Assembly: GCF_000002425.4 (NCBI RefSeq) | Contig: NC_037254.1 | Location: 11,869,429 to 11,933,428 of the forward strand | Reading direction: 5' to 3' | DNA length: 64,000 nt | DNA from: Physcomitrium patens | Taxonomy: Eukaryota; Streptophyta; Bryopsida; Funariales; Funariaceae | Shown here: positions 1 through 64,000 of the stretch, one piece after another | How the letters are laid out: each line of letters begins with the position of its first letter | How positions within the stretch are numbered: the first letter of the stretch is position 1 | Translations under genes and position numbers: made by a program | The notes under the pieces: generated by a model | Told to the model about the DNA's origin: nothing | The model's database searches: none | What the model saw: the letters and a program-made list of their open reading frames with translations, nothing else

Positions 1-1408
1 TGCCTTCAGGCTGCACGGCATCTACCACTTCAGCCAGAATGACATTTTCGGCTTCAGTGGGCTGGTAGGTACCCTGCATATCAATTTTATTGCCTCCGAC
101 TCTGCTCTCAACTTTCAAGACTTTAGCATCTGCCAGACATGCACTGCCCTCATTTCTGTCCTCGAATTCCACGGAATCGAATAGTCGTTGTGAACGATCG
201 CGTCGAATTGCGAAGTCTACCTCTGCCAGGACTTCGGGTTCATCTTCTTGGGTAATGCTACTTGCCGCATAGTCACTTCCCGGACTATCTGGGGCAACAG
301 CAGCCTTGACTAAAGCTCTGGCATTCTTCGACTTCAGAGCGGGCTTCTGCATACCCAGGCAACTACGAATGAGCAGGATTGCAGCATTCTGAAGGAAACT
401 TGATGCCACTAAGGAGAAGCACGCAAAAGAGAGGAGCGTAAGGTTTGACAGAAAGACCACCGGGGTTCTATCACTTACTCTGGCGGCACGGACTGTGAGT
501 CTCGCCTTCTCTACCGCAGAAGATTTGATAGTGGGTATGTTTTCAGCAGCTGTCAAGCTTGATAGAGGTACAACCATGACCCTAGCTGAGACTCTTTTCA
601 TACGCGGCTTCACTGCGCTGCACATGTCTTCGATACCAGAATCAACTTGGTTTTTCCTGTTATTTGCATCGGGTGATTTGATGAAGACATCTTCAGAGTC
701 ACCTGATTGCACACGACGGCAGGAGAGCATGGACGAATTGCCAGTCAGTGAGGATGTGGGTTTGGCTCCGACAGTGATACCAGTAGGGGTTTCTCTAAGT
801 CATGCAATTCCCTAACGACAGAGTTCGACGGCCTGGTGTTTCATCTAGTAACTTTAGTGAAAATTCGGACAAAACGATGGACCTGACGAATGTACCTGTA
901 TCAACGACAACCTCCATGGACTCCTCAATTATCTCCGTCGAAGCATCCTTCGTAGGAGCGTTGACCTCTGTTGCCTTCCCTTTCTCGGCGACCTAACAGA
1001 AATTTACAGCCGTCGAGAGTCAGTTCCAATGTATGTGATGTGTCCCCAAGACTAACAGAAAACGTGTTAATAATGCGTGAGCTTGAAGGCATCCGCTCAA
1101 TCCCAGGTAAGACTACGCACAATTTCAAGGACAGAAGAACTAAACAAATGAGCGCTGCTACACAATGCTCTTGAAGATTGCTGACGGGAAACATTCCGAG
1201 GTACCACGATGCAACTGATGACATACACTTATCCTTGCAGAGAAGATAAATGTTGTCCAACGAACCCAACGAGATTGACTTCCGCAAAACTTACACTCAG
1301 CAGGGCAGTCAAAGAATCAGCCATGAACACATTGGTTTTATTAGCCGGAATCTTGTGCTGCTTGCACAATGCCTGAAGCTCCCGGCGGCTGAGGGCGTGA
1401 TAGTTCAT
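1..1408 (-). CDS. Acidic plant nuclear-type protein with N-terminal SAP-like motif (5' part, runs off window)
   Basis: Function unknown. I join exons 1408-1295, 992-896, 792-479 and 346-1 (continuing beyond the left edge); all junctions keep phase and use GT-AG sites, though the third acceptor (TTAGAG) is less certain. The protein opens MNYHALSRRELQALCKQ, then KIPANKTNVFMADSL. This matches, from memory, the start of uncharacterised Asp/Glu-rich plant proteins whose first 40 residues look like a SAP/LEM-type helix pair. After it come Glu-, Ser- and Lys-rich low-complexity residues, a short basic patch (ARLTVRAARKPALKSKNARA) and an acidic stretch with repeated AEV-type segments. There is no signal peptide or membrane segment. 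The ATG is chosen because the conserved motif begins immediately after it. Exon 1 is firm; the later exons rest on open frame and splice signals only. Confidence 0.6.
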
Positions 1409-2100
1409 GCTTACCAGCTAAAAATCCAGCAAACTTAGCTACACTGCACAGCAAAATAACCTAAAAGACAGACTGCAACTCGTCCTTCGCTGGAGATTGA
1501 GATCCCTCTCAAGAAAGATTACAAGCGACAGGAAACTTCGAAAGAAGAGCCACGAATCAAAAATTCGAGATGAGTGCGTAGACAAACACCTAACAACACA
1601 ACTTACCTTGCTACACTAAACACAATACGTGACTAAATCACAATGCGATTCATGACACAATCACACGACCACTACCCACTAAGAAACTCGGCACTGCAAC
1701 TGAACAAAAGTCCTGCTCCCACAAACTAGCTACGGACCGATGTCCAGACACAGACACAGACAAGACGACGAAGGCGACGACGACGACAACGAGGTGGGGC
1801 TGGCCGGAATACAACCTCGGGGGGTGCTCCGTTGAAATTTGAACCTAGCCCTACCGAACCTGGCGCCTGACCTGTCCGCAACGTAGTCCAGCTCAGCTAC
1901 GCTTGCAAGCTAAAGCCAAATTTGATCACCGTGCCTGTTCCCGTAGCGAACGCGAATAGGTGCCTCGGGTGGCCTCCATAGGCGTGGGATGCCGATCGGA
2001 CGGCTAGAGTTTCAACTGTCGTGGGGATATGAATAGTAACGAGTAGGGTCGTTAGTAACGGTCATACCGAGCCTAGTTGGCAAAGATAAGAGGGGACTTT
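1409..2100. promoter_or_regulatory. 5' flank of the left-edge gene
   Basis: Moderate-GC stretch upstream of the ATG at 1408 (- strand). It contains purine/CGA-rich DNA around 1745-1795 (repeated GACGACGA) and no convincing ORF. It is presumed to hold the 5' UTR and promoter. No clear TATA box was identified. Confidence 0.35.
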
Positions 2101-5040
2101 TTACTTCTATTGCTTCACTTTTGCTTCTCGGTACTTAGCGAGAAATCTATCGAGAGCGAAGAATTCCACAATAATTACTTTAAAGTAGGGATTTGAAAGT
2201 TGTCAACCAGTCCACAACACAAAACTGCTTGTGTTTCTTGACCCACTTCAATGGCTGTAGAAAGGGTTGCACTGAAAAAATAACACGAAGCATGGCAAAA
2301 GTAAAAGATACGGTGCACAATTAAGCATTCATAGGAAAATTATTAGCTTTGGGTGATTATAAATAATTCAATTAAATCTAAATGAATTTTTTCTTACTAA
2401 TTTGAAAAATTGTAATCCTTTTTATTTACCTGATCTATGGAGATAGATAAAATAATTTCTCTTGCCTTGCAATTTACTGAGACGTTTTGGTGACATTCTT
2501 CAATTTTTTCTTCTTTGAAAATTATTATTATTATTATTATTATTATTATTTTCAAATTATTATCAATAATAATCCTTGAATATGTTTTTTTTCATTTTTT
2601 TATTTTTTTAATTATTGCAAACATATGTATCACCATCACATCTAACAACATATAAAAATACAACCAATCAGCCTAAATGTAAATGTTATGATCACATGTT
2701 TCTATGATTTTATATGTTACATTTTGCTATAAAATATAAGGTATAATTTTGATATAATTAAAATAATTCAATGTATAAAATACATAGCTGAAACTAAAAT
2801 AATATTGAATAATATACTACAACAAGTATACAAACAAAATACATATCTGACTATATATTATATATCTAACTTGCAACTTTAAAATGAATATTTATACATT
2901 TTATCTAGTGTTTATTAATTTCAAGTAAAGTATTTGAAAAAAATTGATAATTTTTAAAATTCTTCTATTTAATTATGAAATACAATCAGTGCTTGTACTA
3001 AAATATAAATTCATAAATGACACATATTGAAATAAATTTATTTTTTAATGTATAAACTACAATTACTCTCATCCAACTTCAATAGCAAAACTAATTATTG
3101 AATATTATATTTTATTAAGGATCTAAGTTCATAAAGATATATTTGACCTTGTTCTTTAAAAAAACTAAATATCTTTGTTTGTTTTTTTTTTTAAAAAAAT
3201 TAAGTTTAAATTATATTTGAAATAAACATTCAGCCAAGACAATAAAAAATGAAAAGTAAGTAGGATACCTACAAATTACTATTAGATGTAACATTTTTTA
3301 AATTTTATTTAGCTTTTTAGTCCAACTATTAATATATATAGTTGTAAGTTATTTAAATAAGATACATTTATGAAAGAAGAATTACTAAGTGATATTTTAA
3401 ATAATAATTTATACATTAAAACATAAAATAGATATTTATAAAATCATGCTTTTATTGTTATTATTAAATTAGTAGATACCAATAAATAAATATATATATA
3501 CATATATATACGTGTGTGTGAGAGAGAAAGAGAGAGATTTAATATAAAACACATACATATGTTTTTGCATTTATTAAATAAAAAATCCAAATTATGAGAT
3601 ATGAATTAACTTTTTGTATATTCAAGTTAGAAAAAATATTTAAAAAAGATAAGGTAAAAACATACAAGTAAAATGAAACATTCAAATGAAGCAATTCAAA
3701 AATTCATTAATATTGGACTTGTACAAATCAAAACGATTAAGTATTGTTATAAGTTGATAACAATTGAATTATATAAACCAAGATAAATTGGTATATAGAA
3801 ACCATAATACTACAACTGTAAAGATTGAATTAATTATAAATTAGAAAACACCTAATAGTATATTCAATCAATTAAATTTAAAAATCAATTTGTAGTCATA
3901 AGCATCTAGCAGAATAATAAATTCCAATGTAGTTTCTATATGGAGGTATATTGTTAATCACTTAATTAATTTTTTTCTTAAACTATTAATACATTGCAAA
4001 AATTAAACTGAATCAACTTAAGTAACTAACAAAAATTTATACCAAATTGTGTTGCATAAACATTGAATATTTACATCTATTACATTGATTCAATGTAATA
4101 GTTATAAAATTTGATGTATTTGTTTTCTAAAAATCATTAATATGAAATTACAACGTGTATATTTTACATTTAAGACCAATATTTTAAAATAAATGGAAAT
4201 GAAATTACAAAGGAGTAGTTTTTTTTTTTTTTATCTTTCTATACTAAATCATTAAAATAAATTATAAAAAAAATTAGAAAAAAATATAAAAGAAGGAAAG
4301 AAAGAATGAATATATATATATATATATATATACACTAAAAATTACTTATGTATTTATATAAATACAAAATATATAAAATTAAATTTTTGTTGATAAAATC
4401 TATTAAAAAATAATTTATTATATCTACTATTATCAATCATTCAAAAATATCATATTAATATATTATAAAATATAATAAATATCATATAATTTTTATGCAT
4501 GTAATCTTAATTTGATTATAAATTAATATTTATATAAAGACAATATAAAAAGTTGTAATTAGAAAAATACAATATAATAAAGATATATTTATATCTTTGT
4601 TAAGCCCTATAAGTAACTAACAAAGAAAAAAATTATGAATTTAATTAATATTTTTCATAGAAATAAAAATATTTAGTGAAAAAAATCATGTGAAACTAGT
4701 GGTATTTAATTACAAAACAGAAATTACTTTGAAATTTGAAATAATTTCATTCAAAATTATTTTTGAAAATTTACCCTCTTATAATTTTTGTTTTACACCA
4801 CAAAACCATTTTGAAATATTAAGTTACAATTTACAGAAAAAAAACTAAGCCAATTAAATACACAATTAAATATGTTTGTACACATAAATAAGTAAATAAA
4901 TAAATAATATCTCAATTTTGGTTAAAATATTGCAGTGTATTGATATTTGGGTGACATGTTCTAAACCTTGTGTTTTCACAAAAATAACAAAGTTTCGCAC
5001 TATTACACAAGAGAAGATATTCACCCATTTCTTATCAAAT
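2101..5040. other. AT-rich intergenic gap with microsatellites
   Basis: Very AT-rich, with no plausible coding region on either strand. It holds an (ATT)n tract at about 2518-2550, a (TA)n/(TG)n/(AG)n composite at 3490-3537 and a (TA)n tract at about 4312-4332. No transposon ends or retroelement domains were recognised. Confidence 0.7.
2518..2550. repeat. (ATT)n microsatellite
   Basis: Uninterrupted ATT trinucleotide repeat of about 11 units in the gap upstream of the adaptin gene. Confidence 0.9.
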
Positions 5041-5377
5041 TCGATAGGCAAAGAGAGAGACGCCCTTCGTGGATGAATAACTTTGTGGATGAATGAACCT
5101 AAAACTGGATGATTTACAGGGATTGCCAGGAGACTCAGTACATTTATCGTCGAAAGATGAATAACACTGTTAGAAACGGATGAATTTAGGTAGATGGAGA
5201 ACTTCAGAGCATTAGGGGCGATCTCCGAGCGATGCCGAGCTCCAGAGGTCCTCTTCTTCTTCTTCATTGTTCTCGAGTTTGTTGCGCCGATCCAAGCATT
5301 CCATCGCCACATACACACAGACAGCGCCGTGGTGGATTGCTGTAGTGGATGGTTTGGGCACCGCACCGCAGGGCACA
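5041..5377 (+). promoter_or_regulatory. Beta-adaptin 5' UTR / proximal promoter
   Basis: GC content rises sharply here from the AT-rich gap. The stretch ends at the adaptin ATG (5378) and includes a pyrimidine-rich CTCTTCTTCTTCTTC tract near 5250, typical of plant leaders. The transcription start cannot be fixed from sequence alone. Confidence 0.45.
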
Positions 5378-8300
5378 ATGAGTGGCCATGACGCCAAGTA
5401 TTTTACCACCACCAAGAAGGGTGAGATCCATGAGCTCAAGGAGGAGCTTAATTCACAGTACAAGGTGAGTTTTATCTGGTTGTTGCCTACTAAGGTTGTT
5501 GCCAGTTTTTTGCGTTACGGGGAATAAGGTTGATCTGGACTTTTTCTGCCCTGTTGTTTCTCTGTTCTTTCGATTGAGAGATGTGGAAACTTCGTTGGTG
5601 TTGCTATGGCATCGTCTGGGAATATTTTAGGGTTTGATCTACTGGGAGAGGAGATATCTGGCATTAGTGGGGATCTGTGATTTTTCTGAGCGGATCAAGT
5701 CAAAGCCCTTCCTGCCTACATCTGTGTACTTTTGGAGCTGGAAGTGTCCTCCGTAGCTTGCTTTAATGATCGTTGTGAAGTGGTGAAAGGAATTGCGGTA
5801 TGGTTGGTTCGTATCTCAGAGTTGACTCAGGGCAGCGATCAATCTACGTTAGACTGCATGAGTCCCTTCTTGCGATCAGTTCTTTCTCGATGAATGCTCT
5901 GATCGGCGAGTACATGCTAGAATGCTGTTCATAAGTTTGTGATGTCGGAAGAGTGTTCTTTGTTCTCTCCCTGGAGATATCTGTTTCACTTTATACCGTA
6001 CCTTTCTTGCCGTAAGGTCCTGCATTGTGAAATGTGAACCGCCGTTGCAGAACTTGCAGGGACTACATTATTTATGTTTTCTTTTAGTGCGGGGTGGGTT
6101 GTGGAAGATCATATCCACCTCCTACAAGAGGCACTTGTCGCGTGCGTAGGCATTTTATATTTATCTCCTGTACTGCGTTTCGTAGTGAGGCGTGTGTGCT
6201 TTAAGGTTCCACCTAAATTCGTGGAAATAACTTTTTAATTCATCCAGTTATTTGTGATTTCCTGCAAAACAACAAACCTCTAGTTTGCCGTGCGGTTCTG
6301 AAATGTGCAAGTCTTTCTCCTCAACGTTCATGGCTTTTGTAGGAATGTTTTTGTTTCTCTCCGTTTCGTGGCGTTTAGGTTACGTCTTCTCTCCTCTTTC
6401 TCCCGATTCTATGATTCGTAAGCATAATTTGCATACATTTGAAGGTTACGTATGCGCGTTCCTCAGTTGTATTGCCTGAAGCAATGTTATCCAGTTGCAC
6501 TTCATTTCACATTGGCCGTTTCGTTTACTATCCACTCTTTGTGTATAGCTATCTTGTGTCTTCTTCTCAATACTTACTGTACATGAGGTTGTTCGAGTCG
6601 TAACAAATTCCAGAACTTAAATGATTGGCATAAACTGAATTGCGTTTTTTTGTGTCTCTTGCAGGACAAGAAGAAAGATGCAGTGAAGAAGGTCATTGCT
6701 GCAATGACCGTTGGTAAGGACGTGTCTATGCTGTTTACAGATGTGGTCAACTGCATGCAAACAGAGAATTTGGAGTTGAAGAAGCTCGTTTACCTATACC
6801 TCATCAATTATGCAAAGAGCCACCCTGACCTGGCAATCCTTGCTGTCAACACCTTTGTTAAGGTTTGTAATTTAGTTAATAGGTTAAATATATAAATTGT
6901 TTTTAAGTTTTCTGCTGTAGTTTAGGGGCTTGTGAAATGAATATCATCTGTTGTCGTTGTTACATTATTTAGGGCGGTTTGGGGGGGGGGGTGCTATTAC
7001 TTGCATTGCTTGGGTTGTTGCTTAGTTGTGACAATGATGACAATGATGTGTACTCTCACAGGATTCCCAAGATCCTAATCCTTTGATACGAGCATTGGCT
7101 GTTAGGACAATGGGTTGCATCAGGGTTGATAAGATCACAGAGTATCTGTGCGACCCTCTACAAAGGTGCTTGAAAGTAAGTCTTCAAATGCCTTGATTAT
7201 TACCCAGATCTTTTGGTGCAACTGTGTTGCCTCATTGTGACTATGATAATACATATTTTCAGAAATAAGTAAAGGTGAGATGGTGATGCACCCAAACGGT
7301 TTTCTTTTTTCCTTTTCTTTTAACATTTAAAAATTCTTTGCTGGTCTATTATGGGACACTGGATCGAAATAAATTGTCTACAAGGTACATGCTGTACCTG
7401 GTTCCATCTGCCTCTTGAGCTCTCGATCTGCAGTTCTGTCTCAGCTCTTTCCTATTCTATTTTTTTACTCCATTTCCATCTCTAGGTTAGGGATCTCGAA
7501 AGTTAACTTCGTCATTCTCATGTCAGTATTGTTAATCATATCTCTGGTGGCTTTACAGGACGATGATCCCTATGTTCGCAAAACGGCAGCAGTTTGTGTT
7601 GCCAAGTTGCATGACATCAATGCGGAGCTGGTGGAGGACAGAGGATTTTTGGAGGCGCTAAAAGATATGATTTCTGATAGTAATCCGATGGTTGTTGCAA
7701 ATGCTGTGGCAGCACTTGCTGAAATTCAAGAGGGTAGCAGCAAGAATGTATTTGAGATCACAAATCACACACTATTCAAGCTTTTGGCGGCTCTCAACGA
7801 GTGCACCGAGTATGTGTTTTCTTGGCTGAATTTTCTCATTAAGCAAGCTTATTTGGATCTTTGCAATGTAAACGATCAAACCCAAATGATCAGATCAAAC
7901 GGCAATGTGTAATATCACACATGTTCACTTAGGAAGCGTGGCGTTGTTCAGATTGTTAGACGTGTTAAAAATCGGAACTATATTGAGGCTATAGTTTATT
8001 GGCTCTATGGTTGTAGGTGGGGCCAGGTCTTTATATTGGATGCTTTATCTAAATATAAAGCAAAGGATGTCCGAGACGCCGAGAATATTGTGGAACGCAT
8101 TACCCCTCGCTTGCAGCATGCTAATTGTGCTGTAGTACTATCTGCTGTAAAGGTATTGTGTCTTTCTGCTGTCGTGGTGGTCCCTACTCATTGGTGGGCT
8201 ATCTATTCATTTTTGCCTGTTTCTTACTCTGCCATTCCCCAGCGCTTAATCAAAGGTTTGGTTATTGAGGTACTGAGTTGCCTGATTGTAATTGCTCTGT

Positions 8301-11300
8301 GAAGGTGATTTTACAAATATGTTTTTTTTTATTAAAATTGTATTCTAAATCAGGTTTCTGTTTGAAGGTGATTTTGCTGCAAATGGAGCTTATTACCAGC
8401 ACCGATGTTGTGCGAAACTTGTGTAAAAAGATGGCACCGCCTTTGGTTACACTTCTATCAGCGGAGCCTGAGATCCAGTATGTGGCACTACGCAATATCA
8501 ACCTTATTGTGCAGCGACGACCAGGCATTCTTGCACATGAGATTAAGGTCCGCTTTCAGTTCTTGTCCTACTAGGACTAGGTGTTTGAAAGAACTTTTTG
8601 TAGAGACTGTTTTGTATAGAGCTTCGAAGACGAAAAGATTATCTAAAGCAGGTACAGTCATTTAGAACGTTTTTTCTTTTATTGATAGTCCTGGTTAGTT
8701 CTTCCTAACCTAATTTTGGTTTGTCTTACGTGTACAGGTATTTTTTTGCAAGTATAATGATCCTATATACGTGAAGATGGAGAAGTTGGAGATCATGATC
8801 AAACTTGCCTCAGATCGTAATATTGATCAGGTCTCGTCATCTATCTCTTATTTTTAAGTTGGTCTCTGGGTTTAAAATTATGTTCCTTCATTGATATCAT
8901 TCCAAGGTGGAGTTGACTATAAAGTAGTGCATTACCGAAGACAACTGAGTATGGAATAAAAGCAAACGCTTGTTTATTGGGTTTAGCATAGAACCTTAAC
9001 ATCTTTGATGTTTTATACACTGACAAGTATGCTTTCTCATCCAGGTTCTTTTGGAGTTCAAGGAGTATGCCACCGAGGTTGACGTTGATTTTGTGAGGAA
9101 AGCAGTTCGAGCTATAGGTAGATGTGCTATCAAATTGGAGCGAGCAGCTGAGCGTTGTATCAACGTTCTCCTTGATCTTATCAAAATCAAAGTTAACTAC
9201 GTTGTTCAAGAAGCAATTGTAGTGATCAAGGATATTTTTCGAAGATATCCCAACATGTGAGAGTCAGTACCCTGGATAAATCGAGGGTTTTCTGTGAGCA
9301 GATATTGGTTGAAAACGAGTTAGTTCAATGGTATTCTTGTTACAAGTACGATTCACCTAGTATCCGTTTCTGTTTATGGATAGAGTGATACCAGACTTAG
9401 TTGAAATTTAAACGAAGTTACTTGTTTTCCACAGGTACGAGTCTATCATTGCGACATTGTGTGAAAGTTTGGACACTCTTGATGAGCCGGAAGCGAAGGT
9501 ACCTTGTTGTGCTTATTGCATTTTGGCCCTTGCATCATCCCTCTGTGATTCAAGCTTAATTGTTTATTATCTTTTGTTGTAATACCTGCTGTATCACCTG
9601 CAGGTTTTGGTATCTTGGATTTAAGGATTCGCCTTTTCTTCAAAAGCAGTCAAGTTTCTTTCTTGCAATAACATCAATTTCTGGCTCCTTCTGCAGGCAT
9701 CTATGATCTGGATCATAGGTGAATATGCTGAACGAATCGATAATGCTGATGAGTTACTTGAAACTTTTCTTGAAACTTTTCCTGAAGAGCCTGCACAAGT
9801 GCAGTTGCAGCTTCTTACTGCTGCCGTAAAACTATTTTTGAAGAAGCCTACCGAAGGCCCTCAACAGATGATTCAGGTATTGTCCATTTCCTGTGAGCCG
9901 CATCTCACCGATTGGGGTTTCTTAATACTTTAAGAAAGGACACAGACTATCCTCGAATACTTCCAAACCCTCCATGTTCTAAGGGTTGAAAGTAATTTTA
10001 AAGGGCCGTTTATTGGGGGACCTGTGTGACACGCAATTGTGTTGGTGTGACCAGGTTGTGCTCAACAATGCCACCCAAGAAACTGATAATCCAGATCTGC
10101 GAGATCGTGCATATGTGTATTGGCGTCTCCTTTCTACAGACCCTGAGGTTTGATATCTTCCATTTTGCTATGTTCCTTCGTGGAAGTTTCAGAAATGTCA
10201 TAAAACGAGAGATTTAACTTTATTTATGTGTAGGAATTTTGAATCACTTGAACTGGCAAAGGTGTATACTTATTATCCTTGCACATATTTGTGATGTAAG
10301 TTTTTTCCACGATGATAGAGTTATACTGAAGTGCCGCTTTGTGCTGGTAAGAGCAGTTCTAGAAACTGCCGTAGTAGTTCAGAGAATGCACTTTTTTGCT
10401 ATCAGGTTAGTGTGATGAAATAAACTGTGTGGATTTTCCCAGGCTGCGAAAGACGTTGTTTTGGCTGAGAAGCCCACGATTAGTGATGATTCCAACAATT
10501 TGGATCCATCTCTTCTAGATGATTTGCTGGCTAATATTGCCACACTTGCGTCCGTCTATCATAAACGTGCTGATGCATTTGTGAGTCGCGCGCGAGCGGT
10601 CCCTGTGAGGGAGGAGGATGATGAGTACGCTGAAGGCCAAGATTCTGGATCTGGTAACTCATCAGCTCCAGTTCCTGAGATTGCTGTATCAACTCCACCT
10701 ACTACTGCCGCAGTTGCACCTGCTGCTGTAAAGGGTCCAAGTGCTGCTGCACCTCCTGTACCTGATATGTTAGGTGACCTGATGGGGTTTGATGGTGCCT
10801 TGGTACCAGTTGGACCTGCGAGTGCTGCAGCTCCGGGAGAGTAAGTATTATTATCATGGGCATTAGTCCTCTTCTTTATTGTTTTGAAAGTCCATGGTAT
10901 TTCCTTGTTTACTGTCGATAACTGTCTGACAAACATGACATTTATCACTTGTTTTTAAGTTAAGATTCTATTTGTTAGTGTGTTCCATGGAGTCAAGTCC
11001 CAATTACTGTAAAATTGTGTTTATGATACGGAAATATATTATTCGTCGATAACCGCCAAAATAATTCTAATACATCCGTTATTTATGACTTGTTTTACAG
11101 GCCTCCCCTACCTGTATTACTTCCAGCAGCATCTGCCCAGGGTCTACAAATAGCTGGCCAGATGACGAGGCGGGGAGGAAAAGTATTCTACAATCTCAAA
11201 TTCGAAAACCACTCTCAAACTCCTCTGGATAAGTTTATGATACAATTCAACAAGAACACCTTCGGTCTAGCTGCAGGAGGACCTCTTCAGGTGCACCTCT

Positions 11301-12514
11301 TTGTTTTCTTGTTCGAAGTTCTATGGAACTCAAAAATCTTGAAAAGAATTAAACGTATAAATAGTTCTTGCTCATGTAGGCACATTTTGTCTTTCTAATG
11401 TTACGGTCAAGCTTCTTGCGTAAACTATAATTTTGGTCATATTCGTATAGAAGTCTCTGCATGATTATGGCCTGTGAAGTGCTAATGCTGCAGAGACTTC
11501 AGTAGCCATACTCTTCTTTTATGGCCTTGGTTTTTGCTTCGTCTTGCATGCTTTCTATGTTGACTTCCGCTATCAAGGACACGTAACTTGTGTCTGAGTG
11601 ATAAATATTGCATGGTTGCATCACGTTCTGTAGGTTCCTGTTATTCAACCGTCAGGATCGGCAACCACTTTGCTGCCTATGGTTCTTTTTCAAAACGTGT
11701 CAGAGGGACCCCCCAACTCTCAACTTCAAGTAGCTGTGAAGAATAACCAACAACCTGTTTGGTACTTCTCTGACAAAATTCCATTGCAAGCACTTTTTGT
11801 TGAAGAAGGGAAAATGGAAAGGGGAACATTCTTGGAGGTACTGTTCTTTCAACTTCTCTGCCACATGTTCCGAGCACCAACATAGGCTAGGATCGCTACC
11901 CGGTTAAATACAATCCTGCTGCTACCTTGTCAAATCATGTATTTTTTAGGAAATAACCAGATTCTCTTGCCATTCCCTTTTACATCTTAACGCTTGTTTA
12001 TTTAATCGTGTGGTATTTTGCAGACATGGAAGTCACTGCCTGACTCCCACGAGATCTCCAAGGATCTGCCTAATGCGTTAATCAATAACGTTGACGCCAC
12101 TCTAGAGAAACTTGCCACGACTAACCTTTTCTACATTGCTCGACGGGCACTCAAAGACACAAATCAGGAGGTAAGGCTGCTTTTATTCTGTGTGGAAATT
12201 ACCTTGTATTCCGTTTTCTCCTGAAGTGAAACTTTTGCTTTGTTTCAGTCATTGATACAGTGACGGATTATGTATAGAATTGGTCAGAATTTCTGACATT
12301 GAACTGCTTGAGTTTTGTGACCTTATTTTATTTGGGGTACCGGTTTATTCTTATACAGATTCTGTATCTCTCTGGCAAAGTGCCACCAAACATTCCGTTC
12401 CTGGTAGAAATCACCTGCAAAGTGGGCGTCCCTAATGTCAAGTGTGCAGTGAAGACACCAGTTCCAGAAATGGCGCCATTGTTTTTTGAAGCCATTGAAT
12501 CTCTTTTGAAGTAG
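5378..12514 (+). CDS. AP-1/AP-2 complex subunit beta (beta-adaptin)
   Basis: Large beta subunit of the clathrin adaptor complexes at the trans-Golgi/endosome and plasma membrane. It links cargo-bearing membrane to clathrin. Sixteen exons: 5378-5464, 6665-6862, 7062-7175, 7559-7809, 8017-8152, 8368-8547, 8738-8830, 9045-9256, 9435-9498, 9697-9876, 10055-10147, 10443-10840, 11101-11290, 11634-11837, 12024-12170 and 12359-12514. They join in phase to 2,703 nt, or 900 aa, the expected family size (about 890-900 in plants). It opens [17 protein letters not shown], as Arabidopsis beta-adaptins do. Residues 1 to about 540 form the HEAT-like adaptin trunk, including [13 protein letters not shown] and [14 protein letters not shown]. 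About 580-680 is an Ala/Pro/acidic hinge with LLDDLL and DLMGFDG motifs. About 690-900 is the appendage with the AIESLLK end. Intron 1 is 1.2 kb, much longer than the others. The trunk is nearly identical to angiosperm orthologues; the hinge is not. Sequence alone does not separate AP-1 from AP-2 use. Confidence 0.97.
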
Positions 12515-13012
12515 AGTATCAAGCATAAGATAGTTCCTGTAGTCTATCCATTACGGGTTCAATTGCAAGAAACGCAGTCCAGATTTGGTCTGCTCTTCAG
12601 ATTTAGACTTTTCATAGGTTCCTGTTATTCAACCGTTACCGTTTCATAGGTAAGCGAATTTTTGTTGTTGCATGCGCAGCTGTTGGTGCATTTTGCCACA
12701 TGAAGAGTTAGCTTTTGAGTATGTCTTTTCCTAGGATGGGTGTAAAATGTGTTAGGTCTGTACTTCTAATATCTCCGCTCCATTGAGCGAACAATGTCAG
12801 TTTATCATGCGATTCTTCTAGTCTTTTTTAGCCCGGAATCTTTTTGCAATGCAGGAATAATGATAATTCAATGGTATTCATGTGGCATTGGTTGTGGCTT
12901 CAGTTCCATATCGAATGGTATCTTTAGTTTTGACATGAATACTATTGCAGCCTCCACAGTGAATTCAATCGTCATCTTTAGCTACGCTAGGTGTTACGTA
13001 GAAGGCTGTGTG

Positions 13013-13015
<3 letters not shown>
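12515..13015 (+). other. Beta-adaptin 3' UTR / downstream region
   Basis: Moderate-GC DNA after the TAG at 12512-12514, ending at a (TA)n tract. It carries a 22-nt exact copy (12615-12636) of the acceptor/start of adaptin exon 14 (11631-11652). No separate gene is seen; the polyadenylation site is not determined. Confidence 0.45.

Positions 13016-13047
<32 letters not shown>
13016..13047. repeat. (TA)n microsatellite
   Basis: Uninterrupted TA repeat of about 16 units immediately after the adaptin 3' region. Confidence 0.95.
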
Positions 13048-13050
<3 letters not shown>

Positions 13051-14452
13051 TATAATTTATTTTCAAGAATATTCATAAAGGTTTTTATATTTGAACAATA
13101 TTGGTAGTAAGATCTCATGTACAATCTTCTACCCACAATTAATTTTTCTCAAAGAAATTAAAAAAGAACCTCTGTTTTAATTGGTGAGAGTTTAATTTAA
13201 ATTTAACAAGTATTTATTTGAAATACAATCTTTGGGTAGTAAGGATTTTTTTTTTTTGATTGTGAATTGATAAGCTTTAGAAAATATTAGACTCTCTGAG
13301 ACCTTTCCATACAATGTTGACAACAAATTAGCAAGTGAGGTCAACTATAATCTCTACTTGGATGTCTTCTGCCAATAGAAAGTTTTTTTTTATTTATTTA
13401 TTTCTATTGATTGTAAGCAACAAGTCCAACTCAAAGCACGTCAAAAGCACATACCTGATCAATAAGAATCTCCCTTGATGACGCATATTCCGCTCCATTG
13501 CCGTATCACAGAAGGAGATTTTACCTTAGAAGTTTTAAATGAAAAAATCGACCTAGTTGCAAAAGTAATTAGAGAGGAGATAATTCAACTAGAATTATCG
13601 TAGTTCGATGAAACAGGTGCCACACTTGAATTCCAATTGTGTTCTACATTGCATCTCCAAACCCTCCTAGTCTTACAAGAGCTATGTTAGCCACCGACAT
13701 GCACCTTGTCGTTGTCAAAGTTTTGTACTCCTGTACAACCCACTCTAACCCTTGATATGGATTGCAAAAAACCAGCATTGTACGGAAGATGTTCTAATTT
13801 ACTTACGCCGCACCTCCAGTCGTAACATCACAAGTTTCAGCGCCTACAGAAAGAGGAGGATGGTAATCGATGTTAATGGTAATAAAAAGAATCGGTGAAT
13901 CTCCGATGGCACTCAACATTTTTGAGGCGTTGATGAAACCAGACAGGATGTCCATTATCATGGTAATCGACTCTCGTCTCCTTTGACAAAACTCACTGAT
14001 CATTCACATGCAAGGTTTTTTAAGACTTTTATAAAGAGCTCAGAACAAACAACAGCAAGGACATACTCTAGTAATTGCAACTCAACTTTCAGAATGACAC
14101 TAGCAAAAAATCAGGCTACTTCTGTAAGCGAGCAGCAACCTAAGAATCATGCCATTACAGTGTGGCAGTAGACTAAACGACTAAAGCGCCTGACTTCTAC
14201 GCCAAGCATCTGACTTCTACGCTCAAAGAAAGAAAATCCGAACTAGAAACCGCGGCCTTCTCCCCGTAACTGGTTCACTAGTCAGATGTTTGAGGTAAAG
14301 CACAAATCGGTAAACTAGCATAAACTTTTAACTACCTTTTGCTGTTGTGCCAGAGTTCATCACCGTTTCAACTGCTGGTTAAAGTGCAGTATACACAAAA
14401 CCTCTTCACACTAATGGAACTCCAGTGCACACGACATTGATGTTTAGAGAGT
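13048..14452. other. Intergenic DNA between convergent adaptin and PABP genes
   Basis: AT-rich at first, then mixed composition. Only short ORFs are present, the longest being a 66-codon frame on the - strand at 13803-14003 with no recognisable domain. A small tandem duplication of CTGACTTCTACGC lies at about 14189-14222. The right end should contain the PABP 3' UTR on the - strand. Confidence 0.5.
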
Positions 14453-15222
14453 TCATGCCGAGTTGCTAATGGAAAGATTCCCCAGCTCTTCAGTTGGAGC
14501 AGATGGAACAGCTTGAGCCATACGAAGGACTTCCATAGCTTCATTAACCTTGGCCTTCAAGGCTTCGGGCGACTCAATTAAGTGCAAAACTTCGGTTTGA
14601 TCCATCTCCAGAAGCATACCCGTCACTTTGCCAGCAAATTCATGCTCCAATTGGTCTACCAGAGGATAAAGTTGCTCACCGAGCATCTGAAGTTTTACAA
14701 GTGAACCAAAATTAAATATATGGAAGTACTCCTTAAAACGGCAAGTTGAAGAAATTAGTTCTACTACATTATAAAGCATTTTTCACAATAAATGAAGCGG
14801 TGAACAGGTCAAGAAACATACAGCGCGCTGTTGATCAGGTGGAGCAGACGCCAAGGCCGAAGCAAGCGCGCTGATGGGCAGGGGCTGCTGAGGAACACCA
14901 GAATCGACATTTGCTGCTGGCATACCCCCAATTTCCAAGGGAACAGGCAACATAACACCCATCATACCCTGAGGAGGAGGAGCTGTGCCATCAGAAGCGT
15001 TCCTCACATTAGGAGTGTAGCGGAAGTTGCGGTTACCACCTCGTTGGATCATCTGCAAATCAAACAACGGAATCAGATGAGCTAATCAGGAGAATTTCAT
15101 ACACAGCAACATCAAGAATACAGTAAGGCTATGAAATAAGAAGTACAACTATGCAACAAAACATGAACACAAAAGAGATGAAACTCTCCCACGTAATGCA
15201 GGAACAAGTACAAACCAAAATC

Positions 15223-15255
<33 letters not shown>

Positions 15256-17939
15256 AGAACATACTTGCTGTTGTGACTGCTGCTGTTGCTGCTGTGGTGC
15301 CCCACCACGCCTACCACCAGCCCGCTGTCCTTGCTGTCCCTGGCTTAATGAAACATTTGGATAACCAATGTAGTTCGGGATCTGAGCCCCACCAGGCCTC
15401 ATAATTTGTGGCGGATAGCCGAATGCGGCAGGCTACACGAAACGAAATGTCAAATTGTTACTTTCTTCTCACTTTAAAAAAAATCATCATTTCACATCGA
15501 AATACAACCAAAACTAGAACAGAAAACACTCGAGGCGATAAAAAGCTCCGGAGACATTGTACCTGAAGAGGAATGGGTCCAGAAGGATGTTGTCCATAAT
15601 AAGGCATCTGAGGACCCAGGCCCGGACCAGGATGGTACATTGGAAGACTTGTTGGAACGGTAGGGCCAACAGGAGTTCGCATCTGTGCAAAGGCTGCCTG
15701 CAGAGCGCAACCAATTGTTCGTACCAATAATTTACGAACGTTAAATACAACTATACTAGACTACAAGGGGAAAAAAAGAAATATATATATATCAAGCTGT
15801 TCATACCCAGAACTACAAAGATGTCAAGTGTTACCCACGACCTTACAAAACCAATCAAATCCACTTACTTGCAATCGTACCCTCCTCTCCTCCTTGCGCT
15901 GTGCCAAGGCTACATAGAGAGGCTTGCTCCCCACCATCTTGGTATTCATTTCAGTAACCTGAAAATTACCATTTCCTTTCAAAATCAGAACATACTCGGT
16001 CTATACAATGATAATCATATTTTTTTGAATTCAGAGATAGAGAAGATGTCCAAGATAGTATCGGATCTTAAGGTAAGAAGATATAATTGCGCGAGTTCCG
16101 TGTTTAGCAATACCCGTGGGCAAGATGAAACTTTCTACTCAGAGTTATTTACCTTGTTGAAGAACTGATATAACCTTTGATTCCGTTAGAACAGAGCAAC
16201 AATTTAAGATGTGGATCACAATGCTCATATAAAACATACCGCGCGAGTTGCCTCCTCTGGTGTAGAAAATGCAACGAATCCAGAGCCTCTGCTCTGACCC
16301 TGGGGATCTTTCATCACCTGAGGCATATTTGCACACGAGAAGGAAAACATTCAGAATACAATCTTAACACGACCAGCAAGGTAGAAGATTAGAAAAACCA
16401 GTGCATAAGAGAAACAAACACTAGACTAGACAGAAAATCTGCATTTAACCAATCAACCTACCTTGCAAGACGTGATAGTTCCGTACTCAGCGAACAGCTC
16501 CCTCAACTTCTCATCATCGACGGCATCATCTAAATTCTTGAGGTAAAGATTTACTCCTTGGTACTTCTCAATCCTCGACTTACGTTCCTGCTCAAACTTC
16601 GCCCTAAGCTCAGCTTCCCGCTCTGATTTTTTCTGTGCTCTTCCGACATACCACTCTTTTTCATCCTGCTTTTTGCCATTCAAGGCCTCAACAGCCTTGG
16701 CAGCATCGTCAGCAAGCTCGAAATTAACAAAACCGAAGCACTTCGACTTGCCTTCGTTATCCCTCATGACCACAGCACTGCTTATGGGCCCGTAAGCACC
16801 AAATACCTTCTTAAGCTCATCATCGGTTGTGTTCTCTCCAAGATTCTTCACATAAACATTGTTGAACTTGGAAACTCCACCTGATAGATCCCTTTCTTGA
16901 CGGCGAACGAAAGGCCCAACAAAGACTTGTTTATCATTTAAAAGCATTCCGTTAACTTTCTCGATAGCACTCTGAGCTGATTCTTCTTTCTCAAACTGGA
17001 CAAACCCATAACCCTTGGACTGACCAGAACTGTCAGTTGCCACCTTGCACGATAGGATTCCACCAAACGCAGAGAACGTATCATGAAGAGCTTTGTTGTC
17101 AATAGCCTTGTCTAAATTCTGCAGTGCAAACCCACGCAAGACTAGTGAGAAACCTTTGAACATACCATATTCAATTAACATACATACAAAATGTGCAAAA
17201 GCAAAAGTTATACAGAAAAATTAGAGAAATTAAAAATTGAATATGAAAGAAAGAAAGAATTCCAAATAATTAAAAAGAAAAAAGAAGATTGCAGATTGCC
17301 GGATAATAATCATAACCTGCGTGGAGAATGCTCGCTCACCTTAATGAAAATATTTGCTGCGCCACTCTTACGAAGGCTAGGATCCCTATGTGAGAACATG
17401 ATACGAATCGGTTTCCCGTTCACAGGAGTAAAGTTGAGCAACTCCAAGGCACGAGTGGCTGTCAAACACCCATAACATATCAAAATAAAATCCTCCATGT
17501 AGGGAGGTTAAAGCTTAAACAAGACATGGTTCAACATACCAGCAGAGCTGGACAGATGTTTTCCAGCTCTTATCATGGATAGTTCAATAGAATCCTGTTA
17601 GCAATATTACACCAAAAAAAATATTTACAAAAAAAGATACACTAGCAAACATAACACAAATAAGTACCCTATTTAGATATCCGGAATGATAAACTCCGTA
17701 GGCTTACCATCTTGAGCACTGTGGTAGTTGACGTATGCATACCCCAAAGAGCGCCTGGTGATGAGATCACGGCAGACTCGGATCGACACGACTGGCCCAG
17801 TTTGACTAAATATCTCGTATAACTGAGCTTCAGATACATTGTGCTCCAAATCACCAACGTAGACAGAAGTGGAGACGAACTGATTAGGTGCAGGGCCCCC
17901 GACGGCTGCCTGCTGAACTTGAACCTGTGTCTGAGCCAT
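14453..17939 (-). CDS. Cytoplasmic poly(A)-binding protein (four RRMs plus MLLE)
   Basis: Binds the mRNA poly(A) tail, bridges it to eIF4G and governs translation and decay. Nine exons on the - strand: 17939-17708, 17458-17340, 17118-16462, 16317-16240, 15958-15869, 15697-15563, 15432-15265, 15052-14822 and 14686-14453. They total 1,944 nt, or 647 aa, in phase throughout; this is the usual plant PABP length. RRM1 has RNP2 VYVGDL (27-32) and RNP1 [10 protein letters not shown] (63-72). RRM2 has IFIKNL (114-119) and KGYGFVQF (152-159). RRM3 has VYVKNL (205-210) and KCFGFVNF (243-250). RRM4 has LYLKNL (308-313) and RGSGFVAF (346-353). A Pro/Gly/Gln-rich linker with a Q-run spans about 400-565. 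The MLLE peptide-binding domain, with [10 protein letters not shown] at 590-599, closes the protein. Intron 1 contains a candidate 55-nt cassette exon, and intron 7 has a T29 run after its donor. Start is the first ATG before the conserved RRM1. Confidence 0.97.
15223..15251. repeat. Poly(A) run on + (U29 in the PABP transcript), intron 7
   Basis: Twenty-nine consecutive A on the + strand, which read as a U tract in PABP pre-mRNA beginning about 13 nt after the exon 7 donor (CAA|GTATGT). Confidence 0.95.
17540..17594 (-). other. Candidate 55-nt poison cassette exon in PABP intron 1
   Basis: On the - strand this segment is bounded by an acceptor (CTAACAG) and a good donor (GTATGT). It would leave two normal-sized introns of 113 and 81 nt. 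Included, it puts a TGA in frame within four codons of the upstream junction and also shifts frame, so it could only act as an NMD-type exon. This is sequence inference; no transcript evidence is available here. Confidence 0.3.
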
Positions 17940-18408
17940 GATTGCTAATCACACAAAGATCCGTTTCCGGATCGAGCGGGACAATAATAACCTGAGTAAA
18001 AATCTACCGAAGATCTTTGAAAGGTTCAGGAAGGCTAAGAAATTGGGTTCGCCTCTCCCGCAGAGCAAAGGTTTGAGTTCTAGGTTTCAAGGTTTTTCTT
18101 CGGTCAAATTATGCTCCCTGCCAAAGTATTCTGAGAAACAAGAACAACAACGACACAAACACACCGCAGTTCAATCTCCCTGCACACTCACGCTCAATAC
18201 GAAATAACCATACCTCAACACTCTAAACCTCACAATCGAACGCCAAAACCCTAAACACAAACCAGTTTGACCTGATCCCACACAGCACACAAACGGCACC
18301 ACGGAACTCCAGCCAATCAATTCTTCCTCACTCTAATCAAAAGGAACGAAGCAAGCAGCAGCAGCGCACCTTGACCAACGAAGGGAGAGGCCTGAAAGAC
18401 GCCCGATG
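17940..18408 (-). promoter_or_regulatory. PABP 5' UTR region, probably containing a leader intron
   Basis: Upstream of the PABP ATG on the - strand. A donor-like GTTGAG|GTATGG at about 18216 and an acceptor-like TTTACTCAG at about 17990 suggest an intron in the leader of roughly 220 nt. No upstream coding region is credible. Confidence 0.4.
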
Positions 18409-18436
18409 TTTTTTTTTTTTTTTTTTTTTTTTTTTT
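18409..18436 (-). promoter_or_regulatory. A28 tract in PABP leader or promoter
   Basis: Twenty-eight consecutive T on +, that is A28 on the PABP sense strand, about 470 bp upstream of the ATG. If transcribed, it is long enough to bind PABP itself; oligo(A) in the animal PABPC1 5' UTR is the known autoregulatory site. If not transcribed, it could be a poly(dA:dT) promoter element. The transcription start decides between these. Confidence 0.45.
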
Positions 18437-19140
18437 CTGTTCCTGTGTGTGTTATCACCACCTGCTGTCACTGCCGCACTTGATGCGACTGTGAACTCGA
18501 TTGATTCAAAAAATAATTGACAACAAGAGTGGGATGAGGAGAGCTTAGCCCTGCGTGCGGCCGAGCCTCATCACGTCCCGTGCGAAAGCATGAGTGCCGA
18601 ACAGGCAAGGCCGGGGCCAGCGCCTGCTGCTGCAACTCACTCACTCACTCAAAAACAAAGAGGAGCGGGGGAGTGAGTGCGGCGGGAACTAAAAGAGAAA
18701 GAGAGGTGCTAAAACGACAATTAAAGAAAGGGGGAATAGGGGAACCTCACGTCCCCATCGCATACCAGTGAGGGGGGGGGGGGCTTGCTGTTCTGCCATT
18801 CCCCCCCCATTAGCTCCCCATCACCGAGCACGCCGGGTATCACACCGGTCGCTGTAAATCAGGGTATCAACTGACAGCGACTGAGTCGGGGCGGGAGTTG
18901 GGAACTCTCTTTTTGTCCGGCAGACTGAGTCCCATCGTGGCAGTCCATGAGGCCACCATGGCAGTGTGTCGCATTCGTGACTCCGCATGCGCATTGCCAC
19001 CGTGGAATCCAGGTGGCGGCTCCCTACTTTGTCATTTTTCTCCTGTTTTTCTACTTTTTTTTTGTCCTTAATGTGATTAGAGGGCTGTTGTCTACGGTCC
19101 AAAATGACATGAAGCTTCCATTTTTCTTTTTTTCTTTGCT
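18437..19140. other. GC-moderate upstream region of the PABP gene
   Basis: Presumed promoter side of the PABP gene. It contains a G12 run at 18772-18783 and a CT/AG-rich stretch near 18640-18720. Short ORFs on both strands lack recognisable domains. Confidence 0.35.
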
Positions 19141-19412
19141 ATGAATTTTTAGAGGGGAATCAAAAGTGAGTGGAATGAATTATGTAGCACATATGACATC
19201 TGCAAACTTAATCATGAAATATAGTGTACAATAATACAATAAACATTCTGAAATTGTTCAGATTTCCTGTAAGACTAAGTTAACTTTTGAATTTTCATTC
19301 TTCAATATTCACTTTGTACAGTATGTATGTGACTTATTTTGAGGATATGATGATTCAACACAGAATGTGTTTGAAAAAATATATATTTTCAAGGCATTGA
19401 GCTTTTGTCAAT

Positions 19413-19450
<38 letters not shown>

Positions 19451-19478
19451 TTATTTATTTATTTATGAACATATATAT

Positions 19479-19524
19479 CTATATGTTCATATATATATAT
19501 ATATATATATATATGAACATATAG
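19479..19524. repeat. Perfect 46-bp palindrome
   Basis: CTATATGTTCAT, a TA core, and ATGAACATATAG form a perfect inverted repeat centred on about 19501/19502. It could extrude as a cruciform or mark a replication-slippage product. Confidence 0.85.
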
Positions 19525-21109
19525 ATTGTACTCCAGTATTATTCATTGATTTTCAATCCTCAATAACTACTTTAAGACGATCTTTGCATTACTATTTTCA
19601 GAGCCAATTATCTTTAAAATATGACTGTGCTTTGAATATTGTGCTTTAAAAATCAATGAAAAAATATGTATTTTACTAACTTTATGAAATAACATACTGT
19701 ATTTATTAGTTTTTACTACATATTACTAATTTAAACCATGTTTTTACTATTTCAGAAAGAATTTAATATATGTTAATCACAACAATTAATTTGAAATGTT
19801 GCTCATGCACAAAACGTACATGTTTTTATAAATCATATGACTGTAAATGGCCTTTTGTGATCATATGGCTGTAAACGGCCTCTCACACAAAAAAATTATG
19901 GTTGCAAAACTTCAATAAATATATATATATATATATATATATTTCATAGAACTCTTTCCCATGGAATCATCTGTATAAAGTCGTTCACAGACATATGTAT
20001 ATATAAGTAAATAAATAAATAAATAAATAAACATATATGTATAATTACATATATGCTTAGAAATTGATTAAATTCAATGTTTGTGGCAATTCAATATTAT
20101 TTTTAATTATGCTAAAAATGAATTTTTGCATTAAAAATACATCTTGCAAAATTTAGTTACAGTACACACACACACACATATATTAAAAATTACACTTATA
20201 TAGATTAATTTATGGTTATTTCAAAAGATTAATTTTTAGTTTTTTTAAAAATTATAACAGTAATAAAATGAAGACATGTAAAATTTACACAACTAGTTTT
20301 TCTAACTAAAATTAATATAAGTATATACAGTTAACTTAAACATAAACTTTTATAGTAGGATTATTAATAAAATTTAAAAATAATTAAATACAATAATTTA
20401 AAACTACAGTTAAAAATATACACAAACTTAATTTTAGTAAATCATAAAAAAATAAAAACCAATAATAACTTCAGGATTTTTATATAAAATATTTTTTAAA
20501 ATATGCAAAATAACCGATTGACTGATTGGTGTATATATATGTATATTTACAGAATTGGATGTTTTCCTAAGCTAAAAGAAGATATTTAATGTCAAAACAT
20601 ATAAAGTGAAGAATAAAAAATGTCATAAATATAAATAATTTGGACATTTTAAAAGACTATTACATCAATGATGTGTAGTCAAAGGTAAAAGTCTAACTGA
20701 ATAGTTTACATTATTTATACAAAACAAAATATTAGTAGAAACTTCTTTTATAATTGATTGATATAAGAAATTATTTTTTAAATATATTTTTTAGACTTTT
20801 CTAAGTATTAAGTTAAAATTAATTGTTAAAAATAAAATAGTATAAAAAATAATAACAAATTCTCAACTTTTATTTTACAAAAAAATACTAGAGAAATTAT
20901 AGATATATTTTGGATATCCATAAAACATTTTACATTGAATTAGAAGATGATTTTTTAAAATTCTAAGAGTTGTGTTTCTCTAGAAAAAAGATAATAAACA
21001 TAAAGAAATAAGTCATATAAGTACTATTGGTATTCTTAAAATATTTTAAATTTCAGTTAAATATGAAAAACACAAAAAAGAGCAAATAGAAAAATACAAA
21101 ACAAAAAAA

Positions 21110-21141
<32 letters not shown>

Positions 21142-22395
21142 ATTTAAAACAAAATAAAGCTATACTAATAATTCTAAGATTCTAGTGTTAAATGATGTCT
21201 ATTTTATCTCATTTAGATAATTATTTGTAGACACAAAAATAATTTAAATAAATTTTAAATCCTTTCAACTTTATATATCACTAAAAGCATATTGATGTTA
21301 TATTATCCATTTTAATATTTAATTTATATTTTATAAATATAATAATTAAAAAATAAATAAAATAACTACAAATATTATCTTTAATTATAGATTTATTAAT
21401 AGTATGTATATACATACATATTTGCAATATAGTTTTAAGTTTTATAAATTAAAAAATTAATATATATTATCTTATAATTTTATAATATATATAATATATT
21501 ATAAAAAAAGATAAATATAAGATAAATGCCATTATATACACAACCAAAACAATAATAACTTCTTTTAAATACAATAGTATAAGATTATGTACAAAGTCTT
21601 AATGTATAGCCACAATTTATGATGTATATTGTGGTAATTTATACCATTATGATTAATTCAAATTTTAGTGTAAAATATTATATAATATTTAATTAAATAC
21701 ATTCAAGTATTATTTGTAAGATATTTTTTGAACTAAAATATAATATTAAAGACTAATTTTATGTCTAGTTTTTGTGAAGATAAATATATATATATATATA
21801 TAATTTATTTCTATAAATTTATTAAAATGTTGTAAAGAGAAAATTTTAAGAAAGATATATAAACAAGTGAAAAAAATATCAAAGAAAGATGACGAAATAA
21901 TAATAAGAAAGTATGTATATTAAAGAAAAAGTTGTAATGGCTATTGCCAAAGACTAGAAAACTAGAAACTTTTAAAACTGGACTAGAAACAAAAAAGGAG
22001 ATTACAAGAATAAAGAAGGCTTCACTCTTGCTTCCACATATAATATCTATCTAAAAGCTATGTAGTGATATTTTACAAGACCTCCAATACGTGTCCAATT
22101 TGCAAGACACATTTCTTAACTTGCAAAGTAAGTTTCATATACATATGCCATATGGTTAACTTTTACCACAAGCTATCAATATGTAGAACATATGTCTAAT
22201 TTGTTGGCTAAGCACTCAATCTATCAATCACCTTTAGACATGTATAAAGGTGAAACTAAATCTTTGAATCTTTTAGGATGCTTCTCTACAAGATATTATT
22301 AAACTTATTTACTTCTAATTATTCATATTATCTAGATAAATATTAACATAAATATTTATGTCTACAAAAAAATACATGGCTTTAAAATATATTTT

Positions 22396-22397
<2 letters not shown>

Positions 22398-22465
<68 letters not shown>
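22398..22465. repeat. Long (TA)n microsatellite
   Basis: About 34 uninterrupted TA units, the longest such tract in the window. Confidence 0.95.
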
Positions 22466-22468
<3 letters not shown>

Positions 22469-23298
22469 CTTAAGGTTACTTTATTTTAAGCTTTAGTTCC
22501 AAATTTCACAAAATATTACATTTGCAATTGTAATTTTTTTCTTACATCATATTAGATGTTATTGATCTTTTAATTCTAAAATTTATTTTTATTAAAAAAC
22601 ATATATATATATATTTATATTAATTAATTATAATTTAAAGAAAAAATCTATAAATATTTATTTATAATTTATAAATTAAAATTGAATAATAAACTATCAT
22701 TAATTTTTTTCTTAAATTAAATATTTATATATATTTTAAATAATTAAAATAATAAACTAAATAACTATATTTTATTTAATAATTATAAAAACTATATTGT
22801 ATTTATTTATTTATAATTTTTTATTAATAATTATTAATTATTAATTTTGGTTCATTGATTTACTTAATACTTATATTAATAAATATCTACATTACTTAAA
22901 TAAGCATAGGTATATAGAAGTAAACATAAACATATTAGGTAGATAACATCTTTTTGTAAGAAACTTCAAAGAAATTTTAGAAATGTGTATTAGTTTATTA
23001 AATCTATATAAATATGCTATATATTATTATAAGTTGTCTCATAAGTTTTTTAGTTTTTGAAGTTGCATTAAAAGTAATCTACAACTTGATGCTTAAGCCA
23101 CAAGTTTCTTGGTCTTTAAGAAGTTTCTACAAGGCCTTTTGTGGCTACTATGCATGAAAGCAAGATTAATACTATCCTTAGACTTGCCCACATCATTGTT
23201 GTATTTTAGTCTTAATTTTAGACTTCCTAAATTCTTTGTATTTAGTAATGACTATTTTAGTTCTTTTGAATTTTATATCATACATATGAATATATATA

Positions 23299-23485
23299 GA
23301 AATTATATTAAAATAATCTAAACATGTACTAAATTGATCCATCCATCATTATTAATTTTTAACCCACCCATCACCCATTGTTTCATTGATTTTTGACCAA
23401 TGCAAATCTGGCAATAGAGAATTTTTTTTTAATGATATTTAGAATGGATGGATCAATTTAGTAAATGCTTGGATAAATTTAATAA

Positions 23486-23490
<5 letters not shown>
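23299..23490. mobile_element. MITE copy A (192 bp, inverted termini)
   Basis: Non-autonomous inverted-repeat element. Each end carries ACTAAATTGATCCATCCAT in opposite orientation, preceded outwardly by related sequence (GGAGATTATTAAATTTATCC on the right end). Reverse-complemented, its interior aligns with copy D (48850-49027), including CATTCTAAATAT versus CATCCTAACTAT and TTGCATTGGTCAAAAATCAA versus CTGCACTGGTTGAAAACCAA. The left flank is (TA)n; the right flank is (CT)n then (TA)n. There is no coding capacity. Confidence 0.75.

Positions 23491-23544
<54 letters not shown>
23491..23544. repeat. (CT)n(TA)n compound microsatellite
   Basis: About 13 CT units followed by about 14 TA units, abutting the right end of MITE copy A. 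Confidence 0.9.
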
Positions 23545-23547
<3 letters not shown>

Positions 23548-24549
23548 TTTATTTTCTTTCATTTATTTCAAATGACACATGAATATATTATCTTCTAAAG
23601 TTTTATATTTATGTCCTTGGTAATTTGATAAGACTAACATTTATCATATTAAAGCTTAATTTTTTTGAAAGAAGGTAGATTATTCTTTTTCACTTTAAAT
23701 CATCAAAGTTTTTAGAAGTTATTAGTTATTCATCTTTAAAATTATGTTTTTTTTATTATACTACTTTTTTCTTTTGTTTTTTGATGTAGGAATTATTAAA
23801 ATTTTATAATTATGACAGATTTGTAAAAAGTATAGAATGTCATAAAACATACGCATGAAAAAATGTGAGATTTGATGCTATACATCAATTATGTACACTG
23901 TAACAATTAACATTAAGATTGATTAACCAAAAAGATGTAAACATGCCATACACTTCTCCAATAATTATACTATCTAAAGTAACTCATGTAAATACAATTG
24001 CACCAACTAAAAAACCAATAGTTGCTCTTCTAAAGAAATTTAATAGTTCTACATATAAGTTTTGAGGATTTATCAATCTAGTGCAATATTTTCTTCAACT
24101 CCAACATCTTAATTATATGATCTAAACATCTCATATTACATTTATTAATACATGTATTTCAATTTTGACAACTAATAATTGATGTCAATTATATTAATGT
24201 TAGAATTATCACTTAATTTCTTCATAGAGTATAATATTATTAAAACTTAAACTTTGAGTCAAGCTACTAAATTTGAAATTACATTCAACAATTGACTTTT
24301 GGAATTTTGATTAAAAAGGCATATCTTGACACCTTGATGCTTTTATATTTTTATTGAAAATACTTTTATCAACCAAGATATTCAACAAAATATAAAAGAT
24401 ATAAAGAAGAACATTATTTTTAATAAATTATCTGTAATATAAGAAAAAACATATTACCAACAATAAGGCTTGTACTTATGTTACTGAAAAACAAAACATG
24501 TTATTGAATATTGACCTAAAAAGAGATAAAACTATAAAAAGTATATTTC

Positions 24550-24586
<37 letters not shown>

Positions 24587-25900
24587 ACAAATTTGTTGAA
24601 TAACATAAATGATTGTACAATTCGATTCTTATACTATATCATTTTCTGAAGGCTTTGCATCATCTTTTTATCATTTGCTTGTTTTTTTTAGTGAAAGTTA
24701 ATTTGAGATCTAAAAATTCCATAATTTCTTCCTTTGTTTTGTTAGAATTTAGTGCCTTTGCTTATTTTCTTGATAATGTTTTTCTAAAGTGTCATGAGAT
24801 ATTGTCAATGAAAAGAATCAAAATTATACATATAAAATTTATAAATAGAGGATTTTTGTCTTTAAAAAACATCATTAGTAAAATCTTAACAACTAAAGTA
24901 ATTATAAAAGATTATAATAGTTCAGTAATAATTAATATTATAAAGTCTCTATTTAATCTTGTTATTTTAGGATCATTGTGTAAACAAAACATAACCCTCA
25001 AATATACTAAATACCTTGTCATCTTAAATTTTCTCTTGTCTTATTCAAGAAAAGACCAAAGTAAAAAAATTATCTCACATCTAAAAAAATCGGATTTCTA
25101 TTTGTGCAAGTAAGGCATTTATACAAGCTGCAAAAGAAGGAGATTTTTTTCTCATTTATTTAGCACCAAGTCCTCATCTAAGTAGAAGTAACTATAAAAT
25201 CACAAAACAATGTAAAGAGTATGAAGATGTATTTGAGAAGAAAAGTAAGAAAAGGAGGAGGAGATGAAATGATGAAAAGAAGATTGAATTCTTAAGATGA
25301 TGTATTTTTAGAGAGAGTACATTTTTTTTTTTTTTTTTTTTTTTTCCTAACTTTTCCCTTAAAATTGATTGGGGGATGTTCCTACCTAAAATTTAATTAA
25401 TTGAATTAATCATTTAAATAATTATTTTTATTTTTATAATTAGTAGATTTTGATAATTAATATGTTTTTTTTTTTTTTTTTTTTTTTTATATAATGGATG
25501 ATGTTAATTAGCAGGAAGTCAATTATATACAAGCTTGTATCATAATCCAAAAGCTTGCATTTTATAAGTACATGATTATAATCAATGGATATAATTACCT
25601 CAATATTTACCATAATTGTTCAAAGAAGCATGAACAGAAGACATATACAATTATATACATTATAGAAAAAGAATTTTCCAAAGGAAGAAATATTGATATT
25701 CTTTATAAATCATCTTCAAATCTTATAACAATTTTTTGCTTATAAATTAAATATTGACATTCAGTTGATGTAGGAATTGAAGTTCTTGGTATAAAAATAA
25801 AAACAAAATCCTACGATTCATACTAATTCAATATCTGACATAGCCTCCTTCACACATACCCAACTCCATGTTCAATTGTTTTTTTTAAAAAAAAAACCCA

Positions 25901-28900
25901 ATTTCCAGATTCTTACTTTAGGGCTTCACCACCTTAGGACTAAGTGTCGGTGAAGGTGTCGGTGACGGAAGAACATTGTTCATCGTAGATTCAAATTGGT
26001 ACATATCGATTCCGTTTGTGAAGAAGAACACCCCCAGTCACGGAATCAACTCTTTAACTTGGGCCAGAACCCTAGCCCGTTGGTTGAGTTGGTTTCATCG
26101 CATGCAGCATTGTGTCTATGCTTACCTGCCCCTTATCCTTGAAGTTAGACGTTCCATTTTGCTAACATTCTTGCTCTCTGGCTTTTGTCGAGTGTGGATC
26201 CGGCTTCGCCCATGTCGAGTCTGCTTCTGAGCCCACCTGCATTGCTTTGTCATGTGTTTCTCTATGAAGGGCGCAACAAATACCGAGCTGCTTAGAATCA
26301 AGTCCCTGATGATGCACCGCGTGGCTTCTCCCCAAAGGTATGTATGTTCGTGCGACGCTGATGGATTTATCGGAAGCATTCCCTTTATCGTTGTGATGGC
26401 TTTCTTCTCCACTCTGCCATCTTCGGGATGGCGTTTTCGTTATGAAGGTAGTTTGGAATGTGTTCGGGCTGAGACTTCGAATGGTGTTGTCCTAGAACCA
26501 GTAATTAGGTTTAGGGTTTCAGTGAAAGGACTGGCGGGAGCCTTGCCTGAGTTCATTTTCTGCATGATTGTATAACACTTAAGTTCCTTCAATGTTGTTT
26601 TCGTGGCTGATGTGGCACCAAGTTTGTTGCATTACGAGAGGTACCCAAAATATTCTTGGTTCATGTGTTGCAATAAGGAACAGCTTCGAGGATGTTCTAA
26701 TGTGATTTGCTCTCTCTCTCTCGCTCTCTCGCTCTCCCTCCCTCTCTTGTTCTTAGTATTTAATGTTATTATTTTTTCGAATCTATCTCTCCCCAGGATT
26801 TGAACTTTGTTCAAGTTCGAAAGTATGATACAGAATCATCATACGACTAACCCGTGAACTTTCAGATACTTTTATTTTTATTTTTTATGAGTACAACTGT
26901 AGAGAAGACCGTTGGTTTCTTATCATTCTATTGCACCTGTTTACGCTGCAAAAACTCTGAATGCTCTTACGGTAATTCGGCGAGTTAAAAGCTCTGTATT
27001 TCTCAGATATATAGGGAATTACTTGAATCCATAGTTCGACTCTATAGATTATGACGGATTAGATTGATCGGTAGCTGATGCCTCGCACGTTAATCATTTT
27101 CCACGTCCTCCCCTGGGTGTAGAGTCTGAAGGCAGAAAATTCCGATTTCACCAACTTCGGGGATATACTTTCGGTAACAATACGCAAGCAGCTGGCCTTG
27201 GTTCGTTCGGAACTAAGCCTTTAAACGCGGGGCCGTCAAAATTGGTTCACCTTAACCTAATCCGCCACTTATCGTGAGTCAAAACTTTCCTCGGAAAGTG
27301 GATGTACGTGGTAGTCACTGCTAGCGAGGACCTTGCTAATCTGTTCATGAAGGTTGTTTTAATCATGATAAATGAAAAATCTACAATTACAGATACGTAG
27401 AAACAGATAATACTGCTATACAAGTGCTATATAATACTTGCCCTGAACCTGGTGCTTTCCTAAAGGACGCGGCAGTGAACCATGTGGAAAGATAGGGTTT
27501 ATTATTGGTTCAAGGTACTACAGCACAGTTTTTCTACTTGGACGTTTATTATCTGGTTTTCAATTCTTCCTGCTTCATTCAAGGATGGGACATGTGGCCG
27601 CTGGTCTGAAGTTTGAGGAAGTCTCATTCCTGTCTGGTTTTAATTTAATCAGTGGCTCTCTAAGATGCTAAGCTGTAGTTGGCATTTCTGAACTGTAAGA
27701 CTACTAAGAGCATGAGAGATTGGGCTTGAATGCTAAAATCTGGCTGGAGTGGAAGACGCTTGCATTAAGATCACAGCATTTCTCAATACAGGCATATTTC
27801 ATCCTTGAAGGGTTACTGAATGACCATAGGCGTTACTCTGAAGAATAATTTGACCTGGAATTGTGTGGACGAAGAAGTTGCTGCGCGGATTCCTCTTTGT
27901 AGTGTTGAGAGATGCAGAAGAGGTATGTCAAAACATTATTACTCATGATGTGACTGCGTGAGTAACTTTGAAGCATAGTACTTTTTCTAGCTTAGTTTCA
28001 TTCAATTGAACACGATAAATAACGGAACGGTGATGGATCAGCATCATTTTGTCTTGGCGGTGCTCTGCTGCGAATGTCTGTTGGTATTTCTTGTAAACCA
28101 TAATTATGTGAGGTTCTCTCACATCAATCCTAACAAGAACTGCCATGTTAGAAATCTCATAAGAATCATACGCGTTGGAATCATCAGGATGCTGTTACTG
28201 CTCTCTAGCGTGTTCTCCCTGTGCATTGCGTTACTTTCGACAAGTGGAATTCGGTTCAGTCACTGATCGCGAAGTCTCTGCATGCCAGCTCAACCAACGA
28301 ATGCTTGTGTGCGTTTACTTACGAGCTTCAAACAACTCGAGATGAGCTCCACCTACATGGCAGATCAGTATGAACGTATGCAGTGAAACATGATACCACC
28401 TTTTGAGGGGAGAGCATTGCTCTGTACCCTGTGATCACCATGAGCTTTCTAATGAATGCTACCAATAAAACCACTGAATCCAGTGTGTGAGAAATCGATG
28501 TCAGTAACGGGCGACCCAGCATTTCTACAATACTTCATATCCTCGAATGGCCTGCTTATTCAACGGGTTGAAGAGATACGTGTCCTTCCATGTCAGGGTC
28601 TAATGCTGCCTCCATTCAATTCTCTCTGGGTAACAAAGAATACCACAGTCAACTCAAAGACAAATACCAGGAGCACATCCCAGATTGCGGATTGGTTGTT
28701 TTCTGTTTTTTTTCAATTTTGGAACATGCGTGTTTGCGCCCATTGCAACAGCACCTTCGCCAGCAGTGTTAAAGCCCACCCAGAACAGTTTCCTCATAGA
28801 ATTGTCCACCCCACAATTAAACAATCCACGCTTCTATGGTAATGCTGAGAAGGATCAGCACCATCGACGTGAACCGATGCAGGTGTGACAGCATGCACAG

Positions 28901-31160
28901 GGGAATGCATTCATCCGAGATCTGGAGACCGTTTGAAATGGGTGGCAGGGCGGAGAGTTTAGCCTGCGAGCTGCATGAGTCGCATTACGAGATTATGTAC
29001 TTATTAACTTACACATCGCCATCATGTGTTGGGCTCCAACCCCACGCTCCACGTAGTCAGTTGAGTTGTGCATTACACTCGCAAGGCCCTCAGATTGGCC
29101 ACCCATCTTCCACACAGCAGTCAGGAGAATTTAATTGCTTAAGCTCTGGGTCGACACAATAATCGAGGTGGGGCATATTCACAAACGTGGTTCACTTTGT
29201 GTTTGTTTACAAAGACGTGCTACGACTTGCATGGATCGCAAGGCAGCGGCGCCATGGGGCACTCGCGAAACCCGAGCGACCGGATTCGCAATCATGGAGC
29301 CTTGGGATGAATTTCCTGCCCACTGCTCTCTTTTGTACATTTGTGGAAGTTTCCCAAATCAGGGTCGGAGGGAAAATTGGAGCCCCTCCCGAGGCAGGTG
29401 ATTCGAGTGGGGGTTTGGACAGTAGCTCCCGCGGGAGGGAGAATTTTCGGTCCGTTTTAGTATTCAACTGGGAGTCTGGGACACACATTTCCCCTCGATC
29501 AGCTGCAGCTTGGGCACCAATAGCACGATGTCCGCGCACCACTACAAGGGAACACCTCGGTACGATATTATTATATTCTTGAGGACGAATATGGCTCCTG
29601 GACTTACAGCCAATGCAGGCAAATTTTGGGCAGGGGAATACTCTCCCCCCAGATGCTCTGATTCCAAGTCCCTTGGGGTCTCCCAGAGCCCGTGCAGATG
29701 TGCTTCAGCACCTTGGGGTGCCCGATAATGCCCGAGCAATACTGGCGATGTCCCGATCCGGAAGCTGGCAATTGCAATCAGTGCGGGAAAAAGAAAAAGA
29801 ACCATAAACCGCACCGGCCTGGCCTGGCCATCGGCGGAGAGACCGATAACGATGATCCGGAACACAAGATCCGGCAGCTAGAGCAGTTGCACTCGCCGCA
29901 GTACAGTCGTTTTTACTACTTCTGCTCATTGCTCCCCCCCCCTCCTTAACGTACACCGGCCTCGTACGAGCACCGCTATTGTACACTCCAACCCATAGCA
30001 GACCGGATCAGAGCTTGCATTCATATCGTACTTCCTGCCACCCCTCCTTTCTCACATTATCATAATCCCACCGTGTCGCCGCTGTGTAGCGTTGCCTTGG
30101 TCCCGTCGTTATGAGGGCTTAATTAATCCGATCTCGCCGCTTCTTCGCACCCAAGAATCAGTTGCCATTGTCGATTTGGTACTTCAGTTGCACCAATAAC
30201 TTCTCTCCTACTCATAATGGTTGGTATAGTACTTCGGAGACGTTTAGATGCATTTACTCACCATCAACTCTATATGCCCCAGTGGTCAAAATGCAATGAA
30301 AGGTGGAATCCACGGGAAGTCTGAGTAATATTCTCTTCCTCTCATCTCTCTCACACACACATACATTCGCACAAACACACCTTCGCATGTATGCCTGTCT
30401 CTTCTCCAGCTTGTCACCTGTCAGATCAGGTTCTAACCTCCATTGGGGCCATTTACTGCTCTTGTGGTTTCCGCAGTCAACCAATTCACCGCACCCAACT
30501 GGCTTAAACCGGGATGTAAATTCAACCTCCTCCCCTGAGTTTGTTCCTGATGATTAAGTCCACTCCCGCCTCTCCCATACCGAGGGATCTTGGTATCTAC
30601 TTCAAATTAAGCAGTGCTTGAAACATGTAACAACTGTCCAGTTACGAAGCTGAACATATACGAATATTATACTCTAACTCTTTGACCAATATATATATAT
30701 ATATATATACACACAGGATGAGCACACAGGGGGAATAATTCATGGATTCCGCGAATCGTTTTGTTCTCGTCTCACGGACTTGGCCCTTGCTCTAGATTTC
30801 CCGCCGGACTGGAGTGCCTTCCCTGACTTTGAGTCCCCATCTGGGTGGGCATCATCATCGAGGTGAGGGCCGGAGAGGCCACTGTAACGGGGGGATGTTT
30901 GAGGAATATGTGGATCTTCTTTCTCCTGGTGCATTGGAAACTGCAAATGACCTTCCAACGATGTTTGTTTGTTGTGCCCTTCCCCATCACAATTCCAGTT
31001 TCAGGTCAAATTTGGACTCCGAAACTTTGGCTCCTCAGCGGGCTCTTCCCTCGATGTTGCTGAAGCAGCAACAACATCATCTCACTCTTGCCTCCCACAT
31101 CGCAATGCTGGTGGGAAGCAAGCGTGAGATCATGAAGCTCGACTTGTTCACTTGGGTTTA
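25901..31160. other. Moderate-GC region with no recognisable gene
   Basis: Composition resembles genic DNA, with short overlapping ORFs on both strands (26122-26412, 26252-26575, 28456-28842, 29187-29582, 29542-29865, 30740-30958 and 30814-31161). None matches a family I know, and none joins by clear splice sites into a conserved protein. It could be a noncoding transcript, a fast-evolving gene or degenerate sequence. A (TA)n tract lies at about 30690-30710. Confidence 0.4.
29692..29949 (+). other. Unassigned 85-codon ORF with a Cys pattern
   Basis: The frame reads CFSTLGC, then WRCPDPEAGNCNQCGKKKK, then a basic and acidic tail. The C..C spacing is suggestive of a small zinc-binding unit but matches no family I can name, and overlapping frames are equally open. 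Likely chance or a decayed exon. Confidence 0.15.
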
Positions 31161-31503
31161 AAACTTCAGGTTTTAGGGTTTCGAATGGCTCGGTTGGGTT
31201 TTCCTGTTGAGGGTCTTTGTTTTTGGGGCGTGAGGTTTGTGACCTTTTCTATGAATATGTGTGTAAATATGTGTATACGTGGACAAAGCTTTCTATCAAC
31301 ATGTGTATAATTATATACTACTTCTGCAAACCCACCTTCAGATTGATTCTTTGAATATGGATTTGTTAATACAATTACTTTTCACAAAATTGTGGATGTA
31401 ATTTTGTAATGATCGTTTCTATTTGTATGTAAAACAATCTTTATATTAAACTTCTTTGATATGATTTTCAGTTGACAAAAAATTAAAATTTAAAAATTTC
31501 TTG

Positions 31504-31543
<40 letters not shown>

Positions 31544-31632
31544 ATAATATAGCATACTTAATATACATATAATATTTATAAAACATAAAGATTACAAGCT
31601 CTCAAAGTATATGTATATATATATATATATAT
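31161..31632. other. AT-rich DNA with (TA)n tracts
   Basis: Noncoding. It holds (TA)n at 31508-31540 and about 31614-31632, the latter directly abutting MITE copy B. Confidence 0.6.
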
Positions 31633-31822
31633 GGAGTTGTTAAAGCCACACCCTCAAACAATGTGATGATTAATTTTGGGGAGAAGGAACAAGAGACGGA
31701 GATAGAAAACAAGGCACATGGGGTGGGAATGAGGAATAGGGGATATGGAACAAGGGACAAAGACAAGAATGGATGGAATCAATTATGAGATGGTAATGTG
31801 GAGTGTGGTTTTAATAACTCCC
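31633..31822. mobile_element. MITE copy B (190 bp) inserted in (TA)n
   Basis: The left end reads GGAGTTGTTAAAGCCACAC. The right end, reverse-complemented, reads GGAGTTATTAAAACCACAC. Nine bases of TATATATAT lie on both sides, so the insertion split a (TA)n tract. The interior is purine-rich (GGAACAAGGGAC-type motifs) and resembles a mutated version of the purine-rich part of the 32479-33737 element. No coding capacity. Confidence 0.75.
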
Positions 31823-31948
31823 TATATATATATATATATATATATATCACTATTACATACTTTCAATCTCTTGGTAGTAAAAAATATTAACATATGATAT
31901 GGTTTAATTCTATACTATCATTTATGATCTAGATAAAAGTTTAAAATA

Positions 31949-31983
<35 letters not shown>

Positions 31984-32478
31984 GTAAATGATTTCATAGT
32001 AAAAAAATATTTTAATTTTAATTTTAAAATATCCATTGATAGTATCAGTTTTAAATTTTGAAATTTGAAAAAAAATAGTATAATTTTAAATTTTTATATC
32101 AATCTCAGAAAATTCGTTTAAATAAAAGATAATATAATATTTAATATTGTACATGAAAAACATTGGTTTCAAAGATGTGTATAATCAACAATATAATACA
32201 TTTTATCCTAAATATTACAATGAAACAATGATTTAATTAACATTCTCTTTTATCCAATTTACATATTTTTTATCACATTTGTTTTAGATATGTAATCATT
32301 ATCAGCAAAAATTGAATTATTTGATACAACAAAGCAAAAATTTAAAAATCCACATCATCATTTTAAAATAATTAAGTAACACCGATGTAATGTATGATTA
32401 ATTATAAAAATCACTAGTGTGAAATCATACTATTGTCAATTATTTGTGTGTATATTTATGTATATATGTATATATATA
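31823..32478. other. AT-rich DNA between two TIR elements
   Basis: Noncoding AT-rich sequence with (TA)n tracts at 31823-31848, 31954-31982 and about 32460-32478; the last abuts the 1,259-bp element. Confidence 0.6.
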
Positions 32479-32780
32479 GGAGAATGCTAGAGTGACCCAG
32501 GTTTTTGTTAAATCGATCCACAGTCCCCGTTCCCCACGTTCCCAGCACCTCGTCCCCTGTTCCGACCTCCCCGTCCCCATTCTCGGCGCCCATCCCCTGT
32601 CCAGGGGCCTTTCGCGGGGCAGCTTCTGAACCTCGAAGTCCCGCAAGGCCACTATCAAACCGTATGCTGGCTTGGGGTATGCCTCTTGCCGCAAACTGTG
32701 AATTCAATTGAGCTAGTGTGCTTCTGAACTCTGTCAAATTTTCAAGAGTCTCGGGAATCGCGTCTGTGAGGTGGTGGTTT
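32479..32780. repeat. Left 302-bp inverted arm
   Basis: Reverse complement of 33436-33737 with a single visible difference. The outer part has repeated GGGAAC/GGGGAC-type motifs (on the complementary strand), and the inner part is an antisense copy of LRR coding sequence. Confidence 0.9.
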
Positions 32781-32788
32781 GTCTGTGA

Positions 32789-33560
32789 ATGGCGCCAACG
32801 AGGGTGATGATAATCGCCTTGTTGTTCATGTTTGCCCTTGCATCATTGTGTCCCCATGCCTCCGCCCAATCAAGCAAGACAGACTTGGAAGCGCTGCTTT
32901 ATTTTTAAGCAAGCATCACCAACTTCTCCCGGGAGATGCTCCCCAACTGGAACCCCTTGGCGTCCTCTCCATGCTCATGGGTAGGAATTACTTGCAACAG
33001 TCAAGTCACTAATGTTTCCATTTATGAAATCAGATTCACAGTCACCATCTCCGCCCGAAATCGGCAATTTGGTCAATCTGCAGAGCTTGTATATGGGCAA
33101 CTGCAATTTCAGCGGGCTTATTCAGGCGGAGCTTTCGAAATGCATTGCCCTGAAGTAGTTGGACCTGGGCGGGAAGGATTTTTCAGGAACTATCCCAAAA
33201 TCCTCATCACCTTGAACTTGCCCGACGTCGGGATCAATGGCTCCATTCTGACGTCCCTAGGAAACTGCACCAAGCTCGAGGTTCTTGATGTCGCCCTTCA
33301 ACGAGCTCAGTTGGCAACTTCCGGACTCACTGAAGCTCATGATTTCTCCAAGAATATGCTCCGTGGAGACGAGTTGACATGGAAGATTCTTGTGGCGCTT
33401 GGGACATCGTCAACTTGGCGAAGCTGAACATGAAAAAACCACCACCTCACAGACGCGATTCCCGAGACTCTTGAAAATTTGACAGAGTTCAGAAGCACAC
33501 TAGCTCAATTGAATTCACAGTTTGCGGCAAGAGGCATACCCCAAGCCAGCATACGGTTTG
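32789..33560 (+). pseudogene. LRR receptor-like kinase 5' fragment, broken, inside the TIR element
   Basis: It starts MAPTRVMIIALLFMFALASL, a clear signal peptide. An LRR N-terminal cap follows (TDLEALLYF, LPNWNPLASSPCSWVGITCN), then LRR units (PPEIGNLVNLQSLYMG, NCNFSGLIQAELSKCIAL, LDLGGKDFSGTIP). A further LRR runs across the right-arm boundary (HHLTDAIPETLENLTEFRS). This is the ectodomain start of a plant LRR-RLK of the EMS1/PSKR-like kind; transmembrane and kinase parts are absent. A stop follows codon 39, and several more stops and frame changes interrupt the LRRs, so no long receptor can be made. The donor gene is not in this window. It is most likely a captured copy carried by the element. 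Confidence 0.75.
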
Positions 33561-33737
33561 ATAGTGGCCTTGCGGGACTTCGAGGTTCAGAGGCTGCCCC
33601 GCGAAAGGCCCCTGGACAGGGGATGGGCGCCGAGAATGGGGACGGGGAGGTCGGAACAGGGGACGAGGTGCTGGGAACGTGGGGAACGGGGACTGTGGAT
33701 CGATTTAACAAAAACCTGGGTCACTCTAGCATTCTCC
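33436..33737. repeat. Right 302-bp inverted arm
   Basis: Partner of the left arm. On the + strand its first ~120 bp continue the LRR reading, and the remainder is the purine-rich terminal region ending in GCATTCTCC before TATATA. Confidence 0.9.
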
Positions 33738-34185
33738 TATATATATCATCAATAATTTTAGATTTGTAGAAAAGAAAGTAATTTTACGTATTGTTAATGT
33801 ACATAATATTGATATGAATAGTCATTGTATATATATATATATATATATATATGTAAATTCTATAACGCATTATTGACTTTTTTAATAATAAGAATGTGTT
33901 CCAGAACGTTAATAAAAGCAGCAAGCAAGTCCAATTTGAGTTTCAGGCTTAAAATATCAACTAATATATGCTAGGTACTACATATTTGTAGGTTATGTTC
34001 CAAGGTATTGTGCAACAAGTGAGTCATTATATTCACATTCATATACAATTAAATAAAAGTTATATAATTGTTTGCATGTGTATGGATGTACGTACATATG
34101 TACATATCCACACATGGTTTTTCAGAACAGTCTGATTGTATCAAATTAATACCTGGAAATATTTATGGTATTAATTTTGTATCTC

Positions 34186-34222
<37 letters not shown>

Positions 34223-34630
34223 TGAGCAATTCCTCTAGAGAATACCGTGTCAAATTTGAACCAATAAATTATTTAAATGATTTTTTTTTTATAGAACATT
34301 CTGTTATAGAGCACAATCACTAACACAAAAAGAGAGAAAGAAAAAAGAAAAAAGAAAAAAGAAAAAAAAAAAAGAGTAAGAAAGAAAGTGGGAATAATCA
34401 TTCAGAAATCAAGCAACTTCATTTAATTAAATACACTATGTAACAGGAGCATGTAAGTGTACTATTCGAAAGCACTTAAACATTTTAATAGTATAAAAAT
34501 GCACAAAAATACCCAGCCAATATTTGTAGACAATGGTAGAAGGGATAAATGGTTGCAGCACAAAATGGGTGAATGTGGGTTACATGTAAAAGCCATACAC
34601 ACATGTATTCAAATGCACCATTCACAGTAT
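33738..34630. other. AT-rich DNA with (TA)n tracts
   Basis: Noncoding. It holds (TA)n at 33828-33853 and 34189-34220 and an (A)n/(G)-interrupted purine tract at about 34330-34390. No element ends were recognised. Confidence 0.6.
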
Positions 34631-37440
34631 AGTAAACAAAATGAAAAGTCAGATGCATCTGAATGAATTAACACAATAAGAGAAATTTGAGCCAACAAGA
34701 GCCTCGTTAAGATGCAATGGAGGACAGACGAACGAAATTTGCGGCAACGACGGAAAGGCGACGAGGCGACGACGGCGGCACTGAAGAGGGCAGTGAGCAC
34801 CGGCATTGATCTCAACAACAACAACCAGGAATTGTTGCAGTGCTTGCAGTGCCGATCGATGTCTGGGGACAGACAGACAGACAGTGTGCACTTGAACTGG
34901 GATTGGGAGGAGCGAACTTCGGCTAGTCTCACTGCAGTCGAACGAATCCGAAACGGTGAAACTCATGAGCTCACGCTCCGACACCATCTGACCACTCGCC
35001 CACCGCCTGCCCAGCCTGGCGCCGAGAGACGTGGCTTTTCGCCTTGTTCTTTTCGATGGATCCAATTTTTGTCACCTACCACTTGTCGAGTCGGGAGTCG
35101 CGGCTCAGCGGCTGCTACAATTGTCGCTGTCCCTGGCTTTCTACAGTTGGGTGAGCGATGATGATGTAATAGTTTGATTGAAGGTTTTAGTTTGATCGTA
35201 GTTTCATTGAGCAATCAGGCTCTCGGTAGGGTCTTTCTTTTTGTTCCAGTGTCAGTGACCCTGAGCCCTGCAAGGTTTATGGTATCTGTAGGTGATACTC
35301 CTGTTCATGCAATTTTGGTTCATACAATTCTGCCGCGGATCCTCACCTCCCATGCCTGCTTAATCAGATTTTGTTTGCGCCTCATCTTAGCTCAGCTTGG
35401 TTTGAGTTGAGAATAAATTCCAGAGAAAAATAATCAAATACCTGCTTTAAGTTCTATATTCAGTATTTGAAATGCTTTATTTTTATCGAATACCATCTAT
35501 TTACTGTATCTTCTAATCTGGTTCCGTATTTCGGATATTCAGCTCGTTTTATGTTGCCTAACCTATCAAATACAATTTCCTAGAAACTGCCCGCACAAGA
35601 ACTCGACATGTGGAGTTCAAATTGCACAATATCACATCTGATCCCAAGTCTGCGAGTTCTGCATGCAAAGGCTCAGTACAATTTCACAATAATTCGTTGA
35701 GTAGTTGCCAGTATCCTAATCTGGAAAACTCAGGCTGCACCGTTCAAAATTTTCAAGATAAAAGAAAAATCAAGCTTAGTTTAGCCTCCGTTAATGTCTG
35801 TAACGATTCATGAACCTATGGCTTCGCTTTTCTGTGCGGAGTGTAGGCAAAAAATAGACTCAATCAGCAGAAGCCTGACCAAGTGAACACGTTGCATCCA
35901 TAAACTTGATGAAATAGTTTGCTTCCCTTCTGTGTGGGGTCTTGAGGATTCTGCACGGGAGCTCCATTTCCGTGGATGTGGCTGACTCCTTGGACATCGT
36001 CTTTACTGTAGTTCCTTCTTTGAATGTACCCTCCCAACCTTTCCTCGCTTATCTGGATTCATCGAATTGTTTAGCTTGAAAAATATCTCTTCAATTAATC
36101 ATGGACGCTACTCACGTTCTGACATCGATGACTCAAGTTTCTAGTGTCAGTTCCCTTGTTTTTAACTAAATAAAAAAAACGTACGTGAAATACCCCCTAT
36201 ATTGCTCAGCTCAACTCTGCGGCACATGTGGTCATGTCAATCTCGGATAATGTGCCATGTTAGGAAATCAATGTACACATTTAATTCCGATATATTTTCC
36301 AGAGTGGACACCATACGCTTTCATTCCTGAAGTAGTGCTCAGTTTCAGACCATCCACCAGACTTGTTCTTGCAGCCACCTGTGAAACGTCCGACTACGAG
36401 GGTATGGATAGATTCTCTTCACTGACTCTCCATCAGTGCTGCCTCGTACCTTGGCGCCTAATTCTGTTTTTATTTTACGGTTTTTCCTTTTGGGCCATCT
36501 AGTAAAGTATGTACCAACAGTTGTCTGTTACGGCTCGTGGATTATATACGTACAATACGTACTGAAAAGGCACATAAGTTTTACCGAGCGAAGTGGTTGC
36601 TGTTTAAAGCTTCACCCACGCACAGAAAATCCGCATCGCAACCAGATTTCCGTCCACCCAAAAATTGAAATTGTCAAAACCATCACTTTCGAGAACTGGG
36701 AAGTCTGCGGCACCTGACTGCGAAGCCATAGGACGAACAAACAGAAGCGATGGAGATGAAAGCTTGGCTGACGGTGAACACAGCAGATGCCAATCAAAAG
36801 CAAGAGGGTTTCCGACCGGGGCGAGTTATTGGTGATTAACAAAAAGGGCATGCCCCAGCTGGCCCACCCCGATCCAGAGCTTGCATTAACTGCTATCGCT
36901 CATTAAATGTGAGGCGGATCAGGAGAACCATGGCTGGGCGATCGCGTCCAATGGCGCTAGCTAACAGAGAGGGGGAAAAAGGCCCTTCATTCAGAGAGGC
37001 GTTCTCGCATGTTCCATTTTCCATGTGGTGGATCCCAGCCTCTTCATTAAAGAGCCCGTCTTTCATGACACTAATGAGTCTCTTCCTCTCCCTCTCCCCG
37101 TTCAAGTGAATGCCCATTTAATGACCCGAAACAATGAGGTCCCAGGACATATGGATTTGTGGTTTGCCACACGGTGGCGGCTTCGGCCGCATCTTCTCTT
37201 GTTGCGCAAGTCCACCCCTCCCCTCCCCCCCTCCCGCGGCGCGTTGGCACCACAAGCCCTTGAGGCTGCCTCTCCTCCATTGCTCCCATGTGTCACCACT
37301 GGCGCTCAGCCTCCCCTAGGTTCACACCCTCTTCCTCCTTGGAGAACAACATGTTTCTTTCGCGATCTCGAAAGCGAGCTTTATTCGAGCCAATGCATAC
37401 GTCCCTTTTGCTCTGGGCAGAAAGTGAAACCCTAATTCCT
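34631..37440. other. Moderate-GC region with no recognisable gene
   Basis: Overlapping ORFs on both strands (for example 34712-35161 on +, 34649-35065 on -, 37025-37435 on +) reach 136-149 codons but show no known domain. The competing frames are about equally open, as expected in GC-moderate noncoding DNA. Confidence 0.4.
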
Positions 37441-38698
37441 TTGGACTGATCTCGTCACCAGGTTCTAACACTGAAGGCAAGGCAAGGCAACAACTTTAAC
37501 ATTGCTACACCGGAGATTAATTTATCCATTAAATCATGTGTTTCAGATTTCAAGTCTAGCTCTATTTATTTATTTATTGCTCTCTGGAAATGGGATAAAA
37601 CGAGTATTTCTACAGTGCTTTCTGATGATTGAGCATAATGGTGTTTTCATGTCGACTACACTGCTGTTATATATAATGGGTATATGTCTAAGATTGACTT
37701 GTATTGGACACTCACTTGAGTCGCTAACAGAATACTATTTTTGTATATTTCGAGAAATAATGTAGTGCTAGCGCTGATTTAAGCGTTAATACAATTTAGA
37801 TGTTTCCCCGTTAATTCAACAGTGGATTTGTCATAATTAGACCAGCACACGTTTTACTTGCACCTTCAATTATTGGATGCACTGCTTGTCAGTGGAAATG
37901 ACTAAATTTGTAAGTATATATTGTTATATATAGATGTATATATATACACATGCACACATTCATTCAAACAGACAGATACAGTTGTTGGGATGCAATAGCC
38001 ATCTGTGTTTTTTAATAATAAATTAATCAACATATTCCATGTGCATCATTTATTGCCATATTGAGCATCAATTGCAGAGTGTAAAGTTTGTGTAAGATTA
38101 AGAAAAAGATTATTCTTAAGAAAAATAATCTAACTTGCACAGCATGCTCTAATTTACCCACATATTTGCACCATGCATATTTTTAGGTGCTCAAGGTATG
38201 AAAAATAATTGACATGGAAACGAAACACATTGTGGGGATTGAAAATGCAATTATCCCAAATTTGAGTGCTTTATAGATAAACATGATACAACCATGACAA
38301 CCATTGTTCATACACCATTTTACATTAAAATTTGGCTAGGTTATTGCTCATGTTGTTGAAACAATATCAAGCTTCTCAAATGTGTGTCACAATAATTTGG
38401 CAATCCACAATCATAACATTGGTTGTTGTTTTCCTTTTTATTATTGATTATTTACTATGAGATAAAGTTGGATTTTTTGGCATGTCATTTGCTATGTTCC
38501 GTCTTTAGATTTTAGCTTCCTTTACTTTAGCAAAAACATACTTGTCTATTCAATTTGATGAGTCAGTAACAACGTTCATACATCCTCATAACGTTACACT
38601 CTTCTAATATTGTATGCAATTGGGCAGTGAGACCTTGATTGGGCTATCTTAATTACGCTGCTGCAACCATTAATTGGGATTGTTTTACCCTGATCCAG
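37441..38698. other. Intergenic AT-leaning DNA
   Basis: No plausible gene on either strand and only short ORFs. Small TATA/CACA runs lie near 37930-37960. Confidence 0.5.
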
Positions 38699-38771
38699 AT
38701 CCTGCAACAGGCCAACTTGGAATGGGTGGAAAGTCCACCTAGGATTATCAAAGAGGTGCCATGTGGACTCT
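38699..38771. repeat. Inverted repeat, left copy
   Basis: A 50-nt block (38699-38748) is the exact reverse complement of 40691-40740. The next ~23 nt (CAAAGAGGTGCCATGTGGACTCT) match inverted 40662-40685 with a small indel. No target-site duplication was seen at the outer ends. Confidence 0.85.
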
Positions 38772-40661
38772 AAATAGTGCTTCGTCAGTATTGAGAGAAA
38801 CGATTGCATGAAGTCCATGCAACGATGTGATTACCGAGGGATGGTAGTCAACGACGGGATCTGAGATTTAGATTAGCAAGGGGGCGAAGTAGATCGATGG
38901 AAGGGAAAAAAAGCAGGTCGAAAAAATAGAGGGAGGGGGTAATTCGAGAATGCTAAATTTTGATGTCGTTTCCACGAACCTTGTCGCGGGGCTAAGTCAG
39001 TGAGCGGTGCAGTAGAGCTGACCCACGGTCACGACTGTCTAATTTGCAAGATGGAATGGCTTTTTGCGGAGTAAGTGGCAGGCAAGAGGAAAATAAAGAA
39101 GAACAATGGGAGGGAGATTTGCAGCTTGGGGGAAGGCGCAAGACCGGCAGCTAGCTATCTTCGGCAACCGGCGCAACGGAGAATAAGAATATGGGTTCGG
39201 TTTTTTTTGTACATCCAAACTTCGAAGCGTAGGCATCAACTGCTCTATCGTTGTGTTCCAGCCCACACGATCTGGCGACTTGTAGCTGGGCGTAAACTTC
39301 ATATTCCATTCCAGCCCAAATTTGGGGTTCGACGCTCCCTTGCCCCTCACCAATAACGGCATGTGTGTGTGCGCGGCAATCATCAGCAGGGGCAGGTTCT
39401 CGTCGTGCGCTCTGTTTCGGAGGAGAGATAGGCATAGTTCTGCTGCCCACTTGCTTCACTTCCTGGTACATGACTGAGATTCTGCATGGTCGGTTCTCCG
39501 CCATTGCAGGCCCTTGCTCACTGCGTGTGTATGTGTGTAAGACTGAGAGAGTGTGGGTTCTTTCCAGTTGGAATTTCCAAGTCTTTGTAGTCGTATCGAG
39601 CTTGCCAAGTGCTACACGGTGCAAGGCTGCCAGCGTTTCAGGCCCTGCACAGCCCGCCAAGTTTGCGATGGACGAAACGGGGAAACAGACAAGGCGGGGC
39701 CAGGCTAATGCGCTTGCTCTCGCTCTCGCTCTCGCCTCGCCACAGCACTAGCACCAGCCTGTGCCTCCTCTCCGCCCCCCTTGACTTTATATTATTGCTT
39801 CTTTTTGTGGGTCTTTCATGGACGTGCACAGACAACCTTCACTTCCTACTGTGCATTATGGGAATACACACACAGACACAGACTCATGTAATCACACACA
39901 ATTCCAATTTGCCTCATGATTTTATCATAGAAGGAAAAATAAAAAACAAAAATATTAAAACACAAAAAAATATTACCTACACTTGTTAGAGATTTTTTTT
40001 TTTTTTTTTTTAATACTTTTTATACTTTTTTCTTTGTTTTTGTTTGTGAAAACTGTAAGATCTGAATACAAACTTTTTGAAGTTATAATCTGTGATATTG
40101 ATGGGGTTTGTAGTGATGGTGAAACTCACACAAAACTGGCTCAGTTCTGGCTCTCAATCATTTGAGCGGCAGTGGTGGCCATTGCTTCAATACTTCACAC
40201 GCATGTCATCACCACCACCAACAGACCGTAAAAAGGGAACCCTGCTTTGAGTTTGGAATTTCATCAGGCTGTTGTTGCAGGAGATGTTGTTGCATGATGG
40301 GCCTGCCACCATTGAGAGTTGTATACATAAATAAACACACATGAGATTACGAAAAGAAAAGAAAAACAAAAAAACAAAACAAAAAAAAATAAATTCTTGA
40401 TACCAATCCCACAAATCAACTAACATATTGATAACCATGACAAGTTGAGTGCACTTATAATTAAAACAAATTCACTTGTGCTTGTCACAACCTACAAAGT
40501 GTGATACTGCAATTCCATTGCACTATCATGAGAACAAAGACAATAATGGACAAGTAGAAAAAAAAAAAATAATGATAATAATGTCATCTTGTGGACAAAT
40601 CTTACTCTCTCCAGCTTGGCATACTCTCTTTCTCCCCCAACATGTGAGGTGGCAATTAGAC
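38772..40661. other. Spacer between the two inverted-repeat copies
   Basis: Mixed composition. ORFs at 39365-39751 (+), 39609-39989 (+) and 39151-39660 (-, 169 codons) overlap one another and match nothing known. A T-run lies at about 39991-40011. Confidence 0.4.
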
Positions 40662-40740
40662 AGAGTCCACATGGCACCCTCTTTGTGTTAATAATCCTAG
40701 GTGGACTTTCCACCCATTCCAAGTTGGCCTGTTGCAGGAT
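40662..40740. repeat. Inverted repeat, right copy
   Basis: Reverse-complement partner of 38699-38771. It contains the internal short palindrome GGTGGACTTTCCACC, which also exists in the left copy. Confidence 0.85.
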
Positions 40741-41580
40741 GTGGGTCGGAGCTTAGCAGGGCCCATTCACAGCCACAGCCTCAGCAGCAAGATGCAAAAA
40801 TGCAATAAATCAAGGATTTTACTGCTAATCCTGTGTGATTAGTGGAGCAGGATTAGTGCAATAGGATGAACGGATAAGTGGATGAACGCCGTCGCTCCAT
40901 CACCCACAATGGATGGATGCATGAATCCATCCATCCTCTGATTTGGCTTTGATGCTGCCTCACCTCTGCCTCTCCCTCAAAGTAATGCTTTCATAAACAA
41001 AAAAGGGCGATTAATAATGCTCGTCACTTCAAGTGTACACTTTCCAGTAGAAGAAATGAAAGTAAAAACAGAAACTCCATGTTGTATAATCATTTCTCTT
41101 TTCTCTCTCTCTTTTTCTGTTTTTTGTTTTGTTTTTGTACTGTGGCCAAATCTTCCCATTTTATTTAATTATACTTATGGCAATGTAAAGGAAAGAAATG
41201 GGAAAGGACATATGGTACCTTGAACTCCATGATATCACAAACAAATCCTTACTGATTCATCCCACTTCGAAAACAAAGTGTGGCATTCATTGCTGCCCCT
41301 CATCTGCTTGGTATTAAACAGGAAGGAATGGAGTACAATGAAAGTGAACAAATAGCAATAAACACAAATGACAGGAATATTTTCAAAGTAAGAAAAATAA
41401 ATTATAATATATATATATATATGTATGTATTATCACCCACACACACACACTGTCATGAAAACACATATACTGGCTTTATCGTTTTTAATCAATTTCTATA
41501 ATAATAAATTGTATTCAATATCTTTTCATGGGGTTCAGCTCAAGTACCACATTCATCTGCATGTCTTTCAGTTTAATTGT
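40741..41580. other. Intergenic DNA upstream of the first MAPKKK
   Basis: No gene seen. A GGATGGATGCATGAATCCATCC near-palindrome occurs at about 40911-40936, and a short (TA)n/(CA)n tract at about 41407-41450. Confidence 0.4.
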
Positions 41581-42708
41581 CACATCAGAAGTCAACTACG
41601 CCCCAATGCTGAAGTCATACGTGGCACACAGAGATTGGTCCATCAAACAAACAACTCTCTCCTAGGCTCCCATTGGCAGCTACCCCCATCTAGCTGGACA
41701 AACGCAAATCCTACGTGGCATCCGCAGCTGATTGCGTAGCGAGAGCATGCAGCAACACTGTCTGTCAGTCAGTCCCCCACCACTGACCTTAACTCCCTCA
41801 ACCCCCCCCCTCAATAAATTATATATAAAAAATAAGAAAATAAAATCAGCAGTTAGCCCCATCAATCGGAAGGGGGGCAAGGCTGTGATGGCAGTGTGGC
41901 TTTTCTCAGGCAAGAAGTGAGGCCCCAATCGAGAGGTGAAAGCTAAGTGTGTGTGTGTGTGTGTTTTGCCACTGGAATTTAAAAGAACTCAAGGGAGATC
42001 ATGAAACTGGCTCTTCAATCCCGGCGAAGCGTGAAAACGAACAAACTCTCGCGGATATCCGCCCATTGGGACCCCACTACAAGGCAAGCATCAACAAACA
42101 CACACACACACAAATCTTCAGTCAAACTGGGAGAATCCCGGTCCAGAAATCCCCGGGGGTAGGGATGGGGGTGGGTGGAAGAGTCACAAATTTTGAATTC
42201 CATTGGGGAGGGAGGTAAAACTGAGAACTTTTTGTGGTGTTTCTCGTCGTCTGGGGTGAAGTCTCCGTCGTTGAGCGGCGTTGACAGCTGAGTGGGGGAC
42301 GAAGGGAGCAGAAAGGACGAGTGCGAGCGGCGGAGATGGTAGGACCCACAAATTGAAAGGCGAAGACGGAAACAATCGACATGGAATACAGGGAGCGGGG
42401 ACTACATAAGCCACAACCCTGCGCAGTCCACTCGTAGATTGTCAGTCAGGCTCTCTCATTGTCCTTTCTCTTCGCTTACGACTAAAATCGTGAGGATCCT
42501 GTCTTCTCTCAGGTTGTATGTTCCCTTTCAACTATCAGTGTGGGTTCGTCTTCGTTGTTGTTGTTGTTGTTGTTGTTACAGTGCAGCATTGTGATAGTGA
42601 GAGTGGGGACTTGGAAGATTGAATACATGTCTGTGTGAAGTGGAGGTTGCATATCTCCACACTTGAATCCCGTGAGGAGATTGAAGGAATTAGTTGAATC
42701 GCGCAGCA
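41581..42708 (+). promoter_or_regulatory. Promoter and 5' UTR of MAPKKK copy 1, with ABRE cores
   Basis: Two ACGTGGC motifs (41619-41625 and 41713-41719), the core of ABA-response elements, flank a CCCATTGG CCAAT-type box near 41667. A weak TATA-like CTACATAAG lies near 42400. The leader carries a (GTT)8-type run at about 42554-42578 and stops at the ATG at 42709. The last 30 nt (from 42679) belong to the block shared with copy 2; sequence before that does not. Confidence 0.45.
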
Positions 42709-43883
42709 ATGGCCAGCTGTGGTGGTCGTGGCGCGAGGTCGTGGATTCGCGGCAACCTCATTGGTGCCGGGACGTTTGGGACGGTGAACCTGGCGGTGAA
42801 CCGCGAGGACGGGGAAGTGTTTGCGGTGAAATCAGTGCGGGTGGAGCAGGGTAGGATGGACGGCGCGGCGCAGCCTTCATTGGAGGCGCTGGAGAATGAG
42901 ATTGAGATTCTGCAGAGTCTGGAGTCGAAGTATGTGGTGAGGTGTCTGGGGAGTGATTGGACTGAGGAGGGCGGGAAGGTAATGCGCAATGCGTACTTGG
43001 AGTACATGCCGGAGGGATGCCTGACAGATTTTCTGAAGCAGTTCGCGGGGGCGGAGGCGCCCCTGGATGAGCATTTGATCCGGACGTACACGCGGAGCAT
43101 TGTGCAGGGGATAGACTACTTGCACAGGCAGGGAATCGTGCACTGCGACATCAAGGGGAAGAACATTTTGGTGGGCAACGGGAACGTGAAGCTGACGGAC
43201 TTCGGATCCGCGAAGAGGGTCGGCGTCGGGGGCGAGGGGAAGGTGGACGGCGGGGAGTCGTCGGCGTTCGCGAAGGTGAACGGGACTCCGCTGTGGATGG
43301 CGCCGGAGGTGGTGCGGCAGGACGAGCAGGGATTGGCATCGGACATCTGGTCGCTGGGGTGCACGGTGGTGGAGATGGCGACGGGGAAGGCGCCATGGAG
43401 CGATCTGCCGAACCCGTATGTGGCGCTGTTCCAGATTGGGTGCACGGAGGGGATTCCGGCGGTGCCGGCGAGCCTGAGCGCGGAGGCACACGATTTTTTG
43501 GGGCACTGCTTTCAGAGGGATCCTCGGATGCGGTGGACGAGCAGTCAGTTGCTGGAGCATCCATTTCTGACGACCCGGCACGTACCTCGGGCGATGGTGG
43601 TGAAGGAAGAGGAGGAGGGTGTTGTGAGAGCGGAGTCTCCTGGGAGCGTGCTGGAGAACAACGGGCGGTCAGCGAGCAGCGGGTTTTCATCGGTGTTCAG
43701 GAGGTCGGTGCCAATTCTGACAATGCCGTCATTTTTGAAGCGGGGGCTGGTGAGGGAAGCGAAGGAGGAGGAGACGGGAGGGAGTCGGGGATGCAGTGGG
43801 TTTTCGAGCTCTCAGTTCGAGATGCCAATGGAGGGAGAGTGGATCGTGGTGCGGTCGCCATTGGCGTCTCCGCGATCAGCTGA
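42679..43883. repeat. 1,205-bp inverted duplicate block, copy 1
   Basis: Matches 55528-56732 in opposite orientation. Equal length and identical translations in the kinase frame and several overlapping other frames imply essentially 100% nucleotide identity. Both edges are abrupt: 30 nt before the ATG and after codon 391. Confidence 0.92.
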
Positions 43884-44670
43884 TCCCACGCATCATGATT
43901 GTGCAGTGTTACCGATCACCGCTGCGGTTGAGGAAATTTTATTGTCGATCAAAGATGAAATTGACTCAGCTGTGCAGTCACATGATAGTAATGCAGTGAA
44001 ATCAACTTGCTCTACAGATTTTCCTCTGGACCAATGCCAATGTGTTGGGAGCATTGAACCAGAATTGGCTGAGCGTCATGGCGTCGAGGAAATGAATGTA
44101 ACATCGAGCTGTGTTAGGAGTTGTACAGAAGATTGCGATGAAGAAATGTGTTGGAGGGATGACTCTGAGGAAGTTTCTCGGAGTTGTATATATGGGTCAG
44201 GAGTACATGAAGACGCTTGTTCCGTTATGAATTTGGAATCCGACGTGGAAGTGGTAGACAATGTGCCGAGTGCATCAGCGGAAGATGGCGGTGATGTGCC
44301 CAGACTACCATTGTTGAGAGCGTCTGTGATTGAGTGTCAGGAATGTGATGTGAAGTCAAGGTTTTCCTATGTATTTCCGCAAATGAACTCGGTGCATTTT
44401 GGAATCTCTGTGATGGAGTTTACTAGTTCCAATTTGGATGTTACAGTGCAGAAGTCACTGTTTTTGTGGCATAGCTCGGATGGGGGCTATGGTCACGAGT
44501 GGATTGAGAGGTGGGACTGGAGCAATGTATATATGAACAATGTGAATATAGGAAAAACTGTCTCTTGGAAGTTTTGTATAGTGTTTCTACATTGCAATAA
44601 AAGCTTCGTACTGAAGAAGATATGGAACATACTGTGCCTCTCTTGGTTTCTTCTTTATTGCTTGGGTTAA
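42709..44670 (+). CDS. MAPKKK (MEKK-type, group A MAPKKK17/18-like), copy 1
   Basis: Serine/threonine MAP kinase kinase kinase that would phosphorylate a MAP kinase kinase. Intronless, 653 aa; ATG at 42709 is the first in frame. The kinase domain is about residues 12-287: glycine loop LIGAGTFGTV, ATP lysine K41, HCDIKGKN with catalytic D147 and N152, DFG 164-166, and the MEKK signature GTPLWMAPEV at 192-201. D212 (SDIWSLG) and R275 are also in place, so it should be active. A Ser/Glu-rich linker leads into a poorly conserved tail of about 260 residues ending in a hydrophobic stretch (WNILCLSWFLLYCLG). Residues 1-391 are identical to copy 2 at 54615-56702 (- strand), and the rest is strongly diverged. 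Arabidopsis members with this intronless architecture act in ABA/stress signalling through MKK3; that role is inferred here from family and promoter motifs. Confidence 0.93.
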   Translation: MASCGGRGARSWIRGNLIGAGTFGTVNLAVNREDGEVFAVKSVRVEQGRMDGAAQPSLEALENEIEILQSLESKYVVRCLGSDWTEEGGKVMRNAYLEYMPEGCLTDFLKQFAGAEAPLDEHLIRTYTRSIVQGIDYLHRQGIVHCDIKGKNILVGNGNVKLTDFGSAKRVGVGGEGKVDGGESSAFAKVNGTPLWMAPEVVRQDEQGLASDIWSLGCTVVEMATGKAPWSDLPNPYVALFQIGCTEGIPAVPASLSAEAHDFLGHCFQRDPRMRWTSSQLLEHPFLTTRHVPRAMVVKEEEEGVVRAESPGSVLENNGRSASSGFSSVFRRSVPILTMPSFLKRGLVREAKEEETGGSRGCSGFSSSQFEMPMEGEWIVVRSPLASPRSADPTHHDCAVLPITAAVEEILLSIKDEIDSAVQSHDSNAVKSTCSTDFPLDQCQCVGSIEPELAERHGVEEMNVTSSCVRSCTEDCDEEMCWRDDSEEVSRSCIYGSGVHEDACSVMNLESDVEVVDNVPSASAEDGGDVPRLPLLRASVIECQECDVKSRFSYVFPQMNSVHFGISVMEFTSSNLDVTVQKSLFLWHSSDGGYGHEWIERWDWSNVYMNNVNIGKTVSWKFCIVFLHCNKSFVLKKIWNILCLSWFLLYCLG

Positions 44671-46960
44671 GTGTGGTTATTTGCCTGATTAACTTTCATG
44701 AATTCGAACTTAGAGATTTGGTGACCTCTCTATTGCCTTGAAAATATCACAATGTACACAATGTATTGTGCATGAGGAAACAGTCTCTTCACTGAGGAGA
44801 GTGTGCACCAGTTGTGTTTGTTTTCCTTCCGTCTTGTATCCGCATCGGTGAGGCCCAGGCTGTTGGACATTGAGGTCGTTGGGTGTGCGCGCAACATCGA
44901 TGAAACAAGAATGGAGAAATGATTCAACTCGAGCAACTTTGATTCCACATCACGAATACCTCACATATGCATACCTGGTAAATGGAGTATGGCGACCATT
45001 TCATGTCCATGACATGGACCCAAACCCACAATCCAATGTGTCGGTGTGGGTTTTTATGTTGTGGTGTGTTGCAATTAGATCTACTAAACCACACCCTACG
45101 TTGCAACTTGCAAAAAAACATCTCGATTTACACTCGTTCGTTAAGTCCCTTCGAGGTGAATGAAGCTCCGTCCTCTCCACTGAAGGAACTGCACTGTTCT
45201 CCATCATTTGGGTGCTTTCGACGTTCTAGCCAAGTTTTCAGAGACGAGCTGAAACACGCAGTTCCAGCACATCCTAGCAAGGAAATGGAGCAATGTTTCA
45301 TCACTACGTCCTTTTCAAGAGCAATCCACAGGTTCAGCTTTTGGTGGAACCAGTTACTCGCGACTAGAAATTGGCTCCATCCGCATTCATCTTCCAACCC
45401 TCGCTCACCACGCCTTGGTGTAGATTTTTCTCAAATAAGACGATCAGGACATCCGCCCAATGTATTTGTGTTTTCACAGCCCTTGTTCCAAAACCTTCAA
45501 CGAAGACTGAGCAGCTTGGGCACAATCGGATGGCCTCGACGACACAAAGGAACCCAAATCCAAAGTCGAACATGGGTGGGTGGAAAACGAAGGTCTGAAA
45601 GGACATCGCAATGGCAATTAGCATATCCAATGACGAGAAACCCCTGAAAATGGGTTTTTGTCGTGGTAGATAAAAAGGGTAAACAGAGCCCTCTTCACAT
45701 GCTCCAGACTGCAGGAAGCTCCTACATTCGCTCACCTCGAAAAGCCATCGCTGCGGTGGTTAATGATTTCATCAAGAGTGAGGCGTCATTTGTTCCGACG
45801 GATGCGCTTTAACCCATCCTCATGACACGTTCAACTTCGTTCCCAATTCCCCCTTTCCAAAGCTGGGTAACATGGTCGAATCCATCAACAAGCCTGAACG
45901 AACCGGCGACCTCCAAAGATAGATGTGAAAAAATAATGGGTCCGGCGTCGTTGAGTCCTCGCTCCTCATCTTGATAGGTTATAAGCCGTCGCCTCCTCGT
46001 CTCCGTGGAAAGAACATCCACACAGTCACTCTCGGGCCCGCTGATTCGATAGAATTCACATGGCTCAATTCATTTGCTGCTGCTCCAAGCGAATTCCCAA
46101 CAACTTTGCGTGTGTTTTTATTTAATTACTTATTTATTTGGTTTTTTTCTCGGATTCCATCTTTCGCTACAAAGTGCATCTGTCTTGTCAAGGACCCTTT
46201 AAAAAGCACTATTGCACTTGGAGTTGATTCATTGGAACATGCCCTCGCCACTCTGCTCGCCTCTCCACCCGTGACTGAAGTCAACCGTTTGTTATCCTAA
46301 TAATGCTGATTTTCCTGCCACGCGTTAGAATGAACTCATGACATGAAGCTCCGAAGCCCGAAATGGAATTGTTCCGAACAACAAAAACAACAAAGTACAC
46401 CACAACTGCACAGAATCCAACAAACCCACACCTCATCGTTAAACATTAACCCTGCATGCAATGATATTTGCAGCATGACTGAGCGTTTTTTGTTTGTTTG
46501 TTTGTTTGTCTCAACGACTCACTAGAATCACACATCAGACGCCGAAGCACCTCGAATGTCGAGATACTGGGTCGTATGCAGTATGCACCTTCATGCAAAT
46601 CAGAGACCATGGTCAACGCGTGTCATAAGATTCGAACTAGTTCGCCTCGACACCGATTTTGCGAGATCACGCTCAACATTCACATGGCTAAACTCCACAA
46701 GGCAACTCATATCAAATTTATCCCAAGAGGATTTAGTTAATTCCCTGCGTGCTATTCACTATTATGGGCTTTGTTTATCCCTTAACCTCATGTATACTCC
46801 GCATGCTTCAGCTGAGCTTAATTACTCTTCCCCTCAAAACAGTGTGTGTGTTGGTGTTTACGAGGAACTTAATCCGCGACCCAACTGTAGGTATTGTGCG
46901 TCAGAAAACTGGTGGTTTTTTTTTTGATTTTTTTGATTTTTTTGCATTGGCAGTGAAATA
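44671..46960. other. Downstream region of MAPKKK copy 1, no recognised gene
   Basis: Contains a 221-codon ORF (44982-45647, +) and an overlapping 123-codon ORF (45364-45735, -). Neither shows a domain I know, and both are Ser/Arg- or Cys-rich in a way that overlapping frames explain. It may hold the kinase 3' UTR at its left end. Confidence 0.35.
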
Positions 46961-47915
46961 GGCAGAGACAATGTTAATGGTGGTTGACCTCTAGTGTCCA
47001 GGTCCACCGGGTTTATGCACGAAATCAACAACTTTAATGAGGAAGAAGTGCAGTGAAGGAGTGTGATTAGATGGTGCCATTGATAATTCTACACAGCCAG
47101 GCACATAAACAGATTCTGGGTGCAGGGATCAATCAAAACATGAAGATGAAGAAGGGGTGGGTCTAGTGTGTGTCAGAAAATGTGAAAGTCTTTCAGGTTT
47201 CAATGAGGTATATGAATAAATGCAGAATGTGGGGGGTTAATTGTAAAGTTAAAGTGACATCTAAAATTGCGCCGCCTTCAAAACGCTGTAATTTATAAAT
47301 ATTCAAAAATTATAAACGGTCAGAACTAATTATTCATTTTGAAAAGATTTTGATTCGAAACCAATTAAGTTGCTGCCCAAAAAGTTATTCTTCCATGTGG
47401 ATGTAGAAATTAGGGGAAAAAAAATGCACAAAATCTAATTATACAAAAATTATAGCTTTATAATTTCTATAATCATGAACTAAAAAGACATGTTTTATAA
47501 ATTTGGTAAAGTTTGGTGATGATGCTAGAACAAATAGCAACCTTAAAGTTGATGTTCAAAGTAGATTTGACAATCTAAAGATTTTAATCTTACATCTAAA
47601 CAATAAGAGATGTTCAATCAAATTTTGGTTTACTTTAGAAAACTAATTCCTTCTTAAAACAAAACAATACATGTTGGAAAAGATAAAGATGCTACACCAA
47701 CATGCTAGGAGGTTCTAAAAAGGGCATTACAGTGGTAAAAAGTAAAAATTTAAAAAAAAACAAAAAAATCATTGGAAAAATAAATATTCAAAATTTATGA
47801 CCAAATGTTTGACATATTTTTAATTGAAGAAAATATCAAAATACTATTTTTATACTTGTAAATTTACAATTTTAAGATAATTCAAAATTTGATGGATATT
47901 GCAATTCTAAAACTT

Positions 47916-47955
<40 letters not shown>

Positions 47956-48640
47956 CATATACACACACACATACATACATCATAATATTCTGGTTATATC
48001 ATTATTTTAAATTGGATATAATTCAATATCTAAAACTTTCTCTTCTAATATTATGAGACTTTACAAACAATTATTATGACAAGAAAAAAGTATTAAGAAT
48101 TAATCTTAAAATAAACTAACCTCTATTATAAAACTAATTATATATATATATATATATTCAAATTAAAAATTAGGTATGATTTCCTTGTATTAATGAAAAG
48201 ACTAATTAGTTGTGCAAATTTTTTTATCATCAAAGGTTAGAGCATCTTTCTATCTTAAAGCAAATAAATAATGAACATTTAGGGGACGTCAAACCCTAGA
48301 AATCCACTTTGAAAGCCTGTAGCTCAAAAGTCTTATTAAAGTCATTTACTTAGTGAAGGAAAGCCATTTGTTTTTAAGAGCCTTGGACTTTTGATATAAT
48401 ATGAAGTAACTAAAAACCATGATATGGACAAAATCATTATTTTATTATAAGTTCAAATATGTAGGTTGATATCTTAATTTAAACAATTATGAGAAGTACA
48501 TCATATATGTATATATGTATATTAATGGTTATTTTAAGTATGTTGTTGAGATGGTTTTTCAATTTTTTTTGAAAACCACTTCTTTGAAATTGGCCTAATG
48601 GAACTTCTAAAAAACAATAGTATTTATGCAATATCTGAAC

Positions 48641-48673
<33 letters not shown>

Positions 48674-48849
48674 TTCATCTCATTCTTCTCTCTTAGGGCA
48701 TTTTGCCCTGTTTATTTTTTAAATCTAAAGAAAATCAAAGGAGGCTTCTTAATTTCAACCAATCAAAACATTTAAAATTTAAGGTCTTTTATCTTGTCCT
48801 ATAAGTATAAAATATCCCTTGTATTTTGGGAATATTAAGATAAATAAAA
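46961..48849. other. AT-rich intergenic DNA
   Basis: Noncoding. (TA)n tracts lie at 47919-47951, about 48140-48157 and about 48641-48662. No gene seen. Confidence 0.6.
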
Positions 48850-49027
48850 AGAATTTTTAAATCAACTAAGGTTTTCACTAAATCAATCCACCCATCCTAA
48901 CTATTGTCAAGAATTCTCCACTGTTTTATCTGCACTGGTTGAAAACCAACAAAAAATAGTTGGATCCACAACCAATGATAGTGGGTGGGTTGATTTAGTG
49001 AATGCATGGATCAATTTAACAGTTCCC
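48850..49027. mobile_element. MITE copy D (178 bp) with 9-bp target duplication
   Basis: Inverted ends: left CACTAAATCAATCCACCCA, right (reverse-complemented) CACTAAATCAACCCACCCA, each preceded outwardly by a TTAAAT block (GGGAACTGTTAAATTGATCC on the right). Flanked by exact direct repeats TAAATAAAA at 48841-48849 and 49028-49036. The interior aligns with copies A and E. No coding capacity. Confidence 0.8.
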
Positions 49028-49838
49028 TAAATAAAATAGATTTTTTTTTTTTTAAAGAGTCAACTATGGTTGGAAGAATACAAACACTGTTAAAATCTTC
49101 ATGTAAAAAATTAATTGTTTGAACATAAATTTTCAAAAAATTCTGGTTTTTAATATAATATCTATCTATCTATCTATCTATCTATATATATATATTAATT
49201 GTTTGAATATAAATAATCATATAGTTATAAAATAAGATTTTGTACATTATGATATCTTGTGCACAGAGATAGTTATGACATTAATGAACATTCACAAAAA
49301 TTGACACCAAACATGATTAATAAATCACAAAAGATAAAACTGTTTCCTTATTTAATTGAATACATATCAAACTACCAAGTTTAGAATGTGAGTAGTCAAG
49401 TCAAACCTGAATCATACAATGTGGATTTTGATCCATACAACCAAGTGCATGATGAAATTAGATTCATTGTCATCAAATGCATACATGTGTGATCAAATCT
49501 GTACAATTTCAAAAATTATAAAACATAGATAAGATTTGATATCATACGAACTGTGATTTAGTTATTACACTTATTTCTCTCTGCCAATAGAATAATATGT
49601 GAATGTATCTTATTTATTTTATTTTATTTTATTTATGTTTCCAATGCCACAAATATCATTAGAAATATTTGTGATGACAGAGATTTTACTTGTTTCGTAG
49701 CTAAATATAAAAAAATTGAAACTAATGAAATCTACTTGAAATAGAAGGACAAAACTAAATCTTCAAACTCAATATTAAGTTTTATTAAGATTTAAAATTC
49801 GTAATTTAATTTAAAGGAATCGTAATTAATAATAAAAA
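49028..49838. other. AT-rich intergenic DNA
   Basis: Noncoding, with a (CTAT)n(TA)n tract at about 49160-49194. No gene seen. Confidence 0.6.
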
Positions 49839-49884
49839 GTGGCCATAAAACACTCTCTTTTTTTCCCCTCATCTTTCTTCCACT

Positions 49885-50070
49885 GTTCGAACGTGGGAGC
49901 CACTTGTCACCTGCCACGTGGACATCTAACCCAACCACTGACCACAATTTCGTGGAAATTGACTCCTTTTACGTGGCAGCCAGTTAGCCGCACCACCTTA
50001 CTGGTTACGTGGCGCACTCCCATTCGCCAGCTCATATACTCGTGATGACGTGGTCACACCACGTGGCATC
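49885..50070. promoter_or_regulatory. ABRE/G-box cluster
   Basis: Six ACGTG cores in about 175 bp: at 49891, 49916 (GCCACGTGGA), 49971 (TACGTGGC), 50007 (TACGTGGC), 50048 (GACGTGGT) and 50061 (CCACGTGGC). The last two form an inverted pair ACGTGG-TCACA-CCACGT. The segment is a GC-richer island in AT-rich DNA, with TATA-like CATATACT at about 50032. ABRE multiplicity is known to confer ABA and dehydration response. The gene it would serve is not recognised. Confidence 0.6.
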
Positions 50071-50700
50071 TAAAAGCAATCATTATTTTATTATTTTAAA
50101 AAAGGTACTCTCAATGTACCCTTCAGTTGTGAAGTGTGGTAGCCTTATCCAATAGCCCCAACAGAATTTAGGGTTAGGGTTTCAAGGGGTCCTTCTTCCG
50201 AGTCAACAAAATCCAAACTGGGGAAAGTTGTTTGGATTCAGTTGTTGTTGTGGTTGATGGGAGGAGGGGGGGGGGGGCACTTGATACACAACTGCTACAA
50301 AGAAATGGAGGCCCCAGAGATCCAGAAATTTTGATTTGATTTCATTTCATTTCCACTGGGGATTGGATTTTACGAAGATTCATGTTTGAATGAGATTGAA
50401 TCCTAATTAGGGTTTTGTGTAAGTTTTGGGGTGTTGGTGTTTTCTTGTGCATCGGGTAACATAGATTGGATTATGTGGGGCTCCAAAGCATGGCCTTAAT
50501 GGGGCTGTGAGTCATAGTGAAAAATTCTCTGGGTCACTCACTCCACAGTTCAAAACTGATTGCATATTTTTAACAAGAAACTGAAACCATAAAGACTGGG
50601 GGAGTGCAAGTAGGTTTGGGCTTTTATGGATTGGAAGAAAATATTTAGGGAGGAGGTAAGATTGTGCAATTTTTTGAAATCTTTTTTTTTGGGTTAACTG
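50071..50700. other. Possible transcribed leader downstream of the ABRE cluster
   Basis: Contains a telo-box-like GGGTTAGGGTTT near 50170, a G-run at about 50265-50277 and a 9-codon ORF starting MEAPEIQKF near 50305. No long ORF or conserved domain was found, so it could be a noncoding transcript or the first exon of an unrecognised gene. Confidence 0.25.
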
Positions 50701-51761
50701 TTGCATTTACCAGCACAATAGTTGTTTGATTCAATGATCAAACATCATACACATTAAATAATAAATTTCTTTTAGACATGTTGTAATGCAAAAAAAATAA
50801 AAATAAAAATAAGACACACACACAGAAATAATAAGTACATCATCTTAATTGACATAAATTATAAATTTATAAAAATTTAAATGAGACATAAAAACTATAA
50901 CTATATCTATTTTTTGTTTTAAAAGTTGGATCTTCTTGCTCTAAATGTAGTAGAAATAAAGGTAGAGTTGGTCCATTAAGTATTGTTCTAATAAATCTAA
51001 TTTGAGATGCTTCAAGCAAATCACTTTGTAAATAGAATATTATAATAAGTTGTACTTGTTAGAAAAATATTTTAAAATTTATCTAAATACTGTCAAATTT
51101 CTTTAAAAGAACATTTTTTATATGAATAGATGTTATTACACTTCTCTGACGATTTGTAATAAAAAACATTACTTGAGTTGGTAGAAATGTTGCATAAACT
51201 TTTACCAATTACACTTTATAGTAAAATATTTGATAATGACTTGTGCCATGCACAAAAGAACTAAAGTATCTTAAACCAAACCTAGAATATAAAAAGGGTG
51301 TTGGCAAGATTAAAGATGACCTTAATCTTCCCTACATAACATAATAGTTAATAAAAAAGCCATGTACAAACTTTCTAAAGACTATAAAATTTGTGAGCCA
51401 CATATTCAAGTCATAAGATGTTTCTTTTGTAGTTTTTTAAGTGTTCCCAAATTCCTCAAAATTGTTTTTGGCAATATGGTGCATCTAAAGATACTTATAG
51501 ATCCAACTATGTTCAAAAAGGTTCTTTGATGTCTCTTAACAATGATATTATTAATTTAAAATAATTTTATTTATTCCATTTTATTTTTTTATTTTTATTA
51601 TCTTAAATAAAAACAAGAATATATTAAAAAATTCTATTTTCTTAGGACTTTAAAGTGGATTTATAAAATAAAAATCAACTAATACTTTAAGGATTATATT
51701 ATGTGTTATAAATTTAGATGATTTTATGTATTATATGTTGTAGAATAATAAATAGCTTTTT

Positions 51762-51800
<39 letters not shown>

Positions 51801-52229
51801 CAAAAACATTATTTGATAAATGATAATACAAATCATGATTAAAGTGATGAAAAAATCATTTGCTTAAAGAACGAAGGCCTATTGATAATAAATCTAAAAA
51901 AAAAAATTTATTTTTTAAAAAGAAATTGGAATGCCAAATTTATTAATAATTTAATTAAAATTTACTTAAGAAAAAATATGAAAAATTATATATTTATTAA
52001 TATATATGTATTAATTAAATAATTAATCAATTTTTAAAATTGATGTTGTTGTGGATGTAAAGATTTCTAAATACAACATTTAAAAATTTAAAAGTGAGAT
52101 CAAATATTCTAGTTAATATTGTAAAAATTAAAAATAAATAAAAAAATTTACATACTTTAAAATGAATATTTTCTTTGTTTTATAATTTTCTTTACCAAAT
52201 CATGTTTTATATATGGAATTGTTTCTTTG
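50701..52229. other. AT-rich intergenic DNA
   Basis: Noncoding, with (TA)n at 51765-51797. No gene or element ends recognised. Confidence 0.6.
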
Positions 52230-52850
52230 TGTACTGTAGAATAGGTAAATAAACTTTGTGGTAAGTTACTAGTTGGTTATTGATAACCTTGAGAATTAGA
52301 CTGATGGTTAGGCAGTTTAGTTGGTAACAGTAGGTTGTTAGTGGAATAAATGGTTAAGAATTCAAAGGGTTATAATCTTTGGAATCTCTTGGCCGACAGT
52401 CCATCTTTTGGTAGGATAAAGAAGTTGAGGAAAGGGAGATCGAGGCCAAACTGTGATAATCGTAAGCCGAGGCAAGGTTGGTGCTACCTCTTTTTGTTTC
52501 TTTGTTATTGACGAGTAATGGATAGTTTCTGAATACTGAGAAGTTAGTCTGGAGTGCCAAACTATGAGAGTTGTAAGCCGAGATATTGAATTCTATGTGA
52601 TGAATTGAAAAACTGAATACAATAGATAAGCTAGAGATCAGTAATTGAATAAATATAAACCACAAAGAGAGTAAGTTGGAGATGGACGGATAAGAATATG
52701 GAAGTATTGTTGAATTGATAGTCGTAGAATGGATTATGGGTTGAATTAAGACAGAAGTAGTAAGCCTTGGCGTTTTGTAGTTTGATAATTGATTTTAGAT
52801 AGTGAGAGTACAGTCAATTGTGACACTAACAAATCCAATTCATATTACTA
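52230..52850. other. Purine-rich island, possible decayed mobile-element fragment
   Basis: About 600 bp with clearly higher GC and purine content than its flanks. It carries an internal diverged direct repeat (GCCAAACTGTGATAATCGTA at 52445 and GCCAAACTATGAGAGTTGTA at 52556, each followed by AGCCGAG). It lacks a long coding frame. A solo-LTR-like or noncoding origin is possible but unproven. Confidence 0.25.
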
Positions 52851-53280
52851 GTCTTTCCCCGTGTTCAAACCCACCTCTATTAGTTCAATTGCTTTGGTAT
52901 ATTGAGGCTTGAATACAATGAAAACAACATGTACACATCAAACAAAACTAGAGTATATTATTATTATCTTAACATATATAGAATATAACATTTGGCTCAC
53001 ATTGACTAAGTTTAGTATATGGTATATGATAATTTAATAAGAAATATATAGCATTGTATATATATTTTTAATGGAAAAAGAAATGTGGTTGGAAATAAAA
53101 ATCAAATAGTTGGAGTAGATTCAATAAAGATTCTATAAAACTATGGACTATTATCAAAATTTTGTAGGTTGTAGACAAAAATATGATCAAAATAAAGAAA
53201 AAGACAATCCATCCTTTCTTTTTACATACACAAATATAAAACATGAACTCACAATATAAAGTTTAAAGAACCTTTTTTCG
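52851..53280. other. AT-rich intergenic DNA
   Basis: Noncoding AT-rich stretch; nothing recognised. Confidence 0.5.
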
Positions 53281-54614
53281 CCCTGGCTTGAAGAGAACGT
53301 GATTCCAAAGATGGGTTCCCATGTTCCTGAACATCTTAAGAGGCGCCGCGAATTGGTCACGTCACGGCGCGTTGCGTCGCGTCGCGTCACGGCACGGCAA
53401 AGGGCGTCACAACACGTCAGGGCGATGTGAGGGCGCTGTGAGGGCGGCGTCGCGTGCAAGGGTGAGAGGAGGGAGGAGAGGGAAGAACGCCGCAAAAGGA
53501 GAGGAAATGAGAGGAGATAAGGAGGAGGGGAATATGATGTAAAGACTGTGTGTGACTAGAAAGAGAAAGGAAGGTTGTTGTAGGATAAGGACAAACTGAA
53601 CGCAAAAAAGAAAGATAGAAAAAATAGACTATTACATACATGGCTACGATTTAACTGCTTTCGCCCGTTCGCACGCTTCGGGCAGCACGGTGAGAGGATC
53701 TGCCGATTCCTTCGTTTCGACCTTTCACCCAGTTTGAATCCTCGGAGCGAATTTGGGAGAATTCATTTCCTTTTCTGCCGTTTGAGCTCCGGTCGCTGCA
53801 TGCGAGGATTGAGCTAATCGGGTAGCGAGGAGACACTCTATCGGCTCCTCTCCTGAACGTCGCTGTGGAAAGCACTCCATAAGGCGAGCTCACCACATGA
53901 TTCGGAGCACTCCTCTCGGGTACGGAGCAATCGGGGGATAGTCACCCAAACACTGTTTCGTGGGGCCGTCACTCTCGCGGCGGAGCTTTTTGTTCCGAGC
54001 CAATGCGATGCAGCCTAGACGCGAGTGCAGATCCGGCCACTCTTGCAAGCACTGGCTCTACCGCTTTTTACCCTGGCCAAATAGTAGAGAGAATTGCTCC
54101 CTCCAATGGCCGGCGTCAGGAGACATCCGTCCCAGGGTGGATTCATTGGTACGCGTCACCCAAAGTCACTGTAAAGGCACCTCTTCCTTGGGTCACGACG
54201 ACGAATGGGGTGACTCCTAGGAATAAGATTTCACCGACCCCGTAGTCCTGCACTCGAAAAAGCGAGCTAGGAAAAAGGACGCATTTGATGTAATGATGCA
54301 AGTTGATTTGTTTGAATATAAAATTACGGAGCGCGTTTCACTGGACCTGCTCGTTGTGTGCTCATAGCTGGCGTTACTAGTGTGCATCTTGAAGCCAGGG
54401 AGGGACCACGCCATGTGCATATTTCGGTCAATGGATAGTTTTGTGATATCTCCCGCATAGTATGCGACCCATTAAAGGATCATGTAACAGAATTTGAGCT
54501 TGCAGAAGATGGCTGCAGGTCAAACAAAATGTTCAACTCGTCACAGGCATGACGGAATGGGTCGTTATCGACTTCGAGCAGAAGGAAGTGATGTGGTTTC
54601 GTAAAAGCAAAAAC
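53281..54614. other. GC-rich island and 3' flank of MAPKKK copy 2
   Basis: Opens with CG-dense repeats (GTCGCGTCGCGTCACGGC-type, about 53355-53460). An 80-codon ORF at 54003-54245 (+) has coherent composition (FYPGQIVERIAP, VPGWIHWYASPKVTVKAP) but no family I recognise. The right part probably contains the copy 2 3' UTR on the - strand. Confidence 0.35.
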
Positions 54615-56702
54615 CTAACAGATAGGGGCGACGTGTGACACGTAAGCGACCGGAGTACTTCTGATGTTCAATGACCAAGTGACCCTAACCAGTAGGAGGA
54701 AGATAATCCCTTCAACACTGAAATCACACATCCAGTTGTGAGACACGAAAATGAATAAATAAATGTTATATGATCTACACCAAATGTCACAAACAAACGC
54801 ATTCACGGATGCACAAGCTCCATCACACACCGGAAGTACCGTCAACATATTTCCCAGAACTTTGCGTCCATTATATCGTCGTAACACTGTACACAGGCTC
54901 CTAAGACCGCCGCTTCCCATATTCACATCACTTTTATCTACATTGCTCCACTCCCGCCCCCGCCTACACTTGTGATCATCAGCCCCATCCAGCCCAAGCC
55001 ATATTAACAGTGCCTTGAGCATAAACTCTCCCGAAATGGGATGAGCAAAAAACCTCGACATGGACATTCCAGGACGATCAGACTCTACTTGAAGCACAAA
55101 CGGCAAAAACCCTACTTTCAAACTACCTACTCCATGCTCAATCTCGGATGTCGTGACCGGTGGTCGCGAAGTAAATGAGGTCACCTCGTTCCCTACCAGT
55201 TCAACACCGGATCTGAAATTCGTTCGGAAAGGAGCATTTACATTCTCTTCCGACTGAAGTTTTGTACATAGACCCATAGAGCTTTGTGTTGCATCACCCC
55301 GGGCGGGGCAATCCAGCCCCGCTCCCTCTGCCACGAAGCTGCTGATACACTGCTCCAAAGAGCAAAAGCTGCCGCTATTCGACCTCAATTCATTTACACA
55401 TTTCTCCAACACCGACTCCTTATCCTCTGGGCTGCTCGACGCCACTTTAACATCAGTGTCACGCCTGACCACTTCCTCTTCCTCTTCAGCAGTAGTCGAC
55501 AACACTGTACGATCATGATGCGCGGGCTCAGCTGATCGCGGAGACGCCAATGGCGACCGCACCACGATCCACTCTCCCTCCATTGGCATCTCGAACTGAG
55601 AGCTCGAAAACCCACTGCATCCCCGACTCCCTCCCGTCTCCTCCTCCTTCGCTTCCCTCACCAGCCCCCGCTTCAAAAATGACGGCATTGTCAGAATTGG
55701 CACCGACCTCCTGAACACCGATGAAAACCCGCTGCTCGCTGACCGCCCGTTGTTCTCCAGCACGCTCCCAGGAGACTCCGCTCTCACAACACCCTCCTCC
55801 TCTTCCTTCACCACCATCGCCCGAGGTACGTGCCGGGTCGTCAGAAATGGATGCTCCAGCAACTGACTGCTCGTCCACCGCATCCGAGGATCCCTCTGAA
55901 AGCAGTGCCCCAAAAAATCGTGTGCCTCCGCGCTCAGGCTCGCCGGCACCGCCGGAATCCCCTCCGTGCACCCAATCTGGAACAGCGCCACATACGGGTT
56001 CGGCAGATCGCTCCATGGCGCCTTCCCCGTCGCCATCTCCACCACCGTGCACCCCAGCGACCAGATGTCCGATGCCAATCCCTGCTCGTCCTGCCGCACC
56101 ACCTCCGGCGCCATCCACAGCGGAGTCCCGTTCACCTTCGCGAACGCCGACGACTCCCCGCCGTCCACCTTCCCCTCGCCCCCGACGCCGACCCTCTTCG
56201 CGGATCCGAAGTCCGTCAGCTTCACGTTCCCGTTGCCCACCAAAATGTTCTTCCCCTTGATGTCGCAGTGCACGATTCCCTGCCTGTGCAAGTAGTCTAT
56301 CCCCTGCACAATGCTCCGCGTGTACGTCCGGATCAAATGCTCATCCAGGGGCGCCTCCGCCCCCGCGAACTGCTTCAGAAAATCTGTCAGGCATCCCTCC
56401 GGCATGTACTCCAAGTACGCATTGCGCATTACCTTCCCGCCCTCCTCAGTCCAATCACTCCCCAGACACCTCACCACATACTTCGACTCCAGACTCTGCA
56501 GAATCTCAATCTCATTCTCCAGCGCCTCCAATGAAGGCTGCGCCGCGCCGTCCATCCTACCCTGCTCCACCCGCACTGATTTCACCGCAAACACTTCCCC
56601 GTCCTCGCGGTTCACCGCCAGGTTCACCGTCCCAAACGTCCCGGCACCAATGAGGTTGCCGCGAATCCACGACCTCGCGCCACGACCACCACAGCTGGCC
56701 AT
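54615..56702 (-). CDS. MAPKKK (MEKK-type, group A MAPKKK17/18-like), copy 2
   Basis: Second intronless MAP kinase kinase kinase, 695 aa, oriented towards copy 1. ATG at 56702 corresponds exactly to the copy 1 start. Residues 1-391 are identical to copy 1, so all catalytic residues are present (K41, D147, N152, DFG 164-166, GTPLWMAPEV 192-201) and the enzyme should be active. The tail differs. After PLASPRSA it reads EPAHHDRTVLS with a Glu run, then regions only weakly alignable to copy 1 (SLEQCISSF, KALLIWLGLDG, EWSNVDKSDVNMGS). It is about 42 residues longer and ends in a hydrophobic segment (GIIFLLLVRVTWSLNI) plus a short polar end. The conserved skeleton of the tails shows that the genes are older paralogues, while the identical front half looks recently homogenised. 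Tail function is unknown. Confidence 0.92.
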   Translation of the reverse strand: MASCGGRGARSWIRGNLIGAGTFGTVNLAVNREDGEVFAVKSVRVEQGRMDGAAQPSLEALENEIEILQSLESKYVVRCLGSDWTEEGGKVMRNAYLEYMPEGCLTDFLKQFAGAEAPLDEHLIRTYTRSIVQGIDYLHRQGIVHCDIKGKNILVGNGNVKLTDFGSAKRVGVGGEGKVDGGESSAFAKVNGTPLWMAPEVVRQDEQGLASDIWSLGCTVVEMATGKAPWSDLPNPYVALFQIGCTEGIPAVPASLSAEAHDFLGHCFQRDPRMRWTSSQLLEHPFLTTRHVPRAMVVKEEEEGVVRAESPGSVLENNGRSASSGFSSVFRRSVPILTMPSFLKRGLVREAKEEETGGSRGCSGFSSSQFEMPMEGEWIVVRSPLASPRSAEPAHHDRTVLSTTAEEEEEVVRRDTDVKVASSSPEDKESVLEKCVNELRSNSGSFCSLEQCISSFVAEGAGLDCPARGDATQSSMGLCTKLQSEENVNAPFRTNFRSGVELVGNEVTSFTSRPPVTTSEIEHGVGSLKVGFLPFVLQVESDRPGMSMSRFFAHPISGEFMLKALLIWLGLDGADDHKCRRGREWSNVDKSDVNMGSGGLRSLCTVLRRYNGRKVLGNMLTVLPVCDGACASVNAFVCDIWCRSYNIYLFIFVSHNWMCDFSVEGIIFLLLVRVTWSLNIRSTPVAYVSHVAPIC

Positions 56703-56732
56703 TGCTGCGCGATTCAACTAATTCCTTCAATC
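55528..56732. repeat. 1,205-bp inverted duplicate block, copy 2
   Basis: Partner of 42679-43883. The upstream edge lies 30 nt before the ATG, where leaders become unrelated, and the downstream edge lies within the CDS after codon 391. Confidence 0.92.
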
Positions 56733-57720
56733 CACCACCCGCTGGCCAAGAGTGGAAGCGGATGAGGTGCACCTCATAAAAACATAACACGCTGATTCGA
56801 CACTTCAAACGCTACTCGCGAAAATCCTATGGTCTCTCAGAAACGAAATCACAAGAAACGCAGATGAGCAATACTGCGTTTGTGCGGTTGAGTTGTGGCT
56901 GAGGCAGAGCGCAGGAGTGAGAGCTTATTGCAGGTTTGCCACTCTAAGCCAGAAGTCTCCCGCAGCTTATGTATCGTCCGCCTGAAATCTGATTCTATGG
57001 CAGAGCCTGGTAGCGCCCACCCTGCGCTGCTGCTCTTTTAGGATTGAATAAAAATTATTATCCTGATTGCATTGAATACGAGCACCAGAGCTTGTCCGCG
57101 GGGCCCAGCTCGCTCGCTCTCGGCTCGGACCCTGCAACTGCAGGCAGCCCGCGTGCTCCGCTTCACTTTTCCCCCGCCTCTCCCGCTCCAGCACCTTTTT
57201 AGCTACGATCCCCAGGTCTCCTTCTTCGTCGTCGTTGTCGTCGTCGTCAAATTCCTGCTTCGTCTTCACCACAATCACGAAACAATACCCCTCGAATTCA
57301 CACACACACTGCAGAGTTAATTACTATCCACTCACCCAGTATTATCATCAGTTTTATTATTAGTAGTATTAGTAATATTATCCAGCAACGGTGAGGCTGC
57401 GTGGTTGCCTCAAAGCGAGCGCGAGAGAGGAGAGTGGTAAGATATCCCACAATCACGATCACCCACCTCCACCTCCAACTCCACCACTATCAGCACCACC
57501 AGTTATCACGTGGATCCGATTCACCTGCCTCCGACCTACCTCGGTCCTCGCCACCCCAGTACACCTCTCTTCCGCCTTATCATCTTACCCACTCTCTCGC
57601 CGATCTAGGGTTTTTATTTTTGTTTCGTTGGGCTATGTGTGGTCTTTTTCATTTCGTTTTCTGTTTGTTTCTTTGTAATGGGTTTTGAACGGATTTCTGT
57701 TTCAGCACTTATTCCATTTG
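56733..57720 (-). promoter_or_regulatory. 5' UTR and promoter of MAPKKK copy 2
   Basis: Unrelated to the copy 1 leader. It includes a 14-bp palindrome TGAGGTGCACCTCA at about 56763-56776, a (GTC)n-type run near 57230-57250 and a single CACGTGG at 57507-57513. Overlapping ORFs at 57391-57688 (+) are low-complexity Pro/Ser frames and not credible genes. Confidence 0.4.
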
Positions 57721-57754
57721 GGGGAAGATATTCACCCGGTGAGTGATAAATGTG

Positions 57755-57785
<31 letters not shown>

Positions 57786-58446
57786 TTTTTTTTGCTTTCT
57801 TTGCTTTTATCTTGTTGGTTTTTACTAGTGTTTCTGTGATGTTGTTGAAGATATGGAGTGTCTGTTGTCCTTGAAAGCAGTTTTCTGGAGACATGGAATG
57901 AAAGTCATATATTTATGTGTGTAATCCATATTCAAACATGGAGAACATAAAATATCTTCCATGGGTCTGATTGGGGCAGGTTTTATTTTTATTTTTTTAT
58001 GTTTTAAAAGTTGGATTGGCAAGATAAGGTTTGAATGCTTAGGTCATCAAGGTCTCAAGTTTGGAGGCCTATTGCTAAGGATATGGCAATCTTGATGCAG
58101 AGTTTTAGAGCACCTACACATTTTTATTTTACTTATTTGCTTATTTTATAATTTGTTTTTGTAACCTTCCCTGGCATGTGAAATTATGGTCCCTGACATA
58201 GCTTCAAGGCACGACACATCATGTAGTTTTATTTATTTATTTATTTATTTATTGTATTTTTGTATATATATATATATATGCATGGTGTCAACAGGAGACA
58301 GCTTGTTGTTGGTGAGTGATTGATTTGACTTGTTTCTCCACAACAACAAGCAGTGAAAACCACTACAATTAAAACTTGCAAACATTTTTCTTCTGTGTAC
58401 AGAAAGGTTCTCTATTGAATGTCCAAAGTTGTATTTATGCATTTAA

Positions 58447-58490
<44 letters not shown>

Positions 58491-60340
58491 TAGTAATTTC
58501 CCTCACTCTACGCCTTTGGTCCCATCTACAGATTAAAATTTGGACAAGCTTGAGCATGGTTTGTCAGTGTTTCAGTAGCTCTGTCAACAACAAACCTCAG
58601 AGGAAAGATTTCATAGAGAAGCAAATTTAAATAAGATATAGAAAGTCTGCATATCCATACATTCATACACAAACAAGCATTTAAGAATGTGTGCGCATCA
58701 CCACCATGCTTTAGACTGTTTTTATCTTGTGATTTATATGTGTAGTCAGTGTTTGAAAACACAAAGATATTTTGTTTCCTTGTCCACACCTTCTCTAATT
58801 GATGAAGAAACCAGACTAAGTGATTTTCCCCACACACACACATGTATATATACACACACATACAGACAGACCCACACAGACTTCTTCTGCACAAGAGCAG
58901 AGCTGGGGTTGGCTTTTCCAGCTCAATTGGGGATTAAAGTTCATGAGGGAGGCTTTTTTTGGTCTCATGGCATTCAACAGCATTCTCCAAAAAGGATTAG
59001 CTTATGAGTGCACCTACGCCTAGCTCCACTTGAGTTGACCTTTGCAGAGCATCCACTTCTGTATTTCTGTTTATATATATATATATATATAAATAAATAA
59101 ATAAATAAAGAACCTCCTTCCATCTCTCCTTTCCTGTTCTATGCTCCTCCCATGTGCAGGAATAAGTAAAAAGCCTGTGGGAAGGGAAGACCGACTAATT
59201 CACACATGAGCCATTTTTCTTATTCCACATGTTAAGTTCCAATTGCTAGAAAAATTTAAGGCATTCTGGAAGGTGAGTTTGATGACATGGGATTAAAAGG
59301 GGGGAATATGACCACTATGAGTGTGAGATAAATCTGTAGTTGAATTATTTGAAATATTTAATTTTCAAACTATACTTTATACACTTGTCAAAATCCACAG
59401 GAGCACCAAACTTGAGTAATATTCTTAAAGTTTGTGTGTGTGTTTTTATTTATATTTATATTTATTTGAATGTTATATTTTCATTTTTTTAACCTGTAAC
59501 TCTTATAATTCAAATAATTATTTTGAAATATTAATTTAACCTGATAGTCATAGTAGTTCAAATGTTATATTTATGTTAAAGGAATATACATAAAACATGT
59601 GTATATACATATAAGTTACATTTCAATCTTTAGTGTTTGTTTACTTTTCCTTGGCAATGTTAACCACAGTTCTTTCACTGAGCATTGGATCCACAACACA
59701 TGACTTTCAAACAATCACCCAACCTTTATGCACGAGTACCAAATAAAAGCTGCAACGAAATTCTCAATTCTCGACTTTTGGATTTCAAATTTGAAACGAA
59801 CACACACCACTTCAACAACCTTGTCAGGCAATGATTTTGATGCCCTTTTCTCTGTACAACTTTACCAAACTTTGGTTAAAACGGATGGATAACCTTACAA
59901 CTCTAGATAGATAAACTCATGTAATCCTCATTTAAAAAGAAGTGATTGTGTTTCCCCCTATACACTAATTAAAGAAAAGTAGTAGTAGAAGAAGCAGAAG
60001 CAGAAGCAGAAGTTGTGAGTCTGTCACGCTCTCATTTATATTGCAAATTATTAAACAAGGTACCCAATTATAAAAATCTCTCTATCCATCGAACTATATA
60101 TAAACCAGCATTCAAGTTCCCCCGAAGCCGAAAACAAGGCTCTTGTTAAGGCTTGAATGGCGGCTTACTGATCGGAAACAAGACTTTGAGGAGGAGCAAA
60201 GATATTTAGTAGTAATTTTTTATCTAAAGAATTTGTATGTATTCCTGGGGAGTGGTGTTGAATACCTATCCATATCACTCGTGAGGGGCTCATTATAATA
60301 ACTGGAGTGTGTGTCATTATCCATACATCCTTTGCAAAAA
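57721..60340. other. AT-leaning intergenic DNA with microsatellites
   Basis: No gene recognised. It holds (TG)n followed by a T-run at about 57749-57793, (TA)n at about 58265-58280 and 58447-58493, and (TA)n(AATA)n at about 59071-59110. Confidence 0.55.
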
Positions 60341-61375
60341 CAACCCAACTGGATCAGATTAGTTAATGGCAGGCGCTGCCGGAATTGCGAGCTGGCTGTG
60401 GTGATCGTCAATCAAAAGCCGCGCCGTGGTTTGGTTTGGTTGCGGCACATGGATAGAAGCCGGGATTGGAATTGCGGCAGAAATCCCTAGTGAAAACCAG
60501 CAGAAATGGGGCTCAGGGGGGATGTGCACAAGGCGGTTGTCATAACACGCCCTTGTGGTAGCGTATTATTAGCGCCAGCGGCTCCATCAAGCGAGAACCA
60601 ATTTATAGGCGCGGAGTTGGGTGCAAGTGTATGGGAAGTGGAATGGAGCATCAGACCTAGAACATGATTCTCATAACGTCGCTCACCTAATCGTCTGCCG
60701 ATCGTCCCCGAACCCAGAGCTGGACCCATTATAGATTGCTATTTCGTGATCGAGCTGCTCGGGGTCGAATCTAACCACGGCCGCTAGCGCCCAACCGCAT
60801 GGGTCCCCGGGCGCCCCGGTCGTCGCTTTCGTTTTCGGCCATAGACCTACAGTGCCCTCGGGTATAACTGAATGAATGGAGTGGTGTGGGTTTTGTGGTG
60901 ACGCTGAATTTGGCTAGCTGTTGCCAGAGCACTTTTCTATCATGTGGACGTCATCGACAAAGCGGAAGACGGGAGTGATCGCTGACTGGACCTTCTTCGA
61001 TGCACCGGAGCCATCCATTCCCGGGCCAGGCTCTCCTCCTCGCAGCCAGCCAGCCATGGAATGCTGCCATTGGGTTGGGATTCATCCAATTTTATCCTGC
61101 AACCCTCGATTCCGCAACAAGACAAAACAAAACATCACTTGGCCCTCCCTCGCAGCCGAAACCAGTCACATTATTCGTTTTCACAATTGGGCCAATGGGC
61201 GCGCTTCGACAGACACTAGTGATCCCCCGCTTCTGTTTGCCCGCCAAGCGCCCAAGGAGTGGGTGGCATCTCTCCCGGCGCGGGTTCCGGGGCGGAATCC
61301 TGTCTGCCCTACGGTCCCTGGGTCAGATCCTCCCCTCACCGTTATATGCATCTCATTACTTTATAGATGAATAAA
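60341..61375. other. GC-richer island without a recognised gene
   Basis: Overlapping ORFs at 60921-61370 (+, 149 codons), 61000-61374 (+) and 60487-60729 (-) show no domain I know. Competing open frames in GC-rich DNA make coding uncertain. Confidence 0.35.
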
Positions 61376-62010
61376 CAAATAAACAAATAAAAATCAGACT
61401 TGCCTTCACGGGAAACTCTCAAATATGGGAGAAGAATTTTTGAGTAGAAATAAACACGTACATAAATAAATAAATTTGCTTTGAAAAGTATGTATGGTAG
61501 TCTAGGGTGATGGTCCATGGCGTTGGAACACTTGAATGAATGGATGTGTGGTGTATATTTATAGTATCTAAAAGGAGGAGGAGGAGGATATAACCTGGCT
61601 TCACCTGCATGTGATATTTATTTTGTGTGGAATATAGTGTAGGCCACTGTTGTGCAATGATAAAGAGGGGGTTTTGTCATTATGCTTGTGCTTTGTTTAG
61701 AAAAAAGGGCATGGAAAGAGTCATACATTTATTAATTTTGGTTTTGCAAACAATCATTGCATGTTTGAATCTTTTATGCTCATCATAACAATACCCATCT
61801 TAGTATTATGCCATCAAAAACTTTGTTTTTTAATTTTTATTGTTTCATTATTTTATTACATTTTGCTCAATGATTAGAAGGGTTACATGTGTTTACGTTT
61901 TGAAGAATAAATGGCTTTCTTGTTTAGCTGGTTTGATCTGGAATAGGCATGATTGAAGGTTTCTAATCCTCAAATAATGATAAGCACAAATCAGTCATTC
62001 TATGTATGTT

Positions 62011-62053
<43 letters not shown>

Positions 62054-62514
62054 ATTAAAGTTGAAATAAAATGAAACGAAGAAACTGGTTAATTCATTTA
62101 CCAATGTTGCTGCAATCTGTCATGAAATAAAGGTACAAAAGTAAAGAATTGACCTGGATATTAGTACTTAAATATGTGCAGTTATTATGCTATTCCGTAT
62201 TTGATGAAGATAGACTCAAACAGTGCATTTCAATTCTGGGCTTGAAGCTATTTTTTACTATTAATATATGAACTTGTAGACATGAAATTGCAGTTTCTTT
62301 TGTGGTTCAATTGCTGCAAGATGAATGCACATATAGATAAATAGATTATCAATTAAAATAAAAGGAAGCACATATATACAAAAATTAATTTAAGAAATAA
62401 TCAAGAAAGTTAAAGTGAAATTATTGTATAAATATTGGTGTTGAAATGTATACTTTTATTTTTTTTATTCATTTTTTTGAAAAAGAAAAAAAGAAGGAAA
62501 ATTTGAATTTTATT

Positions 62515-62554
<40 letters not shown>

Positions 62555-63168
62555 TTCTTGATAACAATTATCAATGCAAAAAGAGAATTTCTGAACCAGA
62601 TTTTAAAAGATGGAAAAAATTTCATTGTATTATAGATTCATTTTTTTAGAGTATATTTTTAAAAGGTATTTATATTTATATATTTACCATCATGTTTGCA
62701 CCTCTTTCTATCATTACTTTCAATTTTTTAAAAATACATTGTATTCTTTGCATGGCTAATTTGTAATAGATTCATTTGTTTGTGTTCATGTTCATAAAAT
62801 TTGAATTCGATCACAATTTATATGACGTTTTAGTTTTTCTGTTTGAAATGATTATTTTTTATTATCACATGAATATAAAAAAAAAATCATGAAAGAATTT
62901 GATATAACTATGAATATGAATACTTGGAGATATTTTTCATTTTAAATTTGAAGCTATATTTTTATTTCATGCAAATATTGTATTGTTACTGCAACATTTG
63001 ATTGAAAATAAACCAAAAAGTCAATGTGTCTATATTAAGTATTTGTAACATCCAATTTGTTTCATGTTTTCCCCAACACACAGTAATTGTGAAGTTTTTA
63101 ATAACAACAACAGCTAACATAAAATGGAAAGTTTTATTTACACATTATATCTGCATCAGTATATGAGC

Positions 63169-63216
<48 letters not shown>

Positions 63217-63376
63217 CCTAATTTTTTTAAAAAAAGTATTACATACAAAGTTTGTACAAGAATTATTTCTTAGTTTCAATTTCTTGGTTATATATTATTA
63301 AGGAATGTAATAACTTTTATACACTTGATATGGAAATAATGTTAAAAACTAAAAGTTATTATATATATTGTGTAAT

Positions 63377-63412
<36 letters not shown>
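61376..63412. other. AT-rich intergenic DNA with (TA)n tracts
   Basis: Noncoding. (TA)n tracts lie at 62023-62049, 62519-62552, 63172-63211 and 63376-63399, the last running into (CA)n that abuts the MITE-like copy E. Confidence 0.6.
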
Positions 63413-63416
<4 letters not shown>

Positions 63417-63592
63417 TTAAATAGATATAGGCTTTTACTAAATGATCTAGCCATCCTAACCATTATGAAAATAAAAATGACTTTAACATTCATTTTTCTA
63501 CTTCTGGATCTAAAACCAATGAAAACCAACCACATTCATCATAATTATGAGAGTAATTTATTTTGTTATTTTATTAAACTAAATATAATTTA
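63413..63592. mobile_element. Probable MITE copy E (about 180 bp, degenerate right end)
   Basis: The left end reads TGTTAAATAGATATAGGC followed by TTTTACTAAATGATC and AGCCATCCTAACCATT, aligning with the copy D terminus and interior (CATCCTAACTATT, then a shared AAAACCAA stretch). The right end is weak, with only an AT-rich inverted match before the next (TA)n at 63594. Flanked by (TA)n(CA)n on the left and (TA)n on the right. Confidence 0.5.
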
Positions 63593-63838
63593 TTATATAT
63601 ATATATATATATATACACACACATATATACTCAAAATATATTCAAAATATTTATATATTTATTTTTTTAATTTTATGTTTATTTAAAATTATAATTTAAA
63701 AATAATTCAAAAATACATATGTATATATAAAATTTATTTTAATTAAATACATTATCTAGAATTATAGATTAGAGCAAGAAGTTCTTTTGAATTATCTTAA
63801 TCCAACTTGATGACTTAATTACACAAAGGCTAAGTAAT

Positions 63839-63881
<43 letters not shown>

Positions 63882-64000
63882 TTATAGAGAGTTGGCTTGC
63901 AATTTGTATATGATGCAAGGTTGAAATTAATATGGATTGTAAGAATAAAATTTGGTCAAACATAACTTTAAACGATGGACTTAATAAAGATGTCACAGAT
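63593..64000. other. AT-rich window end with (TA)n(GA)n
   Basis: Noncoding; (TA)n at 63594-63614 and (TA)n(GA)n at 63841-63881. No gene seen before the right edge. Confidence 0.6.

Follow-up and report, generated by a model that had tools for sequence, protein, structure and literature searches.

Introduction

Neighbouring paralogues in tandem arrays of the moss Physcomitrella are unusually similar, and concerted evolution or gene conversion has been suggested for them from this high similarity (PMC3045890, citing Lang 2008). In Culex, the genes CpVg2a and CpVg2b lie tail-to-tail behind different promoters and are described as partly homogenised by gene conversion (PMC2875236). The arms of sex-chromosome palindromes are likewise inverted copies on one chromosome, reported to be kept alike by intrachromosomal conversion (PMC3403216). 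Partial, long-lasting concerted evolution is usually inferred across species. Here we describe two convergent MAPKKK genes of Physcomitrium patens, found in a stretch of 64,000 nucleotides (the window), which are identical over their front halves; a duplicated pair elsewhere in the same genome repeats the pattern, with tract edges at almost identical places. No title or abstract opening among the papers surveyed describes this MAPKKK pair.

Results

An identical block in two convergent kinase genes

The features of the two genes, A and B, are collected in Table 1. A base-by-base comparison showed that the inverted blocks agree at every position, and the earlier note's description of two essentially identical stretches of equal length was thereby borne out. 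The same holds for the edges that it had proposed, since the block extends from -30 to +1175, counted from the ATG, and ends abruptly within codon 392. When an alignment was forced, none of the 11 hundred-base bins lying entirely within the block had a mismatch, while the nearest bins lying entirely outside it had 52 in 100 on either side. Divergence is immediate at the 5' edge; the short shoulder at the 3' edge may be read as a decayed tract end. The blocks lie 11,644 bp apart. Their length alone suffices to exclude a chance origin of the identity.

Table 1. Features of genes A and B, in positions of the window.
Feature	Position	Strand	Description or basis
Putatively homogenised block, copy A	42679..43883	+	30 nt before ATG, 391 codons and 2 bases; 1205/1205 match to reverse complement of 55528-56732
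Putatively homogenised block, copy B	55528..56732	-	1205/1205 match to copy A
3' shoulder, copy A	43884..43910	+	27 nt, 4 mismatches vs copy B
3' shoulder, copy B	55501..55527	-	27 nt, 4 mismatches vs copy A
Gene A, predicted MEKK-type MAPKKK, single open frame, 653 aa	42709..44670	+	open frame; Pfam kinase match; solved relatives; GTPLWMAPEV
Gene B, predicted MEKK-type MAPKKK, single open frame, 695 aa	54615..56702	-	open frame; Pfam kinase match; GTPLWMAPEV
Kinase domain of A, residues 15-287	42751..43569	+	Pfam PF00069
Kinase domain of B, residues 15-287	55842..56660	-	Pfam PF00069
Diverged C-terminal tail of A	43884..44670	+	closest to tail of C1 gene Q
Diverged C-terminal tail of B	54615..55527	-	closest to tail of C1 gene P
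5' flank of A (-700 to -100)	42009..42608	+	no detectable likeness to 5' flank of B; weakly like Q
5' flank of B (-700 to -100)	56803..57402	-	like 5' flank of C1 gene P

The earlier note had further equated the block with exactly the catalytic domain and linker. The kinase domain does lie inside it, but the block exceeds the catalytic domain by about 104 residues, reaching to just past a WIVVRSP motif, and also takes in the 30 nt before the ATG. The motif is common to three dispersed relatives as well.

Among solved proteins, the top-scoring relatives of gene A carry the names MAPKKK2 and MAPKKK5. We take A and B to be close to MAPKKK17-20. Both share with plant MEKK-subfamily MAPKKKs a kinase domain near the N-terminus and the signature given for that subfamily, G(T/S)Px(W/Y/F)MAPEV (PMC3991747), which GTPLWMAPEV fits. 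They differ in their fast-evolving C-terminal tails. On domain and signature, both genes are predicted MEKK-subfamily MAPKKKs, with phosphorylation of MAPKKs as their putative activity. Elsewhere in the window, an open frame of 242 aa at 16453-17181 (-) has three RRM matches.

A second pair with nearly the same edges

The window belongs to contig C2; the assembly totals 470 Mb in 101 contigs, and the genome searches returned matches on C1 to C27 and C68. A search with the block hit seven places, namely both copies in the window, a pair of sites on C1 (79%) and three dispersed relatives (69-71%) on C19, C22 and C18. When compared as blastn pieces, the C1 and C2 blocks show 84% identity along about 890 nt and 81% along another 172. 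The C1 genes, P and Q, are likewise convergent, with 8.0 kb between their blocks, and these agree at 1197 of 1198 positions, the single difference changing an amino acid. As read from the printed sequences, the 5' edge of the C1 block lies about 8 nt upstream of that in the window; its 3' edge lies further downstream by about 40 nt, or by 13 with the shoulder included. Gene number and order are unchanged between the loci, with one convergent pair on each.

Silent sites within each pair are identical (0 of 279 and 0 of 272 sites differ in the two pairs), and the sequence before the ATG has been homogenised too, since the tracts take in 25-30 nt of it. The 95% upper bound on the pooled within-pair silent divergence (0/551) is about 0.0054, which is 1.1% of the divergence between the heads of the two chromosomes (dS 0.50). 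By contrast, the tails reach a dS of 0.8-1.4 and a dN of 0.61-0.75 over six pairings, in noisy alignments. Between chromosomes, dN is 0.13 in the heads and about 0.63 in the tails; the head is under purifying selection, while the tails evolve almost freely.

Heads and surroundings have different histories

Within a locus the blocks are more alike (A with B, P with Q) than across loci (79-84%), and the head quartet is AB|PQ, both alternative trees being rejected (AU ~1e-62). Outside the blocks the relationship is reversed. In a segment-wise comparison, the mid-tails and 3' flanks pair best across chromosomes, A with Q and B with P; for the 5' flanks the B-P pairing is clear and the A-Q pairing weak. 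Flank and tail pairings are concordant. A maximum-likelihood tree of the tails favours the same arrangement only weakly, too weakly to stand alone. A conserved sequence nearby, with weak likeness to DPAGT1/ALG7, is found next to B in C2 and next to P in C1, its orientation being flipped; this agrees with the B-P pairing, and it is the one stretch from which synteny between the pairs is drawn. The first blastn hits had paired the tails as A-P and B-Q, which together with the flipped synteny would have implied an inversion between the arms. The segment-wise comparison overturned that pairing, and A-Q and B-P imply no net inversion.

Because A-Q and B-P pair outside the blocks while A and B, and P and Q, match inside them, both gene types are judged to be older than the C1/C2 duplication. 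Since the blocks pair by location and their surroundings by type, each pair has very probably been homogenised after that duplication. These results agree with the earlier note, which had proposed ectopic gene conversion inside older paralogues that left tails and promoters distinct.

Base composition of the heads

In the first 391 codons, GC3 is 0.78-0.82 in the C1 and C2 pairs against 0.59-0.65 in the three dispersed relatives, while the tails have 0.43-0.49 and 0.39-0.43, respectively. At the tract end, in 40-codon windows, GC3 falls from 0.75-0.82 to 0.40-0.50 in the pairs and goes from 0.53-0.72 to 0.45-0.60 in the relatives. At 84 fourfold sites, A has G or C at 67 and P at 77, compared with 52, 48 and 44 in the relatives (Fisher p 0.017 to 1e-8). 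The changes common to both pairs comprise four from AT to GC and none from GC to AT, at few sites; later changes are mixed. These values hint at GC-biased conversion in the C1 and C2 heads, mostly before the C1/C2 split. Such a bias as a general rule is unsupported by a further kinase pair on C18 (described below), which is not richer in GC than its C21 relative (0.545 vs 0.603).

Other neighbouring pairs in the genome

Three further kinase pairs, chosen for equal scores and thus not a random sample, were compared. The pair on C23 (C23:12399001-12416500) consists of inverted, convergent kinases with an exact block of 2317 bp; both ends of the block fall inside the sequence compared, which reaches 52 bases past its 3' end. 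On C18 (C18:54447-64316), inverted arms of at least 3688 bp with 3 differences hold two convergent MAPKKK-like genes; this repeat lies about 55 kb from the start of its contig. The pair on C11 (regions C11:3716711 and C11:3757096) is direct and 40 kb apart. Its exact block spans 1787 bp; it begins 99 nt into the frame, at codon 34, and continues until about 300 nt beyond the stop, and the first 33 codons differ. At the N-terminus, one copy matches a C7 relative at 31 of 36 residues and its own neighbour at 26 of 36 (four of these residues lie within the block). Judged from these sequences, the C11 pair shows the mirror case of the window, an identical core with a diverged N-terminus. By eye, the C11 and C23 proteins look like CDPKs, which we presume them to be.

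In a rough count over kinase, light-harvesting and chalcone-synthase families, equal-scoring neighbours within 100 kb were in opposite orientation in 22 cases and in the same orientation in 7 (binomial p 0.008). For unequal-scoring neighbours the figures were 8 and 6, and the contrast between the two classes is not significant (Fisher p 0.29). The count is exploratory: it used 69 of 85, 26 of 46 and 44 of 68 rows of the three match lists, after removal of secondary matches to exons, of fragments and of many kinases with low scores; the pairs on C1 and C2 were put in the equal class by hand, and an equal model score is a mere proxy for identity. At C2:24.5-24.8 Mb, light-harvesting and chalcone-synthase genes of equal score form a cluster in which the two kinds appear together several times, in either orientation.

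Inverted sequences of another kind occur in the window at 32466-33749, a stretch of 1.28 kb whose 315-bp inverted ends are 99.4% identical. Its interior resembles, by eye, the start of a leucine-rich-repeat receptor kinase, and the inverted end has 28 further matches in the genome, mostly partial. The stretch is perhaps a gene-capturing DNA transposon, this class being a guess.

Discussion

Two convergent kinase pairs carry identical or nearly identical blocks with closely matching edges, and in both the history of the blocks conflicts with that of their surroundings. We consider it very probable that recurrent gene conversion, following an older local and then a regional duplication, homogenised the pairs, and that recent duplication did not. 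An ancestral local duplication would have produced two convergent MAPKKK genes, of types A and B. Later duplication of the whole region, most likely in a moss whole-genome duplication, would then have given rise to the pairs on C2 and C1. Within each pair, homologous repair between the neighbours may repeatedly have overwritten the front of one gene with that of the other, without net alteration of gene order, over a tract that opens about 30 nt ahead of the ATG and closes just past the WIVVRSP motif. The promoters, C-terminal tails and 3' flanks would have been too unlike to pair and so would retain the older history. The promoters and tails of A and B were presumably unlike already before the C1/C2 split, and for this reason conversion would have been confined to sequence that still matched. 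The edges may thus have been inherited, selection keeping the kinase head alike enough to convert while the fast-evolving tail dropped out. Inherited, homology-limited edges would explain the coincident edges of the two pairs without a special signal. We infer the repair route, the direction of copying and this passive cause of the edges from the pattern as a whole. As both pairs stand at essentially zero silent divergence, one coincidental event is an unlikely source, and conversion was probably recurrent.

Viewed within the window alone, the block resembles a freshly inserted piece whose flanks are unlike at either end, as would be expected if a 1.2-kb piece had recently been duplicated and the front half of one gene copied beside an unrelated tail to form a chimeric gene. 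The C1 pair, however, would then require an independent partial duplication with the same edges, by which this explanation is nearly excluded; we regard it as very improbable. An assembly or polishing artefact, in which one copy was overwritten by the other, is conceivable in that near-identical inverted copies are hard to assemble and the locus was judged from the assembly. Against this, the flanks of both copies are unlike, the same picture is seen at two loci with blocks that differ by 16-21%, and the C1 copies retain one difference. Moreover, the step at the edge is from about half of the bases differing to zero at one base, which is unlike a rise in identity from 99% to 100%. A few last differences are the most that an artefact could have wiped out, and it is most unlikely to be the source of the blocks.

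The low dN of the heads relative to the tails would also suit strong selection that keeps the protein heads identical without any copying of DNA. This idea is refuted by the silent sites, which are identical within pairs and diverged between them, and the tract includes bases before the ATG; its probability is close to nil. The geometry of the locus is right for a flip switch, in which crossing over between the inverted arms inverts the intervening 11.6 kb so that the promoters alternate between tails A and B, the identity being a by-product. Such a crossover would exchange the tails between the promoters, and fully identical arms of 1.2 kb should be a good substrate. On the other hand, the outer 5' flanks and inner tails pair alike, which implies that an even net number of inversions was fixed since the C1/C2 split, an argument that is weak because agreement is expected half of the time; a single arrangement is seen in the single assembly. 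We give the switch a slim chance.

More broadly, a standing regime could be at work in this genome, in which neighbouring paralogues, mostly in opposite orientation, have their conserved cores recopied over tens of millions of years and their end modules and promoters are left to diversify. Each pair would then amount to one kinase core with two regulatory ends, its edges nearly fixed through a regional duplication. Beyond the window, the pairs on C1, C11, C23 and C18 and the rough orientation count, itself not significant against unequal-scoring neighbours, support this idea, which we nevertheless put forward as a whole tentatively and with more doubt than conviction. Having one core with two tails might also be of active benefit.

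Physcomitrium patens is haploid for most of its life, is transformable and has efficient homologous recombination. The rate of conversion, the choice of partner and the cause of the edges should therefore be directly measurable. In practical terms, such heads lead gene trees, the design of knock-outs and expression counts astray, because about 1.2 kb of each gene is indistinguishable from its neighbour's.

We regard the MAPKKK pairs as an unusually clean instance of a known process, replicated within one genome. Compared with the Physcomitrella tandem arrays as described in PMC3045890, they differ in that tails and flanks keep an older history, a separate second pair exists and only the front half is affected. 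The Culex genes CpVg2a and CpVg2b are insect genes given as 98.4% identical overall (PMC2875236), whereas the MAPKKK pair of the window is 100% identical over its front half and has tails that are hardly alignable. Unlike the sex-chromosome palindromes of PMC3403216, the MAPKKK arms, which none of our results links to a sex chromosome, each consist of half a gene and lie 11.6 kb apart.
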